Source: Endozoicomonas sp. G2_2
GTDB lineage: Bacteria > Pseudomonadota > Gammaproteobacteria > Nevskiales > Salinisphaeraceae
Direction: 5' to 3'
Assembly: GCF_017744135.1 (NCBI RefSeq)
Contig: NZ_JAGHQU010000004.1
Coordinates: forward strand, 248,001-312,000
Length of the DNA stretch: 64,000 bases
Shown one piece after another: positions 1 to 64,000 of this stretch. How positions within the stretch are numbered: the stretch's first letter is position 1; each line of letters starts with the position of its first letter. The notes under the pieces are model-generated. The model ran no database searches, was not told where the DNA came from, and saw nothing but the letters and a program-made list of their open reading frames with translations. Both the position numbers and the translations under genes were made by a program.

Positions 1-1359
1 GGCCTGCGTATCGGCGCCGATCAGCGCCGGCGGCTGTTGTTCGTGGCCGAACATCTGGTGGCCGCGGGCGCACCGACCAATCTGTTCGTGACCCATCCCG
101 GTTTTTACGATGCGGCCGCGCGCTCGCGCGGCGGTTCGATTCTGGCCGGCGTGCGTCATCTGATCGAGGATCTGCGTCACAACCGCGGATTGCCGCGGCA
201 GGTGGACAAGAGCGCTTTTCGGGTCGGCCGTAATCTGGCCACGACCGAAGGGGCGGTGATTTTTCGCAACGAGGTGTTCGAGCTCATCCAGTACAGCCCG
301 CGCACCGCGACCGTGGATGCGCAGCCGGTGCTGGTGTGTCCGCCACAGATCAACAAGTATTACGTGCTCGATCTGTCGCCGGAAAAGAGTTTCATACGCC
401 ACGCCCTGGAGGCCGGCCAGCAGGTTTTCGCGATTTCCTGGCGCAACCCCACCGCGACCAAGCGCGACTGGGATCTGGCGACCTATGTGCGTTCCACCGC
501 GCGGGCGATCGACGTCGTGCGCGATATCAGCGGCGACCAGCCGGTGAAACTGCTCGGCGCCTGCGCGGGTGGTCTTACCGCGGCGGTCACCGCGGCCTGG
601 CTGGCCGGTCGCGGCGAGCAATCGAAACTGTCGTGCCTGTCGCTTCTGGTGACCATGCTCGACTCGCCGCGCAGCCGCCGGCTGGCGCGGGTGGCCGACG
701 ACACGGCCGTGACCGCCGCGCTCGCGCGCTCCCAGTTCTCCGGCGTGCTCGACGGGGGCGACATGGCGCGCACCTTCGCTTGGCTGCGGCCCAACGAGCT
801 GATCTGGCATTTCGTGGTCAACAATTACGTGCTGGGCAACGAACCGCCTGCCTTCGACGTGCTTTACTGGAACAGCGACACGACCCGCCTGCCGGCCGCG
901 CTGCACGCCGATCTGCTGATGATCTATCGCAACAATCGGCTGCGCAGCGGGGGCGACTTCGCCATCGACGGGGTGGAAATCGATATCCGTCGTATCGACC
1001 GTGACGTGTTCGTGGTTGCCGGCGCGCGCGATCACATCACGCCCTGGCAGGCGTGTTACCGCTCGATGCAGATGTTTCGCGCGAACATGCGGTTCGTGCT
1101 CGGTGCGGCAGGCCATGTGCAGTCGATCCTGTGTCCGCCGGATGACGACAGCGCACGTTTTTACGTGAACGACGACTACAGCCTCGATCCGGCGGCCTGG
1201 CGCCGTGGCGCGCGCGAGCAGCGGGGATCCTGGTGGCCGGCGTGGGTCCGCTGGTGCGAAAGCCACGGCGGCGAACGTATCCCGGCGCCCGAGGTCTACG
1301 GCAACGATGACTACGGTCCCGTCGAACCGGCCCCCGGGCGCTATGTCCGCCAGATCTGA
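1..1359 (+). CDS. phaC: Class II-like PHA synthase (5' truncated by window edge)
   Basis: Polymerises (R)-3-hydroxyacyl-CoA into polyhydroxyalkanoate at the granule surface. The frame is open to base 1, so the N-terminus lies outside the window; 452 codons remain. The lipase-like box reads GACAGG with the nucleophilic Cys at 562-564. The other triad members are the Asp in GARDH (1030-1032) and the His in AAGHVQS (1114-1116). The GAC-x-GG box and the C-terminal SWWPAW and PAPGRYV segments resemble Pseudomonas medium-chain-length (class II) synthases more than class I, whose box is usually GYCLGG. The stop codon overlaps the next gene, which implies co-transcription with two PhaZ-type hydrolases, as in pseudomonad pha operons. 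Substrate range is inferred from the family only. Confidence 0.92.
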   Translation, partial: GLRIGADQRRRLLFVAEHLVAAGAPTNLFVTHPGFYDAAARSRGGSILAGVRHLIEDLRHNRGLPRQVDKSAFRVGRNLATTEGAVIFRNEVFELIQYSPRTATVDAQPVLVCPPQINKYYVLDLSPEKSFIRHALEAGQQVFAISWRNPTATKRDWDLATYVRSTARAIDVVRDISGDQPVKLLGACAGGLTAAVTAAWLAGRGEQSKLSCLSLLVTMLDSPRSRRLARVADDTAVTAALARSQFSGVLDGGDMARTFAWLRPNELIWHFVVNNYVLGNEPPAFDVLYWNSDTTRLPAALHADLLMIYRNNRLRSGGDFAIDGVEIDIRRIDRDVFVVAGARDHITPWQACYRSMQMFRANMRFVLGAAGHVQSILCPPDDDSARFYVNDDYSLDPAAWRRGAREQRGSWWPAWVRWCESHGGERIPAPEVYGNDDYGPVEPAPGRYVRQI

Positions 1360-2191
1360 GCCGCGTCTGCTCGAGCACGTGGCGCTCGACGGCGAGCGTC
1401 TGCATACGGTGTTCACGCCCGGTCGCGGCACGCCGCTGCTGCTGTGCAACGACTTCATCGCCAATCTCGACGTGCTCGACGAGTTCGTCGCCGCGCTCGA
1501 TCGGCCGGTGCTGTGTTTCGATCTGCCCGGTATCGGCACGTCGGCGGATGTCAGCCGCTTTCGGCGCATGTCCGCTCTTACCCGTCTGCTGGCGAGGCTG
1601 CTCGATCATTATCGGCTCGACACGCCGGTGGACGTCATGGGTATCGGCTGGGGCGGGCTGCTCGCCCAGCAGTTCGCGCACGGGCATCGCGATCGGGTGC
1701 GGCGCCTGGTGCTTGCGGGAACCTCGAGCGGGCAGCTTATGTTTCCGGGCCGGCTAGCGAGCCTCATGCGGCTCGCGCGTCCGGGCGCACTGGGCGCGAT
1801 CGCGCCGGATGGCCAGAATGCCCGAAGCGTCTTCGGTGGTCGGCGCAACGACGAATGCGGCGCGATCGCGCAGGCCATGGCGCGCGCAACCGCGCCAACC
1901 AATCGCGGCTATGCGGCCCAGCTCTATGCGTTGGCCGGTTACAGCAGCCTGCCGTGGCTACACCGGCTGAACGTGCCCACGCTGATCATGGCGGGCGACG
2001 ACGACGCCATCGTGCCCATGGTCAACGCCCGCGTGCTCGCGCTTCTGCTGCCGCAGGCGAAGCTCAAGATCATTCGTGGCGGCGGCCACTGGTTCGTGCT
2101 CGAACGCACCGATGAAGTGGTCCGGATTCTCGACGAGTTTCTCGAATCCAGGTTTGCCCCCAGCGCAGCCGATCAGGACAGTACGTTCTAG
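1343..2191 (+). CDS. PhaZ-like alpha/beta hydrolase lacking the catalytic serine
   Basis: A 282-residue alpha/beta-hydrolase fold protein, clearly paralogous to the intact PhaZ at 2427. They share the ANLD segment after strand 3, the LAQQFA helix, the AGDDD acid loop and the GGGHWF histidine loop. The nucleophile elbow, G-V-S-W-G-G in the paralogue, reads G-I-G-W-G-G here. Gly102 (codon ggc at 1646-1648) replaces Ser and is one base away from agc. The ATG at 1343 was chosen because it overlaps the phaC stop and places the first conserved segment at the usual distance. A conventional depolymerase mechanism is therefore not expected. It may be a non-catalytic granule or partner protein, a pseudoenzyme, or a sequencing error. 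Confidence 0.85.
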   Translation: MSARSEPRLLEHVALDGERLHTVFTPGRGTPLLLCNDFIANLDVLDEFVAALDRPVLCFDLPGIGTSADVSRFRRMSALTRLLARLLDHYRLDTPVDVMGIGWGGLLAQQFAHGHRDRVRRLVLAGTSSGQLMFPGRLASLMRLARPGALGAIAPDGQNARSVFGGRRNDECGAIAQAMARATAPTNRGYAAQLYALAGYSSLPWLHRLNVPTLIMAGDDDAIVPMVNARVLALLLPQAKLKIIRGGGHWFVLERTDEVVRILDEFLESRFAPSAADQDSTF

Positions 2192-2426
2192 AGGGCTTTT
2201 GCCACCTCGACCGCGCGCCGCGATCAAGACGGGCGACGCCTTGTGTTCCGCCAACGAACATTTCCGGAAGCTTTTGGCGGGGGCTCGTACGAGACGGCAC
2301 GAGACCCTGGACGCGGTCAGTGACCGTGTGAAAGACTCGCTATATTGCAGTGCGGCAAAGGTCGTATCTGCATGAGCGTGCCGCTGCGGCATACTCGAAG
2401 TCGGGGATTGGAGGACGAAGACCACG

Positions 2427-3413
2427 GTGAGCGCAGTTATCGCTGAAAAACCGGCGCCACGTCGCAACCTGCCGCCGAGCCTGAGCGTGCTGCGCAAGCG
2501 CACGCGCATGCACGTCGAATTCGTCGACGTGGACGGCGTGCGGGTACGTGTCGGCGTGCGGCGGGGCCGCGGGCGGCCGATGCTGTTGTTCAACGGCATC
2601 GGGGCCAATCTCGACATGACGCTGCCGCTGGTCAACGCGCTCGACGATGTGGAAGTCATCGTTTTCGACGTACCCGGGGCCGGGGATTCGCCGGCGTTGA
2701 ACATGCCACATCGTTTTGGCTGGCTGGCGAAACTGTCGGCCCGATTGCTGGATCGGCTTGGCTACGACATGCCGGTGAACGTGGCGGGCGTGTCCTGGGG
2801 GGGCGCACTCGCGCAGCAGTTCGCGCTGGATTTTCCCGAGCGCACCAATCGCCTCGTTCTGGCCGCCACTTCGACGGGCATGCTGGCGCTGCCGGCCCGC
2901 TCGAACGTGCTCAAGCGCCTGACCAACGCACGCCGATTCCAGAAAAACGAAACGCTGGCCCAGCTTGCGCCGGCGCTCTACGGGGGCCTCATGCGTCGTC
3001 GTCCGGAGCTGCTGGAGCGCAACGGGCATTTCTCGCCCGACCCGTCGACCCGTGGCTATATCAACCAGCTGCTGGCCGGGCTGGGCTGGACCAGCGTGCA
3101 TCGGCTGCATCGCCTGCGATGTCCGACGCTGATCATGGGGGGCGACGACGACCCGGTCATGCCGCTGGTCAATATTCGTCTGCTGTACTGGCTGATCCCG
3201 AAATCCTATCTGCACATCGTGCGCGGGGGCGGGCATCTGTTCCTGCTGGTGCGCGCGAACGAGAGTGCGGCGGTGATCAAGCGCTTCATCAATGAGCGCC
3301 GCTACGACGGCACCGATGGCCAGGATTACTACGCGGCGCAGAATCTGCCGCCGGACGGCGTTCTCAGGCCGCTCACCGCGGCGGCCGACTCGCTGCCGCC
3401 CGCCGGGACTTGA
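2427..3413 (+). CDS. phaZ: Intracellular PHA depolymerase
   Basis: Expected to hydrolyse stored medium-chain polyhydroxyalkanoate for reuse. The 328-residue protein has all the family landmarks: oxyanion segment NGIGANLD, nucleophile elbow GVSWGG (Ser123, codon at 2793), acid loop GGDDDP, and histidine loop GGGHLFLL. It is about 40 residues longer at the N-terminus than typical pseudomonad PhaZ. The GTG start follows GGAGG at 2410-2414 with a rather long 12-nt spacer. A possible -10 (TATATT, 2341-2346) lies in the 235-bp gap before it, so it may have its own promoter as well as read-through from phaC. Its 3' end overlaps the convergent olsA by about 40 bp. Confidence 0.87.
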   Translation: MSAVIAEKPAPRRNLPPSLSVLRKRTRMHVEFVDVDGVRVRVGVRRGRGRPMLLFNGIGANLDMTLPLVNALDDVEVIVFDVPGAGDSPALNMPHRFGWLAKLSARLLDRLGYDMPVNVAGVSWGGALAQQFALDFPERTNRLVLAATSTGMLALPARSNVLKRLTNARRFQKNETLAQLAPALYGGLMRRRPELLERNGHFSPDPSTRGYINQLLAGLGWTSVHRLHRLRCPTLIMGGDDDPVMPLVNIRLLYWLIPKSYLHIVRGGGHLFLLVRANESAAVIKRFINERRYDGTDGQDYYAAQNLPPDGVLRPLTAAADSLPPAGT

Positions 3414-4188
3414 TCGCGGCCATCGATTGCCGGTGGCTGATCGCCATGTAGCTGGCTTCGGCCAGGCTGCGACGATCGAACCCGCGCGGGTCGATGGGTG
3501 CACACAACCGCAACTGGGCGCGCATGTCGTGCACGCGAAACAGGTCCCGGAAGTGCGGCCACAGGGCCGCTTCGTTCACCCAGGGCGCGAGAGCATGGTG
3601 CATCTCGGCCGGTGTGGTGTCGTCGCAGTAGCGCAGCGCCACGGGTAGCACCGGATAACCGCCGTCGATGGCCGCCGCGAACAGACGCGCGTGAAAGCGC
3701 TTCGGCTGCGGGTCGGTGGTGGTCGTGCCCTCGGGAAAGAACAGCACCGAGCGCCCGGCCGCCAGCACCGAACGGATCTTTTCCGATGTCTCCGAGGTTT
3801 TGCCGGCTCCGCGGGCCAGAAACAGCGTGCCGGCCGCGCGGGCGAAGGAGCCGACCAGCGGCCAGCCGCCGATTTCGGCCTTGGAGACGAACGACGCGTT
3901 GAACGCGTGGCCGAGCACGACGATATCGAGCCAGGAGCAGTGATTGGCCACGATAAGCGTCGGGCCGACCGGAACCTCGCCGTCGATCTCGATCTCGACG
4001 TTGAGCACACGCAGCATGCGCCCGTGCCACCAGCGCACCAGCTTCCAGGATCGGTTGCCGATCAACGGCACGACCGGCAGCAGCAGCACGCCGAGCAGCA
4101 GTAGCGCGACGAGGCGCAGGCCTTTAAGGCACAGCGAAAGACGACCGATCAGCGGCCGCGGCGGGGCGGTGAAGGAAGTGTCGGGCAT
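3373..4188 (-). CDS. olsA: Lysophospholipid acyltransferase, probable OlsA
   Basis: PlsC-family acyltransferase (271 aa) that esterifies a hydroxyl acceptor with an acyl group from acyl-ACP or acyl-CoA. An N-terminal hydrophobic segment (about residues 17-38) precedes the catalytic NHCSWLD (HX4D) motif. The second signature, FFPEGTTT, binds the acceptor phosphate in true PlsC enzymes. Directly downstream of and overlapping an OlsB-type acyltransferase, it most likely adds the second fatty acid to lyso-ornithine lipid, as OlsA does. A general 1-acylglycerol-3-phosphate acyltransferase role remains possible. The start at 4188 gives the normal N-terminus and lies inside the olsB frame, a 65-bp overlap. 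Confidence 0.85.
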   Translation of the reverse strand: MPDTSFTAPPRPLIGRLSLCLKGLRLVALLLLGVLLLPVVPLIGNRSWKLVRWWHGRMLRVLNVEIEIDGEVPVGPTLIVANHCSWLDIVVLGHAFNASFVSKAEIGGWPLVGSFARAAGTLFLARGAGKTSETSEKIRSVLAAGRSVLFFPEGTTTTDPQPKRFHARLFAAAIDGGYPVLPVALRYCDDTTPAEMHHALAPWVNEAALWPHFRDLFRVHDMRAQLRLCAPIDPRGFDRRSLAEASYMAISHRQSMAAIKSRRAAASRPPR

Positions 4189-4915
4189 ATCGCGGGCACA
4201 AGTTAGCGACTTGCAGATGCATGAACAAGTCCGCGACATGAAAATCGGCGTCCCAGTACGGTGCGCCGCCGACCGTTGCGCCAAGCCGGAGATATGCCTT
4301 GAGCAGCGGCGGGCGCGTGAAGTGCGCTTTCGCCGCGCTCGCCGGCGGCAGTGGCCGGCGCGGGCGCACGCATGCGTTAGCGTCGGAGCGTTCGTCGCCG
4401 CGCAGGCCCGCGTACAGACTGTGGGCGCGGTCGCTGCCGTCGCGCGCGTCGATACTCGCGCAGCCGATCAGGTGGGCATAGCCGCCTTCACGCACAAAGG
4501 CGCCCACGCCTGACCAGAGCGCGGCGATCACCGCGCCCTGGCGCGCGGCCGGGGCCACACAGGTGCGCCCGAGTTCGAGGAAACGGCCGGGGCGATCGAG
4601 CACGGCGCCCATTTCGAACTCGGACTCGGAGTAGAAGCCGCCCAGGCGTGCGGCCGTGGCGCTGTCGAGAAGCCGTGTACTGGCGAGCAGCTCGCCGCTG
4701 GCGCCGTCATGCACCAGCAGATGCTGGCAATGCCGATCGAACGCGTCGCTTTCCAGACCGCCGGATTGCAGGGGGATGTCGGCGCCCATTTCCTCGACGA
4801 ACACGCGATAGCGCAGTCGCAGGCTGGCCTCGATATCGGCCGTCGAACGGGCAAGACGAACCTGTGGTGTGCGCGCCGTCTGGGGGAGGCGCAATGCGCG
4901 TACAGCAACTGCCAT
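4124..4915 (-). CDS. olsB: L-ornithine N(alpha)-acyltransferase
   Basis: First step of ornithine-lipid synthesis: transfer of a 3-hydroxyacyl chain from ACP to the alpha-amino group of ornithine. The 263-residue sequence is a GNAT-fold hemolysin/OlsB-type protein. It has RLRYRVFVEEMGAD near the N-terminus, the DxxDxxCQHLLVHD acceptor region, and the conserved ELGRTCVAP strand. The C-terminal PPLLKAYLRLGA and the WDADFHVADLF block are also typical. The start ATG at 4915 matches the family. It lies upstream of and overlaps olsA, so the pair should be one translationally linked operon. Ornithine lipids are phosphorus-free membrane lipids; no Pho box was identified here. Confidence 0.87.
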   Translation of the reverse strand: MAVAVRALRLPQTARTPQVRLARSTADIEASLRLRYRVFVEEMGADIPLQSGGLESDAFDRHCQHLLVHDGASGELLASTRLLDSATAARLGGFYSESEFEMGAVLDRPGRFLELGRTCVAPAARQGAVIAALWSGVGAFVREGGYAHLIGCASIDARDGSDRAHSLYAGLRGDERSDANACVRPRRPLPPASAAKAHFTRPPLLKAYLRLGATVGGAPYWDADFHVADLFMHLQVANLCPRYARHFLHRPAAAADRSSFAVP

Positions 4916-5024
4916 GGCATGACCTTTCGCCGGTAGATGTCATGCGCAGGCTAGGCAGGCCAAATTGAGGAACGATGATGTTTCGGTGACCGCCCGATGA
5001 CAGCGCGGTCGTCGGCGTCTTTAC

Positions 5025-5693
5025 CTATTCCTGCGGCAGCGGCGGAATGTTCTCGTAGACCGGGCGAAAGCGGTTGACGATGGTGCAGAACAGCCGCGCG
5101 GTCTGTTCGGTGTCGTAGCGCGCCGAGTGAGCGGCGTCGTTGTCCCAGCTCATGCCGGCGGCTGTGGCGGCGCGCCGGAGTACGGTCTGTCCGAGTGCCA
5201 CGCCGGCCAGGGTGGCCGTATCGAAACAGGAAAAGGGGTGGAAGGGGCTGCGCTTGATGCCGGTACGGGCAATCGCGGCGTTCAAGAAACCGAGATCGAA
5301 ATGCGCGTTGTGGCCCACCAGGACGGCGCGCTTGCAGCCGGTTTCCTTGAGCATGGCGCGTACCACCTTGAATACGCGGGCAAGCGCCTCGCGCTCCGGC
5401 AGCGCCGGGCGCAACGGATGGTGCGGGTCGATACCGTTGACTTCGAGCGAGGCCGGTTCGATGTTCGCGCCTTCAAAGGGTTCGACGTGGTACGACACCG
5501 ATTCACGCAGCTCGAGATCGCCTTCGGCATCGAAGTCGACCGTGACGGCCGCGATTTCGAGCAATGCGTCGGTCGCGTTGTTGAAACCGCCGGTCTCCAC
5601 GTCGATGACGACAGGCAGAAAGCCTCGGAAGCGCTGGGCGATGGCAGGCAGGCCGGTTTCGGCCCCGTCGTTGGGGTGTTCGAGTTCTGTCAT
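5025..5693 (-). CDS. rnt: Ribonuclease T
   Basis: 3'-5' exoribonuclease that trims the 3' ends of tRNA and other stable RNAs, acting as a dimer. The 222 residues match the usual length. DEDDh residues are visible: Asp31 and Glu33 in VIDVETGG, the [10 protein letters not shown] motif in the middle, and the [11 protein letters not shown] block near the C-terminus. Basic stretches that bind substrate fit the family. It is a single gene between olsB and divergent argG. No operon partner such as grxD is visible. Confidence 0.93.
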
Positions 5694-5850
5694 GGCGCGA
5701 TACTAGCAGCCTGCCGAACAGGCGTGGCGGAGCGGCTATGCCTGCATACGCGCTGTGTGCCGCCGCGCGATGCGCCGTCGATGACCCTGAGCAGCCCGAG
5801 ACGCGGTACGGCGCACGCCCGTCCATCGTGCTGCGCGGCAGGCCCGTGCG

Positions 5851-5856
5851 TATAAT
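5851..5856 (+). promoter_or_regulatory. Candidate -10 element of argG
   Basis: A perfect TATAAT lies about 50 bp before the argG start. No convincing -35 hexamer sits 16-18 bp upstream, so only the -10 is claimed. No obvious ARG box was recognised. Confidence 0.4.
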
Positions 5857-5905
5857 GCCTGGCTGTTTCAGCCATTCATCTCGCAACCGTTAGAAATCGA
5901 AGCCT

Positions 5906-7114
5906 ATGAGCGACGTCAACAAAGTGGTGCTGGCCTATTCGGGCGGCCTGGATACTTCGGTCATCCTCAAGTGGCTGCAGGACACTTATAACTGCGAGGT
6001 GGTCACGTTCACCGCCGATATCGGCCAGGGCGAGGAGCTCGACGAAGTCCGACCGAAGGCCGAGGCGCTCGGTGTGAAGGAAGTCTTCATCGACGATCTG
6101 CGCGAGGAGTTCGTGCGCGATTTCGTCTACCCGATGTTTCGCGCGAACGCGATCTACGAGGGCGAGTATCTGCTCGGTACCTCGATCGCGCGTCCGCTGA
6201 TCTCCAAGCGCCTGGTCGAGATCGCCCAGGAAACCGGCGCCGACGCGATCGCCCACGGCGCTACCGGCAAGGGTAACGACCAGGTGCGCTTCGAGCTGTC
6301 CGCCTATGCGCTGATGCCGGGCATCCAGGTGATCGCCCCGTGGCGCGAATGGGATCTTAACTCGCGCGAGAAGCTGCTCGCCTATGCCGAGGAAAACGGC
6401 ATCGATATCCGCAAGAAGGCCGACGGCGGCTCGCCGTATTCCACCGACGCCAACGCGCTGCATATCTCTTATGAAGGCGGCGTGCTGGAAGACCCGTGGA
6501 CACCGGCCGAAGAGGCGATGTGGGAATGGAGCGTGGCCCCGGAAGCCGCGCCGGACACCCCGCAGGAAATCGACCTCACCTTCGAGAAAGGCGATATCGT
6601 CGCGATCGACGGCAACCCGATGACGCCGTATCAGGTGCTGGCCAAACTCAACGAACTGGCTGGCGCGCACGGCATCGGCCGGATCGATATCGTCGAAAAC
6701 CGCTATGTGGGCATGAAGTCGCGTGGCTGCTACGAAACGCCCGGCGGCACGGTGATGCTGCGCGCGCATCGGGCCATCGAATCCATCACGCTCGATCGCG
6801 AGGCCGCGCATCTGAAAGACGAGCTGATGCCGCGCTACGCCAAGCTCATCTACAACGGCTACTGGTTCTCGCCCGAGCGCGAGATGCTCCAGGCCGCGAT
6901 CGACCGCTCGCAGACGCATGTCAACGGCACCGTGCGCGTAAAGCTCTACAAGGGCAGCGTGAGCGTGGTCGGCCGGGCCTCGGAGAAGGACAGCCTGTTC
7001 GACGAGGCGATCGCCACCTTCGAGGACGATCGCGGCGCCTACGACCAGAAGGACGCGGCCGGCTTCATTCGCCTGAACGCGCTGCGGCTACGTCTTGGGC
7101 ATCGCCAGCGCTAG
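5906..7114 (+). CDS. argG: Argininosuccinate synthase
   Basis: ATP-dependent condensation of citrulline and aspartate, the penultimate step of arginine synthesis in the cytoplasm. The 402-residue protein has the PP-loop AYSGGLDTS at residues 10-18, the [12 protein letters not shown] aspartate/citrulline segment, and the [16 protein letters not shown] block. [18 protein letters not shown] follows, as in the type I (about 400 aa) form. A strong intrinsic terminator follows. It stands alone with no other arg genes in view. Confidence 0.97.
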
Positions 7115-7158
7115 GGCCTGCTAGCGCCGGGCCTGCCTGCGCGGCAGGCGAAGCAAAC

Positions 7159-7194
7159 AAAGCGCGTGTCGCCGTCGCGGCACGCGCTTTTTTG
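7159..7194 (+). terminator. Rho-independent terminator after argG
   Basis: A perfect 10-bp stem (AAAGCGCGTG / CACGCGCTTT) with a 12-nt loop is followed by an uninterrupted T run. It sits 45 bp after the argG stop. Confidence 0.88.
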
Positions 7195-7304
7195 TGCGAA
7201 GAAACACTGTCGCAATGCGTTGAGCAGGCATAGAATATCGCGCCCTAAACACGCTTGCGCGCGGCTTTCGCCTCTGCCAGCGTCACACGCTGGAGGTGCA
7301 GCCC

Positions 7305-8621
7305 ATGGGTCAGGTCGTCATATCGCTGGCTGCGATGTTCGCAAGCCTCACGCTGTTCATTGCGGGCACCGCGCTGCTGACGACCGTCGTCGCCGTGGAA
7401 CTGGCCTCGGACGGCCTGACCACGACCCAGGTCGGCCTCATTCTGGGCTGTCACAGCGTCGGTTTCGTGTTCGGCTCGCTGTTCGCGACGCGCGTGGTGC
7501 GGCGGGTCGGCCAGATTCGCTCGTTCGCTGCCTTTGCCGCGGTGGCCTGCGCGGCCTCGCTGATACACCCCATGCTTTTCGACGGCGGTCTCTGGGCGGT
7601 GCTGCGCGTGCTCGTGGGCTTCTGCGCGGCTGGATTGATCATGGTTCTCGAGAGCTGGATATCGGGCCGGGCCACGCCCGCGATTCGTGGCGCGTTGCTG
7701 GGGGTCTACCAGGTGGTTTTCTTCTTCGCCGCGGCGCTCGGTCAGTATCTGGTCGCGCTGGGTGATACCGACGACTATCCGATATACAGCGTGGTGGCGA
7801 TGCTGATCGTCCTGTCGCTGGTGCCGCTCGCGCTGACGCGCTCTGAGGCGCCGGCGCCCGGTGCCGCACAGCGGCTGCGGTTTCGCCAGATCTATGCACT
7901 CTCGCCCAGTGGTCTGTTTGGCGGGATCGCCGGCGGGGCGCTCGTGGCGGGGTTCAGCAGCCTCGCGCCCGTCTACGCCAGCGAAATCGGCATGAGTCTC
8001 GGCGAAGTCTCGCGCTACATGGCCTTCGCGGTGCTGGCCACCATGGCGGTGCAGTGGCCGGTGGGACGGTTATCCGATCACTTCGACCGTCGTCTGACGA
8101 TCGCTGTGATCAGCACGGTGGCCACACTCGCCGCAGTGGCCGCGGCCTGGGGTGGTGCGCTGGATGTGCGCGTACTGTATGTCGCGACGGCACCGTTGTT
8201 CGGGCTGGCGGCCTGCCTGTATCCGATCAGCCTGGCGATGATCAACGATTACATGGAAACCGGCGACCCCATCGCCGCGAGCGCGGGCCTGTTGCTGGCC
8301 TACGGCCTGGGAACCTGTATCGGCCCGGTGGCCGGCGCCTATGCCATGGAACTGCTCGGCCCGGCGGGGCTGTTCGTGTTCCTTGCGGCCGTGTTCGGTT
8401 GCTATTCGCTCTACGTGTTCTGGCGGGGCTTCACCACGCCGGCCGTACCCGTGGGAGAACAGGGCCGCTACGTCACGATCGTGGCGGCGAACACCAGCCC
8501 CGCCATCCTGGAACTCGATCCGCGCCACGACGTGTATATCGAGACCCCGCATTTTCTCGACGAGTCGGTCGCTGCCGGTACCCGAACGGCCGATGCCGGG
8601 GGTGGTGACGCCGCCCGCTGA
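7305..8621 (+). CDS. MFS transporter
   Basis: Integral inner-membrane permease of the major facilitator superfamily, 438 residues with about twelve hydrophobic segments. The loop after helix 2 carries FATRVVRRVGQIRS, and the loop after helix 8 carries GRLSDHFDRR, both variants of the MFS motif A. The layout resembles the YcaD/arabinose-efflux-like MFS group; the substrate cannot be read from sequence. A hydrophilic tail of about 60 residues follows the last helix. The ATG at 7305 was preferred over a GTG 9 bp earlier because that GTG forms part of the TGGAGG ribosome-binding site. Bounded by terminators or hairpins, it appears monocistronic. Confidence 0.85.
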   Translation: MGQVVISLAAMFASLTLFIAGTALLTTVVAVELASDGLTTTQVGLILGCHSVGFVFGSLFATRVVRRVGQIRSFAAFAAVACAASLIHPMLFDGGLWAVLRVLVGFCAAGLIMVLESWISGRATPAIRGALLGVYQVVFFFAAALGQYLVALGDTDDYPIYSVVAMLIVLSLVPLALTRSEAPAPGAAQRLRFRQIYALSPSGLFGGIAGGALVAGFSSLAPVYASEIGMSLGEVSRYMAFAVLATMAVQWPVGRLSDHFDRRLTIAVISTVATLAAVAAAWGGALDVRVLYVATAPLFGLAACLYPISLAMINDYMETGDPIAASAGLLLAYGLGTCIGPVAGAYAMELLGPAGLFVFLAAVFGCYSLYVFWRGFTTPAVPVGEQGRYVTIVAANTSPAILELDPRHDVYIETPHFLDESVAAGTRTADAGGGDAAR

Positions 8622-8635
8622 GCGGGCGCCGGCAA

Positions 8636-8653
8636 CGTCGTCTTCGGACGACG
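8636..8653 (+). other. UUCG-capped hairpin after MFS gene
   Basis: A perfect 7-bp stem, CGTCGTC / GACGACG, is closed by a TTCG tetraloop 15 bp after the MFS stop. There is no adjacent T tract, so it may stabilise the transcript end rather than terminate it. Confidence 0.4.
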
Positions 8654-8749
8654 CGAGCGCCGGCCGGCCGGGCATTTCGGGATCGTGAAAGCGCCTTTTT
8701 CTCCCTCGGGCTTTAGCGTAGGCTTGCGGGTTCCAAGAAATGGACATGG

Positions 8750-9601
8750 ATGATTTCAATGAAACGATATGTTGCTCTTTTGGCGTGCCTGTTCGCGCTC
8801 ACGGCATGCGGTAACCAGTCTGATTCCGGCGATGCCTCGAGCGATGCGTCGGCCTCGAACGGCAGCGACAGCAGCGCCCAGGCCGACGGCCAGGCCGGCA
8901 GCGGTGACAAGAGCGGCGATTTCGACAGCCCGGAAGCGCGTCGCAGCTATGCGCTGGGCATGGATATCGGCAATTCGCTGAAGGAGCTGCCGGTCGACAT
9001 CGACGTCGATTCGCTGGCCGAGGGCGTGCGTGACACCGTCAACGGCGACGAAACCCGGCTTAGCCAGAAGGAACTCGACGGCGTGATGCAGGGCTTCGTG
9101 CAGGACATGGAAGCGGCCCAGCAGAAGAAGGTCGACGAGCAGGCGCAGACCAATCTCGACAAGGGCAAGCAGTTTCTTGAAGAGAACAAGGGCAAGGACG
9201 GCGTCGAAACCACCGATAGCGGCCTGCAGTACAAGGTCGTCGAGGAAGGGGACGGGCCGAGCCCGGACGCCGGTGACAGCGTGACTGTGCATTACACCGG
9301 CAAGCTTATCGACGGTACCGTCTTCGACAGCTCGCGCAAACGTGGCGAGCCGGTCACCTTCCCGGTCGACGCCGTGATCCCCGGCTGGACGGAAGCGCTG
9401 CAGCTGATGAAGCAGGGCGCCAAGTACGAGCTCTATATTCCGGCCGATCTCGCCTACGGCGAGCGTGGTGCCGGTGCCCAGATCGGCCCGAACGAAACGC
9501 TGATCTTCGACGTCGAGCTCATCAGCGTCGACAAGAGCGATGGCGCCAGCGGCGACGACGCCACGTCGCAGGGCGAGCAGGGCGGTAACGCCAGCGAGTA
9601 G
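8750..9601 (+). CDS. FKBP-type peptidyl-prolyl isomerase lipoprotein (FkpA/Mip-like)
   Basis: Periplasmic folding factor: prolyl cis-trans isomerase with chaperone activity. The 283-residue precursor starts with a short hydrophobic leader ending in LTAC (Cys20), a lipobox. Gly at +2 suggests sorting to the outer membrane. A Ser/Asp/Gly-rich linker (about residues 22-60) precedes an FKBP_N dimerisation helix region (SYALGMDIGNSL onward). The C-terminal FKBP domain starts at DSVTVHYTGKL and includes FDSSRKRG, VIPGWTEAL and the AYGERGAG loop. A further acidic Ser/Gly tail follows. An alternative start is the ATG at 8759. A strong bidirectional terminator follows. Confidence 0.9.
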   Translation: MISMKRYVALLACLFALTACGNQSDSGDASSDASASNGSDSSAQADGQAGSGDKSGDFDSPEARRSYALGMDIGNSLKELPVDIDVDSLAEGVRDTVNGDETRLSQKELDGVMQGFVQDMEAAQQKKVDEQAQTNLDKGKQFLEENKGKDGVETTDSGLQYKVVEEGDGPSPDAGDSVTVHYTGKLIDGTVFDSSRKRGEPVTFPVDAVIPGWTEALQLMKQGAKYELYIPADLAYGERGAGAQIGPNETLIFDVELISVDKSDGASGDDATSQGEQGGNASE

Positions 9602-9639
9602 CGCTGCTGGATGATCGGCCCCGGTCGATCATCGCGATG

Positions 9640-9675
9640 AAAAAGGCCGCCGGCGCGAACGCCGGCGGCCTTTTT
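9640..9675. terminator. Bidirectional Rho-independent terminator
   Basis: A 14-bp perfect GC-rich stem around a CGAA loop has A5 on the left and T5 on the right. It can serve both the FKBP gene (plus) and the convergent gene ending at 9702. Confidence 0.88.
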
Positions 9676-9701
9676 CGTGCGGGCTGCATGATGCGCGGCC
9701 C

Positions 9702-10730
9702 TCAGTAGACCGTGCCGCCTTCCGACTCTTGGCTGCATTCGGCAAGCCCGGCATCTCCGGCACAGCGGATTTTCTTGAGCAGGCGCTGCATGCGGTGGCT
9801 GTACCACTCTTCGCGCCAGAGCTGTTCGCGTACGCGGCGAAACATCGCGCGGTACTGGGTGGTCTGCTGTTCGCTGACGGCCACCCAAAGGTCGTCGTCC
9901 AACGCGTTTTCGGCCTTTCGGGCACGTGCCAGCGTGGTGTCGAACAGCGTATCGAACACCCAGGCACGCGAACGTGCGCCGAAGTCGGCATCGAAGCGAT
10001 CGCGATGGATAACGATCTGGCCCGAGAGCATGGCGAGCACGAAGTTAGCCATGCCGCCATCGGGCGTCACGCCCTGGCCGAGTTCGAGCGGCGCATAAGC
10101 GATAGCCGGCGCATAGGTCAGATCGGCGCTGCCGTTGTTGAACAGCGGCCCCAGCGAGGCAATGCTCGCGGGCACGGGCGAGGCCCCGGCTTCTTCGGTG
10201 ATCAGACGCGATGCGCGGTCGTACTCGAGAATCGCGATACGTTTGCCGGCCAGCTTGTCGAGGCTGGCGAGGTGCGCGCGGTCGCGCGCGAACAGAAACA
10301 CTTTGCCCAGCGGTACGACGCCGGCGACTTCATAGCCGTTCGCGCGCATCAGCGGCGCCGCCTTCGGACCCGACATTGCACCGATCGCCTTGCGCATATC
10401 CGCGTAGTGTTGCAGGCCGCCCGCCATGTCGAGGCTGCCGGCGAACTTCACGAACTGACGGGTGCGCACGCCCGACAGAACGGCCATGTCGCACTTGCCG
10501 GCCTTCAGGTCGTTGGCCGCGACGGCTTCGTCCGTGTAGGCGCGGATGTCGAGATCATAGCCCCATTCGCGTGCCTGAACGGCGTAATCGCGGAACAGGT
10601 CGTAGACGAAACCATCGGCGCCGACCGGGTCGAAAACGCAGGCCTGGCGAGTGTCGTCGGAAGCGGCCGGCGCGGTGGTCGCGGCTAGGGCGATCAGCAG
10701 CGCGAGGCCGGAACGGATCAGGTGTGTCAT
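9702..10730 (-). CDS. Periplasmic solute-binding-like protein (DUF6091 type)
   Basis: A 342-residue exported protein with a signal peptide (hydrophobic core LALLIALAA, cleavage near APAASDD). The body resembles type 2 periplasmic binding proteins and matches what I recall of the DUF6091 putative solute-binding family. The region DLKAGKCDMAVLSGVRTRQF and the later GKRIAILEYDRAS are typical of two-lobe binders. Ligand unknown. The start at 10730 gives a clean signal peptide; an upstream ATG at 10745 abuts the operator. No permease gene is adjacent. A large palindrome directly upstream implies repression or induction by a dedicated regulator that is not encoded nearby. Confidence 0.75.
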   Translation of the reverse strand: MTHLIRSGLALLIALAATTAPAASDDTRQACVFDPVGADGFVYDLFRDYAVQAREWGYDLDIRAYTDEAVAANDLKAGKCDMAVLSGVRTRQFVKFAGSLDMAGGLQHYADMRKAIGAMSGPKAAPLMRANGYEVAGVVPLGKVFLFARDRAHLASLDKLAGKRIAILEYDRASRLITEEAGASPVPASIASLGPLFNNGSADLTYAPAIAYAPLELGQGVTPDGGMANFVLAMLSGQIVIHRDRFDADFGARSRAWVFDTLFDTTLARARKAENALDDDLWVAVSEQQTTQYRAMFRRVREQLWREEWYSHRMQRLLKKIRCAGDAGLAECSQESEGGTVY

Positions 10731-10746
10731 GACGGCGAGTACCATT

Positions 10747-10776
10747 CCCTAATGTGAACAGTTGTACACATTAGGG
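10747..10776. promoter_or_regulatory. Operator O1: 30-bp inverted repeat
   Basis: Perfect 10-bp arms CCCTAATGTG / CACATTAGGG flank a near-symmetric centre. The core (10753-10770) is TGTGAACAGTTGTACACA, fitting TGTNNACANNTGTNNACA. It lies immediately upstream of the gene at 9702-10730, where a repressor would block transcription or initiation. Confidence 0.72.
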
Positions 10777-10790
10777 CCGCCTCGTCATCA

Positions 10791-10808
10791 AGTCAACACT
10801 TGTTCACA
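10791..10808. promoter_or_regulatory. Operator O2: second, weaker copy of the motif
   Basis: AGTCAACACTTGTTCACA; its reverse strand begins TGTGAACA, the same half-site as O1, with ACA and TGT at matching spacing. It is 38 bp from O1, so cooperative binding is possible. The sequence resembles what I recall of TetR-family DesT operators of Pseudomonas; that link is inference. Confidence 0.55.
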
Positions 10809-10904
10809 TCGCGCCTGAAACGCCGGCTCCGATGCTTCGCGATACCGCTTCGATCGTCGCCGAAAGTGCTTAGGCGCGGCCTCGGCCGACGGCCGGGGCG
10901 AGCG

Positions 10905-12566
10905 TTACATGACGGCTTCGATACCCAGCTGGTCGAAGCCCTTGGCCGCATAGTTGTCGCGGAACATGTCGCGCAGCATTTCCGCCTGTTTGTCGTAGGC
11001 GGCCTTGTCGTCCCAGGTGTTGCGCGGGTTCAGGATCTCGCTCGGCACACCAGGGCAGCTGGTGGGCATGGCGAGATTGAAGATCGGATGGTTTTCGTAC
11101 TCGACCTTGCCCGGGTCCAGATCACCAGCCAGCGCGGCGTTGAGCAACGCGCGCGTGTGCTTGATCGAGATACGCTTGCCGACACCGTGCGGCCCGCCCG
11201 ACCAGCCGGTGTTGAGCAGGATGCAGCGCGCCTGGTGCGTCTTCATCTTCTCGGCCAGGATTTCGGCGTAGACCGAAGGCTTCTGCGCCATGAACGGTGC
11301 GCCGAAGCAGGCCGAAAAAGCGGCCTTGGGCTCGGTCACGCCGACTTCGGTGCCGGCGAGCTTCGCCGTAAAGCCGGACACGAAGTGATACATCACGTCC
11401 TTGGTGTCCAGCAGCGAGACCGGCGGCAGCACGCCGAAGGCATCGGCGGTGAGCAGTACGATGGTTTCCGGATGCGGTCCGCAGGCGCCGTCGGCCACGT
11501 TGGGGTTCGCCGACAACGGATAGGACAGGCGCGTGTTTTCGGTAATCGATCCGTCGGTCAGATCGAGATCCTGCGGATCGGTTTCGGCCATGGCCTTGCC
11601 GGGCAGCGGCGGCACGTTCTCGATCACGCAGCCGGGGGTGGACAGGGCCGCTGCGATCACCGGCTCGGCCTCCTTGTCCAGATCGATGAGCTTGGCATAG
11701 CAGCCGCCCTCGAAATTGGAGACGCCGTCGGTGGTCCAGGCGTGTTCGTCGTCGCCGATCAGTTCGCGGGCGGGATCGGCCGACAGGGTCGTCTTGCCGG
11801 TACCGGACAGGCCGAACAGGATGGCGCCATCACCGCGCGCGCCGACGTTTGCCGAGCAGTGCATGGGCATCTCGCCCATTTCCGGCAGCATGTAGTTCAT
11901 TACCGTGAACATGGTCTTCTTGACCACGCCGCAATAATCCGCGCGGCCGAGAACCAGGCCGATGCGGTTGCGCATGTCGACGATGACCGCGCGGCCGGAT
12001 TTGGTGCCGTCGCGTTCCGGGTCGCAGTGGAAACTGGGGACGTTGAGCAGCGTCCAGCGTTTGTCGTCCGGGTTCGCGACGTCCACGCCGTCGGCGAACA
12101 TGTTGGTCGCGAACAGGGCGTGGGTGGCGAATTCGCCCACGAAGCGATACGGCACGGCATAGGACGGATCCCAGCCGCAGTAGACGTCCTGTACGTAGAG
12201 ATGGCGACCGCGTTCGTTCAGGTGCTGTGCGACGCGCTCGAGCAGCGGGCCGAAATGGGCCGGATCGAATTGCTGGAAGTCGGACTTCCACCAGACCTTG
12301 TCCTGTACTTCGGGCCAGGCCACGGCGAAGGTGTCCTGGACGGGACGGCCGGTGCAGCTCGGGTCCGAGTAGTAGACCAGCGGCCCTTCAAGACCGAGCG
12401 CGGTTTCATAGGCCTTGGGTTCGTCGTCCGGCCCGTCGGCCCGGATACGGCCGCGGTCATTGGCGAGCGCTTCGCGGAAGAGATCGTCCTTGCTGAGATT
12501 ATGGCGATACTCGAGGCCGTCCAGGCCCAGTGTCGTATTCAACTCGGCATTCAAACTCATGTGCAC
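10905..12566 (-). CDS. pckA: Phosphoenolpyruvate carboxykinase (ATP)
   Basis: Decarboxylates and phosphorylates oxaloacetate to PEP using ATP, the entry to gluconeogenesis. The protein is 553 residues, slightly longer than E. coli PckA (about 540). The kinase P-loop GLSGTGKTTLS is near residue 255. Substrate and metal residues are in FVSGFTAKLAGTE, and LLNTGWSGGPHGVGKR is near the C-terminus. A second in-frame ATG two codons in (12560) is an equally plausible start. It is separated by about 100 bp from the upstream gene pair and has no clear own terminator. Confidence 0.96.
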   Translation of the reverse strand: MHMSLNAELNTTLGLDGLEYRHNLSKDDLFREALANDRGRIRADGPDDEPKAYETALGLEGPLVYYSDPSCTGRPVQDTFAVAWPEVQDKVWWKSDFQQFDPAHFGPLLERVAQHLNERGRHLYVQDVYCGWDPSYAVPYRFVGEFATHALFATNMFADGVDVANPDDKRWTLLNVPSFHCDPERDGTKSGRAVIVDMRNRIGLVLGRADYCGVVKKTMFTVMNYMLPEMGEMPMHCSANVGARGDGAILFGLSGTGKTTLSADPARELIGDDEHAWTTDGVSNFEGGCYAKLIDLDKEAEPVIAAALSTPGCVIENVPPLPGKAMAETDPQDLDLTDGSITENTRLSYPLSANPNVADGACGPHPETIVLLTADAFGVLPPVSLLDTKDVMYHFVSGFTAKLAGTEVGVTEPKAAFSACFGAPFMAQKPSVYAEILAEKMKTHQARCILLNTGWSGGPHGVGKRISIKHTRALLNAALAGDLDPGKVEYENHPIFNLAMPTSCPGVPSEILNPRNTWDDKAAYDKQAEMLRDMFRDNYAAKGFDQLGIEAVM

Positions 12567-12671
12567 TCGTCCTGGACTGGCGGGCCTGCCGGGCCGGCAA
12601 AAACGCGCAGATTACCGATAAGGCCATACCGTGGCAACATACGGGCGCGCGCGAGACCGGCAGGCGCCGTG

Positions 12672-14048
12672 CTAGCCGCCGTTGCTGTCTGACGAGCGCG
12701 GCGTCAATCCGCTGTTCTGCTGCGGATCGACATCATCCTCTTCGAACGTGTTGGGAACACGAACTATCAAAGCGCCATCGCGCTTCGAGCGGATCGTGCC
12801 GGCCGCGCTCTGGGCGCGGTAGTGGTAGAGATGGAAGTCCAGCGGCTCGTCGCTATCGCTCATCAGCTGCAGATTGGCGTTGACCAGGAGCGTGGAATAG
12901 AAGCGCGCATCGCCGGACTGCAGCCAGATATAGCTGTCGGCCGGTTCCGGCGGGTCCACATAGCCGGCGTCGCTGGTATCGCTGCCAAAGGTCAGGGTCA
13001 GCCCCTCGTCGCCGAGTTGCGCGTCGGTGATCCGGTCGATCTTGAGCCGGGGCGGCGGGAACAGTGTTTCCGGATTCATCAACAGCTGGTTGCCCTCCAG
13101 CTTCACGCCCGTCCGGTCGAAGGGGGTCAAAGCCGCCAGCGACAGCTGTGCCGTGTCGATCAGGCCTTTAACCGGCATGCCGAACTGGCTGACGGAGTCG
13201 GGCGTATAGACGAGCCAGTTGTCCTCGGCGACCTTGATCGGACCACTGAGCGTGGTGGGCAATCCGCCGACCGGCGGGATGAAACGGAACAGCCGCGCGC
13301 CGACAGTGACTTCCAGTGTGTCCTTGCGGGTGTGGTTCTCGACCGACGACAGGGCGCGCGGTTCGTAGGTGAGTACGTAGTTGTTGAACAGCGCGTCCAG
13401 ATCCTGGGGCCGGATGAGCACCTCGCCCGACAGGATATGGATGACGTACTGCTCCGGATCGTCGAAATCGACCGGTTCCCCGGGCTCGACCGGCTCCAGT
13501 GCCGCCTTAAGATGCTTGACGTGGTAGCCGACCTCGTCGTCGAGATAGAAATCGACGTTGCGGGCCTCGAGCGCGACCGAGCTCACGCCGGAATTGCTGG
13601 GCCGGGCGGCGCCGATATCGCCGGCCAGACCGGATGGGACCCGGCGCTGACCCCAGACCTTCTCGAGCGCCTGGTACTGCTGTCGCTGCTCGCGCACGAT
13701 CGAGGGCACGATGCGATCGTCCGGGTCGAGCTGATTGTCCGGCCCGCCGGTACTCGGCGGGCCGCCGTCGGTTTCCGCGGCCTCTTCGTTATCCGAGGCT
13801 TCGTCGTCGTCTTGTTCGTCGGCCTGCGTTTCATCTTCGGCCTCGGTCGACCCGGCGGGCTCGGCGGTTTCGCTGGCCGCTGAAGAAGGCCCTTCGGTTT
13901 GACGCATCTGGCCCTGGGCGAGCGCCGGGTTGGCGGTTGCCGCGACCAGACCGAAAAGCAGTACGGCCAGTGCGCAAGCCGGTCCGCCTTTGTTCGCCCT
14001 GTTGCGATCGACGGCCGCGCCCGACAGGCGCATGAAATCAGGACGCAT
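12672..14048 (-). CDS. Exported protein of unknown function, paralogue of the upstream gene
   Basis: Not recognised. It has 458 residues with a signal peptide (hydrophobic ACALAVLLFGLVAAT, cleavage near ALAQG). A very acidic, Glu/Asp-rich low-complexity stretch follows (about residues 50-115), then a globular domain. That domain aligns with most of the product at 14038-15144: the IRPQDLDALFNNYVLTY, WLVYTPDSV, KGLIDTAQLSLAAL and GLTLTFGSD segments each have clear counterparts. GGAGG precedes the ATG at 14048, which overlaps the stop of the upstream gene by 11 bp, so the two are translationally coupled. Likely periplasmic or surface-associated. Confidence 0.7.
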   Translation of the reverse strand: MRPDFMRLSGAAVDRNRANKGGPACALAVLLFGLVAATANPALAQGQMRQTEGPSSAASETAEPAGSTEAEDETQADEQDDDEASDNEEAAETDGGPPSTGGPDNQLDPDDRIVPSIVREQRQQYQALEKVWGQRRVPSGLAGDIGAARPSNSGVSSVALEARNVDFYLDDEVGYHVKHLKAALEPVEPGEPVDFDDPEQYVIHILSGEVLIRPQDLDALFNNYVLTYEPRALSSVENHTRKDTLEVTVGARLFRFIPPVGGLPTTLSGPIKVAEDNWLVYTPDSVSQFGMPVKGLIDTAQLSLAALTPFDRTGVKLEGNQLLMNPETLFPPPRLKIDRITDAQLGDEGLTLTFGSDTSDAGYVDPPEPADSYIWLQSGDARFYSTLLVNANLQLMSDSDEPLDFHLYHYRAQSAAGTIRSKRDGALIVRVPNTFEEDDVDPQQNSGLTPRSSDSNGG

Positions 14049-15144
14049 CGTCGTCATCCTCCGGCTGGGCAGGCGGCAGGTAGTCCGCCGGCTGGTAGGG
14101 GCCCAGATAGGCCACCAGTTCGCCGGCCGGGGTGGCATCGAACAGGCCGGCCAGAATCTGTTCGCGATAGCTGTAGAGCGAGGCGTCGAGCTTGCCGCCG
14201 TCCTGGGCCACCATCTGCAGGCGCGCTTCGGTGATTACCGCGCGAAACGTCTTGATATCGCCGCCCTGGATCATGACGTAGCTGTCGGAATCCACGATCG
14301 TGGGCGGGAACTCGGGATTGAAATCGCTGGAGAACGTCAGATGCACGCCGGCCTCGTCGATCGACATGTTCGCGACGTTCACGTCCTGCGCGGGCGGCGG
14401 CAGCGAATGATTGAGATCGAGCACGACGTTGTTGCCCGAGAATTCGGCGCCCTGTGTCTCGATATCGAGCAGGCTCGACAGTTGCAGCCGGATGCTTTCG
14501 AGCAGCCCCTTGGCTTCGATCTTGGCGACCTCGATCTTGCTCGGCTCGTACACGAACAGATGGCCCTGTTCGACGCGTACGCTGCCCTCCATGTGAAAGG
14601 GCAGCCACAGGCCGGGCACCTTGGCGGTCTCGCCTTCGACGATCAGCTTGCCCGGCGTCGTCCGTACCGTGGTATTGCGCAGCTGGGTCCCGTCGTAATC
14701 GGTCAGATACTGATTGAACAGCGCCGCCAAGGCCTTCGGCGGCATGGTCACCGAACCATTGAGCGGATGGAACACGAAAGAGCCGGGATCGTCGAGGATG
14801 ACCGGCTGCGAAGCGTCCTTGGGTACGAGCAGGGCCGACAGGTGCTCGGTATCGAAGGCGATATCGCCGGCGATACGGAAATAGGTGTTGTGAATAAACA
14901 GGCCGACGGCGGCGCGGCCCGAATCGCGCAGCGTGGGCTCGCGTTCACGGGGGTTGAACTCGCCGGCGTAGTTTTCGTGGGCCTGCGTGAGTTCGTCGAG
15001 CGCGGCGAGCTGGGCCTGTTTCTCGGCGATCATCGGCGGGGGCGAGTCGTCGACGCTTTGCGCGAGCCGCATCGCGACCAACGCCACGATGAGCAGCAGC
15101 ATAATGCCGCCACCCGTAAACAGGGCCTTTTTCTTTTTTGCCAT
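14038..15144 (-). CDS. Membrane-anchored protein of unknown function, paralogue of the downstream gene
   Basis: Not recognised. It has 368 residues: a Lys-rich N-terminus, then one transmembrane segment (about residues 10-27, GIMLLLIVALVAM) and a large extracytoplasmic domain. Homology to the neighbour at 12672 runs through MPPKALAALFNQYLTDY, LFVYEPSKI, KGLLESIRLQLSSL and GVHLTFSSDF. The C-terminus is acidic (EDDDDAS). It probably works with its partner as a membrane-bound plus soluble pair. No enzymatic motif is evident. Upstream is an intergenic gap to gph, so the promoter likely lies at 15145-15236. Confidence 0.7.
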   Translation of the reverse strand: MAKKKKALFTGGGIMLLLIVALVAMRLAQSVDDSPPPMIAEKQAQLAALDELTQAHENYAGEFNPREREPTLRDSGRAAVGLFIHNTYFRIAGDIAFDTEHLSALLVPKDASQPVILDDPGSFVFHPLNGSVTMPPKALAALFNQYLTDYDGTQLRNTTVRTTPGKLIVEGETAKVPGLWLPFHMEGSVRVEQGHLFVYEPSKIEVAKIEAKGLLESIRLQLSSLLDIETQGAEFSGNNVVLDLNHSLPPPAQDVNVANMSIDEAGVHLTFSSDFNPEFPPTIVDSDSYVMIQGGDIKTFRAVITEARLQMVAQDGGKLDASLYSYREQILAGLFDATPAGELVAYLGPYQPADYLPPAQPEDDDDAS

Positions 15145-15236
15145 CGACGTCCTCCGCGCACGTCGTCAATTCAGCGCATCCTCCCGTAACGCCGCATAAA
15201 TGACAACAGGTCTTTTTAGATTTGGCGTTGCGGTGC

Positions 15237-15923
15237 TCAGGGCGCGTTCGACGCCAGAACGGCGAGTGAATCCGTCACGTGATCGGGCGCGCTATCGGCG
15301 ATCGGTTCGCCGTGGTTGTAGCCGTAAGTCACCGCCAGTGTTCTGAATCCGGCGGCCTTGCCGGCCTGCACGTCATGGCGCGAGTCGCCCACCATCAATG
15401 CCCGCGCCGGGACGATGCCGGTGTGTTCGGCCGCATGCAGTAGCGGTGCCGGGTGTGGCTTCTTTTCGCGAAGACTGTCGCCGCCGAGCGTGAGCGCAAA
15501 GAAGGGCCCAAGCTCGAAGCGTTCCAGGATCGCCGGCAGAAACGCCGACGGCTTGTTGGTCACCAGTACACAGGCGATGTGGCGTGCCTGCATGGCCTCG
15601 AGGCACTCGCGCACACCGTCGTAGAGCAGCGTGCGGTCGCAGGGCGCGGCCGCGTAGTGGATGAGAAAGCGCTCGTGCGCCGCGTCGACCTCGGCCTTGT
15701 CCAGCGTATCGCCCGCCACATCACGGGCGTCTGCAAGCGCGCGCTCGACCAGCTTGTACGAGCCGTTGCCCACCCAGCGGCGTACCTTGTCCACGCCGGC
15801 GGGCGGCAGGTTGCGGTCGCCGAGCGTGGCGTCGACCGCGGTGGCCAGATCCGGCGCCGAATCGATCAGTGTGCCGTCGAGGTCGAACACCACGAGGGCG
15901 ATATCGGTAAGAGCCGGATGCAT
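15237..15923 (-). CDS. gph: Phosphoglycolate phosphatase (HAD family)
   Basis: HAD-superfamily phosphatase of 228 residues that hydrolyses 2-phosphoglycolate, for example from oxidative DNA 3'-end repair. Motif I FDLDGTLIDS is at residues 13-22, with nucleophile Asp14. A four-helix cap follows. Motif II is in VLVTNKPS, the motif III Lys is in REKKPHP, and motif IV is GDSRHD. The start at 15923 has AAGGA about 8 nt upstream and gives the normal N-terminus. The substrate is assigned by similarity to Gph; other small phosphates are possible. Confidence 0.85.
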   Translation of the reverse strand: MHPALTDIALVVFDLDGTLIDSAPDLATAVDATLGDRNLPPAGVDKVRRWVGNGSYKLVERALADARDVAGDTLDKAEVDAAHERFLIHYAAAPCDRTLLYDGVRECLEAMQARHIACVLVTNKPSAFLPAILERFELGPFFALTLGGDSLREKKPHPAPLLHAAEHTGIVPARALMVGDSRHDVQAGKAAGFRTLAVTYGYNHGEPIADSAPDHVTDSLAVLASNAP

Positions 15924-15967
15924 GGCCTGTCCTTTTTCTTGTGAGGGGCTGCGCCTTGCCGCTTCGC

Positions 15968-16633
15968 TCAGGCAATCGTCCATTCAGCCGGCGCGAGCTG
16001 CGGGGACGACAGTGCCAGATGCATGCCCGGATGCACCGGGCCCACGCCCTCGGGCGTGCCGGTAAAGATGAGGTCGCCGGGCAGCAGCAGCCAGTGGTGG
16101 CTGAGCATGGCGATGAGATCGGCCACGCCGACCAGCATGTGGGCGGTGTGGCCGCGCTGGCGGGTTTCACCGTCGACGGTGAGCTCGAAATGCAGATCGG
16201 CCAGGTCGATATCGTCGGTCAGTGCAATGAGCGGGCCGAGCGGCGCGCTGTGATCGAACGCCTTGGCCTTTTCCCACGGCTCGCCGGTGTTTTTCAGATC
16301 GGTCTGGACGTCGCGCAGGGTCAGATCCAGGCCGAGGCCGATACCGGCGATATGTTCGCGTGCCCGTTCGGGGGCGATGTCGCGGCCGCCACTGCCGATC
16401 TCGATTACCAGCTCGGTCTCGTAATGGATCGCGCCGACATCGTCGGCTAGGGTGATGGCTTCGCCTGGCGCGATCAGCGCGCTGGCCGGCTTCATGAAGA
16501 CCACAGATTCCTGCCCGCTGAGCGTGTTGCCGAGTTCTTCGATGTGCTTGGCGTAGTTGCGGCCGATGCAGAAGATGCGCGGCGTGTTGCGCGCGGCGAA
16601 GGCGTCGGCGGGACGGGCGGAGTGGGTGGCCAT
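15968..16633 (-). CDS. Fumarylacetoacetate hydrolase family protein
   Basis: A 221-residue FAH-domain enzyme of the YcgM/FAHD1 type; such proteins hydrolyse acylpyruvates or decarboxylate oxaloacetate. Visible landmarks are IGRNYAKHIEELGN, FMKPASALI, the metal-binding HYETELVIEIG, and LIFTGTPEGVGP. The ATG overlaps the nth TGA by one base (TGATG), so translation is coupled. The precise substrate cannot be assigned. Confidence 0.88.
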   Translation of the reverse strand: MATHSARPADAFAARNTPRIFCIGRNYAKHIEELGNTLSGQESVVFMKPASALIAPGEAITLADDVGAIHYETELVIEIGSGGRDIAPERAREHIAGIGLGLDLTLRDVQTDLKNTGEPWEKAKAFDHSAPLGPLIALTDDIDLADLHFELTVDGETRQRGHTAHMLVGVADLIAMLSHHWLLLPGDLIFTGTPEGVGPVHPGMHLALSSPQLAPAEWTIA

Positions 16634-17280
16634 CAGACGGATTCCTCGGTGAGATTCTTGTGCCGATACTCGCACAGGTCGACGATGATGCAGTCGTCGC
16701 ACAATGGCTTGCGGGCACGGCAGGTGTAGCGTCCGTGCAGGATCAGCCAGTGGTGCGCGTCGAGCAGGAATTCCTTGGGCACCAGCCGCATGAGCCGGTC
16801 CTCGACCGCGCGCACGGTCTTGCCCGGCGCGATGCCGGTGCGGTTCGAGACCCGATAGATATGCGTGTCCACCGCCATGGCCGGCTTGCCGAAGGCGGTG
16901 TTGAGTACCACGTTCGCCGTTTTGCGACCCACGCCGGGCAGGGCGACCAGTGCTTCGCGCGTGTCCGGTACACGGCCCTCGTGTTCGTCGACCAGTGCGC
17001 GGCAGGTCTTCATGATGTTCGCGGCCTTGCTGTTGTAGAGGCCGATCGTCTTCACATACGACTTCAGGCCGTCCTCGCCGAGATCGAGAATCGCCTGCGG
17101 CGTGTTCGCTACCGGAAAGAGCTTGGCGGTGGCCTTGTTCACGCCGACGTCGGTCGCCTGGGCCGACAGGATCACCGCGACCAGCAGCTCGAACGAGGAG
17201 TCGTATTGCAGCTCGGTTTTCGGGCTGGGGTTCGCATCGCGCAAACGCGTGAAGATTTCGGTTCGCTTGGCCTTGTTCAT
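16633..17280 (-). CDS. nth: Endonuclease III
   Basis: DNA glycosylase/AP lyase that removes oxidised pyrimidines. At 215 residues it matches E. coli Nth. The helix-hairpin-helix motif LPGVGRKTANVV carries the catalytic Lys, and the catalytic Asp is in AVDTHIYRVSNR. The C-terminal [4Fe-4S] ligands follow the C-X6-C-X2-C-X5-C pattern (CRARKPLCDDCIIVDLC). It lies 17 bp downstream of rsxB, reproducing the rsx-nth linkage of E. coli. Confidence 0.95.
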   Translation of the reverse strand: MNKAKRTEIFTRLRDANPSPKTELQYDSSFELLVAVILSAQATDVGVNKATAKLFPVANTPQAILDLGEDGLKSYVKTIGLYNSKAANIMKTCRALVDEHEGRVPDTREALVALPGVGRKTANVVLNTAFGKPAMAVDTHIYRVSNRTGIAPGKTVRAVEDRLMRLVPKEFLLDAHHWLILHGRYTCRARKPLCDDCIIVDLCEYRHKNLTEESV

Positions 17281-17297
17281 GGACGTGGGGACATCGG

Positions 17298-17954
17298 TCA
17301 GTCGCGCTGTTCGCGTTTTGCCTTGGCCCGGGCGATGGCATCGGCAATGGTCGATTTCTTGGCTTCGGCACCCGCCGCGGCGTCCTCGCGGGCATCGACG
17401 GTGGCGTCGTGTCGGTTCGCGCGGCGCCGTCTTGTGGTCTGGCGGTTCAGGCGTTTCTGGCGGGCCTCGAACAGCTCGCGCGCCCGTGCGGCGCGTTCGG
17501 CGTCGACGTCGCGCTCGGGCGGCCATAGCGGCTGCCCGCTCTCGGCATCCGATTCGGGCATGTCGATACAGTCGACCGGGCAGGCCGGCACGCACAGCTC
17601 GCAGCCGGTGCAGTCGTACTCGATCACCGTATGCATCTGCTTGGCCGCACCAATAATCGCGTCGGTCGGACAGACCTGGATACAGCGCGTACAGCCGATG
17701 CATTCGTCTTCACGAATGAACGCGACCTTGGCCACGCTCGCATCGCCGCACTCCGGATCGATGGGTTTGATCGACGCGCCCGTCAGCGTGGCGAGCCGCT
17801 CGACGGTGGCGTCGCCGCCGGGCGGGCAGCGGTTGATATCCGTCTCGCCCGCGGCGATCGCTTCGGCATAGGGCCGACAGCCGTCATAGCCGCAGCGCCG
17901 ACACTGCGTCTGCGGCAGGAGGGCGTCGATGGCGTCGACAGACGGCGCGCTCAT
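17298..17954 (-). CDS. rsxB: RsxB/RnfB-like electron-transfer ferredoxin, no membrane anchor
   Basis: An iron-sulfur subunit that normally passes electrons in the Rnf/Rsx complex, 218 residues. An N-terminal four-cysteine Fe-S domain (CRRCGYDGC, then INRCPPGG) is followed by two ferredoxin clusters, [12 protein letters not shown] and [12 protein letters not shown]. The last 70 residues are charged. The usual hydrophobic N-terminal anchor is absent with the start at 17954. No rsxA, C, D, G or E lies nearby. It sits 4 bp after metG and 17 bp before nth. It may serve an unlinked Rsx complex or be an independent ferredoxin. Confidence 0.85.
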
Positions 17955-17958
17955 GGGG

Positions 17959-20028
17959 CTATTTGATCTTGTCGCCGGGCTGGGCGCCGTCGTCGGGCGA
18001 CAGGATATGCGGTGAGTCACCGGCGGCAAGCACCATGCCCTCGGACAGGCCGAAGCGCATCTTGCGTGGGGCGAGGTTGGCGACCATGACGGTCAGCCGG
18101 CCTTCCAGTGTCTCGGGGGCATAGGCGGACTTGATGCCGGCAAAGACTTGTTTGGTGCCCAATGCGCCCACGTCGAGCGTGAGTTTGAGCAGCTTGTCTG
18201 CGCCTTCCACATGTTCGGCGGCGGCGATACGTGCCACGCGGAGGTCGACCTTGGCGAAATCGCCGATTTCGATCTTGTCGTCGCCATCGGCCGTATCCGG
18301 CTTTTTATCTGCCGGCTTCGTGGCGGCTTTCTTTGGCGCCTCCGCTTCGGCCTGCGGCGCGGCCTTGGCCGCCAGGTCTTCCTGGCTGGCTTCGATCATC
18401 TTGTCGATGGCCGGCTGTTCGACACGGCGCAGCAGCGGTTTGAACTTGGCGATCTCGTGGCCGGTCAGCGGCGTGGCCAGATCGGCCCAGGTCAGATCGC
18501 CGACCTGCAGGAACGCTTCGGCGCGCTCGGCCGTCTCCGGCAGCACCGGCTTGAGATAGATCGTGAGCTGGGCGAACAGGTTGAGCGCGGTCGTGCAGAT
18601 CTGCTGCAGCTCGTCCTCGCGGCCCTCTTCCTTGGCCAGCTGCCAGGGGGCGCGCTCGGCGACATAGGCGTTGGCTTCGTCGGCCAGCGCCATGATCTGA
18701 CGAACCGCCTGGGCAAAGCGGCGCTGCTCGTAGTGCTCGGCGATTTCGTCGGCGGCCGCGGCGAAGCGCTCGAACAGCTCGGGCTTGTCCAGCGTATCCG
18801 CCAGCTGGCCGTCGAAACGCTTGGTGATGAAGTTCGCGCAGCGGCTGGCGATGTTGACGTACTTGCCCACCAGGTCCGAATTGATCCGGGCCATGAAGTC
18901 GTCGAGGTTCAAGTCGAGATCCTCGACCTTGCCCGACAGCTTGGCGGTGAAGTAGTAGCGCAGGAATTCCGCCGGCAGATGTTTCAGCCAGGTGCGCGCC
19001 TTGATGAAGGTGCCGCGCGACTTGGACATCTTCTCGCCGTTGACGGTGAGAAAGCCGTGCGCATGGATCGCCGTGGGCGTGCGATAGCCGGCGCCTTCCA
19101 GCATCGCCGGCCAGAACAGGGCATGGAAATAGACGATGTCCTTGCCGATGAAGTGGTACAGCTCGGCGTCGGAATCGGCCTTCCAGAAATGGTCGAAGTC
19201 GAGCGCCTTGCCCTCGGCCTGGCGCCGCTTGCACAGGTTGGCAAAGCTCGCCATATAGCCGATCGGCGCATCCAGCCAGACATAGAAATACTTGTCTTCG
19301 GTGCCCGGGATCTTGAAGCCGAAATAGGGCGCGTCACGGGAGATGTCCCAGTCCTTGAGTCCGGCCTCGAACCATTCGTCGAGCTTGCGGGTCACGGCTT
19401 CCTGCAGATGATCGCTGCGGGTCCAGTCGTGCAGGAAGGCCTCGAAATCGGCGAGCTGGAAGAAATAGTGTTCGGAGTCGCGCTCGACGGGCGTGGCGCC
19501 GGAGAGCACCGAGACCGGATTGATCAGTTCCGTCGGCTGGTAGGTCGCGCCGCAGACTTCGCAGGCATCGCCATACTGCTCTGCCGTGCCACATTTCGGG
19601 CATTCGCCGCGGATGAAGCGATCCGGCAGGAACATCTGTTTTTCTTCGTCGTACGCCTGCGAGATGGTGCGACGGGCGATATGACCGGCCTTTTCCAGGC
19701 GCGTGTAGATCTCGGCGGCCAGCTCGCGGTTTTCGTCCGAATGGGTCGAGTGGTAGTTGTCGAAGCCGATCAGGAAGTCATCGAAATCCTGCTTGTGCTC
19801 GGCGCCGACGTCGGCAATGAGCTGCTCGGGTTCGATGCCCATGTCGCGCGCCTTGAGCATGATCGGCGTGCCGTGCGCGTCGTCCGCGCAGACATAGACG
19901 CAGTTGTGGCCGCGCAGCTTCTGGAAGCGCACCCACACGTCGGTCTGGATGTACTCCACCAGATGGCCGAGATGGATCGACCCGTTGGCGTAGGGCAGGG
20001 CGGAGGTGACAAGAATATCGCGCGCCAT
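17959..20028 (-). CDS. metG: Methionine-tRNA ligase
   Basis: Class I aminoacyl-tRNA synthetase, 689 residues, the long form with a C-terminal tRNA-binding (EMAP/Trbp111) domain. The HIGH-type motif lies in [12 protein letters not shown] (about residues 12-23). The zinc knuckle has [18 protein letters not shown] (near 145-162), and KMSKS is near residue 332. An Ala/Lys-rich linker precedes the C-terminal domain at [14 protein letters not shown]. The start at 20028 was chosen because [16 protein letters not shown] is the standard N-terminus. It is divergent from mrp, a common gammaproteobacterial arrangement. Confidence 0.97.
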
Positions 20029-20160
20029 GGCTAGGTTTTCCCGAGCGTGTTCGTGGCTTTTGGAAGCCGGCCAGTATGCCATACGCACCCCGGTGGCCCG
20101 CTTGTACTTGCTATCATCGCCACCGTTTCAATTTGCGCAGACAATCACCGGGTGCACGCC

Positions 20161-21252
20161 ATGAGCGATTCCCTGAAAAAGACCGTCGAGACCGAACTCG
20201 GCCGCTTCAACGAACCCTATCTCGATACCGATCTGATGAGCGCACGCGCGGTCCGGTCGCTGGAGGTGACCGGCGAGCGCGTTACGCTCGAACTGGATCT
20301 CGGCTTTCCCTGCGGAAACTACGGCCAGAAGCTCGCCGAGCAGGTCCGCGCCATGCTCGAAGCCGTCGACGGCATCGAGCGCGCCGACGTGACGGTGGGT
20401 TTCTCGGTCGCCGCCCGTGCGGTCCAGCCCTCGCTCAAGCGGGTCGAGGGCGTACGCAACATCATCGCCGTGGCCTCGGCCAAGGGCGGGGTCGGCAAGT
20501 CCACGGTCGCTGCCAATCTGGCGCTCGCGCTCAAGGGGGACGGCGCGTCGGTGGGCTTGCTGGACGCCGATATCTACGGCCCAAGCCAGCCGCGCCTGAT
20601 GGGTATCGAGGGCCGCGCCCAGGCCAAGGACGGCAAGACACTGATCCCGATGGAAGCCCACGGCATGCAGACCATGTCGATCGGTTACCTCATCGACAAG
20701 GAGTCCCCGGCGATCCTGCGCGGGCCGATGGTGACCTCCGCGCTGCAGCAGATGCTGTTTCAGACCGCCTGGGACGACCTGGATTATCTGATCATCGACC
20801 TGCCGCCGGGCACCGGCGATATTCAGCTGACGCTGTCGCAGAAGGTGCCGGTTTCCGGCGCGGTGGTGGTGACCACGCCCCAGGATCTGGCCCTGCTCGA
20901 CGCGCGCAAGGGCGTGGAGATGTTCAAGAAGGTCAACGTGCCGGTGCTGGGCATCGTGGAGAACATGAGCACCCATATCTGCTCGAACTGCGGCCACGAA
21001 GAGGCGATCTTCGGCGCCCACGGCGGGCGCCAGCTGGCCGAGCAATACGGCGTGGATCTGCTCGGCGAACTGCCGCTGGATATTTCCATCCGCGAGAACG
21101 CGGATGCAGGCCACCCGAGCGTGGTCGCCGAGCCCGACGGCAATATCGCCAGCGCCTATTTCGACATGTCGCGCAAGACCGCCGCACGGCTGGCGCGCCA
21201 GAAGAAGGACTACGCCAGCAAGTTCCCGAACATCAAGGTCGAGAACAGCTGA
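20161..21252 (+). CDS. mrp: Iron-sulfur cluster carrier protein Mrp/ApbC
   Basis: P-loop ATPase that binds and delivers Fe-S clusters. It has 363 residues: an N-terminal MIP18-like domain (to about residue 90), then the deviant Walker A SAKGGVGKST (about 106-115). Switch I is DADIYGPSQPR and Walker B is LIIDLPPGTGD. The cluster-bridging C-x-x-C is CSNC, in HICSNCGHEE. The start is the ATG at 20161. Located opposite metG. Confidence 0.95.
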   Translation: MSDSLKKTVETELGRFNEPYLDTDLMSARAVRSLEVTGERVTLELDLGFPCGNYGQKLAEQVRAMLEAVDGIERADVTVGFSVAARAVQPSLKRVEGVRNIIAVASAKGGVGKSTVAANLALALKGDGASVGLLDADIYGPSQPRLMGIEGRAQAKDGKTLIPMEAHGMQTMSIGYLIDKESPAILRGPMVTSALQQMLFQTAWDDLDYLIIDLPPGTGDIQLTLSQKVPVSGAVVVTTPQDLALLDARKGVEMFKKVNVPVLGIVENMSTHICSNCGHEEAIFGAHGGRQLAEQYGVDLLGELPLDISIRENADAGHPSVVAEPDGNIASAYFDMSRKTAARLARQKKDYASKFPNIKVENS

Positions 21253-21261
21253 TCCGGCCGC

Positions 21262-22167
21262 TCAGCGCGGTCGCAGCGCCTGGAATGCGGCGCGCACATG
21301 CTGCGTGAGCGCCTTGCCGGCTTCGGCGCACTGGGCGCCGACCACGAGCGCGACATGCGTGTCGGGCAGTGCCGGCATCTTCGGTTCGTCGATGAGCTCC
21401 AGCAGCGGCGAGCCGGCAAGCGATCGCGGCAGCGGCGCCACCGCGAGATCGGCCTGTACCGCCGCGCGTTGTCCCGCGCTGTGTTCGCTGCTGTACGCCA
21501 CGCGATAGGTACGCCCGGCACGATCGAGCGCGTCGACCGCGCTGGCGCGCCACGCGCAACCGTGATCCGCCAACGCCACGGGTAATGGTTCGCGCAGACG
21601 CGCCGTGCCGTCGGCGCGCCCGACCCACACCAGTGGCTCGGTATGCACGATCTCGCCGCGCTCGCTCTGTACGTCGCGGTTGCCGGCGGTGATCAGGGCG
21701 AGGTCGATCTCGCCGGCGTCGAGACGGGCCAGAATGTCGCGGCTCGCGCCGGTCATCACGTCGACCTGGACCGCGGGATGCGAGCGTGCGAACGCCGCCA
21801 GCACCCGCGGCAGGATGCGTGTGCCCACGTCGTCCGGTGTGCCGATGCGTACCGTGCCTTCCAGCGTCGGTGCAAGAAACGCGTTGACCGTCTCGGCGTT
21901 GAGCTGGAGAAGCTGGCGCGCGTAGCGCAGCAGCAGCTCGCCGTGCTCGGTGAGCTGCACGCGTCGCGCTTCGCGCACGAACAGGCTCTTGTCCAGCGTG
22001 GTCTCCAGTCGCTTGATCTGCATGCTCAACGCCGATGGCGTGCGAAACACGGCCTTTGCCGCGTGCGTGAAGCTGCCGTACTCAGCGATGGCGACGAAGC
22101 TACGCAGCACATCGGTATCCAGCAGTGGCTGAGTGCTCGATGCCCGCGGTGCGGGGGCTTGGGTCAT
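21262..22167 (-). CDS. LysR-family transcriptional regulator
   Basis: A 301-residue LTTR. The winged helix-turn-helix lies at about residues 18-75 (LRSFVAIAEYGSFTHAAKAV, then LSMQIKRLE) and is followed by a substrate-binding domain from about residue 100 (GTVRIGTPDDV). The effector is unknown. It is divergent from a small DUF1127 gene that starts 150 bp away. LTTRs usually control the divergent neighbour, so that gene is the likely target. Confidence 0.88.
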   Translation of the reverse strand: MTQAPAPRASSTQPLLDTDVLRSFVAIAEYGSFTHAAKAVFRTPSALSMQIKRLETTLDKSLFVREARRVQLTEHGELLLRYARQLLQLNAETVNAFLAPTLEGTVRIGTPDDVGTRILPRVLAAFARSHPAVQVDVMTGASRDILARLDAGEIDLALITAGNRDVQSERGEIVHTEPLVWVGRADGTARLREPLPVALADHGCAWRASAVDALDRAGRTYRVAYSSEHSAGQRAAVQADLAVAPLPRSLAGSPLLELIDEPKMPALPDTHVALVVGAQCAEAGKALTQHVRAAFQALRPR

Positions 22168-22317
22168 GAGCTTTCGTTAAGAAATAGTGAACGCATAGTA
22201 TAAATCTTTTCGCTGGATTGAACAGTTGGGCAAGCGCAGGCTGATCCCGTGCCTCGAATAACGGGGCACGCGATGTACCTCGGCGGCCTTCGACGGCACG
22301 CCATATGGAGAGCAGCT

Positions 22318-22611
22318 ATGCGTGACTATTCCAGCCGATCCACACCGCCGACTGCGCAGCAGGTCGAACGGCAACATGCCGCGCTCGAGCGGCTGTACAT
22401 GCCGGCCATGCCGCCGCTCTGGCTATTCGCGCTGATCGGGCGCGTTGTACAGCGCTGGCGCGAACGCCGGGCGATCAAGGCGCTGTTGAAACGCGACGAC
22501 CATATCCTGTGCGATCTCGGCCATAGCCGGGCCCGGCTGCGCCAACGCCTGCACGAGCCCGGGCCGCACGATGCCCGTCTTCGCGACCATGCGGCACGCA
22601 GCGGCCCCTAG
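22318..22611 (+). CDS. Small DUF1127 protein
   Basis: A 97-residue protein with an N-terminal polar region, then WLFALIGRVVQRWRERRAIKALLKRDDHILCDLGHSRARL, matching the arginine-rich DUF1127 (YjiS-like) signature. Short DUF1127 proteins bind RNA or metabolic regulators in Alphaproteobacteria; the function here is not established. The ATG at 22318 has GGAGAG 7 bp upstream, which decides it over earlier in-frame codons (GTG 22249, ATG 22273). Confidence 0.7.
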   Translation: MRDYSSRSTPPTAQQVERQHAALERLYMPAMPPLWLFALIGRVVQRWRERRAIKALLKRDDHILCDLGHSRARLRQRLHEPGPHDARLRDHAARSGP

Positions 22612-22691
22612 AATCGTTGCTGCCGGAATTCTCGGTCGCTGGATCGACATCATGGCGGCCCGGGCACGCGCCGGGCCGCCAGGCGCCCGTC

Positions 22692-23699
22692 TCAGGCGTT
22701 GCGGGCCTCGTTGCCGATATCGATCACGATCTTGCCGACCGCGGCACCCGCTTCCAGGTGCGAATGCGCAGCTGCGATGTCGTCGAGGGTGAAGCGGCGC
22801 TCGTCGAGCAGTGGCTTGAGCTGGTTCGTCGCGGCGAGCTGACCGGCCTTGGTGAGAATTTCGCCGTGGTGCTGCGGGTGGATGCCGTGGAGCATGCTGG
22901 TGAGCATGAAGATCGTGTGCAGCGTCAGGCTCTTGGTATGCATGGGCGTGAGATCGGCCTCGTACTGCGACACGATGGTCGCGACCTGGCCATTGACCCG
23001 CGCGCCGGCGAACGAGGTGGCGATATCCGAACCGCCGGTCGCATCGAAGACCACGTCGAAACCGCGCCCGCCGGTCAGACGTTCGACATAGTCTTCGACG
23101 CTTTCCTCGCGATAGTTGATGATGTCGTCGGCACCCATGCGCCGCGCGATATCGGCTTTCGCGGCCGACGATATCGTGGCCGCAACGCGCGCCCCCTGGG
23201 CCTTGGCCAGCTGGATGGCGATATGACCTACGCCGCCGGCGCCGCCGTGGATGAGCACATGATCGCCCGGCATCACGCGCGTGCGATCCACCATCGCTTC
23301 CCAGGCCGTGATCGTGACCAGCGGCAGGGCGGCGGTTTCGCGCCAGTCGAGCGCCTCCGGCTTGAAGGCCATGAAGGCGGCGTCGACCACGATGTATTCG
23401 CCGTAGGCCCCGCCGCGTCCGCGCAGCCCGCCGGCGCAGCCATAGACCGCGTCGCCTTTCTTCAGCCGCGTGACGCCTTCGCCGACCGCTTCGACCACGC
23501 CGGCCACGTCGCAGCCGAGCACCCCCGGCAGCTCGGGCGCGATGGGGGGACCGGCCGCGCGCAGCTTGGTATCGACCGGGTTCACGCTCGACGCGATCTG
23601 GCGCACCAGAACCTGGCCGGCGCCGGGGGAGGGCGTATCGATATCGGCGGCCTCGAAGACATCGGGCGTGCCGAATTCGCGGATAAGTTGAACCTTCAT
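22692..23699 (-). CDS. NADPH:quinone reductase-type zinc-free oxidoreductase
   Basis: Medium-chain dehydrogenase/reductase superfamily, 335 residues. An N-terminal GroES-like domain (SSVNPVDTKLR, LPGVLGCDVAGVVEAVGEGV) is followed by a Rossmann domain with the NADPH-binding HGGAGGVGHIAIQLAK. Catalytic-zinc ligands of alcohol dehydrogenases are missing, as in the QOR/zeta-crystallin branch. The ATG at 23699 is preceded by AGGAG. Substrate not assignable. Confidence 0.88.
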   Translation of the reverse strand: MKVQLIREFGTPDVFEAADIDTPSPGAGQVLVRQIASSVNPVDTKLRAAGPPIAPELPGVLGCDVAGVVEAVGEGVTRLKKGDAVYGCAGGLRGRGGAYGEYIVVDAAFMAFKPEALDWRETAALPLVTITAWEAMVDRTRVMPGDHVLIHGGAGGVGHIAIQLAKAQGARVAATISSAAKADIARRMGADDIINYREESVEDYVERLTGGRGFDVVFDATGGSDIATSFAGARVNGQVATIVSQYEADLTPMHTKSLTLHTIFMLTSMLHGIHPQHHGEILTKAGQLAATNQLKPLLDERRFTLDDIAAAHSHLEAGAAVGKIVIDIGNEARNA

Positions 23700-23838
23700 G
23701 GCTGGGCTCCTGGAAACGGTTGAAGCATTGATGTGGCAACGATACGCCATCGCGTCGCATGGCTCAGCCCCGGCGTAGGCGCACAGCGCTTCGAGACGCT
23801 AAACTGCGCGCTTTGCCCGCCGCGCAGAGCCGACCCCG

Positions 23839-24405
23839 ATGAGCATCAAGTCCGACAAGTGGATCCGCCGCATGGCCACCGACCACGGCATGATCGAGCC
23901 GTTCGAGCCCGGCCAGATCAAGGAAAACGAGAAAGGGCGCATCGTGTCGTACGGTGTGTCGAGCTACGGCTACGACGTGCGCTGCTCGCCGCATTTCAAG
24001 ATTTTCACCAACATCAACACCGCGGTGGTGGACCCCAAGGCCTTCGACGAAAAGAGCTTTCAGGACTTCGAGGGCGAGACCTGCATCATTCCCCCCAACT
24101 CGTTCGCGCTCGCCTCGACGGTGGAATACTTTCGCATTCCGCGCAGCGTGCTCACGATCTGTCTGGGCAAGTCGACCTATGCGCGCTGCGGCATCATCGT
24201 GAACGTGACGCCGCTGGAGCCGGAATGGGAAGGCCACGTGACGCTGGAGTTCTCCAACACCACCACGCTGCCGGCCAAGATCTACGCCAACGAAGGCGTG
24301 GCGCAGATGCTGTTCCTGGAGTCGGACGAAATCTGCGAGACCTCGTACAAGGATCGCGGCGGCAAATACCAGGGCCAGCGCGGGGTCACGCTGCCGCGTA
24401 CCTAG
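23839..24405 (+). CDS. dcd: dCTP deaminase
   Basis: Converts dCTP to dUTP for dTTP synthesis. At 188 residues it is the length typical of Pseudomonas-type Dcd. Recognisable blocks are the N-terminal [11 protein letters not shown], the [10 protein letters not shown] core, the active-site [18 protein letters not shown] with Ser/Arg, and catalytic Glu in the [11 protein letters not shown] region. The C-terminus [14 protein letters not shown] orders on nucleotide binding. Monocistronic in this window. Confidence 0.96.
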
Positions 24406-24597
24406 AACCCGGATTCACTAGCGCGACAACGCCGGCTTGAATGCGCGGCCCGGAATCGCCCGAACAAGGATCACGCCAGGGCGCGGGCCTGAAAGAAGGC
24501 ATATGTTGGTCGCGCCCGGGCGGCTTTGCGTGCGACCGGTCTGTGTGTTGCAGGACGGCCGGGCGACAAGACTTTATCCGCGAGGTCTGACGCGGGG

Positions 24598-25374
24598 CTA
24601 CTGCGCAGTCCGCGCGCCCGGCCGGTCGAGGCTGGTCAGCGACATGCGGAATATGCCGTCGTCGCCTTTCTGGTGTTCGACGCGCACCGGAATCCAGTCG
24701 GCGTTGCGCGCCAGCCAGAAGCGCAGGTGGCGCTTGTCGTCGTCCACGCGTTCGACCAGCAGGGTGTCGTAACGCCCGGCCGGTGTGTCGATGGTGCCGC
24801 CGTCGCGGGCGCGCAGGGTGTAGGTCTTGGTTTCGTCTTCGTCGACGAGGGTGAAATCTGCCGTGCCGAGGTTGTCGGGATCGGCGGCGGCCGCGACCCA
24901 GCGCCGCGCCGCGATCTGGATCGAAAGCGGATCGAGGCCCTGTTCGCCCAGCGCCATCGTTTCCTGTCGGCCGGCTTCGCTGCGATATACGACCTGGCGT
25001 GTGTCCCAGTCGTAATCGAGCGTATAGCTGTCCTCGGCGTCGCCCTGCATGTGATGCGAGAAGCGGCTCGGGCGCAGCGCGTCGTCCTCGATACAGAACC
25101 GGCTCTCGTCGCTGACATCGCCGATGAACACCCGCACGAGCGCGTTCGGGTTGGCGCGCCCGGAATAGACATAGCAGTCGGCGGTCTGCGCACGGGCGAG
25201 GCTGAAGGTCGTGGTGCCGAGTCCGATCGAGCCGCGGTTGACCTTGAAATGGGCCGTGAACGGATCGGTGACCGCCGCGCCGGCGCTACTGCTGAACAGG
25301 GCGCCGACCAATAGGGCCGCGCCCGCGAGCCCCCGGCGGGTATCAGGTCGTGGCGATCGAGTCGTAGTCGTCAT
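24598..25374 (-). CDS. DUF3108 periplasmic protein
   Basis: A 258-residue exported protein. A twin-arginine-like start (DTRRGLAG) and hydrophobic AALLVGALFSSSAGA form the signal peptide, then a beta-rich domain of the DUF3108 type (FTAHFKVNRGSIGLGTTTFSL through DTPAGRYDTLLVERV and LRFWLARNADWIPVRVE). In Gammaproteobacteria this family often follows purN. The start at 25374 lies inside the purN frame (32-bp overlap). Function unknown. Confidence 0.8.
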   Translation of the reverse strand: MTTTTRSPRPDTRRGLAGAALLVGALFSSSAGAAVTDPFTAHFKVNRGSIGLGTTTFSLARAQTADCYVYSGRANPNALVRVFIGDVSDESRFCIEDDALRPSRFSHHMQGDAEDSYTLDYDWDTRQVVYRSEAGRQETMALGEQGLDPLSIQIAARRWVAAAADPDNLGTADFTLVDEDETKTYTLRARDGGTIDTPAGRYDTLLVERVDDDKRHLRFWLARNADWIPVRVEHQKGDDGIFRMSLTSLDRPGARTAQ

Positions 25375-26035
25375 GCGGGCACTGCTCCTGTATCTGGCCA
25401 TCGCGCCACACGACACCGTCGTAGAACCGCACCGTGCCGGCGATCAACTCCGCAAGCGCCGCCGGGTAGAGCCGCTGCTCGACGTCGGCCATGAGCCGGT
25501 CGGCCAGCGTTTCGGGCGTGTCGTCGTGGGCGATCGCGATGCTGGCCTGACGAATCAGCGGCCCGTCGTCGAGATCCGGGGTCACGAAATGAACGCTGGC
25601 CCCGTGACGCGCATCGCCGTTCGACAGCGCTCGCTCGTGGGTGTTCAGTCCCTTGTAGCGCGGTAGCAGCGAGGGATGGATATTCACCAGCTTGGACTCG
25701 AAACGCTGGACGAACGCTGAACTCAGGATGCGCATGTAGCCGGCCAGCACCACCCAGTCCGGCCGAGCGGCCGCGATACGCGCACCCAGGGCACGGTCGA
25801 AGTCATCGCGGCGCTTGAACCCTTTGGGTTCGATGCAGACACAGTTCAGCCCCGCCAGGCGGGCGATCTGCATGCCCGGCGCATCGCTGCGGTTGCTGAT
25901 CACCAGCGCGATCTGCGCGTTCAGATCGCCGGTTTCGATAGCGCGGATGATCGCCTGCAGGTTGCGTCCGCGCCCGGAGATGACAACGACAAGACGTGGC
26001 GCCGTATCGCGGGCGCCTTCGTTCGGCCCGATCAA
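25343..26035 (-). CDS. purN: Phosphoribosylglycinamide formyltransferase
   Basis: Third step of de novo purine synthesis: formyl transfer from 10-formyl-THF to GAR. The protein is 230 residues, with an N-terminal extension of about 12 residues. Landmarks are the phosphate loop [30 protein letters not shown], the catalytic N-x-H of VNIHPSLLP with GLNTHERAL, and [15 protein letters not shown] with the catalytic Asp. It overlaps purM by 4 bp (ATGA), so purM-purN-DUF3108 form one operon. Confidence 0.95.
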
Positions 26036-27102
26036 ACCAGGCGAACGGCGTCGTCGCTCGCGCTTTCGCGCGCGTGGATATGGCCGAGCGTGAAGACCTG
26101 TTCGCCGGCACCGCTGAGAACGTCGATCGCCTGCGCGACCTGATCGGCCGGCACGACCACGCAGAAGCCGATGCCGCCGTTGAAGGTGCGCGCCATCTCG
26201 GCGTCAGTCACGTTGCCGGCCTCGGCCAGCCAGTCGAAGATTGCCGGGCGCTGCCAGGCGCTGTGCTCCAGCGTGGCCGCCAGATGCTCGGGCATGACGC
26301 GCGCGAAATTCTCGGCCAGCCCGCCGCCGGTGACATGCGCCATGCCCTGGACATCCACCACCTCGAGCAGCTGCTGGATGGCCTTCACATAGATTCGTGT
26401 GGGCGCGAGCAGGGCGTCGCCCAGGCTCTGGTCGCCGAGCCGCGTATCCAGGGTGGCGCCGGCCACATCGAGAATCCGGCGCACGAGCGAGTAGCCGTTC
26501 GAGTGCGGGCCCGAGGAGCCAAGGCCGAGCACCACGCTGTCCTCGGTCATCCGGCTGCCGTCGATACGGCGGTCGTATTCCACAACGCCCACGCAGAAGC
26601 CGGCGAGGTCGAAATCGCCGCTGGCATACATGCCGGGCATTTCCGCGGTTTCACCGCCGATGAGCGCGGCGCCGGACTGCCGACAGCCTTCGGCGATGCT
26701 CTTGATCACCGGGGCGGCCACCGCGGCATCGAGATGTGCGGTGGCGTAATAGTCGAGAAAGAACAGCGGCTCGGCGCCCGTGACCAGTACATCGTTCACG
26801 CACATGGCGACCAGGTCGATGCCGATGCCGTCATACCGCTGCGCGTCGATCGCCAGACGCAGCTTGGTGCCGACCCCGTCGGTGCCGGACACCAGAACCG
26901 GACGGCGATAGCGATCGACCGGCAGTTCGAACAGGCCGCCGAAGCCGCCGAGACCGCCGATCACTTCCGGACGGCGCGTGGCCTCGACCGGCTCGCGAAT
27001 TTCGTCGACCAGGCGGTTGCCGGCGTCGATATCCACGCCGGCATCGGCATAGGTCAGAGAAGGGCGTTGACTCACGTCGAAATCGCTCGTGTTTGAAAGC
27101 AT
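26032..27102 (-). CDS. purM: Phosphoribosylformylglycinamidine cyclo-ligase
   Basis: ATP-dependent closure of FGAM to AIR in purine synthesis. It has 356 residues. The PurM signature is present as [39 protein letters not shown], the [11 protein letters not shown] loop and the [10 protein letters not shown] segment. The ATG at 27102 gives the normal MLSNTSDF...[15 protein letters not shown] start. First gene of the purMN operon. Confidence 0.96.
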
Positions 27103-27460
27103 TAGCCCCGCCGAACGGCAGGAGCGCGTGTTATTGTAACGCGGCAGTCGGGGTCTGCCGCGATTCGTTGCCATCCGAGTGCCGGCACGCCGTGATTTCA
27201 AGTGTTTCGGGCGCGATTTTCCGGCCGGGCTCGCGCCGCAACCACGCCGCCCGCGGCGCGTCGCGGGTGCGAAAGCGACAGACCCGTTCGGCGATCCGGC
27301 AACAGGGGCAGGCGCGTGCGGCAACGAGGACGTTCATGACAACAGACGCCGAAGGCAGCCGCTGCATGTCTTTTTCACCGCGCCCCGCCCGCGTCAGCGC
27401 GTTCGTTGTTGAAGGCGCGCCCTTGCCTGTGGCCGCGCGCCGGGCGGAGGTCGTCTCGCC
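27103..27460. other. 358-bp intergenic region between purM and perM
   Basis: Divergent promoter space. No gene was accepted here: the open frames have unlikely composition and no start signals. In several gammaproteobacteria a DUF2066 gene occupies this place, and it is not present. No clear sigma-70 hexamers or operators were recognised. Confidence 0.5.
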
Positions 27461-28498
27461 ATGACGAAGCGTCAGCGCAATCTGGCGATCGGCGCGCTCG
27501 TGTTCGTATTCGTCTCGGTGTGGCTGCTCGGTTCCGTGCTCACGCCGTTTCTGATCGGCGCGGGTCTGGCCTATGTCTGTGATCCCATCGTCGATCGTCT
27601 CGAAAGGCTGCGTTTGTCCCGTACGGGCGGCGTCGTGGTCGTGTTCGCGGTGGTCGTCGTGGTGTTCACGCTGTTGCTGTTGCTGTTATTGCCGCAGCTG
27701 CAACAGCAGGCCAATACGCTGGTTCAGAACCTGCCGCGTTATGTGGACTGGATCCAGCGCGCCACGGCCCCCTATCTGGGCGGGCGCGCGCTGGATATCG
27801 AATCCATCAAGACGCTGATCGCCGAGAACTGGGGCACGGCCGGCGGTTTTGCCTCCTCGGTGGCCAAGCAGGCTTTTTCCTCGGGCACCGCGCTCATGGC
27901 GATCGCCATGAACGTGCTGCTGATTCCGGTGATCATGTTCTACCTGCTGCGCGACTGGGACCACATGGTGGCCTGGATCAAGTCGCAGCTGCCGCGTCGT
28001 TACGTCGGCACGATCACCGAACTCGCCGAGGAAACCGACCAGGTATTGGGCCAGTTCATCCGTGGCCAGCTTCTGGTGATGACCGTGCTCGGCTCGATTT
28101 ATATCGTCGGTCTGTGGCTGGCGGGCCTCGATCTGGCGCTGGTGATCGGTCTGGGCGCGGGGCTGGTGAGCTTCGTGCCTTATGTTGGCGTGATCAGCGG
28201 CTTGCTGGTATCGAGCATTGCGATGCTCGTACAGACCGGCGACCCGTTCCAGCTGGTCTGGGTTTTCATCGTCTTCGGTATCGGTCAGGTGCTCGAACAG
28301 GTGATTCTGCAGCCGCTGCTGCTGGGTGATGCCATCGGCCTGCATCCGGTGTGGGTCATTTTCGCGGTACTGGCCGGCGGTCAGATCCTGGGCTTCGTCG
28401 GTGTGCTCATTGCCTTGCCGGTGGCCGCGGCCGTGGCTGTGATCGTGCGCTACGGTGGTCGACAATGGCGCTCCAGCCGAGCCTATCTCGACCATTGA
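27461..28498 (+). CDS. AI-2E family transporter (PerM-like)
   Basis: A 345-residue polytopic inner-membrane protein of the PerM/YhhT/YdiK group. Paired N-terminal helices (AIGALVFVFVSVWLLGSVLTP and a second Val-rich helix at about 60-80) are followed by a soluble coiled region (LPQLQQQANTLVQNLP). The C-terminal helices contain the family block GLGAGLVSFVPYVGVISG. The transported substrate is unknown despite the family name. The perM-hda order opposite purM is a conserved gammaproteobacterial arrangement. Confidence 0.9.
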   Translation: MTKRQRNLAIGALVFVFVSVWLLGSVLTPFLIGAGLAYVCDPIVDRLERLRLSRTGGVVVVFAVVVVVFTLLLLLLLPQLQQQANTLVQNLPRYVDWIQRATAPYLGGRALDIESIKTLIAENWGTAGGFASSVAKQAFSSGTALMAIAMNVLLIPVIMFYLLRDWDHMVAWIKSQLPRRYVGTITELAEETDQVLGQFIRGQLLVMTVLGSIYIVGLWLAGLDLALVIGLGAGLVSFVPYVGVISGLLVSSIAMLVQTGDPFQLVWVFIVFGIGQVLEQVILQPLLLGDAIGLHPVWVIFAVLAGGQILGFVGVLIALPVAAAVAVIVRYGGRQWRSSRAYLDH

Positions 28499-28526
28499 TG
28501 TCTGTGTGTTCGACGAGGTCGCGATA

Positions 28527-29228
28527 ATGGCGACACAGCTCATTCTGGGGGTTCAGCTGCCGCAGAGCGCGACGCTCGACGCATTCGTGGGCGAAACGAA
28601 CGCGCCCGTACGCGCAGCCGTGACCCAGATTGCCGATGGCCGCAGCGAGCGCCTGTTCGTGCACGGCCCCGAAGCCAGCGGCAAGACGCATTTGCTCCAG
28701 GCGGTGTGTCGTGCAGCCGGCGATGCCGGCGATCGCAGTGTCTATGTGCCGCTGGATCAGGTCGCCGATCAAGCCGAGTCGCTACTGGCCGGGTTACAGG
28801 ATATGGACTGTGTCTGTATCGACGATGTAGCGGCGATCGCAGGCGACCGCGACGCTGAAATCGCGCTATTGAGTCTCACAGACGGACTGCGCGCGCGCGG
28901 CGGACGTTTGCTGGCAGCCGATCGACAGCCGCCGGCGGAACTGGGTCTGGCGCTACCCGATCTGGCCAGCCGACTGGTCTGGGGCGGGGTGATCGCGACC
29001 GCCGAACTCGATGATGCCGACAAGCATGCATTGCTCGTCGAGCGTGCCGCCCAGCGCGGTATGGAAATGCCCGATGCGACAGCCCGCTGGCTGCTACGGC
29101 ACGGCGAGCGCGACGTGCCGGCACTGATGCGCGCACTCGATACGCTCGACCATGCATCGCTTGCGGCCCACCGCCGTCTGACCATTCCCTTCGTCAAGCA
29201 GACGCTGGGCGCGGCCGCCGACGGCTGA
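28527..29228 (+). CDS. hda: DnaA regulatory inactivator Hda
   Basis: AAA+ protein that, with the DNA-loaded sliding clamp, stimulates ATP hydrolysis by DnaA to prevent re-initiation. It has 233 residues. The N-terminal clamp-binding motif is QLILG (residues 4-8). The P-loop is GPEASGKTH, with Walker B CVCIDDVAAI and an arginine-finger/sensor 2 region at RHGERDVPALMRALDTLD. The ATG at 28527 was chosen because it places the clamp motif at the extreme N-terminus; an upstream in-frame ATG at 28455 lies inside perM. Confidence 0.92.
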   Translation: MATQLILGVQLPQSATLDAFVGETNAPVRAAVTQIADGRSERLFVHGPEASGKTHLLQAVCRAAGDAGDRSVYVPLDQVADQAESLLAGLQDMDCVCIDDVAAIAGDRDAEIALLSLTDGLRARGGRLLAADRQPPAELGLALPDLASRLVWGGVIATAELDDADKHALLVERAAQRGMEMPDATARWLLRHGERDVPALMRALDTLDHASLAAHRRLTIPFVKQTLGAAADG

Positions 29229-29234
29229 AGACGC

Positions 29235-29254
29235 CGGCACGCCGCGGCGTGCCG
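29235..29254. terminator. GC hairpin between convergent genes
   Basis: A 20-nt palindrome, CGGCACGCC-GC-GGCGTGCCG, lies in the 38-bp gap between hda and the serine hydrolase. There is no T run, so it is at best a weak or Rho-assisted bidirectional terminator. Confidence 0.4.
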
Positions 29255-29266
29255 ACGCCCGTGACT

Positions 29267-30439
29267 TCAGCTCAGCGCTGAATACAGCGCCTCTTCGAAG
29301 TCGGTATAGACCGCGAACACCCGCGGCTCCACGAACGGCAGCGTCTGGGTATAGATCGCGCCGGTCACGCCGCTGGCCTGGTCGACCCAGAAATGGGTAT
29401 TGAACAGTCCGGCCCAGGCGCCGCTGCCTGCCGCCCGCATGCCGGGCGCCTGGCGGGTGTTGAGCAGCAGGCCGAAGCCCCATTTGAGCCCCGGCCCGCC
29501 ATGAAAGGCCGCGGTGGTCTGCGGTTCGGCGGTAGGGATGGTCTCGGGGAAATCGAGATCGCCGATCTGGTTGGTGAAAGCGGCACGTACGCTCTCGGCC
29601 GACAGAATCCGTTCGCCGTCGAGTTGGCCGTTGTTGAGCAGCATGCGCTGAAACGCCAGGTAGTCGCGCGGGGTGGCATACAGGCCGTGGCCGCCGGCCC
29701 ACCACTCGGGCTGCTGGGACCAGTCCACCTCGGTAGGCACCCACTGGCCGTCGTCGTCGCGGACATGGATCGGGGTCGAACGGGCCCGCTGGGCGTCGTC
29801 CATCAGGAACACGGTATTGTCCATACCCAAGGGCTGGAGCACGTTGTCGTGCAGGTAGCGGTCCAGCGATTCGCCGGCGGCGACTTCCACAACGCGGCCG
29901 AGCCAGTCGGTATTGATGCCGTATTCGAAGCGCGTGCCCGGGTCCGCGACCAGGGGCGCCTTGAAGGCCTCGTTGCTGCCGCTGAGCACGTTGGGGTTGC
30001 CGGTCGCTTCCTCCCAGCGCTTGAGGTCTTCGTTGAAGAACCAGTAACCGAGCCCGGCGGTATGCGTGATCAGCTGCCGGACCGTGGCCTTGCTCGCCGG
30101 CGGGCGCAGGATCGGCGCCTTGCCCTCGAAGCCGTCGAGCACCTGCAGATCGGCGAATTCGGGCAGCAGCTCCTCGACCGGCGTGTCGAGATCCAGATTG
30201 CCGCGCTCGACCTGCTGGAGCGCGCCGACGGTGGCGACCATCTTGGTCATCGAGGCGATTCGAAACATCGTGTCGGCGCTGATCGGCTCATTGCTGCCGA
30301 CAGCCTGCGGCCCGGCCGCGCCTTCATAGATCGGTCCGTTCTCGTCCGCGGCCAGGGCCACGACGTGCGGCACGTCGCCGGCGTCCACGGCCTGTTGCAG
30401 TACCCGGTCGATCGCTGTGGTGTCGTGTAGGGACGTCAT
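29267..30439 (-). CDS. Serine hydrolase, beta-lactamase/EstB family
   Basis: A 390-residue class C-type penicillin-binding fold esterase. The catalytic S-x-x-K is SMTK (Ser63, Lys66), and the Tyr motif is YGIN near residue 168. A C-terminal block GGPGLKWGFGLLLN precedes the usual third motif region, and there is no signal peptide. Cytoplasmic members such as EstB are esterases rather than beta-lactamases. The substrate is unknown; an ester or PHA oligomer would be speculation. Divergent from the FAD oxidase gene. Confidence 0.87.
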   Translation of the reverse strand: MTSLHDTTAIDRVLQQAVDAGDVPHVVALAADENGPIYEGAAGPQAVGSNEPISADTMFRIASMTKMVATVGALQQVERGNLDLDTPVEELLPEFADLQVLDGFEGKAPILRPPASKATVRQLITHTAGLGYWFFNEDLKRWEEATGNPNVLSGSNEAFKAPLVADPGTRFEYGINTDWLGRVVEVAAGESLDRYLHDNVLQPLGMDNTVFLMDDAQRARSTPIHVRDDDGQWVPTEVDWSQQPEWWAGGHGLYATPRDYLAFQRMLLNNGQLDGERILSAESVRAAFTNQIGDLDFPETIPTAEPQTTAAFHGGPGLKWGFGLLLNTRQAPGMRAAGSGAWAGLFNTHFWVDQASGVTGAIYTQTLPFVEPRVFAVYTDFEEALYSALS

Positions 30440-30660
30440 GTCGTTCTCCTCGTTGTTGTAATTGTCTTTATATCCGTCGCGCCTGGGGCGCGAAGCGCGG
30501 CGCGTTCGATCCGCCTTTGGTTTTTGTACACTCCGGAAAGCCCCGGCGGCTAGCGCGCCCGCCGGATGCGCGAACCGCAGCGCCCGAAAACGAAAAACAA
30601 CGATAACAAAATCGAAAATCGAGTCGGCGCCGCCGTGCGGCGGCCTCGGAGGAGAAGCGC

Positions 30661-32241
30661 TTGAACAAGACCCGCAACCCCATGGGCTGGGGCTATAGCG
30701 AAGACGCGATCGATCGCGCCGAGCTGCGGCCGATTCTGGACGTCATGGCACCGCTGCTCGGTGGTGCCCCTGCCGAGGCGCGCCCGTCGCCGAAGCCGTC
30801 CGACGTCAGATTGGCCACGCCGGCGATCGAACCACCGGCCTCGCTGGCGGCGTTCGTGTCCACCAATCATGAAACCCGCCTGCTGCACGCCGCGGGGCGC
30901 AGTTTTCGCGATCTCGCCAACCTGCGCGCCGGCGCGGCGTTACCCGCACCGGCCGCGGTAGCCACGCCGCGCAGCACGGACGAACTCGCGGATACGCTGG
31001 CCTGGGCATCCGATCGCGGACTGGCCGCGATCCCTTTCGGCGGCGGCTCCAGCGTGGTCGGCGGCATCAATCCCGAAGATATGGATGACTGGCCAGGCGC
31101 GGTGACGATCGATCTTCAAGGTCTCGATCAGGTCATCGAAATCAACGAGCGCGATCGCGTGGTTCATGCCCAGGCCGGCATTCTCGGCCCCGCGCTGGAG
31201 GACGCACTCGTGGGTACAGGGCTGGCCGTACGCCATTACCCGCAGTCGTATTTTCATTCCACGCTCGGCGGCTGGGTCGCCACCCGCGGGGCAGGGCATT
31301 TCTCCACCCTGCGGGCCAAGATCGAGGATCGCGTACAGGCCTTGTCGGTGATGCTGCCCGACGGGCGCACGGCTACGACGCGTGCCCTGCCGGCCTCGAG
31401 CATCGGGCCCGACCCGAACCGGCTCTGGTGCGGCAGCGAAGGCGCGCTGGGCGTGATCACCGATGTGCGCCTGCGTCTGGTCGCGAATCCGGCGCACAAG
31501 CTGTCGGCTGCGATCGGTTTCGACGATTTCGAGAGTGCGCTGGAAGCCACCCGCGCGATCGCCCAGGCCGAGATCTGGCCGGCCCAGATGCGCGTGCTAG
31601 ACCCCTTCGAGCATATGGTCTCTACCGCGCTGGCCGGCAGCGCAGGCGAGGGCGCGCTGATGATTCTCGGCTTCGAGGGTGAGTACGACGTGTCCCACGC
31701 GCGTGATGCCGCGGTCGACATCGCGCGCGCTCATGGCGGCACCCCGCGGGCGTCGGGCGACCAGGGCGCGGGCAACTGGCGCGACGCCTTCTTTCGCCAG
31801 CCCTACCTGCGCGACGCGCTGCTGGATCACGCCGTGATCGTCGACACCTTCGAGACTGCCTTGCCCTGGTCCGCGGTGCCGGCGTTCTATCACAGCGTCA
31901 TGGAAGCGACCGGCGATGCCCTGGAAGACGTCTGCGGGCACGGCGGCGTGGCCTGCCGCGTCACCCATGCCTACCCCGACGGCGTGGCGCTGTATTTCTC
32001 GTTCTACGCCCCCGGCGAACACGCCGCGCTACTGACTCAGTGGCAGCAACTCAAGGCCGCGGTGTCGGAAGCGGTCGTCGACGGCGGCGGCACGATGAGC
32101 CATCACCACGCCATGGGGCGCGATCATCGTGACCATGCGCGCACCGAAATACCGGCCGCCTTTCGCAGTGCGATTCGCGGCGCCAAGTCAGCGCTCGATC
32201 CGAGCGGCATGCTCAATCCCGGGCTCTGGTTCGACGATTGA
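30661..32241 (+). CDS. FAD-linked oxidase (VAO family, alkyl-DHAP synthase-like)
   Basis: A 526-residue flavoenzyme. The PCMH FAD-binding domain contains AIPFGGGSSVVGGI (about residues 120-135) and the SYFHSTLGGWVATRGAGHFSTLRAKIEDRV segment. A C-terminal oxidase cap carries SHHHAMGRDH and the terminal ALDPSGMLNPG typical of the family. Overall it is closest to alkyldihydroxyacetonephosphate synthase-type oxidases, but bacterial members may act on hydroxy acids. The start is TTG, supported by GGAGGAG about 6-9 bp upstream; the ATG at 30682 is less well placed. Confidence 0.87.
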   Translation: MNKTRNPMGWGYSEDAIDRAELRPILDVMAPLLGGAPAEARPSPKPSDVRLATPAIEPPASLAAFVSTNHETRLLHAAGRSFRDLANLRAGAALPAPAAVATPRSTDELADTLAWASDRGLAAIPFGGGSSVVGGINPEDMDDWPGAVTIDLQGLDQVIEINERDRVVHAQAGILGPALEDALVGTGLAVRHYPQSYFHSTLGGWVATRGAGHFSTLRAKIEDRVQALSVMLPDGRTATTRALPASSIGPDPNRLWCGSEGALGVITDVRLRLVANPAHKLSAAIGFDDFESALEATRAIAQAEIWPAQMRVLDPFEHMVSTALAGSAGEGALMILGFEGEYDVSHARDAAVDIARAHGGTPRASGDQGAGNWRDAFFRQPYLRDALLDHAVIVDTFETALPWSAVPAFYHSVMEATGDALEDVCGHGGVACRVTHAYPDGVALYFSFYAPGEHAALLTQWQQLKAAVSEAVVDGGGTMSHHHAMGRDHRDHARTEIPAAFRSAIRGAKSALDPSGMLNPGLWFDD

Positions 32242-32251
32242 CGCGGCGCGG

Positions 32252-32622
32252 TCAGTCGGTGGGGGGCGTGTCCGTTTCGGCGCCGGCCTCGCGCTCGCGG
32301 GCATCCCACTTCGCGAACACGACCGTGCCCACGAACATCGCGATACTGCCGGCAAGACAGATATCGACGGCCAGCGTGCCGGCGCCGGCGATGTATTCGA
32401 CCATCGCATAGGCCATGTAGAACAGCGCGGCCATCGAGGCCCAGGCTGCGGTGTATACACGGGCCCGGCAGAGCCCGTTGAGCGACGCGAGCAGCGGCAG
32501 GCTGAATACGACCGCCAGAATGAGTCGCGCGCCGGTATCCGTGCCGGCCAGCAGGAACAGGCTGGCGATCAGCGCCAGATTGCCGGCAACGGCGAGGCCG
32601 AGTGCATAGCGAGACCAGCGCA

Positions 32623-32623
<1 letters not shown>
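32252..32623 (-). CDS. DUF2069 inner-membrane protein
   Basis: A 123-residue protein with four hydrophobic segments (ALGLAVAGNLALIASLFLL; LILAVVFSLPLLASL; AAWASMAALFYMAYAMVEYI; LAGSIAMFVGTVVF) and an acidic C-terminus, matching DUF2069. Function unknown. The ATG overlaps the wrbA stop by one base (TGATG), the usual wrbA-DUF2069 linkage. Confidence 0.82.
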
Positions 32624-33646
<1,023 letters not shown>

Positions 33647-33724
33647 GGCAGCGGACAAGTGTGAACCGGCGGCATATCCTGCGGCCCGGACCACGCGGAC
33701 GCAATCGTCGAACGGATTTCTTCG

Positions 33725-34375
33725 CTAGCGCGCGTACCAGCGCGTCTGCAGCGCGGTGGCCACGCGCGAGGGATACCAGTACTGGCCCAGACTGCCGTTG
33801 TAGCGCGCCAGGGCACGGGTGAGGTCGCCGTTTTCGCGGTCGAGATAGTGCGCCAGGATCGTGCAGCCATATCGCAGGTTGGTACGCATGTCGAAGAGAT
33901 TGTCGTCGGGGCGGCCGATCTCGTCGATCCAGAACGGCATCACCTGCATCAGCCCCATGGCGCCGGCAGAGGACACGGCAAAGCGCTTGAATGCGGATTC
34001 CACCTGAATCAGCGATAGCACGATCTGCGGGTCGAGCCCGGCACGGGTCGCTTCGGCGTGCACCGTCTTGAGCAGCGCCATGCGCCGGCCCACGTCCGGC
34101 ACCTGTCGCGCCAGCCGGGTGGACATGTCCATGAGCCAGACTTCCGCCTCGAAGCGATTCGAAAACGTGGCGGATTCCTGGACGGCCGCCACCAGCGCGC
34201 GGCGCAGCGCGGGATCGACGGTCGCAGGCTGCGCGGCCGCGGCATGGGCCTGCACGCCGGTACCCGCGGCAACGCCCAGCGCTACAAGCAGGCAAAAGCC
34301 GTGTGCAAGGCGCCGAAAAGCCGCGCGCCGTTTTGAAGCCTTGATGAACAAATTCTGTCGCCCCCGAAACCCCAT
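33725..34375 (-). CDS. Lytic transglycosylase (SLT domain)
   Basis: Exported murein-degrading enzyme, 216 residues. A basic N-region, then hydrophobic FCLLVALGVAAGTGVQAHA, forms the signal sequence. The SLT domain contains the catalytic Glu in LIQVESAFKRFAVSSAGAMGLMQVMP, then NLRYGCTILAHYLD and ARYNGSLGQYWYP. It resembles small soluble lytic transglycosylases found near proS. The start is uncertain because no clear Shine-Dalgarno precedes 34375. Confidence 0.87.
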   Translation of the reverse strand: MGFRGRQNLFIKASKRRAAFRRLAHGFCLLVALGVAAGTGVQAHAAAAQPATVDPALRRALVAAVQESATFSNRFEAEVWLMDMSTRLARQVPDVGRRMALLKTVHAEATRAGLDPQIVLSLIQVESAFKRFAVSSAGAMGLMQVMPFWIDEIGRPDDNLFDMRTNLRYGCTILAHYLDRENGDLTRALARYNGSLGQYWYPSRVATALQTRWYAR

Positions 34376-34496
34376 CTGAGCCGACGGCCCGGCGACCGTC
34401 AAGCGTTCAGACACCGTGCCCCGCGTGGCCACGGCGTATCGACAATATCGGCCGCGGGCCGCGAAGGCTTAGCCCGCAGGCCTCACGGGCGGCGCG

Positions 34497-36200
34497 CTAG
34501 CCCTGCGCGAGTTTCTGACGCAGGGCCTCGAAGCTGAACTCGATCTGGCTGTTCTCGCTGTCGCGGCGGCCCTTGTATTCCAGCGTGCCGGCCTCGATGC
34601 CGCGATCGGAAACCACCACGCGATGCGGGATGCCGATCAGCTCGGCATCGGCGAACATCGGGCCGGGGCGCAGGCCGCGGTCGTCGTAGGCCACGTCGAT
34701 ACCGGCCTCGCGGCATTCGGTATAGAGTTTTTCGCAGGCCTCGCGCACGGCCGCGGACTTGTCGGCCTTGATCGGGATGATCACCAGCTCGAACGGCGCG
34801 ATCGCGGTCGGCCAGCAGATGCCGGCGTCGTCGTAGCACTGTTCGATGGCCGCCGCGACGATGCGCGACACGCCGAAGCCGTAGCAGCCCATCTGCGGCG
34901 TCACCGCCTTGCCGTTCTCGTCGAGCACGGTCAGATCGAGTGCGGTGCTGTACTTGTCGCCGAGCTGGAAGACGTGGCCGACCTCGATGCCGCGCAAAAT
35001 CGAAAGCGGCGAGCCGTCCGGGCTGGGGTCGCCGGCGACGACGTTGCGCAGATCGGCGAACTCGGGCTCGACGGCGTCGCGGCCCCAGTTGAAGTTCACG
35101 AAATGGGCACCGTCGTAGTTGGCGCCCACGGCCATGTTGGCGGCGTTCTGTACGGCATAGTCCGCGATCACGCGGATATTGACGTTGACCGGGCCGAGCG
35201 AACCGGGCCCAGCGCCGAAGTGTTCGCGGATGACGTTTTCCTCGGCGAACTGCAACGGCGTGGCGATGCCGTCGATGGCCTCGGCCTTGATGTCGTTGAG
35301 CGTGTGGTCACCACGCAGCACCATCAGCACCGGCTTGTTGTCGTCGCCCATCACCACGATCGCCTTGGCGGTGGTCTCGACCGGCAGATCGAGCGATTTG
35401 CACAGGTCGGCAATGGTGGCCACGCCGGGGGTTTCCACCTTGCGCAGCTCGCCGGACGGGGCGGGGCGCTCGCCGTCGCCCGCCGTGGTGATCGCGGCTT
35501 CGATGTTGGCGGCATAGCGGCCGTCTTCCGAGACCGCGAGTTCGTCTTCACCGGCGTGGGCAAGGACGTGGAACTCTTCGGATTTGGCGCCGCCGATGGC
35601 GCCCGAGTCGGCGGCCACGACGCGATAATCCAGGCCGATGCGGTCCAGAATCGCCGTGTAGGCGGCGCGCATGGCGTGATATTCACGATCCAGATCCGCG
35701 TCATCCATGTGGAAGGAGTAGGCATCCTTCATGATGAACTCGCGTGCGCGCATCAGGCCGAAGCGCGGCCGGATCTCGTCGCGGAACTTGGTCTGGATCT
35801 GATAGTAGTTCACCGGCAGCTGCTTGTAGCTGGACAGGTCGCGCTTGGCGTAGTCGGTGATCACTTCCTCGTGCGTGGGCCCGAAACAGTATTCGCGGCC
35901 GAGGCGGTCGTTCATGCGCAGCATAAGGTCGCCCATGGCGTCCCAGCGACCGGACTGCTGCCAGAGCTCGGCCGGCTGCACGGCGGGCATGAGCACTTCC
36001 AGCGCGCCGGCGGCGTCCATTTCCTGGCGAATGATGTGTTCGACCTTGCGCAGCACGCGCATCCCCAGCGGCGCCCAGGTGTAGAGCCCGGCGCCCAGCT
36101 TGCGGATCATCCCGGCACGCAGCATCAGCTGGTGCGACACGATCTCGGCATCGGCCGGGGTTTCCTTGGTGGTGGACAGCGCGAAGGCGGATAGACGCAT
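34497..36200 (-). CDS. proS: Proline-tRNA ligase
   Basis: Class II synthetase, bacterial type with an editing (YbaK-like) insertion, 567 residues. Motif 1 is around [11 protein letters not shown]. Motif 2 lies at [27 protein letters not shown]. The editing domain runs from about residue 225 to 400 ([26 protein letters not shown]). Motif 3 is [14 protein letters not shown]. It stands between the transglycosylase gene and a terminator, and so is probably monocistronic. Confidence 0.97.
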
Positions 36201-36246
36201 GGGCTAGGCCGGTTGAGCGGGTGAACGGATCAGGCCGCGATTCTAC

Positions 36247-36279
36247 AAAAAAGAAAAGGCCCCGGCCGAGAAGACCGGC
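36247..36279 (-). terminator. Terminator after the JAMM protease gene
   Basis: Read on the minus strand, a 6-bp GC stem (CCGGTC / GGCCGG, one G-U pair) with a 5-nt loop is followed by GGCC and a T-rich tract, TTTTCTTTTTT. It separates the CDF-JAMM genes from proS. Confidence 0.6.
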
Positions 36280-36297
36280 GCTGCGATGTGCGTGCGC

Positions 36298-36708
36298 TCA
36301 ATCCATGACCGTGAGCACGCGTTCGGCCATTTCGCCATCGGCGCGCTGCCAGGCGCGCATCTCGAGTACGCCCTTGATGTTGAGAGAAATGATCAGATAG
36401 AGCGCGTCGGGATAGCCAAGCCCTTCGAGATCGTGGATCGATGGTTCGGGCGGTGCGCTGGGATGCGAGTGATAGATCGCGAACAGGGTTTCGCCGTTCT
36501 CGCGCATGGTCTTCATCGCGGCGATCTGGTCGCGCGGGTCCATTTCGAAGCGACGGGCCGGGTCGGCGGCGACATTCGTCACCGGATAGATCTCGCAGGG
36601 TTCGCCGTCGCGCGCACCGAGAAATCCGCAGACTTCCAAGTCTGGCTGTTTCTGTGCTTCGAACAGCAGCCGGGTGGCCAGCGGCCGACTCATCTTCAAA
36701 GGTGTCAC
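36298..36708 (-). CDS. JAB/MPN-domain metalloprotease (M67 family)
   Basis: A small JAMM metallopeptidase, 136 residues from the GTG at 36708. The zinc motif is complete: upstream Glu in LEVCGFLGA, then HSHPSAPPEPSIHD (H-x-H, Ser, Asp). Bacterial stand-alone members process sulfur-carrier proteins (ThiS/MoaD-like, CysO) by cutting after the C-terminal Gly-Gly. No ThiS-like gene is adjacent. GGGAG lies 8 nt before the GTG; ATGs at 36747 or 36693 are possible alternatives. Confidence 0.82.
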   Translation of the reverse strand: MTPLKMSRPLATRLLFEAQKQPDLEVCGFLGARDGEPCEIYPVTNVAADPARRFEMDPRDQIAAMKTMRENGETLFAIYHSHPSAPPEPSIHDLEGLGYPDALYLIISLNIKGVLEMRAWQRADGEMAERVLTVMD

Positions 36709-36785
36709 GCCTGTTGCTCCCGCCCTCGAAAAATCGACGCGCATCATAGCGTCCGAAGCGGCCGGCGACGAGCGCCGTGGTGCAG

Positions 36786-37772
36786 TCAGGCGCCCGGTAT
36801 GTGCATCTGCGCGGCGCAGCGCCGGGCGTCGACCGGCACGAGTTCGAAGTCCAGCAGCCGCCAGTCGAGGCGTTCGATCTCCTCCCGTGTCTGCGCCAGG
36901 CGATCCAGCAGGGCGGCGGTGTCCGCCTGGGGGCACACGAAAGCCATGCCGGTCAGTCGCCGGCCTTCCTCGCGCAGCCGTACCCGCGCGTCGGCCACCC
37001 AGTCGAGCGCCACCAGATGGCTGTGGATCCTGGCGCCCAGCGGGTCCACGGCGCCGGTATCGAGCCGGCGCGGTACTTCGTCGATGAGATCGCAGACCGC
37101 AGTGCGGGTATGTCGCGCGCCGTAGCGCAAAATATCGGCGCCAATGACGAGCGTGGCGACCCAGTCGACCCACCATAGCCCGAGGCCGATGCCGAGTACC
37201 CCGACGATGGCCGCAGTCCCGGCCAGCCAGTTGGCTCGCCCCATCGTGGCGTCTGCGTACAGCCCCTTGTCGTGCAGGGCGATCGCCAGGCGTTGCCGCG
37301 CGCCGCCGGTGATCATCGGCACGGCGATGCTGTAGGCCAGGGCGGCGATCACGAGCCAGCCGTGCCATTGCGCGAACGGGCTGGCCCAGAGTGTGGCCAG
37401 CGCGGACGTGCGAGCGGTGACGAGCCCATGCAGGCCGGTGTAGCACAGGAAGACGCCCATCGCGCCGAGCGCGAGTGCGCCGGCGAGAAAGGCGATGGTG
37501 CCGGCACGGTAGAAGCCGTAGGGAAAGCGTGGCCGAGGCGCGCGTTGCTCTACCCGACACGCGACCAGAAAGGCCACCGGGGGCAGCAACGCCCAAAGGC
37601 TCTTGAGCCATACCGCCGTAAGTGCCTGGGTGCCGCCGAGCGCGAGATACAGCGCGCCCGCAACACTCATACGCAGGCCGAGCGTGAGCCATTCCAGGCG
37701 CTGCGCGTCGCGGAGCGCGAGCCGCTTGTCCTCGGGCAGGGCGTCGGGGTTGCGCGGCTTGAGATGGGTCAT
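36786..37772 (-). CDS. Cation-diffusion-facilitator-like membrane protein
   Basis: A 328-residue protein with about six hydrophobic segments and a cytoplasmic C-terminal domain of CDF layout. The stretch RPRFPYGFYRAGTI matches the loop between helices 2 and 3 of CDF exporters. LHDKGLYADATMGRANWLAG, in the fifth-helix region, keeps a His and an Asp. The usual Asp/His metal ligands of helix 2 are not seen in its counterpart (LTAVWLKSLWALLPP). It may be an atypical or non-transporting member. Adjacent to the JAMM gene on the same strand. Confidence 0.75.
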   Translation of the reverse strand: MTHLKPRNPDALPEDKRLALRDAQRLEWLTLGLRMSVAGALYLALGGTQALTAVWLKSLWALLPPVAFLVACRVEQRAPRPRFPYGFYRAGTIAFLAGALALGAMGVFLCYTGLHGLVTARTSALATLWASPFAQWHGWLVIAALAYSIAVPMITGGARQRLAIALHDKGLYADATMGRANWLAGTAAIVGVLGIGLGLWWVDWVATLVIGADILRYGARHTRTAVCDLIDEVPRRLDTGAVDPLGARIHSHLVALDWVADARVRLREEGRRLTGMAFVCPQADTAALLDRLAQTREEIERLDWRLLDFELVPVDARRCAAQMHIPGA

Positions 37773-37794
37773 GCCGGCGGCCGCGGGCCCGCGG

Positions 37795-38325
37795 CTAGGG
37801 GTAGATATGGATACGCGTGCCGTCGGAGACGCGATCCCATATCTCGTTGATCGCTTCGTTGGATACGGCGATACAGCCGTTGGTCCAGTCGCCTTCGCGT
37901 TCGCGATCGTCATAGTCCGGCTGGCCGTGGATCATGATCAGATCGCCGGGGTCGACGCCGCGCGCCTCGGCCTGGGCGCGGTCCTGCTCGTTCGGATACG
38001 ACACGTGGATGGATCGATGAAAAATGCTGTCCGGATTACGCCAGTCGAGCCGGTAAAGGCCTTCCGGGGTGCGGTTGTCGCCGCGCTGGCGCTTGGTGCC
38101 GATCGGGTTCTTGCCGAGCGCGATGGGGAACTGATCGACCATCTCACCATCGGCATACAGATACAGCACGCGATTGGCCTTCATCACCACGACCAGATCC
38201 ACCGGCGCCTGGCTGCCGTCGTCATGGACATCCTGTGCGACCCCGGTGGCGGACACCGCGAGCAGGAGTGCGCCGACCAGACCGAGGACAAGCGGGCGAC
38301 GTGGACAAAGGGCTTTCAAGCGCAT
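37795..38325 (-). CDS. L,D-transpeptidase (YkuD domain)
   Basis: Exported enzyme that forms 3-3 peptidoglycan cross-links or attaches lipoproteins to murein. The 176-residue precursor has a signal peptide (LVLGLVGALLLAVSATGVAQ). The YkuD domain begins at VDLVVVMKANRVLYLY. The catalytic block is IMIHGQPD...TNGCIAVSN with the Cys nucleophile, and it ends with a short IHIYP tail. The start at 38325 gives the signal peptide directly. Confidence 0.92.
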   Translation of the reverse strand: MRLKALCPRRPLVLGLVGALLLAVSATGVAQDVHDDGSQAPVDLVVVMKANRVLYLYADGEMVDQFPIALGKNPIGTKRQRGDNRTPEGLYRLDWRNPDSIFHRSIHVSYPNEQDRAQAEARGVDPGDLIMIHGQPDYDDREREGDWTNGCIAVSNEAINEIWDRVSDGTRIHIYP

Positions 38326-38581
38326 GGCCGGCTCGGGTGTTGTGGGTATCGAATAACGCGACTGGCGGCGCCGATCGCACGCCATGTTGTCAGGGCGGCA
38401 ACGCCGCGATCCGCAATTCTGCCGTGCCGGGCCGGCCCGCGCCAATTTGCAAGCCTGCCATGGGCGTACGGATGGCGGTAGCGGGCGGGTGCTAGGATTA
38501 GGGCCATATCGAATGGAATCACGAGCGCCGCCGTTTCTCTGCGCGCAGGCGGCCACACACTTCGAGGTGGAAGGAATCGTC

Positions 38582-39595
38582 ATGAGCAAAACGCCGGTTA
38601 CAGTCATCAAGGGCGACGGCATCGGGCCGGATATCGTCAACGCCACGCTGCGCGTGCTCGATTGTCTCGATACCGGGCTCGACTACCAGGAAGTCGTCGT
38701 CGGCCAGGCGGCTCTGGATGCCGGCGAATCGGAAGTGATGCCGGAATCGGCGCTGAAGTCGATCGAAAAGACCGGGCTGGTCCTCAAGGGGCCGGTGACC
38801 ACGCCGTCGGGCAAGGGCTATCGCTCGGTGAACGTGGCGATGCGCAAGCATTTCGATCTGTACGCCAACGTACGGCCGACGCTGTCGATGCCGGGCACGC
38901 AGTCGCGTTACAACAATCTCGACATCATCACCGTGCGCGAGAACACCGGCGGCATGTATTCCGGCCAGGGCCAGAAGGTTTCGGAAGATGGCAACCGCGC
39001 GGAGGCACTGTCGGTGATTACCCGTTCCGAATGCGAGCGCATCATCCGTTTCGCTTTCGAGATGGCGCGGGCGCGCGGTCGGCGCAAGGTCACGCTGGCG
39101 CACAAGGCCAACATCATGAAATCCACCTCCGGGCTGTTTCTGGAAGTGGGCCGCCAGATTTCCGAGGAATACGACGACATCGAGCACGACGAGGTGATCG
39201 TCGATGCCTGTGCGATGAAGCTCGTCATGCATCCCGAGCGCTTCGACGTGATCGTGACCACCAATCTGTTCGGCGATATTCTTTCCGACCTATGCGCGGG
39301 ACTGATCGGCGGTCTGGGGCTGGCGCCCGGTGCGAACATCGGCGAGAGCTGCGCGATGTTCGAGGCGGTGCACGGCAGCGCGCCGGATATCGCCGGCAAG
39401 GGCATTGCCAACCCGACGTCGGTGATCCTGGCTGCCGCGCTCATGCTCGAGCATGTGGGCCAGGTGGAGAACGCCAACCGCCTGCGTCGCGCCGTGCGCT
39501 CGGTCGTCGCCGAGCATGATCGCGTCACCCCCGATCTGGGCGGCAACGCCACGACGGAACGCTTCACCGACGCGGTGATCGAACGGCTGGGCTAG
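38582..39595 (+). CDS. NAD-type isocitrate dehydrogenase
   Basis: Beta-decarboxylating dehydrogenase of the isocitrate/isopropylmalate family, 337 residues. N-terminal VTVIKGDGIGPDIV and the substrate loop RENTGGMYSGQGQ are present. LAHKANIMKSTSGLFLEVGR and TTNLFGDILSDLCAGLIGGLGLAPGANIG (metal-binding Asp) follow, then the nucleotide-binding HGSAPDIAGKGIANPT. These best fit short NAD-dependent isocitrate dehydrogenases. Isopropylmalate or homoisocitrate activity cannot be fully excluded, but no leu genes are adjacent. The ATG at 38582 follows GGAAGG. Confidence 0.85.
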   Translation: MSKTPVTVIKGDGIGPDIVNATLRVLDCLDTGLDYQEVVVGQAALDAGESEVMPESALKSIEKTGLVLKGPVTTPSGKGYRSVNVAMRKHFDLYANVRPTLSMPGTQSRYNNLDIITVRENTGGMYSGQGQKVSEDGNRAEALSVITRSECERIIRFAFEMARARGRRKVTLAHKANIMKSTSGLFLEVGRQISEEYDDIEHDEVIVDACAMKLVMHPERFDVIVTTNLFGDILSDLCAGLIGGLGLAPGANIGESCAMFEAVHGSAPDIAGKGIANPTSVILAAALMLEHVGQVENANRLRRAVRSVVAEHDRVTPDLGGNATTERFTDAVIERLG

Positions 39596-39612
39596 TGGCT
39601 AGTGGCTAGCGC

Positions 39613-40302
39613 TCACTCGGGCGCGAAGTGGAGATCGCGATACGCGGCGGTCGCCTGGCCGCCGGCGTTGTCGCAGTCGGTCATGATCGCGACCGCGTCG
39701 ATGGCATCCAGGTCGAGATCGTAGAAGCGCTTGAAGTCGGCGCGCACATCGCGTGATTCACTCACCCAGGTGGTCGCGTCGCGCGGCGCGCCCGACTGTA
39801 CGGCCACCATCATCGCCTGATCGGTGAACGGATTGGGCCAGTGGGTACCGGCCTCGCTTGATCCGGCCCACACATAGTTGATCGCCCGCGTGCGCCATTT
39901 CAGCAGTCCGCCGTCGTGAATCACGTAGACCCGCGCGGCGAAGTCGTCGCCGCCCTTGCTGCGCTCGTCGAGGCCCTGATGGACGCCGGCGACGCGCCAT
40001 TGCCAGTGCAGTACCGGGGTCGTATTCAAGTCGACCGGCACCCGCCGGGCAATCGCGGAGGCGGTGCCGTCGCAGCGGGCTTCGAGCACGCGCGTCGCAC
40101 CCGTGCCGGTCAGGCGATACGCGGTTTCGCCCTCGAAGCCGCGGCTTTCCCAGGCCGACAGCGCGCCCGGCGCGAATAAGCCCACGTCGACGCGTTCGGC
40201 GGCCGATGCAGCCTGGCCGGAGAAGGAGAGCGCGGCCGTCGACAGGGCAAGGCCCAGCGTCGTCGAAAGCGCCGCCTGTCGGAGCGCCGGAATACGGGTC
40301 AT
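39613..40302 (-). CDS. DUF3047 periplasmic protein
   Basis: A 229-residue exported protein with signal peptide (LSTTLGLALSTAALSFSGQAASA). The body contains the DUF3047 pattern: RVPVDLNTTPVLHWQWRV, KGGDDFAARVYVI, INYVWAGSSEAGTHWPNPF and IDAVAIMTDCDNAGG. The role is unknown; the fold suggests a carbohydrate-binding-like beta sandwich. Its ATG overlaps the prmC stop by 4 bp (ATGA), so it is the last gene of the hemA-prfA-prmC operon. Confidence 0.85.
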   Translation of the reverse strand: MTRIPALRQAALSTTLGLALSTAALSFSGQAASAAERVDVGLFAPGALSAWESRGFEGETAYRLTGTGATRVLEARCDGTASAIARRVPVDLNTTPVLHWQWRVAGVHQGLDERSKGGDDFAARVYVIHDGGLLKWRTRAINYVWAGSSEAGTHWPNPFTDQAMMVAVQSGAPRDATTWVSESRDVRADFKRFYDLDLDAIDAVAIMTDCDNAGGQATAAYRDLHFAPE

Positions 40303-41150
40303 TGTCTGTCCTCGCCGAGCCGTCCGTGGGTGACCCGATCGTTGCCGCCGAGGTCGCGCTGGGTAAGCACACCTGAAAAGCCGGCGGCGATGAGCGATGT
40401 GCGTACCGCGGCGCCCTGGTCGGCGCCGTGTTCCAGATAGAGGGCACCGCCGCCGGTGAGGTGGGCCGGTGCATCGCGGGTGATTTGCTGGATATCGGCG
40501 AGGCCCTGCGCCGACGCAACGAGCGCGGCTCGTGGTTCGTGGCGCAAAGCCGGGGCGTCGAGATGGACGTCGTTGGGCGCGACATAGGGCGGGTTCGACA
40601 CGATCACGTCGAAACGCTGCCCTGTGATCGGCGCATACCAGTGCCCGGCGGCGAAGTTCACGTTGGCCAGGCCCAGGCGCTCGGCATTGGCCGCGGCACA
40701 GGCGAGCGCGGCCGTGCTGGCGTCGGTCCCGGTGAGCCGCCATTGCGGACGCTCGCTGGCCAGCGCGAGCGCGATGGCGCCGCTGCCGGTGCCGAGGTCA
40801 GCGACCCGCAACGGCGCGCTGTCGTGATGGGCAAGTACGGTTTCGATCAGGGTTTCGGTATCCGGACGGGGCACGAGCACGTCCGGCGTGACGGTGAGAT
40901 CGAGCGTCCAGAAGCCGGCGCGTCCGATCACATAGGCGAGCGGTTCGCCAGCCAGGCGGCGTTGGAGGAGGGCGTCGAAGCGTGTCCGTGGTGCGTCGTC
41001 GAGACGGTCGCCACCGTGCACGATCAGCCAGGTCGCACTGCGCTCGAGCACGTGCTCGAGCAGACGCCGCGCATCGATGTCCGGGCTGTCGCTCGTCTGT
41101 GCCAGCCGTACCCGCGCGTCGCGCAGCGTCGCATCGATGGTGGCCGGCAT
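40299..41150 (-). CDS. prmC: Release factor glutamine methyltransferase
   Basis: SAM-dependent methylation of the GGQ glutamine of RF1 and RF2. It has 283 residues. An N-terminal helical domain (to about 75) is followed by LVPRPDTETLIE, the SAM motif VADLGTGSGAIALALA, and the diagnostic NPPY in VIVSNPPYVAP. It lies 11 bp after prfA, its substrate gene. Confidence 0.95.
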   Translation of the reverse strand: MPATIDATLRDARVRLAQTSDSPDIDARRLLEHVLERSATWLIVHGGDRLDDAPRTRFDALLQRRLAGEPLAYVIGRAGFWTLDLTVTPDVLVPRPDTETLIETVLAHHDSAPLRVADLGTGSGAIALALASERPQWRLTGTDASTAALACAAANAERLGLANVNFAAGHWYAPITGQRFDVIVSNPPYVAPNDVHLDAPALRHEPRAALVASAQGLADIQQITRDAPAHLTGGGALYLEHGADQGAAVRTSLIAAGFSGVLTQRDLGGNDRVTHGRLGEDRQ

Positions 41151-41161
41151 GGTTCGCCCGG

Positions 41162-42247
41162 TCAGGCCGCGCCCATTTCGGCGAGCAGGTCGGCCTGGTG
41201 CTCGCTGGTAAGCGCGTCGACGATTTCCTCGAGGTTGCCGGCCATCACGTCGTCGAGCTTGTAGAGCGTGAGGTTGATGCGGTGATCGGTCACGCGGCCC
41301 TGGGGAAAGTTGTAGGTGCGGATGCGCTCGGAGCGGTCGCCACTGCCGACCAGCTTCTTGCGGGCGGCGGCCTGTTCGCTGTCCTGCTTGTCCTGCTCGG
41401 CGGTCATGAGCTTCGTCTGCAAAAGGCTCATCGCCCGCGCCCGGTTCTTGTGCTGCGAACGCTCCTGCTGGCATTCCACCACCACGCCGGTGGGGATATG
41501 GGTGATGCGGATCGCCGAATCGGTCTTGTTGACGTGCTGGCCGCCCGCGCCGGCCGCGCGAAAGGTATCCACGCGCAGGTCGTTGGGCTCGATCTTGATC
41601 GCCTCGACCTCGTCCTGCTCGGGCAGCACCGCGACGGTGCACGCCGACGTGTGGATACGGCCCTGGGACTCGGTCGCGGGCACGCGCTGTACGCGGTGCG
41701 CGCCGGATTCAAACTTCAGGCGCGAGAACGCGCCGGTGCCGATGAGCCGCGAGATCACTTCCTTGTAGCCGCCGTGCTCGCCTTCGCTGGCCGACAGGAT
41801 CTCGACCTGCCAGCCCTGTTTTTCGGCATAGGTGGAATACATGCGCAGCAGATCGCCCGCGAACAGGGCGGCTTCGTCGCCGCCGGTGCCGGCCCGGATC
41901 TCCAGGTAGAGATTGGCGTTGTCGTTGGGGTCGCGCGGGATCAGGTGCTTGCGCAGCGCAGCTTCGAGTTCCACCAGGCGCTCGCGGGCATCGCCCAGCT
42001 CGGCCTCGGCCATCTCGCGCAGCTCGGTCTCGTCTGCGCTTTCCATGTCTTCCAGATCGGCGATCTCGTCGACCAGCGCACGCCAGGCGCGATAGTCCTC
42101 GGCCAGCGATTCCAGCTGGGCGTATTCCTGGGACATGCGCCGGAACTTGTCCTGATCGTTGATCACCTCCGGATCGGACAGGGAATGCGCGAGGTCCTCG
42201 TGGCGTTCGACCAGTTCCTCGAGTTTGGCGCGCAGGGAATCTTTCAT
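41162..42247 (-). CDS. prfA: Peptide chain release factor 1
   Basis: Terminates translation at UAG and UAA. At 361 residues it is canonical in length. The PxT-type recognition loop region is [17 protein letters not shown], and GGQ lies in [12 protein letters not shown] near residue 236. N-terminal coiled helices are present. The start overlaps the hemA stop by 4 bp (ATGA). Confidence 0.97.
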
Positions 42248-43533
42248 TCGTTGTCTTCTGTAGTCGTTTTGGAAGAGTCACCGTCATCGAGCGAGAACAG
42301 ATGACGGGCACTGGTCAGCAGTTCCTGCTGATGCGCGCCGCGCGCCTTGCGCAGCGCCGCACTCGGCTCGTGCATCAGCTTGTTGGTGAGCGTGCGTCCG
42401 ACGAAGGTCAGCACGTCCTCGGCGTTCTCGCCGCGCGCGAGCCGGCGCTGGGCCTTGGCCAGCACATCCTCACGCGTGGCATGTGCCCGGTCGCGCAGCT
42501 GGCGGATGGTATCGGTGGCCTGGCGTGAATCCAGCCAGTCGATGTATTCCTCGATGCGCACATCGAGCATGCCATCGGCCAGCGCGGCGGCCTTTTCGCG
42601 CGAGCGCCGATTGTCGTCGATCACGCTCTGCAGGTCATCCACCGAATAGAGATAGATGTCCTCGAGCTCGCCGGCGGCCGGATCGATATCGCGTGGTACG
42701 GCCAGGTCGAGCACGAACATCGGTTTGCGGCGACGCTTCTTCACGGCGCCACGCAGCTGGTCGTAGTGCACGAGATAGCCCGGCGCGGCGGTGGAAGACA
42801 CGAGCATGTCGGCTTCCGCGAGATGCGCGGCCACGTCGTCGAGCGCGATGGCATAGCCGTGATAGCGGGTGGCCAGCGACTGGGCGCGTTCGACGCTGCG
42901 ATTGGCGAAGATCATGCGGTGTACGCCGGCTTCGGCCAGATAACGCGCGGCCAGGTCCACCGTTTCGCCCGCGCCGATGAACATCGCGCAGGTTTCCGAC
43001 AGATCGGCAAAGATCTGGCGCGCCAGGCTGACCCCGGCGTAGGCGACCGATACGGGATTGGCGCCGATCTCGGTCTGGCTGCGGATCTGCTTGGCGACCG
43101 CAAAGCTGTGTTCGAATAGCCTTGTCAGCAAGGGCCCGGCGCCGCGCGCCGCACGCGCGCTGCGATAGGCGTTTTTCATCTGGCCGAGGATCTGCGGCTC
43201 GCCGAGGATCATCGAATCCAGCCCGGCCGCCACTCGCAGGCTGTGGCGCACGGTGTCGCGATCGCGATGAATATAGAAATAGCGCGCCATCGCGTCGTCG
43301 TTGAGGCCGCGCTGGGCGCACAGCCAGTGGCGCAGCTCGGCGTCGCCGGGCGCGTCGGTGACCGCATACAGCTCGGTGCGATTGCAGGTCGACAGGATTG
43401 CGCCTTCATGCACATGCGGCAGGCGCAGGAAGTCGTCCAGCGCCGAGTCGAACTGCTCGGGCGGGAACGCCGCGGTCTCGCGGACCGATAGCGGGGCGGT
43501 GATGTGGTTCAGGCCGACGGTCAGCAGCGTCAT
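42244..43533 (-). CDS. hemA: Glutamyl-tRNA reductase
   Basis: First step of C5 tetrapyrrole synthesis: NADPH-dependent reduction of Glu-tRNA to glutamate-1-semialdehyde. It has 429 residues. The nucleophile is Cys50 in LSTCNRTE, followed by [17 protein letters not shown]. The NADPH-binding [19 protein letters not shown] and a C-terminal dimerisation helix are present. First gene of hemA-prfA-prmC-DUF3047, divergent from the TPR lipoprotein-lolB pair. The heme-regulated degradation signal at the N-terminus was not examined. Confidence 0.97.
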
Positions 43534-43613
43534 GGCGTCATTCTACCGTTCCCGTCACGTACCGCGTGGCGTTTGCATAGCCCCTGGTTCGATCGTCGCG
43601 CTATCATCGCGTC

Positions 43614-45374
43614 ATGCATATCAACGACGTGAATTGTGCCGGCCCGGCCACGGTGCGGCGGCTCGGGCGTGCCGCGCTCGCGGCGGCGTTCGTCGTGCTG
43701 CTGGCCAGCGGCTGTGCGAGCCAGCCGATCGGCGAGCGGCCCGCGTCCGATGTGCGCATCGATGCGAATGCCGTGAAGCCGTCACAGGTCAGTCGGCGCG
43801 AAGCGTACGAATATCATGTCCTTGCCGGCGAAATGGCGATTCAGCGCAACAAGCGCGCGCTCGCCGCTCGCGAATATGTGGCCGCTCTCGAATATTCCAA
43901 CGACCCGTCGCTGGCCAAGCGCGCCACCCGTATTGCGCTGTTCGCGGACAAACCCGCGCTGGCCTATCGCGCGGCCGGCATCTGGGCCGAAGCGGCCCCG
44001 GACTCACTCGATGCCCAGCGCACCGCCACGCGCATGGCGATCGCAAACGGCGACGCCGAGGGCCTTCGCGTCTATGCGCCGGCCCTCGTGGAAGCCGCCG
44101 CCTCGCCGGACATGGGCTATCGGCTGCTGGCCGACGTGATCAGTGGCGAGCCGGAATCCGCCGATATCGCTATCGAGGCGGCCAGCGCACTGGCCCAGCA
44201 GGACAGCGACAGCGCCCCTGCCCAGTACGCGCTCGGTGTGATCGCGATGCGCTACGACCGCAACGAGATCGCCGCCCGGGCGGCCGAGCGGGCGCTCGCG
44301 CTCGATCCGGACTGGAACGACGCGGTGCTGCTCCAGGCCGGGGTGTGGATCCGCTCCGGCGAGACCGAGCGTGCCCAGGCCCTGGTCAATGGCTTGCCTG
44401 GCAACGATGCAAGTCGGGCCCAGTATCATCTCGCGCTGGCCCGCCTGCTTATCGAAGCCGACGAGGACGACGCGGCGCTCACCGAATTCGAGCGCGCGAT
44501 CGCGCTGCAGCCGGACAATGCCGACGCCCGCTATGGGCTGGCGATTCTGGCACTGAGCGTGGGCGATCTCGACCGCGCCGAGATCGCGCTCACCCGGCTC
44601 TACGAGAACAACGATCGCGCTGACGATGCCGCCTACTATCTGGGCGCCGTCGCTGAACAGCGGGAGGATTTCGTCGCGGCGCAGCGCTGGTACCAGCGTG
44701 TCGAGAACGGCGGCCATGCCTTCGATGCACAGGTCCGCGCCGCGCGCATGATCTACATGCAGGGCAATCTGCCCGGCGCGCAGCGGCGGCTTACCGAACT
44801 GCGCGACGTCTACCCCGAACTGGTCGACCAGCTCTATGCCGCCGAAGGGCAGCTGCTCTACGAGGCCGACGAGCCGCGCGCGGCGCTGGATATCTACAAC
44901 CACGGCCTGGAGGCGGTACCTAGCAGCACCGAGTTGCGCTATGGCCGCTCGATGGCCCACGAACGCCTTGGCAACATCGAGGCGGCGCAGACCGACCTGC
45001 GGGACGTGCTCGCCCGCGAGCCCAATGACGTGCGCGCCCTCAACGCGCTCGGCTATCTGCTCACCAACCACTCCGACCGCTACGAGGAAGCGCTGGGCTA
45101 TATCGAACGCGCGCTCGAGGCCGATCCGGAAAACCCGGCGATTCTCGACAGCATGGGCTGGGTGCAGTATCGGCTCGGCCACCTGGCCAAGGCGCGCCAG
45201 TATCTCGAACGGGCGTACCAGGACTTCCAGGACGCCGAAGTCGCGGCCCATCTCGGCGAAGTGCTCTGGCAACAGGGCCAGCGTGAAGCCGCCCGCCAGC
45301 TCTGGCAGGGTGCGCTCGACGACAACCCCGACCACCCGGTTCTACGCGAAACCGTGAACCGTCTCGATCCATGA
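43614..45374 (+). CDS. TPR-repeat lipoprotein
   Basis: A 586-residue protein with a lipoprotein signal (FVVLLASGC, Cys34) and tandem tetratricopeptide repeats over most of its length. Clear units include AQYALGVIAMRYDRNEIAARAAERALALDPDW, the ALTEFERAIALQPDNADARYGLAI unit, and ALGYIERALEADPENPAILDSMGWVQYRLG. In gammaproteobacteria this gene regularly precedes lolB. It overlaps lolB by 4 bp (ATGA). It probably scaffolds an envelope complex; the partner is unknown. Confidence 0.88.
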   Translation: MHINDVNCAGPATVRRLGRAALAAAFVVLLASGCASQPIGERPASDVRIDANAVKPSQVSRREAYEYHVLAGEMAIQRNKRALAAREYVAALEYSNDPSLAKRATRIALFADKPALAYRAAGIWAEAAPDSLDAQRTATRMAIANGDAEGLRVYAPALVEAAASPDMGYRLLADVISGEPESADIAIEAASALAQQDSDSAPAQYALGVIAMRYDRNEIAARAAERALALDPDWNDAVLLQAGVWIRSGETERAQALVNGLPGNDASRAQYHLALARLLIEADEDDAALTEFERAIALQPDNADARYGLAILALSVGDLDRAEIALTRLYENNDRADDAAYYLGAVAEQREDFVAAQRWYQRVENGGHAFDAQVRAARMIYMQGNLPGAQRRLTELRDVYPELVDQLYAAEGQLLYEADEPRAALDIYNHGLEAVPSSTELRYGRSMAHERLGNIEAAQTDLRDVLAREPNDVRALNALGYLLTNHSDRYEEALGYIERALEADPENPAILDSMGWVQYRLGHLAKARQYLERAYQDFQDAEVAAHLGEVLWQQGQREAARQLWQGALDDNPDHPVLRETVNRLDP

Positions 45375-45997
45375 AAAAACTTCTTCTGTCTCTCGTCGTG
45401 CTCGGCGTACTCAGCGGCTGCGCGATCATCCGCAAGCCGGCGGAAACCGAACCCGGGGTCGTGAACGCATCGGCCTGGGCGGCGCATAAAGAGGCGCTCG
45501 CCGATTTCAATGTCTGGTCCCTGCAGGGGCGTGTGGCGACGGGGCAACTGCTGGGCTGGACCGGCAATCTGAGCTGGCGTCAGCAGGGCGAAACCTTCGA
45601 CGTGCGCCTGTCGGGGCCGCTGGGCGCCGGCGGATTTCGCGCGCAGGGTGCGCTCGAGGACGAGGTGATCATCCAGACCCGCGACGATCGCTTCGTCACG
45701 ACCGAGCCGGATGCGCTCGTCGAGCAGACACTGGGCTGGACCTTCCCGTTGGAGCCGTTGCGCTTCTGGGCGCGTGGCGTGCCCGCGCCGGGGGACTACG
45801 AACGCATCAGCGTGGACGACCAGGGGCGCATGATCGCGCTGGAGCAGCAGGGCTGGGCGCTGTCCTTTCCGGATTACGTGGAGCCCGAGGGCGCGCCGCC
45901 CGTGCCGCGACGTATCGTGCTGGATAACGGGGAAACCCGAATTCGCCTGGTCGTCGATCGCTGGTTCGACGTCGACGGTGTATCGCGCGCGAATTGA
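45371..45997 (+). CDS. lolB: Outer-membrane lipoprotein receptor LolB
   Basis: Accepts lipoproteins from LolA and inserts them into the outer membrane. The 208-residue precursor has lipobox LSGC at Cys17. The mature part shows the LolB pattern: FNVWSLQGRVATGQLLGWTGNLSWRQQGE, then RLSGPLGAGGFRAQG and the LEQTLGW-type segment (VEQTLGWTFPLEPLRFWARG). In most relatives ispE follows directly; here the next feature is a tRNA-Gln region. Its stop codon lies inside the -35 of the downstream promoter. Confidence 0.9.
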   Translation: MKKLLLSLVVLGVLSGCAIIRKPAETEPGVVNASAWAAHKEALADFNVWSLQGRVATGQLLGWTGNLSWRQQGETFDVRLSGPLGAGGFRAQGALEDEVIIQTRDDRFVTTEPDALVEQTLGWTFPLEPLRFWARGVPAPGDYERISVDDQGRMIALEQQGWALSFPDYVEPEGAPPVPRRIVLDNGETRIRLVVDRWFDVDGVSRAN

Positions 45998-46022
45998 CAG
46001 CGGCCCGGGCAGCCAAGAAAAT
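45994..46022 (+). promoter_or_regulatory. Promoter for the tRNA-Gln region
   Basis: A consensus -35 TTGACA (45994-45999) and a 17-bp spacer precede -10 GAAAAT (46017-46022), then the GC-rich discriminator ACGCGGCCTT. The same -10/discriminator pattern precedes tRNA-Met. The -35 overlaps the lolB stop codon. Confidence 0.62.
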
Positions 46023-46166
46023 ACGCGGCCTTCGTTGGAGGGGCACGGCTCGTAGAGTCTCTTCCCGGTGGGCTCGTCGCTTTGGCCTGTATGGAGCGGC
46101 AAAGCGCCGGCGTTTGCAGTTCTGTACGCATCTATTATTGCTGCAAGCGATAGCGAAAAAGTTAGA

Positions 46167-46262
46167 TGGGGCGTAGCCAAGTGGTAAGGCATCGGCCCTT
46201 TTAAGATAATAGATCCCGTGTACCGCAGGTTCGCAGCCTGGCGTGTAGCGGCAGGATTCGAA
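46167..46262 (+). pseudogene. Disrupted tRNA-Gln copy
   Basis: Upstream tandem copy of the intact tRNA-Gln, 118 bp apart. The first 29 nt (46167-46195) are identical. The anticodon loop then carries 16 unrelated bases (46196-46211) in place of GTTTT. The next 22 nt (46212-46233) are identical up to the T-loop TTCG. After that the 3' tail is lost and replaced by a stretch containing an inverted T-arm copy (46249-46262). It cannot form an acceptor stem and lacks CCA. Confidence 0.75.
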
Positions 46263-46284
46263 GGAACGAAGACGACAAGTTAAA

Positions 46285-46359
46285 TGGGGCGTAGCCAAGT
46301 GGTAAGGCATCGGGTTTTGATCCCGTGTACCGCAGGTTCGAATCCTGCCGCCCCAGCCA
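46285..46359 (+). tRNA. tRNA-Gln (TTG)
   Basis: 75 nt including the encoded CCA. A 7-bp acceptor (TGGGGCG / CGCCCCA), discriminator G, anticodon TTG at 46317-46319, and T-arm GCAGG-TTCGAAT-CCTGC are present. The base of the anticodon stem has a U-U mismatch. Located upstream of prs as in other gammaproteobacteria. Confidence 0.93.
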
Positions 46360-46524
46360 TAGTTGGATGTCCGCTAGGCGGACACGAAAACAGCCGGGGG
46401 CGGCTGGAAGAGAACCTGCAGGTTCGACGCCGCGCGCGAAGCGCGCAAGAATCGTGACGCGCAGCGGCACGAGCCCGCAGGGTGAGGCATCGTAAGATGC
46501 CGAGTCATTCTGCCGCCCCAGCCA
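46360..46524 (+). repeat. tRNA-tail-associated hairpin element at tRNA-Gln
   Basis: 165 bp between the tRNA-Gln 3' end and the end of a second copy of its tail (46506-46524, 17/19 identical to 46341-46359, last 15 nt exact). It contains hairpins GTCCGC-TAG-GCGGAC and AGCCG-GGGG-CGGCT and the palindrome GAACCTGCAGGTTC. The shared module runs 46423-46505: TTCGAC, stem GCGCGC-GAA-GCGCGC, GAATCGTG, CACGAGCCCGCAGGGTGAG, stem GGCATC-GTAA-GATGCC, CGAGT. No open frame is credible. Confidence 0.75.
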
Positions 46525-46616
46525 ATCGAATGCCCGCGTGCAGCGCGGTGCATGGGGCCGACGTGCCAGGCGTCGGCCGTTGCTCATTTCAATCGACAGC
46601 ACGGCAGCACGAACCC

Positions 46617-47570
46617 ATGGCGGATTCCAGGTTGATGGTCTTTACCGGCAACGCCAATCCGGCGTTGGCCAAGGATGTGGCCGGTTACCTCAAGTTGCCC
46701 GTGGGCAAGGCGAATGTCGGCAAGTTCTCCGACGGTGAAATCACGGTCGAGATCGAGGAAAACGTGCGCGGTCGCGACGTGTTCGTGGTCCAGCCCACCT
46801 GCCGGCCGACCAACGACAACGTCATGGAGCTGCTGATGCTCATCGATGCACTGCATCGTGCATCGGCAGGGCGCATCACGGCGGTGATCCCGTATTTCGG
46901 CTATGCCCGCCAGGATCGGCGCCCGCGCAGCGCCCGCGTACCGATTTCGGCCAAGGTGGTCGCCAGCATGCTCGGCGCGGTGGGTACCGATCGCGTGCTC
47001 ACGGTGGATCTGCATGCCGACCAGATCCAGGGCTTTTTCGACATGCCCGTGGACAACGTCTATGCCTCGCCGGTGCTGCTCGGCGATATCTGGCGCCAGA
47101 AGGACGAGAAGCTGATCGTCGTTTCGCCGGACGTCGGCGGCGTGGTGCGTGCACGCGCGCTTGCCAAGCGTCTCGAGGACGCGGATCTGGCGATCATCGA
47201 CAAGCGCCGGCCTAAGGCCAACGAAGCCAAGGTGATGAACATCATCGGCGACGTCAGCGGCAAGACCTGCATCATGGTCGACGACCTGGTGGACACGGCG
47301 GGCACGCTCTGCCAGGCCGCCGACGCGCTCAAGAACCAGGGCGCGACCAAGGTCAAGGCCTACGTGACGCACCCGGTGCTGTCGGGCAAGGCGATCGAAA
47401 ACATCAGCAACTCGCGCCTGGACGAACTGGTGGTCACCGACACCATCCCGCTCTCGCCGGATGCCGCGGCCTGCGGCAAGATTCGCCAGCTGCATATCGC
47501 CGCGCTGCTTGCTGAAACCATCCGCCGGGTCAGCAACGAGGAGTCGGTGTCCACGCTTTATGTCGACTAG
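46617..47570 (+). CDS. prs: Ribose-phosphate pyrophosphokinase
   Basis: Makes PRPP from ribose-5-phosphate and ATP for nucleotide, His and Trp synthesis. It has 317 residues. N-terminal [16 protein letters not shown], the flexible loop [21 protein letters not shown], and the PRPP-binding [15 protein letters not shown] are present. The start at 46617 is chosen by length; an alternative Met lies 6 codons in. It follows tRNA-Gln and precedes rplY, the conserved order. Confidence 0.96.
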
Positions 47571-47616
47571 CGTGAATTTCCGGCCTTACGGGTCGTGCAT
47601 TTGACGCTCAAGCGCG

Positions 47617-47622
47617 TATACT
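47617..47622 (+). promoter_or_regulatory. Candidate -10 of the rplY promoter
   Basis: TATACT is followed by ACGCGGTCTTTT, the same discriminator type found at the tRNA promoters. The nearest TTGACG is only 10 bp upstream, so the -35 is unclear. A GC-rich leader hairpin follows before the gene. Confidence 0.4.
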
Positions 47623-47725
47623 ACGCGGTCTTTTGAGATCGGTGGGCGGCGGCCCGCCATGAAAACAACGATCGAGCGACCGGCGGGAACCCCGGCGGCC
47701 GTCCTTATTATTGGAGCGAATCGAT

Positions 47726-48463
47726 ATGGAAGCTTTCGAGCTGAATGCGGAAAAACGTACCGCGAAGGGCCGCGCCGAGAACCGTCGCCTGCGTCGTGAA
47801 GGCCGTGTGCCGGCCATCATTTACGGCGGTAACGGCGAGCCGGTGATGCTGACGTTCGAGCACAACGACCTCGAGCATCATCTGGACAACGAGGCATTCT
47901 TTTCGCACATCATCAAGATTCACGTTAACGGCGGCCAGACCGAGGAAGTCGTACTGCGTGATCTGCAGCGTCATCCGGCCAAGCCCTTCATCGAGCATGC
48001 CGATTTCCTGCGCATCGTTGCGGGTGAAGCGCTGCGCATGAGTGTGCCGCTGCACTTCGTCGGCGAAGACGAATGCCCGGGTGTGGCCGACGAAGACGGC
48101 GTCGTTCAGCACAACATGAACGACATCGAGATCGAGTGTCTGCCGCGCAACCTGCCGGAGTACATCGAGGTCGACTGCTCGAAGCTGCATCTGCACGACT
48201 CGGTGCACCTGAGCGAACTCGTGCTGCCCGAAGGCGTCGAGATCGTCGAACTGATGGGCGACGAGGAAGACCAGCACGACCGCACCGTGGTTTCCGTGCA
48301 GGTTCCGCGCGCCGCCATCGAGCTGGAAGCCGAGGAAGAGGCCGAAGCCGAAGCGGCCGCCGCCGAAGCCGAGGAAGGCGAAGAAGGCGAGTCCGAGGAA
48401 GGCGCCAGCGACGGCGATTCCGACGAGTCCGGCGACGACAACAGCGACGACGAAGACAAGTAG
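47726..48463 (+). CDS. rplY: 50S ribosomal protein L25 (long TL5/Ctc form)
   Basis: Binds 5S rRNA. It has 245 residues: an N-terminal L25 domain (FELNAEKRTAKGRAENRRLRREGRVPAIIYGG) and a C-terminal TL5 beta domain (to about residue 195). A striking acidic tail of about 45 residues, almost all Glu, Asp, Ala, Ser and Gly, ends the protein. Acidic tails occur in several relatives but this one is long. GGAG precedes the ATG at 47726. Followed by pth and ychF. Confidence 0.94.
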   Translation: MEAFELNAEKRTAKGRAENRRLRREGRVPAIIYGGNGEPVMLTFEHNDLEHHLDNEAFFSHIIKIHVNGGQTEEVVLRDLQRHPAKPFIEHADFLRIVAGEALRMSVPLHFVGEDECPGVADEDGVVQHNMNDIEIECLPRNLPEYIEVDCSKLHLHDSVHLSELVLPEGVEIVELMGDEEDQHDRTVVSVQVPRAAIELEAEEEAEAEAAAAEAEEGEEGESEEGASDGDSDESGDDNSDDEDK

Positions 48464-48514
48464 TCTTCGTTCTTCGCTGACTATCGTCGTGCGAGCCCGG
48501 CACCACGGTGCAGC

Positions 48515-49099
48515 GTGAGCGATCCGATTCGCGCCATCGTGGCGCTGGGCAATCCCGGCGCCGAGCACGTCAGCGACCGGCACAATGTCGGTTTCCGGCT
48601 GGCTGACCGACTCGCCGACCGCTGGCGTGTCTCACCGGCGGTAGAACGCAAGTTCAAGGGCGAACTCGCACGCCATGGCATGGGCGACGCCACGGTCTGG
48701 CTGCTCAAACCATTGACCTTCATGAACAAGAGTGGCGAAGCGGTGCAGCCGCTTTGTGCATTCCACAAGATCGCGCCTGAAAGCGTACTCGTCGTGCACG
48801 ACGATCTGGATCTGCCGGCCGGCACCGCGCGGCTGAAGCAATCCGGCGGCCACGGCGGCCACAACGGCCTGCGCGACATCACCCGCGTTATCGGGAGCCA
48901 GTACCGGCGTCTGCGTCTCGGTATCGGTCACCCCGGCGACAGCGCACGCGTGCTGTCGCATGTTCTGGGCACGCCCGCGCCCGACGAGCGTATCGAGATC
49001 GACAACGCCATCAATGCCGGTATCGCGGCGCTCGAAGTCGTGCTCGACAAGGGCTGGGATCACGGCGCCCAGCAACTCAATTCCCGCAAGGCTTCCTAG
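48515..49099 (+). CDS. pth: Peptidyl-tRNA hydrolase
   Basis: Recycles peptidyl-tRNA released during translation. It has 194 residues. The catalytic His is in DRHNVGF (about residue 23), preceded by [20 protein letters not shown], the [11 protein letters not shown] loop, and [12 protein letters not shown] complete the family set. The start is GTG at 48515. It lies between rplY and ychF, the conserved order. Confidence 0.95.
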
Positions 49100-49106
49100 G
49101 ACAGCT

Positions 49107-50198
49107 ATGGCACTTCAGGTCGGTATTGTCGGACTGCCCAACGTGGGCAAGTCCACGCTCTTCAACGCGCTTACCGCGGCCGAAATCCCGGCCGAGAACT
49201 ATCCGTTCTGTACCATCGACCCGAACGTGGGTGTTGTGACCGTGCCGGATCCCCGGCTCAACGCCCTGGCAGCAATCGCCAGCCCCGAGAAGACGCTGCC
49301 GACAACCATCGAGTTTGTCGATATCGCCGGCCTCGTGGCGGGCGCTTCCACCGGCGAAGGCCTGGGCAACCAGTTTCTTGCCAACATTCGCGAGACCGAC
49401 GCCATCCTGCACGTGGTCCGCTGTTTCGACGACGACGACGTCATGCACGTCTCGGGCCGGGTCGATCCGATCGCCGATATCGAAACCATCGATACCGAAC
49501 TGGCGCTCGCCGACCTGACCACGGTCACGCGCGCGGCCGAGCGCACGGCCAAGGCAGCGAAATCCGGCGACAAGACCGCGAAGCGCAACGCCGAGCTGTT
49601 CGAGCGGGTGCGCGAACATCTCGACACGGGCGCGCCGGTGCGGGCCATGAATCTGGGCGACGACGACCGGCTCGCGCTGCGCGAGCTGCATCTGATCACC
49701 GCGAAGCCCGCGCTGTTCGTGGCCAACGTCGACGAGGAAGGCTTCGAGAACAACCCGCTGCTCGATCGTGTTTCCGAACACGCCGCCGCGCAGAATGCGC
49801 CGGTGGTCGCGGTGTGCGCCGCACTAGAAGGCGAGCTTGCCCAGCTCGACGGCGACGACAAGAACGAGTTCCTGGCCGATCTCGGCCTCGACGAGCCGGG
49901 CCTGGATCGCGTGATCCGTGCGGCCTACGAACTGCTTGGCCTGCAGACGTTCTTCACTGCGGGGCCGAAAGAGGTGCGGGCATGGACCGTGCGCCGCGGC
50001 GCGACGGCGCCACAGGCCGCCGGCGTGATTCATACCGATTTCGAGCGTGGTTTCATCCGCGCCGAGGTCATCGGCTACGACGATTATGTCGAGCTCAAGG
50101 GCGAGAAGGGGGCCAAGGAAGCCGGCCGCCAGCGGCTCGAGGGCAAGGAATACGTGATGACGGAAGGCGACGTCGTGCACTTCCGTTTCAACGTCTGA
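49107..50198 (+). CDS. ychF: Redox-regulated ATPase YchF
   Basis: OBG-family P-loop NTPase (ATP-preferring), ribosome-associated, 363 residues. G1 is GLPNVGKST (residues 8-16), G3 is [10 protein letters not shown], and the specificity loop NVDEEGFE replaces NKxD. A coiled-coil insertion and a C-terminal TGS domain ([15 protein letters not shown]) are present. It starts 7 bp after pth. Confidence 0.96.
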
Positions 50199-50241
50199 AA
50201 CCGGCGCTGCGAAATACGTGCCAGCCGTTGTCCCGCAAGGG

Positions 50242-50270
50242 TTGACACGGCGGCCGTCGGCGAAGAAACT
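50242..50270 (+). promoter_or_regulatory. Promoter of tRNA-Met
   Basis: A perfect TTGACA (50242-50247) and a 17-bp spacer precede -10 GAAACT (50265-50270), then the discriminator ACGCGGCTTT just before the tRNA at 50283. The GC-rich discriminator is typical of stringently controlled stable-RNA promoters. Confidence 0.65.
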
Positions 50271-50282
50271 ACGCGGCTTTCC

Positions 50283-50358
50283 GGCTATGTAGCTCAGGGG
50301 TTAGAGCATCGCATTCATAATGCGAGAGTCGGTGGTTCAAATCCACCCATAGCCACCA
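50283..50358 (+). tRNA. tRNA-Met (CAT)
   Basis: 76 nt with encoded CCA. Acceptor GGCTATG / CATAGCC, anticodon loop TTCATAA with CAT at 50316-50318, and T-arm GGTGG-TTCAAAT-CCACC are present. A fully paired acceptor beginning with G1-C72 indicates elongator rather than initiator. Confidence 0.95.
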
Positions 50359-50393
50359 GGCGACGTGCACCTTCGATTCGTCGGAGGTTGAAA

Positions 50394-50427
50394 GGGACCC
50401 GGCAAGGCGCCGGGTCCTTTTTTTTTG
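50394..50427 (+). terminator. Rho-independent terminator of tRNA-Met
   Basis: A 9-bp stem GGACCCGGC / GCCGGGTCC with a 5-nt loop is followed by nine T. Confidence 0.92.
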
Positions 50428-50526
50428 GCTCATGCCCGCGAGGCGCTGTCAGCGCCGCCCAATCCGGCGCGCACCGTGATTCCACGGGTCTGCCGAGCCG
50501 GGGTGACCTGATAGACTTCAACCTTT

Positions 50527-51954
50527 ATGCGGCAGTCCACCCGACGTATGGCCAATTCTTCCGACCGTAGAGACCGGAAACCGCTCAAGCTCAAGACAGG
50601 CTCCTTCGATCGCAATGCGGCGATGGCACGCATGGGCGTGATGGCCGGCGCCTCGTTCGCCGGCCACACGCTCGGCAACATGTTCCGCAGCAAGGAAAGC
50701 AAGGAGCGCCGCAACCGCGATTTCTACGTCAAGCAGGCCCAGTTTCTCGCCGACGAACTCGGCCAGCTCAAGGGCAGCGTGATGAAGGTCGGGCAGATGC
50801 TGTCTGTCTACGGCCAGTACTTCATGCCGCCCGAGGCTATCGAGGTGCTGCGCAGCCTGCAGGACGACAGCCCGCCGGTGGCGTGGGAAGAGCTCGAGCC
50901 GGTCGTGGTCCAGCGTCTGGGCAAGAAGCGCCTGTCCGAGCTGGATATCGACCCCGAGCCGCTGGCCGCCGCTTCGCTGGGTCAGGTCCACCGTGCGCGA
51001 CGCCGGTCGGACGGCCTCGAGCTGTGCGTGAAGATCCAGTACCCGCGGCTGGCAGATGCTATCGACAGCGATATCCGCACGCTCACGCAGATCGTGCGCC
51101 TGGCGCGCCTCGTGCCCAAGGGCATGGAGCTGAACGCGATCATGGAAGAGGTTCGCGAGATGATCTACCGCGAGGTGGATTACGACCGCGAACTGCGCAT
51201 GACGCGCGAGTTCGCGCGTCGGCTCGAGGGCGACGATCGCTATGTGGTGCCGCAGGTCTTTCCGGAGTACTCCACGGAGACCGTGCTGGTGACGTCCTTC
51301 GAGTCCGCGCATCACGTCCAGAGCGAGGCTGTGCAGCAGCTCGACCAATCGCGGCGCAATGCGCTCGGCCGGCAGGCCCTGGATCTGTTCTTTCGCGAGT
51401 TCTTCGTCTGGGGCATCGTCCAGACCGACCCGCATTTCGGCAACTACAAGATCCGGCTGCAGGATGATGGCCCGGATCAGATGGTGCTGCTGGATTTCGG
51501 CGCCACCCGCGAGTTTGCTCCGCGCTTTCTGGGCTCCTATTACGACGTGGTCGCCGGGGCCTTCGAAAAAGACGCCAAGCGACTGATCGACGGCGCCATC
51601 GGCATCAATCTGCTGCGTCGCGATTCCCCGCAGCATGTGTTCGATGCCTTTGCGCGTGTGGGCATGCTCATGATCGAGCCGTTCGCCGACGACCCGCCCG
51701 ACGAACTCGCCACTGCCGACGGGGCCTATCGCTGGGGCGAGTCGGATCTGCCGTTTCGGGTATCCCGTGCCGTATCGGATGCCGCAATTTCCCGGTGGTT
51801 CCGCATTCCGCCGCGCGAGATCGTATTCCTGCATCGGCGCATGGGCGGCGTGTTCGTGCTGCTTGCCGTACTCGAAGCCGAGGTCGACGCCCGCGACATG
51901 CTGGCCGAATATCTCTATCGCGAAACGGACGAAGCGCCTGCCGAGCGGCCCTGA
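50527..51954 (+). CDS. ABC1/AarF (UbiB-like) atypical kinase
   Basis: A 475-residue protein-kinase-like protein of the ABC1/COQ8 family. The diagnostic KxGQ motif is in GSVMKVGQMLSVYG, the A-rich nucleotide loop is LAAASLGQVHRA, the VKIQYP lysine and the QTDPHFGNY catalytic loop are present, and the metal motif is LLDFGATRE. Family members support ubiquinone synthesis or lipid homeostasis; no ubi genes are adjacent, so it is not called ubiB. GTG/ATG choices near 50527-50548 are uncertain. Confidence 0.85.
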   Translation: MRQSTRRMANSSDRRDRKPLKLKTGSFDRNAAMARMGVMAGASFAGHTLGNMFRSKESKERRNRDFYVKQAQFLADELGQLKGSVMKVGQMLSVYGQYFMPPEAIEVLRSLQDDSPPVAWEELEPVVVQRLGKKRLSELDIDPEPLAAASLGQVHRARRRSDGLELCVKIQYPRLADAIDSDIRTLTQIVRLARLVPKGMELNAIMEEVREMIYREVDYDRELRMTREFARRLEGDDRYVVPQVFPEYSTETVLVTSFESAHHVQSEAVQQLDQSRRNALGRQALDLFFREFFVWGIVQTDPHFGNYKIRLQDDGPDQMVLLDFGATREFAPRFLGSYYDVVAGAFEKDAKRLIDGAIGINLLRRDSPQHVFDAFARVGMLMIEPFADDPPDELATADGAYRWGESDLPFRVSRAVSDAAISRWFRIPPREIVFLHRRMGGVFVLLAVLEAEVDARDMLAEYLYRETDEAPAERP

Positions 51955-52025
51955 ATCCAGACGACGCGGCAAGCGACCCCGGCCCGGACATCGCGCCGCG
52001 ATTCATTTCACGAGGAAAACCGTAG

Positions 52026-52529
52026 ATGAAGTTCGAGGAAACCTTCGATTTCGATCATTCCGCCGCCACCATGATGCGGATGTTCACCGACCAGGATTAC
52101 TTTCTGCACAAGTACGAGCGCCTGGGCGGCGGCCGCAAGCCCGAGCTCGTCGATACGCAGAAGAGTGACGCGCGTTTCTCTATCACGGTCCGCCACGCGC
52201 TCGACGCCAACAAGCTGTCGTTTCCGGACATCGTGCGCAAGCGCATCGGTGACCGCGTCATGCTGCGCCAGACCGACGTCTGGGAGATTGCCAAGCAGAG
52301 CGGGCGTATCGATATCGATATCGAGAAGACTCCGGTGGATATCGCCATCGATCTGCGGCTGAGCGAGCACGACGGCAAGGCGCGCCTGACCCTGAATTTC
52401 GATATCGATGCCCAGGTCCCGCTGGTCGGCGGCAAGATCGAGAAAGCGATCGCCGGCCCGATTACCGATCGCTTCCATCGCGACATGGTGCTGTCCAACG
52501 AGATGGCGAGCGACTACGCCGCGGCCTGA
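52026..52529 (+). CDS. DUF2505 protein
   Basis: A 167-residue cytoplasmic protein of the DUF2505 family, beginning with FEETFDFDHSAATMMRMFTDQDYFLHKYERLGG and ending with a VPLVGGKIEKAIAGPITDRFHRDMVLSNEM block. The pattern suggests a START/SRPBCC-like lipid-binding fold. Function unknown. It follows the ABC1 kinase on the same strand and is 2 bp from the DUF2970 gene. Confidence 0.8.
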   Translation: MKFEETFDFDHSAATMMRMFTDQDYFLHKYERLGGGRKPELVDTQKSDARFSITVRHALDANKLSFPDIVRKRIGDRVMLRQTDVWEIAKQSGRIDIDIEKTPVDIAIDLRLSEHDGKARLTLNFDIDAQVPLVGGKIEKAIAGPITDRFHRDMVLSNEMASDYAAA

Positions 52530-52531
52530 TC

Positions 52532-52774
52532 GTGACCGACGATCGCCAGCAGGAACCCGCGCCGCACGAGGACGACACCCAAGGCCCGCCCACGCTCTGG
52601 CAGAGCTGGATGAGCGTGATGGCCGCATTCTTCGGCGTCCAGTCCAGTGCCAACCGCGAACGCGATTTCACCCGCGGCAAGGCAAGTCACTTCATCCTGC
52701 TGGGGTTGCTGGCGACCGTTGTCCTGATCGCAGTGATCATCGGCCTGGTCAAGCTCGCCATGTCCTTGGGCTGA
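52532..52774 (+). CDS. DUF2970 small membrane protein
   Basis: 80 residues with a polar N-terminus, then the DUF2970 signature WQSWMSVMAAFFGVQSSANRERDF and one C-terminal transmembrane helix (FILLGLLATVVLIAVIIGLV). GTG start. Function unknown. Probably co-transcribed with the upstream gene. Confidence 0.8.
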   Translation: MTDDRQQEPAPHEDDTQGPPTLWQSWMSVMAAFFGVQSSANRERDFTRGKASHFILLGLLATVVLIAVIIGLVKLAMSLG

Positions 52775-52795
52775 GTGGGGCGCTGTTCGTTGTGC

Positions 52796-52966
52796 CTCGC
52801 GCAAAGGCGCAGAGACGCAAAGAAAGAGATTTTCTGTGGCGCGTTACTACGGTGGGGCGTAGGCCTTGGGCGCATTCGAAGACTATTAAGTCTCGGGGCG
52901 CGCGCGCTCGACTCTTTGGCAAACCGCGGGCGCGGCTCAATTTGCGTCTTGGCGTCTTTGCGTGAG
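52796..52966. repeat. MITE-like element with 26-bp terminal inverted repeats
   Basis: The left end (52796-52821) reads CTCGCGCAAAGGCGCAGAGA and continues CGCAAA. The right end (52941-52966), reverse-complemented, reads CTCACGCAAAGACGCCAAGA and continues CGCAAA. About 22 of 26 positions match. The 119-bp interior has no credible frame. CTCACGCAAAGACGC-type ends recur in intergenic repeats of many bacteria. It fills the gap between convergent DUF2970 and mutS. Confidence 0.7.
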
Positions 52967-52971
52967 ACCTG

Positions 52972-55563
52972 TCAGGAACCCGGCTGCGCAGCCAGCCGTT
53001 TGAGTTTGTAAAGGAGATCGAGCGCCTCGCGCGGCGTCATGTCGTCGCAGTCGAGATCGATAATCGCCTCATGCAGCGGATCGGGCTCGGCGGGTGTCGT
53101 CACCTCCGGCGCCGGTTCGAACAGGCCCATCTGCGGGCCACTCTCGGCTCGGGACTGCGCTTCGAGTTCGGCCAGGTGTTTCTCTGCCTGGCGAATCACC
53201 GTACGCGGCACGCCGGCGAGTGCGGCGACCTGCAGGCCGAAGCTGCGCGAGGCCGGCCCCGGTCGGATCGCGTGCAGGAACACCAGTTTTTGCTCGCCGC
53301 CGCTGTTGTAATCGGCCACCTCGAAATGCGCGTTACGGCTGGCCGGCCAGTCCTCGGCAAGCTGCGTGAGCTCGAAGTAATGGGTCGCGAACAGGGTATA
53401 GGCCTGATTGTGCCGGGCGAGCCGCTCGGCCACCGCGCGCGCCAGTGCGAGGCCGTCGTAGGTCGAGGTGCCGCGCCCGATCTCGTCGAGCAGGACGAGC
53501 GAGCGATCGGTGGCGTGATGCAGGATCTGCGCGGTCTCGCTCATCTCGACCATGAAGGTCGACTGGCCGGCAGATAGATCGTCGCCCGCGCCAATACGCG
53601 TGAAGATGCGATCCAGCGGGCCGACGCGCGCGGCCTCGGCCGGCACGAAGCTGCCGATATGCGTGAGCAGCACGATCAGCGCGGTCTGGCGCATATAGGT
53701 GGACTTGCCGCCCATGTTCGGGCCGGTGATCAGCAGCAGGCGGCAGTCGTCGTTCAGTTCGGTGTCGTTGGCGACGAACGGCGTATCGGAAAAGCGCTCC
53801 ACGACGGGATGCCGGCCGCCGGTGATCTGGATGCCCGGCGTGTCGGTCAGCGTGGGCGCGACCCAGTGATAGTCGAGCGCGCAGCGGCTGAGCGCGCAGA
53901 GCACGTCCAGACTGGCCAGCCCGGCCGCGATGGCCTGCAGTTTGGGCAGATGCGCGGAGAGCGTCTCGACGAGTTCGGCGTAGAGTGCCTTTTCGCGGGC
54001 CAGCGCCCGCTCGCGGGCCGAGAGCACCTGATCCTCGAACTTCTTGAGTTCCGGCGTGATATAGCGTTCGACGGCCTTGAGGGTCTGGCGACGCTGGTAA
54101 TCCATCGGCGCCTTGTCGGCATGCACGCGGCCCATCTCGATGTAATAGCCGTGCACGCGGTTGTAGCCGACCTTGAGCGTTTCCACGCCCGTACGTTCGC
54201 GCTCGCGCGTCTCCAGCTCGGCAAGAAAACCGTCGGCATTGGCCGACAGGTCGCGCAGTTCATCCAGCGTGTCGTCGTAGCCGGGCGCGATCACGCCGCC
54301 GTCGCGAATCACCACGGGCGGGTTGTCGATCACCGCGCGCTCGAGCAGGGCGTGGACGTCTTCGGCCGGGTCGATCTGCTCGTGCAGGGCAGTCAGCAAC
54401 GGGGCGTCCAGGCTTGCCAGCGTCCTGCGGATCGCCGGCAGCGCGGCGAGCGCGCGGGTCAGCCCGGACAGATCGCGCGGGCGCGCGGAGGCGAGCGCGA
54501 TGCGGGTGGCGATACGTTCGACATCCGGGACTTCCTTGAGCCGTTCCGACAACCCGGCATGACTGCCCGACAGCAGCGTTTCGATCGCCAGATGGCGATG
54601 CCGCAGAATATCGAAGTTGCGTAGCGGCTCGGCCAGCCAGCGGCGCAGCGCACGGGCGCCCATGGGCGTGGCGCAGCGGTCCAGAAGGCCCACCAGGCTG
54701 TGTCGCGTGTCGCCCGAGGCGCTGTGTTCGATTTCGAGATTACGACGGGTAGCCGCGTCGAGCACCAGCGTGTCGGTGACGGCGTAGGTGCGCAGGCTCT
54801 TGATATGCGACAGCGCAGCCTGTTGCGTGGCTTCGACGTAGTCGACCAGCGCGCCGGCCGCGGCAATCGCGCGCGGCAGATCCGCACAGCCGAAGGCATC
54901 CAGCTGCGCGACTTCGAAGAAGCCTTCCAGGCGTCGGCGCGCGCTCACGGCGTCGAACAGCCAGCTCGGCCGTCGCGTGATCGCCACGCCGTCGCTCGGC
55001 AGCGCCAGGGTGGATTGTTCGCCGACCACGATCTCTGCCGGATCGAGCCGGGCCAGCTCGGCGGCGAGCGCGGTTTCGTCGGCCACTTCGGTCACCGCGA
55101 AATCGCCGCGTGCCAGCTCCAGCACGGCAATGCCGATGGCCCGCTTGGCCGGCGCGAGGGCGACGATGAGATTGGCGCGCCGGGCTTCGAGCAGCGCATC
55201 GTCGGTGACCGTGCCCGGGGTGACCACGCGTACCACTTCCCGCTTGACCGGGCCTTTACTGGCACCCGGCGCTTCGAGCTGTTCGCAGATGGCGATCGAC
55301 TCGCCCTTCGCAATCAGGCGCGCGAGATAGTTTTCCGCCGCGTGATAGGGCACGCCGGCCATCGGGATGGAGCGGCCCGCCGACTCGCCGCGCGCGGTCA
55401 GGGTGATGTCGAGCAGTTCCGCGGCGCGGTGCGCATCGTCGAAGAACAGCTCGTAGAAATCGCCCATGCGATAGAACAGCAGCATGTGCGGATAGTCCGC
55501 CTTGATGCCGAGATACTGGCGCATCATCGGCGTGTGCTGACTCAGGTCCTGTTCACGTTTCAT
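52972..55563 (-). CDS. mutS: DNA mismatch repair protein MutS
   Basis: Recognises mismatches and starts repair. It has 863 residues. Domain I includes the mismatch wedge in [14 protein letters not shown], with Phe-x-Glu read as F-Y-E. Lever and clamp domains follow, then the ATPase with Walker [10 protein letters not shown] near residue 612, Walker [17 protein letters not shown], and a C-terminal dimerisation helix. The ATG at 55563 lacks a clear Shine-Dalgarno. Its first 30 bases are embedded in an inverted duplication (55544-55573 with 55783-55812), so a transcript starting upstream could fold over the start. Confidence 0.97.
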
Positions 55564-55576
55564 ACAGCGACGCGCC

Positions 55577-55671
55577 GACGACTATTTTTTTGCAAGACAA
55601 GGCGCAGCGAGCGCGGTGTAGCTCCGCTACATGAGCGAGCTGTAACGCGGTATTGCAGAAAAATAGTCGTC
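55577..55671. repeat. Inner inverted repeat 1
   Basis: 95 bp. Outer 13-bp arms GACGACTATTTTT / AAAAATAGTCGTC are exact and followed by imperfect pairing. The centre is a hairpin TGTAGC-TCC-GCTACA. The interior resembles dispersed intergenic repeats of GC-rich gammaproteobacteria. Confidence 0.72.
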
Positions 55672-55681
55672 GTCCCTTCGG

Positions 55682-55782
55682 GTTGCGGCCCAAAACCGCG
55701 CCATCCGGCGTTGCAGCGCTTGACCGCAGAATAGCTGCGGCCTGCGCCCTGCGCCTTGACTGGCACGATTTTGGGCCGCAAC
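55682..55782. repeat. Inner inverted repeat 2
   Basis: 101 bp with exact 14-bp arms GTTGCGGCCCAAAA / TTTTGGGCCGCAAC and an internal hairpin CCGCAG-AATAG-CTGCGG. Confidence 0.75.
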
Positions 55783-55977
55783 GCGGCGCTGTATGAAACG
55801 TAAACAGGACCTCTCTCGGGCGATATCTCGTTGCGTTGTTCGCCGGTGCGGGATGCGCTCATGAAGCTGTGTTGATCCGTGCAAAACGCCAGGTATGGGG
55901 CCGGCTGTGGCCGGCGGGGGCGCAATTGTAGACGCCGGGGCCTCTCTTCGCAGGCACGAGTTGGCATACTACGTCGG

Positions 55978-56487
55978 ATGATCGCTGCCTACGATGCCCA
56001 GAAATCCATCGCCAACCTCGTCGAACAGCTCGCGACCCTGCTGCCGGGCCGTGCCCAGACGCTGGCCACGGCCGAGTCCTGCACCGGCGGCATGATTGCG
56101 GCGGCCTGTACCGACCGCGCGGGCAGCTCCGCCTGGTTCGAGCGCGGCTTCGTGACCTATTCCAATGCCGCCAAGCAGGCATGTCTGGATGTGCCCGAGG
56201 CGTTGCTGACCGCACACGGTGCGGTCAGCGAGCCGGTTGTCGCGGCCATGCTCGAAGGCGCGCTCGCCCACAGCCCGGCAGACTGGGCCATTGCAGTGTC
56301 GGGCGTCGCCGGGCCGGACGGCGGCAGCGACGACAAGCCCGTCGGCACCGTGTTCATCGGCTGGATGGCGCGGGGACAACGTCCCGATGTGGTGCGTTAT
56401 CAGTTCGAAGGCGAGCGCGCCGAAGTACGTCGGCAGAGCGTTGTGGCAGCGCTGGTCGGCCTGCGCGAACGCGCCGACGCCCAGTAG
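55978..56487 (+). CDS. pncC: Nicotinamide-nucleotide amidohydrolase (CinA C-terminal domain)
   Basis: Deamidates NMN to nicotinic acid mononucleotide. It has 169 residues, a stand-alone CinA C-terminal domain. Landmarks are TLATAESCTGGMIAA, FERGFVTYSNAAKQ, LTAHGAVSEPVV and AVSGVAGPDGGSDDKPVGTVFIG. It lies upstream of recA as in many gammaproteobacteria. The ATG at 55978 gives the normal start. Confidence 0.93.
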   Translation: MIAAYDAQKSIANLVEQLATLLPGRAQTLATAESCTGGMIAAACTDRAGSSAWFERGFVTYSNAAKQACLDVPEALLTAHGAVSEPVVAAMLEGALAHSPADWAIAVSGVAGPDGGSDDKPVGTVFIGWMARGQRPDVVRYQFEGERAEVRRQSVVAALVGLRERADAQ

Positions 56488-56502
56488 CGCAGTCAGCCGG
56501 TC

Positions 56503-57054
56503 GTGGATGCGCAGGGCCCGGTTGCGCGCCGCTTTCGGGTGTTCTTCGCGCTGATGCCGCCCGAGCCGGTCGCACGGCAGATCGTCGACCGGGCTCGCGC
56601 GCTCGATGTGGGTGGCCGCGCGGTCAGTCGCGAGCGTCTGCATCTCACGCTGGCCTTCATGGGCAACGTCGACCGCGCCGCGCTCGATGCGCTCATCGCC
56701 CGGGCCGATTCGGTGCAGTTGTCCTGTTTCGATCTGGTTCTGGATCAGGCCGGCACATTTCGCCGCGCTGGTATCAACTGGCTCGCCCCCAGCGCGCCGC
56801 CGGTCGAACTGCTGGATTTGTCGGCGAAACTGTATAAAAATACACGCGCCGATATTGATAACACCGTTTTCCGGCCGCATGTCACGATCAGCCGACGGTC
56901 GCCCGCCCTGAAGGCGCAGCCCATTTCGCCGATTCAATGGTCCGTACGTGCCTTTTCGCTGGTTGCCAGTGGCGACAACGGCGCGCCGGGCACGTACATA
57001 CAACTGCGGCAGTGGCCGCTTTCGACGCCCTCGGTGGGGTTGCGCGGGTTATGA
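56503..57054 (+). CDS. thpR: RNA 2',3'-cyclic phosphodiesterase
   Basis: 2H phosphoesterase that opens cyclic phosphates on RNA ends, 183 residues. Both H-x-T/S-x motifs are present: HLTLAF (about residue 47) and HVTISR (about 126). RVFFALMPPEPVARQI is typical of the ThpR/LigT N-terminus. The GTG start follows pncC by 15 bp. A LexA-like box lies within the coding sequence at 56830-56845. Confidence 0.92.
   Translation: MDAQGPVARRFRVFFALMPPEPVARQIVDRARALDVGGRAVSRERLHLTLAFMGNVDRAALDALIARADSVQLSCFDLVLDQAGTFRRAGINWLAPSAPPVELLDLSAKLYKNTRADIDNTVFRPHVTISRRSPALKAQPISPIQWSVRAFSLVASGDNGAPGTYIQLRQWPLSTPSVGLRGL
56830..56845. promoter_or_regulatory. Putative LexA (SOS) box inside thpR
   Basis: CTGTATAAAAATACAC differs from the gammaproteobacterial consensus CTGT-N8-ACAG only in the last base and has the expected AT-rich centre. 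It lies 291 bp before recA. No better box was found closer to recA. Confidence 0.45.
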
Positions 57055-57136
57055 AATAATGGCCCCGACTGAACGAATTCGATACGCCCTGCGGCTGCGG
57101 GCCGCAATCGTATCCTCATGAAAAGTGACGAAAACT

Positions 57137-58222
<1,086 letters not shown>

Positions 58223-58246
58223 CGCCGTCGGCATCACCCCGCGATC

Positions 58247-58723
58247 GTGAGCTACGCCGACGATAACGAGCCGCTCGACCCCGACGCCGAGCGGCTTGCG
58301 GTGCGCAAGCGGGCGATGGATCTGCTGGCCCGGCGTGAGCATGCGCCGGCCGAACTCTCGGCCAAGCTGGCCAAGCGCGATCACGACCGGGATATCGTCG
58401 CGGCCGTGCTCGACGAACTCATCGACGATGGTCTGCTGTCTGAAAGCCGGTATGCGGACGCCCTGGTTTCCTCGCGTGCGTCGCGCGGCACGGGGCCGGT
58501 ACGTATTCGCGCGGAACTGGCGGCCGTTCACGTGTCGGATTTCGAGATCGACCGCGCACTCGAAGACGCCGAAGTCGACTGGCATGCCCTGGCCGAGCAG
58601 GTGCGCCGCAAGCGTTTCGGTGCCGAGATGCCCCAGGACTTTCCCGCCAAGGCCAAGCAGATGCGTTTTCTGCAGCGGCGCGGCTTCGATGGCGACCAGC
58701 TGCAGGCCGCGTTCGACGATTGA
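58247..58723 (+). CDS. recX: Regulatory protein RecX
   Basis: Modulates RecA filament growth. The 158-residue all-helical protein has three-helix repeats: RAMDLLARREHAPAELSAKLAKR, VLDELIDDGLLSESRYADALVSSRASRGTGPVRIRAEL and the C-terminal FLQRRGFDGDQLQAAF. GTG start 24 bp after recA; same transcript. Confidence 0.92.
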   Translation: MSYADDNEPLDPDAERLAVRKRAMDLLARREHAPAELSAKLAKRDHDRDIVAAVLDELIDDGLLSESRYADALVSSRASRGTGPVRIRAELAAVHVSDFEIDRALEDAEVDWHALAEQVRRKRFGAEMPQDFPAKAKQMRFLQRRGFDGDQLQAAFDD

Positions 58724-58777
58724 TCACCGCCGGGCGTCGGCGGAAGATGGCGGAAATCGCTTGCGCGGAGGTTCTGG

Positions 58778-59074
58778 ATGAAGATAACGGCCGAAATCTG
58801 TGTCATACCGATGGGCGCCGGCGTGTCGGTGTCGCGCTTCGTGGCGGCATGCCGCCCGATACTGGAAGCGGCCGGGCTCAATCCCGTGCTGCATGCCTAC
58901 GGCACCAACGTGGAAGGCGAATGGGACGACGTGTTCGCCGCATTCAAGGAATGCCACCAGACGATCCACGATCTGGGCGCGCCACGGGTGTTTACGACCA
59001 TCAAGGTCGGGAGCCGCACCGATCGCCCGCAAAGCAACCAGGACAAGATCGACAGCATTCACGCCGGTGGCTGA
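58778..59074 (+). CDS. MTH1187/YkoF-type thiamine-binding protein
   Basis: A 98-residue ferredoxin-like-fold protein with ICVIPMGAGVSVSRFVAACRPILE and LHAYGTNVEGEWDDVFAAFKECHQ, ending GSRTDRPQSNQDKIDSIH. These match the thiamine-binding MTH1187 family. It binds rather than makes thiamine or a related compound. No thi genes or TPP riboswitch are nearby; it sits between recX and alaS. Confidence 0.83.
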   Translation: MKITAEICVIPMGAGVSVSRFVAACRPILEAAGLNPVLHAYGTNVEGEWDDVFAAFKECHQTIHDLGAPRVFTTIKVGSRTDRPQSNQDKIDSIHAGG

Positions 59075-59167
59075 TCGGTGTCGAATGGCGGTAGGGCGGC
59101 TGCGGGTGCTCTGCTAGACTAGCGGGCTGTTTGGCCCACGCTGATTACGTTCAAGAGGCGCCTGCCC

Positions 59168-61771
<2,604 letters not shown>

Positions 61772-61866
61772 CGCGACACGCTGGCAGGACTCTTGCTGAG
61801 TTTCCTTAGTACAATCGAATTTTCACATCGGCGCGGGCGCGTGCCCGGCAAGGAAGACGATATTCC

Positions 61867-63141
61867 ATGGCATTGATTGTCCAGAAATACGGCGGGTCTT
61901 CCGTCGGCACGGTCGACAAGATCAAGCGCATCGCCCAGAAGATCAAGGGCTATCGCGACAACGGCGACGAGGTGGTCGTCGTGGTGTCCGCCATGGGCGG
62001 CGAAACCGACCGCCTGCAGGGCCTGGCCGACGAACTGGAGGGTCGTCCGGTCGCCCGCGAGATGGACGTGCTGCTGTCCACGGGCGAGCAGGTCACGATC
62101 GCGCTGCTGTCGATGGCCTTGCGCCACGCCGGCGTGTCCGCGCGTTCGTTCACCGGCTGGCAGGTGCCCATCGTCTCCGACGAATCGCACGCCAAGGCTC
62201 GTATTCAAAGCATCGAGCCGGACAATCTGCGCAGCGCGCTGGACGACGGTAACGTGGCCGTTGTCGCCGGTTTTCAGGGCGTGACCGAAAGCAACGAGAT
62301 CTCGACGCTCGGCCGCGGCGGTTCGGATACGACCGCGGTCGCGCTCGCCGCGGCTCTGGGCGCCGACGAATGTCAGATCTACACCGACGTGGACGGCGTC
62401 TATACCACCGACCCGCGCGTGGTGTCCGGCGCGCGTCGTCTGGAACAGATCACCTTCGAGGAAATGCTCGAGATGGCCAGTCTCGGTTCCAAGGTGCTGC
62501 AGATTCGCGCCGTGGAATTCGCCGGCAAGTACGGCGTGCCGCTGCGCGTGTTGTCCACCTTCGACGACGGCCCCGGCACGCTCATCACATTGGAGAATCA
62601 AGTGGAAGAACCGATCATTTCCGGCATCGCCTTCACCAAGGACGAAGCCCAGCTCACCGTGCTCGGCGTGCCCGACCGGCCCGGTATCGCCTACGCCCTG
62701 CTGGGCCCGATCGGCGAGAACAACATCGAAGTCGACATGATCCTGCAGAACGTCTCGGGCGATTCGAGCAGCGATTTCACGCTGACCGACTTCACCTTCA
62801 CCGTGCACACCCGTGATTTCGACGCGGCCAAGGACCTGCTGGAAAAGGCCGCGAAGGATCTCGGTGCGCGCGATGTCTCGGGGCAATCCGGCATCGCCAA
62901 GGTCTCGCTCGTGGGTGTGGGCATGCGTTCGCATGCGAACGTCGCCGCGCGCATGTTCAAGGTGCTGGCGAACGAGAACATCAACGTGCGCATGATCTCG
63001 ACCACCGAGATCAAGATCTCGATCGTGATCGAAACCAAGTATCTCGAGCTGGCGGTGCGCGCGCTGCACGACGAGTTCGATCTCGACGAAGAACCGAAGA
63101 AGGTGGAAAGCGAGCTCACGCCTTCGGCCGAGCAGGGCTGA
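61867..63141 (+). CDS. lysC: Aspartate kinase
   Basis: First step of the aspartate-family pathway (Lys, Met, Thr). It has 424 residues. Kinase motif MALIVQKYGGSSVG and substrate region GRGGSDTTAVALAAALGADECQIYTDVDGVYTTDPR are followed by two ACT domains (from about residue 265, ITLENQVEEPIISGIAF and SLVGVGMRSHANVAARMFKVL). This is the monofunctional, feedback-regulated alpha/beta type. It precedes csrA by 9 bp, so both may share a transcript. Confidence 0.96.
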   Translation: MALIVQKYGGSSVGTVDKIKRIAQKIKGYRDNGDEVVVVVSAMGGETDRLQGLADELEGRPVAREMDVLLSTGEQVTIALLSMALRHAGVSARSFTGWQVPIVSDESHAKARIQSIEPDNLRSALDDGNVAVVAGFQGVTESNEISTLGRGGSDTTAVALAAALGADECQIYTDVDGVYTTDPRVVSGARRLEQITFEEMLEMASLGSKVLQIRAVEFAGKYGVPLRVLSTFDDGPGTLITLENQVEEPIISGIAFTKDEAQLTVLGVPDRPGIAYALLGPIGENNIEVDMILQNVSGDSSSDFTLTDFTFTVHTRDFDAAKDLLEKAAKDLGARDVSGQSGIAKVSLVGVGMRSHANVAARMFKVLANENINVRMISTTEIKISIVIETKYLELAVRALHDEFDLDEEPKKVESELTPSAEQG

Positions 63142-63150
63142 GTACAGGCC

Positions 63151-63336
63151 GTGCTCGTGTTCGAGCGCCGCGCGGGCGAAGCGCTGCAGCTGGGCGACGA
63201 GGTCGAGGTGCGCGTGCTCGATACCGATGGGCAGACGGTGCGCATCGGGGTCGAGGCGCCGCGCGACGTGCGTATACAGGCTGTGGATGCGGCGCCCGCC
63301 GAAGAGGATCCGGACACCGGGGCAAATCAAAAGTAG
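63151..63336 (+). CDS. csrA: Divergent CsrA-like translational regulator
   Basis: A 61-residue homologue of the post-transcriptional regulator CsrA in the conserved alaS-lysC-csrA-tRNA-Ser-tRNA-Arg locus. The beta-strand scaffold is clear: MLVFERRAGEALQLGDEVEV, then the QTVRIGVEAP turn. Relative to E. coli CsrA, position 4 is Phe not Leu, 5 is Glu not Thr, and 44 is Ala not Arg. Leu4 and Arg44 are key RNA contacts in the E. coli protein. The tail is acidic. GTG start with a weak Shine-Dalgarno. Reduced or altered RNA binding is inferred. Confidence 0.85.
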   Translation: MLVFERRAGEALQLGDEVEVRVLDTDGQTVRIGVEAPRDVRIQAVDAAPAEEDPDTGANQK

Positions 63337-63344
63337 ACAAGGGG

Positions 63345-63373
63345 TTTACCCGGGCCGGTTCCACCGGTATTAT
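63345..63373 (+). promoter_or_regulatory. Promoter for tRNA-Ser/tRNA-Arg
   Basis: -35 TTTACC (63345-63350) and an exact 17-bp spacer precede -10 TATTAT (63368-63373), then TCGCGGCCTT, the shared GC discriminator. A leader of about 120 nt precedes tRNA-Ser. Confidence 0.7.
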
Positions 63374-63500
63374 TCGCGGCCTTGAACGAATGAGAGTTCG
63401 CTCTCGCAAGGCCGCTACTCCAGTAAGTCGGTTTGTTCGAACAGTCGACGCAAACGGCTCCAAAGAACAGCGGTTGCGTTCTGAAGGACAAAGAATTTCA

Positions 63501-63593
63501 GGAGAGGTGGCCGAGTGGCTGAAGGCGCTCCCCTGCTAAGGGAGTAAGGGGTTTATAGCCTCTTCGAGGGTTCGAATCCCTCCCTCTCCGCCA
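63501..63593 (+). tRNA. tRNA-Ser (GCT)
   Basis: 93 nt with long variable arm and encoded CCA. Acceptor GGAGAGG / CCTCTCC and anticodon GCT at 63535-63537 in loop CTGCTAA are visible. Standard partner of csrA in gammaproteobacteria. Confidence 0.95.
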
Positions 63594-63607
63594 TGACAAC
63601 CAGTCAA

Positions 63608-63684
63608 GGGCCCGTAGCTCAGTTGGATAGAGCGTGCGGCTACGAACCGCAAGGTCGGGAGTTCGAATCTTCCCGGGCCCGCCA
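63608..63684 (+). tRNA. tRNA-Arg (ACG)
   Basis: 77 nt with encoded CCA. Acceptor GGGCCCG / CGGGCCC, anticodon ACG at 63642-63644 in loop CTACGAA, and T-loop TTCGAAT are present. Its last 19 nt (63666-63684) begin the downstream tandem repeat. Confidence 0.95.
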
Positions 63685-63841
63685 TAGCAGAGAGGCTCTC
63701 CAAACACGGAGAGCCTTTTTTGTATCTGACGACACAATTCGAACTCCCGACAAATAAACAAGTTGTTCGACAGCCGCGCAGCGGCTGAATCGTGCAGCGC
63801 GAGCTGCACGAGCCCGAAGGGCGAGCGGCGCAGCCGCGAGT
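63666..63841 (+). repeat. 176-bp tRNA-tail repeat, unit 1
   Basis: Begins at the third-last position of the tRNA-Arg T-loop with the 19-nt tail AATCTTCCCGGGCCCGCCA. A terminator hairpin follows, then an inverted T-arm copy (63737-63751). The shared module (63766-63841) is TTCGAC, AGCCGC-GCA-GCGGCT, GAATCGTG, CAG-loop-CTG stem, CACGAGCCCGAAGGGCGAG, CGGC-GCA-GCCG, CGAGT. Confidence 0.88.
63694..63722 (+). terminator. Terminator in repeat unit 1
   Basis: Stem GGCTCTCC / GGAGAGCC with loop AAACAC and T6, 10 bp after tRNA-Arg. It probably ends the tRNA transcript. Confidence 0.9.
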
Positions 63842-64000
63842 AATCTTCCCGGGCCCGCCATAGCAGAGAGGCTCTCCAAACACGGAGAGCCTTTTTTGTA
63901 TCTGACGACACAATTCGAACTCCCGACAAATAAACAAGTTGTTCGACAGCCGCGCAGCGGCTGAATCGTGCAGCGCGAGCTGCACGAGCCCGAAGGGCGA
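63842..64000 (+). repeat. 176-bp tRNA-tail repeat, unit 2 (cut by window edge)
   Basis: Identical, by direct reading, to unit 1 over the visible 159 bp, starting with the second 19-nt tRNA-Arg tail. It is preceded by CGAGT as in the tRNA-Gln element. The remaining 17 bp and any further units lie outside the window. Confidence 0.87.
63870..63898 (+). terminator. Terminator in repeat unit 2
   Basis: Exact copy of the hairpin and T run at 63694-63722, shifted by 176 bp. Confidence 0.85.

Follow-up and report, generated by a model that had tools for sequence, protein, structure and literature searches.

What are the two related modules that follow tRNA-Gln and tRNA-Arg in this DNA, each running out into a copy of the 3′ end of the tRNA before it? 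As a preliminary description had claimed, one such module was present behind each of the two genes in the window (the whole stretch analysed, 64,000 nucleotides), with the tRNA of its unit directly before it and its own start 63 nt (Gln) or 81 nt (Arg) past the tRNA end (Table 1). Global alignment of the Gln copy (46423–46505) with the Arg copy (63766–63841) scored 89.5, whereas 1000 letter shuffles of one of them averaged 38.1 and reached at most 56, and the block CACGAGCCCGNAGGGYGAG was found twice in the window at ≤3 mismatches versus 0.29 times expected. The Arg module was not the single copy it had been taken for: it was repeated in tandem with a period of 176 and an identity of 100%, in an array that reached the end of contig C28 (312068) and resumed at the start of contig C3. 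The assembly break falls inside this array (window 63666–64000/contig C3 start). The antisense copy in the Gln unit had 8 nt (GGGGCGGC) as its longest exact antisense stretch, and the tRNA-Arg stretch copied in antisense (63654–63668) comprised the variable loop end, the T-stem 5′ strand and the T-loop. The broken tRNA-Gln copy that precedes the intact gene had an extra stretch in its anticodon region.

Table 1. Features of the two tRNA-linked units and of a neighbouring reading frame (window positions; R1 is the covariance model described in the text)
Feature	Position	Strand	Evidence
Broken tRNA-Gln copy upstream; inverted T-arm copy interrupts T-loop	46167..46262	+	repeats D1 (direct), I1 (inverted); sequence
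tRNA-Gln(TTG), host gene	46285..46359	+	ARAGORN and Rfam
Imperfect antisense copy (GGGGGCGGCTGGAAGAGAACCTGC) of T-arm/acceptor 3′ half of host tRNA	46396..46419	+	sequence reading
TLR module (C..CGAGTC) between GGTTCGA and ATTC	46428..46506	+	R1 match C28:294422-294507, 73.7 bits
tRNA-Gln 3′ tail copy	46507..46524	+	17/19 over 46506-46524
CsrA-like ORF (61 aa), C-terminal RNA-binding part diverged	63151..63336	+	PF02599 57.8 bits, profile 1-42 of 53
tRNA-Arg(ACG), host gene	63608..63684	+	ARAGORN and Rfam
Terminator-like hairpin 3′ of CCA end	63684..63725	+	inverted repeat I4, 78% complementary
15-nt exact antisense of host tRNA-Arg 63654-63668	63737..63751	+	inverted repeat I2; 14/14 core pairs
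TLR module (C..CGAGTA) between GTTCGA and ATCTT	63771..63842	+	R1 match C28:311765-311843, 85.9 bits
tRNA-Arg 3′ tail copy	63843..63860	+	19/19 over 63842-63860
Second tandem Arg unit, clipped by window end, on to contig end 312068	63842..64000	+	

Covariation supported a conserved structure for hairpins A, B and C of the module, as had been proposed for A and C: in 79 distinct copies 93.6% of cells paired, versus 26–43% with the partners slid by 1–3 columns, in an alignment that had been fitted to the covariance model and so favours pairing. Changes on both sides were seen in 23 of the 31 pairs of the three hairpins.

A covariance model (R1) was made from nine copies, all of this genome, and returned 18 matches in it at E ≤ 0.1. 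They were found at Arg-ACG (with its continuation on C3), Arg-TCT, Arg-CCG, Arg-CCT, a broken Arg-CCT copy, Gln-TTG, Gln-CTG and Tyr, so that this genome-wide scan, which had been put forward as a check on the association with tRNA genes, placed all matches in arrays behind a tRNA or in their remnants or continuation; the exceptions to an intact tRNA in front were two matches behind the broken tRNA-Arg copy (C4, near 68 kb) and the three on C3 that continue the Arg-ACG array. R1 also found 4/4 of the tyrT/tyrV repeats of E. coli K-12 (42–47 bits) and, at E ≤ 0.001, detected the family in 29 of 61 genomes (this genome included), among them 14/14 of its own genus, Salinisphaera.

The window repeats belong to the known family of tRNA-linked repeats (TLR/rtT, Rfam RF00391 RtT); the idea of a new repeat family therefore had to be given up. 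RF00391 matched a Tyr unit of another Salinisphaera genome over its full length at 75.4 bits (cut-off 45). In this genome it gave 11 matches at E ≤ 1 and none above the cut-off, the best (43.6 bits) lying slightly below it, unlike the E. coli rtT family; the window units scored 31.1 bits (Gln) and 22.8 bits (Arg), both under the gathering score of 45, which is a curated threshold and not a biological feature. Rfam at the gathering threshold, run on the window alone, gave four tRNAs and no RtT, and the family surfaced with a relaxed threshold or in relatives.

In the accessible part of PMC8144298, the name tRNA-linked repeats is used for 22 genes at ten loci in E. coli. Such repeats were first described in 1978, and their function was still given as none known in that paper of 2021. 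Their hallmark, an exact 18–19 bp repeat of the 3′ end of the preceding tRNA or rRNA, is shared together with a structured module by the E. coli TLRs, including RrA, RrB and RrF (PMC8144298, same part). The 19-nt local tRNA tail that the preliminary description saw after both modules was exact at Arg (19/19, identical to tRNA-Arg(ACG)); the Gln tail matched at 17/19, and is therefore a near rather than an exact fit to the hallmark. The rtT (RttR) repeats of E. coli tyrT–tyrV resembled the window repeats in period (178 vs 176 here), in a host tail of 19 nt and in layout, with an antisense T-arm before the module, hairpin A, hairpin B, GGCCCGAAGGGYGAG, hairpin C and CGARTAATCC. They differed in place, the repeats of this genome being at Arg, Gln and Tyr tRNAs, and in the antisense arm, which in the Arg units here is complementary to the T-loop 5′ side and in E. 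coli rtT to the tail. REP/BIME are, like TLRs, short, palindromic, intergenic repeats, and rtT-like attenuators were assigned to BIMEs in one paper (PMC2965389, in the part available); TLRs are unlike them in being mostly bound to structural-RNA genes, in their host-specific tails and in a module of several hairpins.

Host specificity was scored on 94 loci (90, five of them from this genome, plus four further loci of its own), of which 73 (120 units) had a tRNA called ≤130 nt upstream; two units were dropped at contig ends, leaving 118. The tails matched their own tRNA at a mean of 14.5/17 positions versus 9.2 for tRNAs of other amino acids, and the own tail was the best match in 97 of the 118 units and tied in 3. 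This comparison of tails with the adjacent tRNA upheld a small structured non-coding repeat family linked to tRNA genes with host-specific tails. Chance was also considered as a source of the tail match, and was ruled out by the other-amino-acid controls. For the antisense arm, the longest match to the own tRNA averaged 11.9 nt versus 7.5 nt, with the own tRNA best in 75 units and tied in 26. In Arg units and in some Ser and Thr units, the antisense covered ~14 nt (variable loop end, T-stem 5′ strand and T-loop) and tracked the base changes of the host tRNA between species; departures from pairing were too few for a test of G-U bias in this arm. As read from the sequence, Gln and Tyr units, and likewise those at E. 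coli tRNA-Tyr, had an arm antisense to the tail, in which the motif GATGAGAACC was frequent; the arm of the E. coli copy behind tRNA-Lys was antisense to the T-loop 5′ side, like that of the Arg units here. In predicted folds of one Tyr unit (L113) and two E. coli units, the tail antisense would close off the module by pairing in an acceptor/T-stem-like helix that ends in CCA; for Gln such a closed fold is a reading of the letters, the fold of the window Gln unit having omitted part of the antisense arm. In multi-unit arrays, the last units had poorer tails than earlier ones (12.6 vs 16.0) and poorer modules (59.8 vs 71.2 bits), and their antisense had decayed less (11.7 vs 13.1 nt).

The units held a ~80-nt module with conserved hairpins, GTTCGA on its left and the local tRNA 3′ tail on its right. 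The module had GA before and A after it, and so occupied a loop position (T-loop TTCGA^AT) in a partial copy of the neighbouring tRNA. At some loci the whole tRNA body was seen to the left, and the T-loop split by an insertion, as first suspected, was borne out by modules within copies of otherwise recognisable tRNA bodies. We take the place of the module to be T-loop positions 58/59 in tRNA numbering; the “host tail” is therefore the remainder of a partial tRNA copy. The T-loop TTCGAAT was carried by 64 of 73 host tRNAs, and in this genome by 6/7 hosts versus 17/44 tRNAs (p 0.009).

Some modules were on the strand opposite to the tRNA copy, or in other loops, with GA^A as a recurrent junction. 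Sorted by a simple pattern in their flanks, 68 copies comprised 12 in a sense T-loop, 14 in an antisense T-loop and 42 in neither; among the latter were copies in tRNA-Ser anticodon or D-loops (L196, L338, L324; in L196 the module is inside the anticodon loop of a tRNA-Ser copy), in antisense tRNA-Met copies (L127) and with no visible tRNA. The 5S-linked copies of E. coli E69 had AGGA before and AACTGCC after the module, the latter presumably being the 5S 3′ end. A further model (R3), made from copies that seemed unlinked to tRNA, gave 15–21 matches per genome in G018, G020, G023, G027 and G368 and nine in G404. Forty R3 loci, chosen non-randomly among hits not previously taken, were examined, and 24 of them had a tRNA within 250 nt (eight downstream on the same strand, ten downstream on the opposite strand and six otherwise); no tRNA was called within 250 nt of the other 16, some of which still had a tRNA-like tail (L341). 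Some of the modules that lack a nearby tRNA (L326, L329, L335–L337, L339, L340, L344) have recurring flanks of their own, and two loci of G368 (L339, L345) contain module pairs, inverted, ~15 nt apart.

With the module deleted, 10 of 321 alignment rows (seven loci; some copies occur in two alignments) gave an ARAGORN tRNA that spanned the join, versus 2 of 642 shifted controls; the tRNA-Pro of L321, one of the ten, was called without the join too. Most units hold the tRNA 3′ part only, and we therefore infer the insertion from the junction and not from an empty site. At the Tyr-Gly-Thr cluster, the spacers of the nearest empty loci were too diverged to align, and the Tyr-Gly spacer was down to 13–40 nt in some relatives. 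In three genomes of one genus (L130, L139, L142), a type I restriction specificity (hsdS-like) frame opens with a TLR-like module, which supplies its first ~25 codons; Pfam Methylase_S was confirmed for L142 only.

The family spans much of the Gammaproteobacteria. A model from 84 copies (R2) detected it, at E ≤ 1e-5, in 118 of 369 genomes of the class and gave 11 matches in E. coli E69, some of them 5S-linked. In a scan of named genomes, the matches listed included Enterobacterales, Alteromonas, Rheinheimera, Thioalkalivibrio, Rhodanobacteraceae, Lysobacteraceae and Marinobacter, and also a Zetaproteobacteria MAG and one MAG labelled Rhodospirillales. Sixty-seven class-wide loci were taken (the search itself supplied 27, and 40 were chosen going down its list, some being skipped), of which 49 had a tRNA ≤150 nt upstream (Gln 19, Ser 11, Arg 9, Glu 3, Tyr 2, Pro 2, Thr 2, Val 1), six started too close to a contig end and 12 were neither. 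Six of these 12 (Gln in L171 and L175, Arg-CCG in L201, Arg-CCT in L213, Ser in L205 and L196) had the module within a tRNA body that was closely followed by an intact copy.

Of 66 Salinisphaera loci, 46 had their closest module at the same tRNA of another genome, 14 at another tRNA of another genome, four at the same tRNA of the same genome and two at another tRNA of the same genome, these two being one reciprocal pair (L092/L093, two Arg tRNAs, 94%). Of 160 matches 156 had been carried forward, the four weakest being left out, and this comparison used the best copy per locus among the 150 aligned. The modules thus follow tRNA loci vertically, so that the recent mobility raised in the preliminary description is unsupported, and by the same counts the arrays are mostly resident.

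After folding, the share of modules with GGA in a hairpin loop at least twice was 78% for the R3 set, 44% for the class set and 7% for the relatives set, which is mostly Salinisphaera, compared with 11%, 5.5% and 2%, respectively, when the unpaired letters were shuffled; alignment A6 overstates GGA, because R3 was built from mostly GGA-type copies. In a fairer count restricted to R1 and R2, loops contained GGA in 57% of 124 non-Salinisphaera copies, in 7% of 102 Salinisphaera copies and in 2% on the opposite strand. The GGA richness of module loops outside Salinisphaera is strand-specific. Modules lay opposite to the tRNA strand in 12/40 R3 loci, where the GGA strand is therefore not made with the tRNA transcript. 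By genome, in counts that include the R3 set and so favour GGA, two GGA loops were present in 97/182 copies and at least one in 130/182 from genomes with canonical CsrA. Salinisphaera copies had two in 0/102 and at least one in 7/102, and thus lacked the GGA loops of a CsrA-binding sponge RNA; in a genome of the family whose CsrA match was weak, two were present in 0/1. Four other genomes without a CsrA match (three <90% complete) had two in 2/5 copies and at least one in 4/5, and three of the four carry GGA copies, which counts against an association of GGA with CsrA. The E. coli tyrT/tyrV units had a GGA loop in 0/4 despite CsrA. The loss of GGA is confined to one clade, and was therefore perhaps one event.

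Of the 14 Salinisphaera genomes, seven had no match to PF02599 (two of these are <90% complete); matches in the other seven scored 20–52 bits, one of them below the cut-off, and ended at profile position 36–42 of 53. The CsrA-like frame of the window has Ala at the position of Arg44 in E. coli CsrA (alignment by eye, to what we take to be the E. coli sequence). In E. coli, R44A rendered CsrA defective in RNA binding and regulation (PMC7652899, in the part available). Salinisphaera CsrA looks non-functional or missing, as judged from these profile matches. The window frame lies directly upstream of tRNA-Ser/tRNA-Arg.

The 5S-linked RrB of E. coli binds CsrA via GGA motifs, of which Salinisphaera modules have almost none in loops, and the 19 tRNA-linked TLRs of E. 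coli were predicted not to bind it (PMC8144298, accessible part). Many modules outside Salinisphaera resemble CsrA sponges of the CsrB/RsmZ type in having GGA in hairpin loops, and differ from them in having about two such loops each rather than many and in lying inside tRNA/rRNA units; the window modules are without loops of this type. From this likeness we infer that GGA-type modules may bind CsrA. Tentatively, TLR modules could be widespread loop-inserted CsrA-binding RNAs, in which ~80-nt modules, placed at GA^A within the loops of gene copies for tRNA and 5S, would carry paired GGA hairpins and let tRNA/rRNA gene output titrate CsrA. Salinisphaera would then be a natural knock-out, its CsrA apparently diverged (Arg44 gone in this genome) or not found, its modules devoid of GGA loops and the stems and tRNA tails kept.

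It is probable, on the sequence comparisons above, that TLR modules were inserted at loops of partial structural-RNA gene copies and are transcribed and processed with the tRNA, often bearing GGA. They would have entered GA^A sites in T-loops, anticodon loops, D-loops and the 5S 3′ end, an insertion that may have been tolerated because an intact gene copy remains alongside, and tandem duplication would amplify the units. Putative co-transcription with the tRNA and the tRNA-like 3′ end would permit release as a small RNA by the tRNA/5S processing machinery, with GGA hairpin loops typical of CsrA-binding RNAs in many Gammaproteobacteria and without them in Salinisphaera. Counted against this were the low recovery of tRNAs at the joins (10/321), the 16/40 R3 loci without a called tRNA and the three copies that begin hsdS-like reading frames. 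The direct copies of tRNA 3′ ends that flank the units, the presence of modules at many different tRNAs and in both orientations, and the near-identical pair L092/L093 at two Arg tRNAs of one genome would also fit an integrative mobile element, inserted at tRNA 3′ ends by a tyrosine recombinase acting in trans, with the tails as attachment-site duplications. This is highly improbable, since the nearest relative was so rarely at another tRNA of the same genome (2/66 vs 46/66 at the same tRNA of another genome), anticodon- and D-loop insertions are unexpected from a 3′-end attachment site, and a unit of ~176 nt has little space for a recombinase gene. A non-autonomous element of IS200/IS605 or REP type, mobilised by a Y1 transposase and inserting after a short target without target duplication, would explain GA/A junctions in loops in either orientation and the 15–21 R3 matches per genome in five genomes, and has little probability in our view. 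A Y1 transposase match, the co-occurring partner that had been suggested, was indeed present in 16 of 18 repeat-bearing genomes versus 6 of the 12 genomes that lacked an R1 match (p 0.03, for genome groups chosen after the fact), but the repeat-rich G023 and G027 had none. As a necessary partner the Y1 transposase was rejected, the match being absent in 2/18 repeat-bearing genomes.

A cis-acting switch of the pre-tRNA, in which a read-through transcript would refold, with the unit taking the place of the tRNA 3′ half as pairing partner of the 5′ half and with maturation blocked, is unlikely. The antisense T-arm and the second tail would enable such refolding, and minimum-energy folds of tRNA plus first unit were of this form in 3/3 (Arg-CCG, Arg-ACG, Gln), the predicted partner of the T-arm being the antisense stretch and that of the acceptor 5′ strand the second tail. 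The tracking of host base changes by the 14-nt antisense is in its favour, as is the exact antisense of several last units with decayed module and tail (L008, L082, L117). However, the antisense is also kept in units far along arrays, it pairs with the unit's own tail in the Tyr unit and two E. coli units folded above, the scarcity of departures from pairing left the G-U test without power, and local copying from the tRNA predicts the same antisense match.

This comparison gives TLRs a common anatomy, namely a module at the loop of a partial structural-RNA gene copy plus a host-specific antisense arm. It also makes their function directly testable, as module GGA loops against CsrA state; if the CsrA reading is true, many bacteria would have CsrA linked to the growth-rate control of tRNA/rRNA transcription. 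The open-licence literature, in its accessible parts, made no mention of T-loop insertion, of the antisense arm or of family-wide GGA loops in TLRs. The window feature is real and well conserved, and the family-level anatomy and the association of GGA with CsrA exceed that literature, as far as its accessible parts go. In another genus of the family (G015, L233), a different tandem repeat of roughly 68 nt lies behind tRNA-Tyr.
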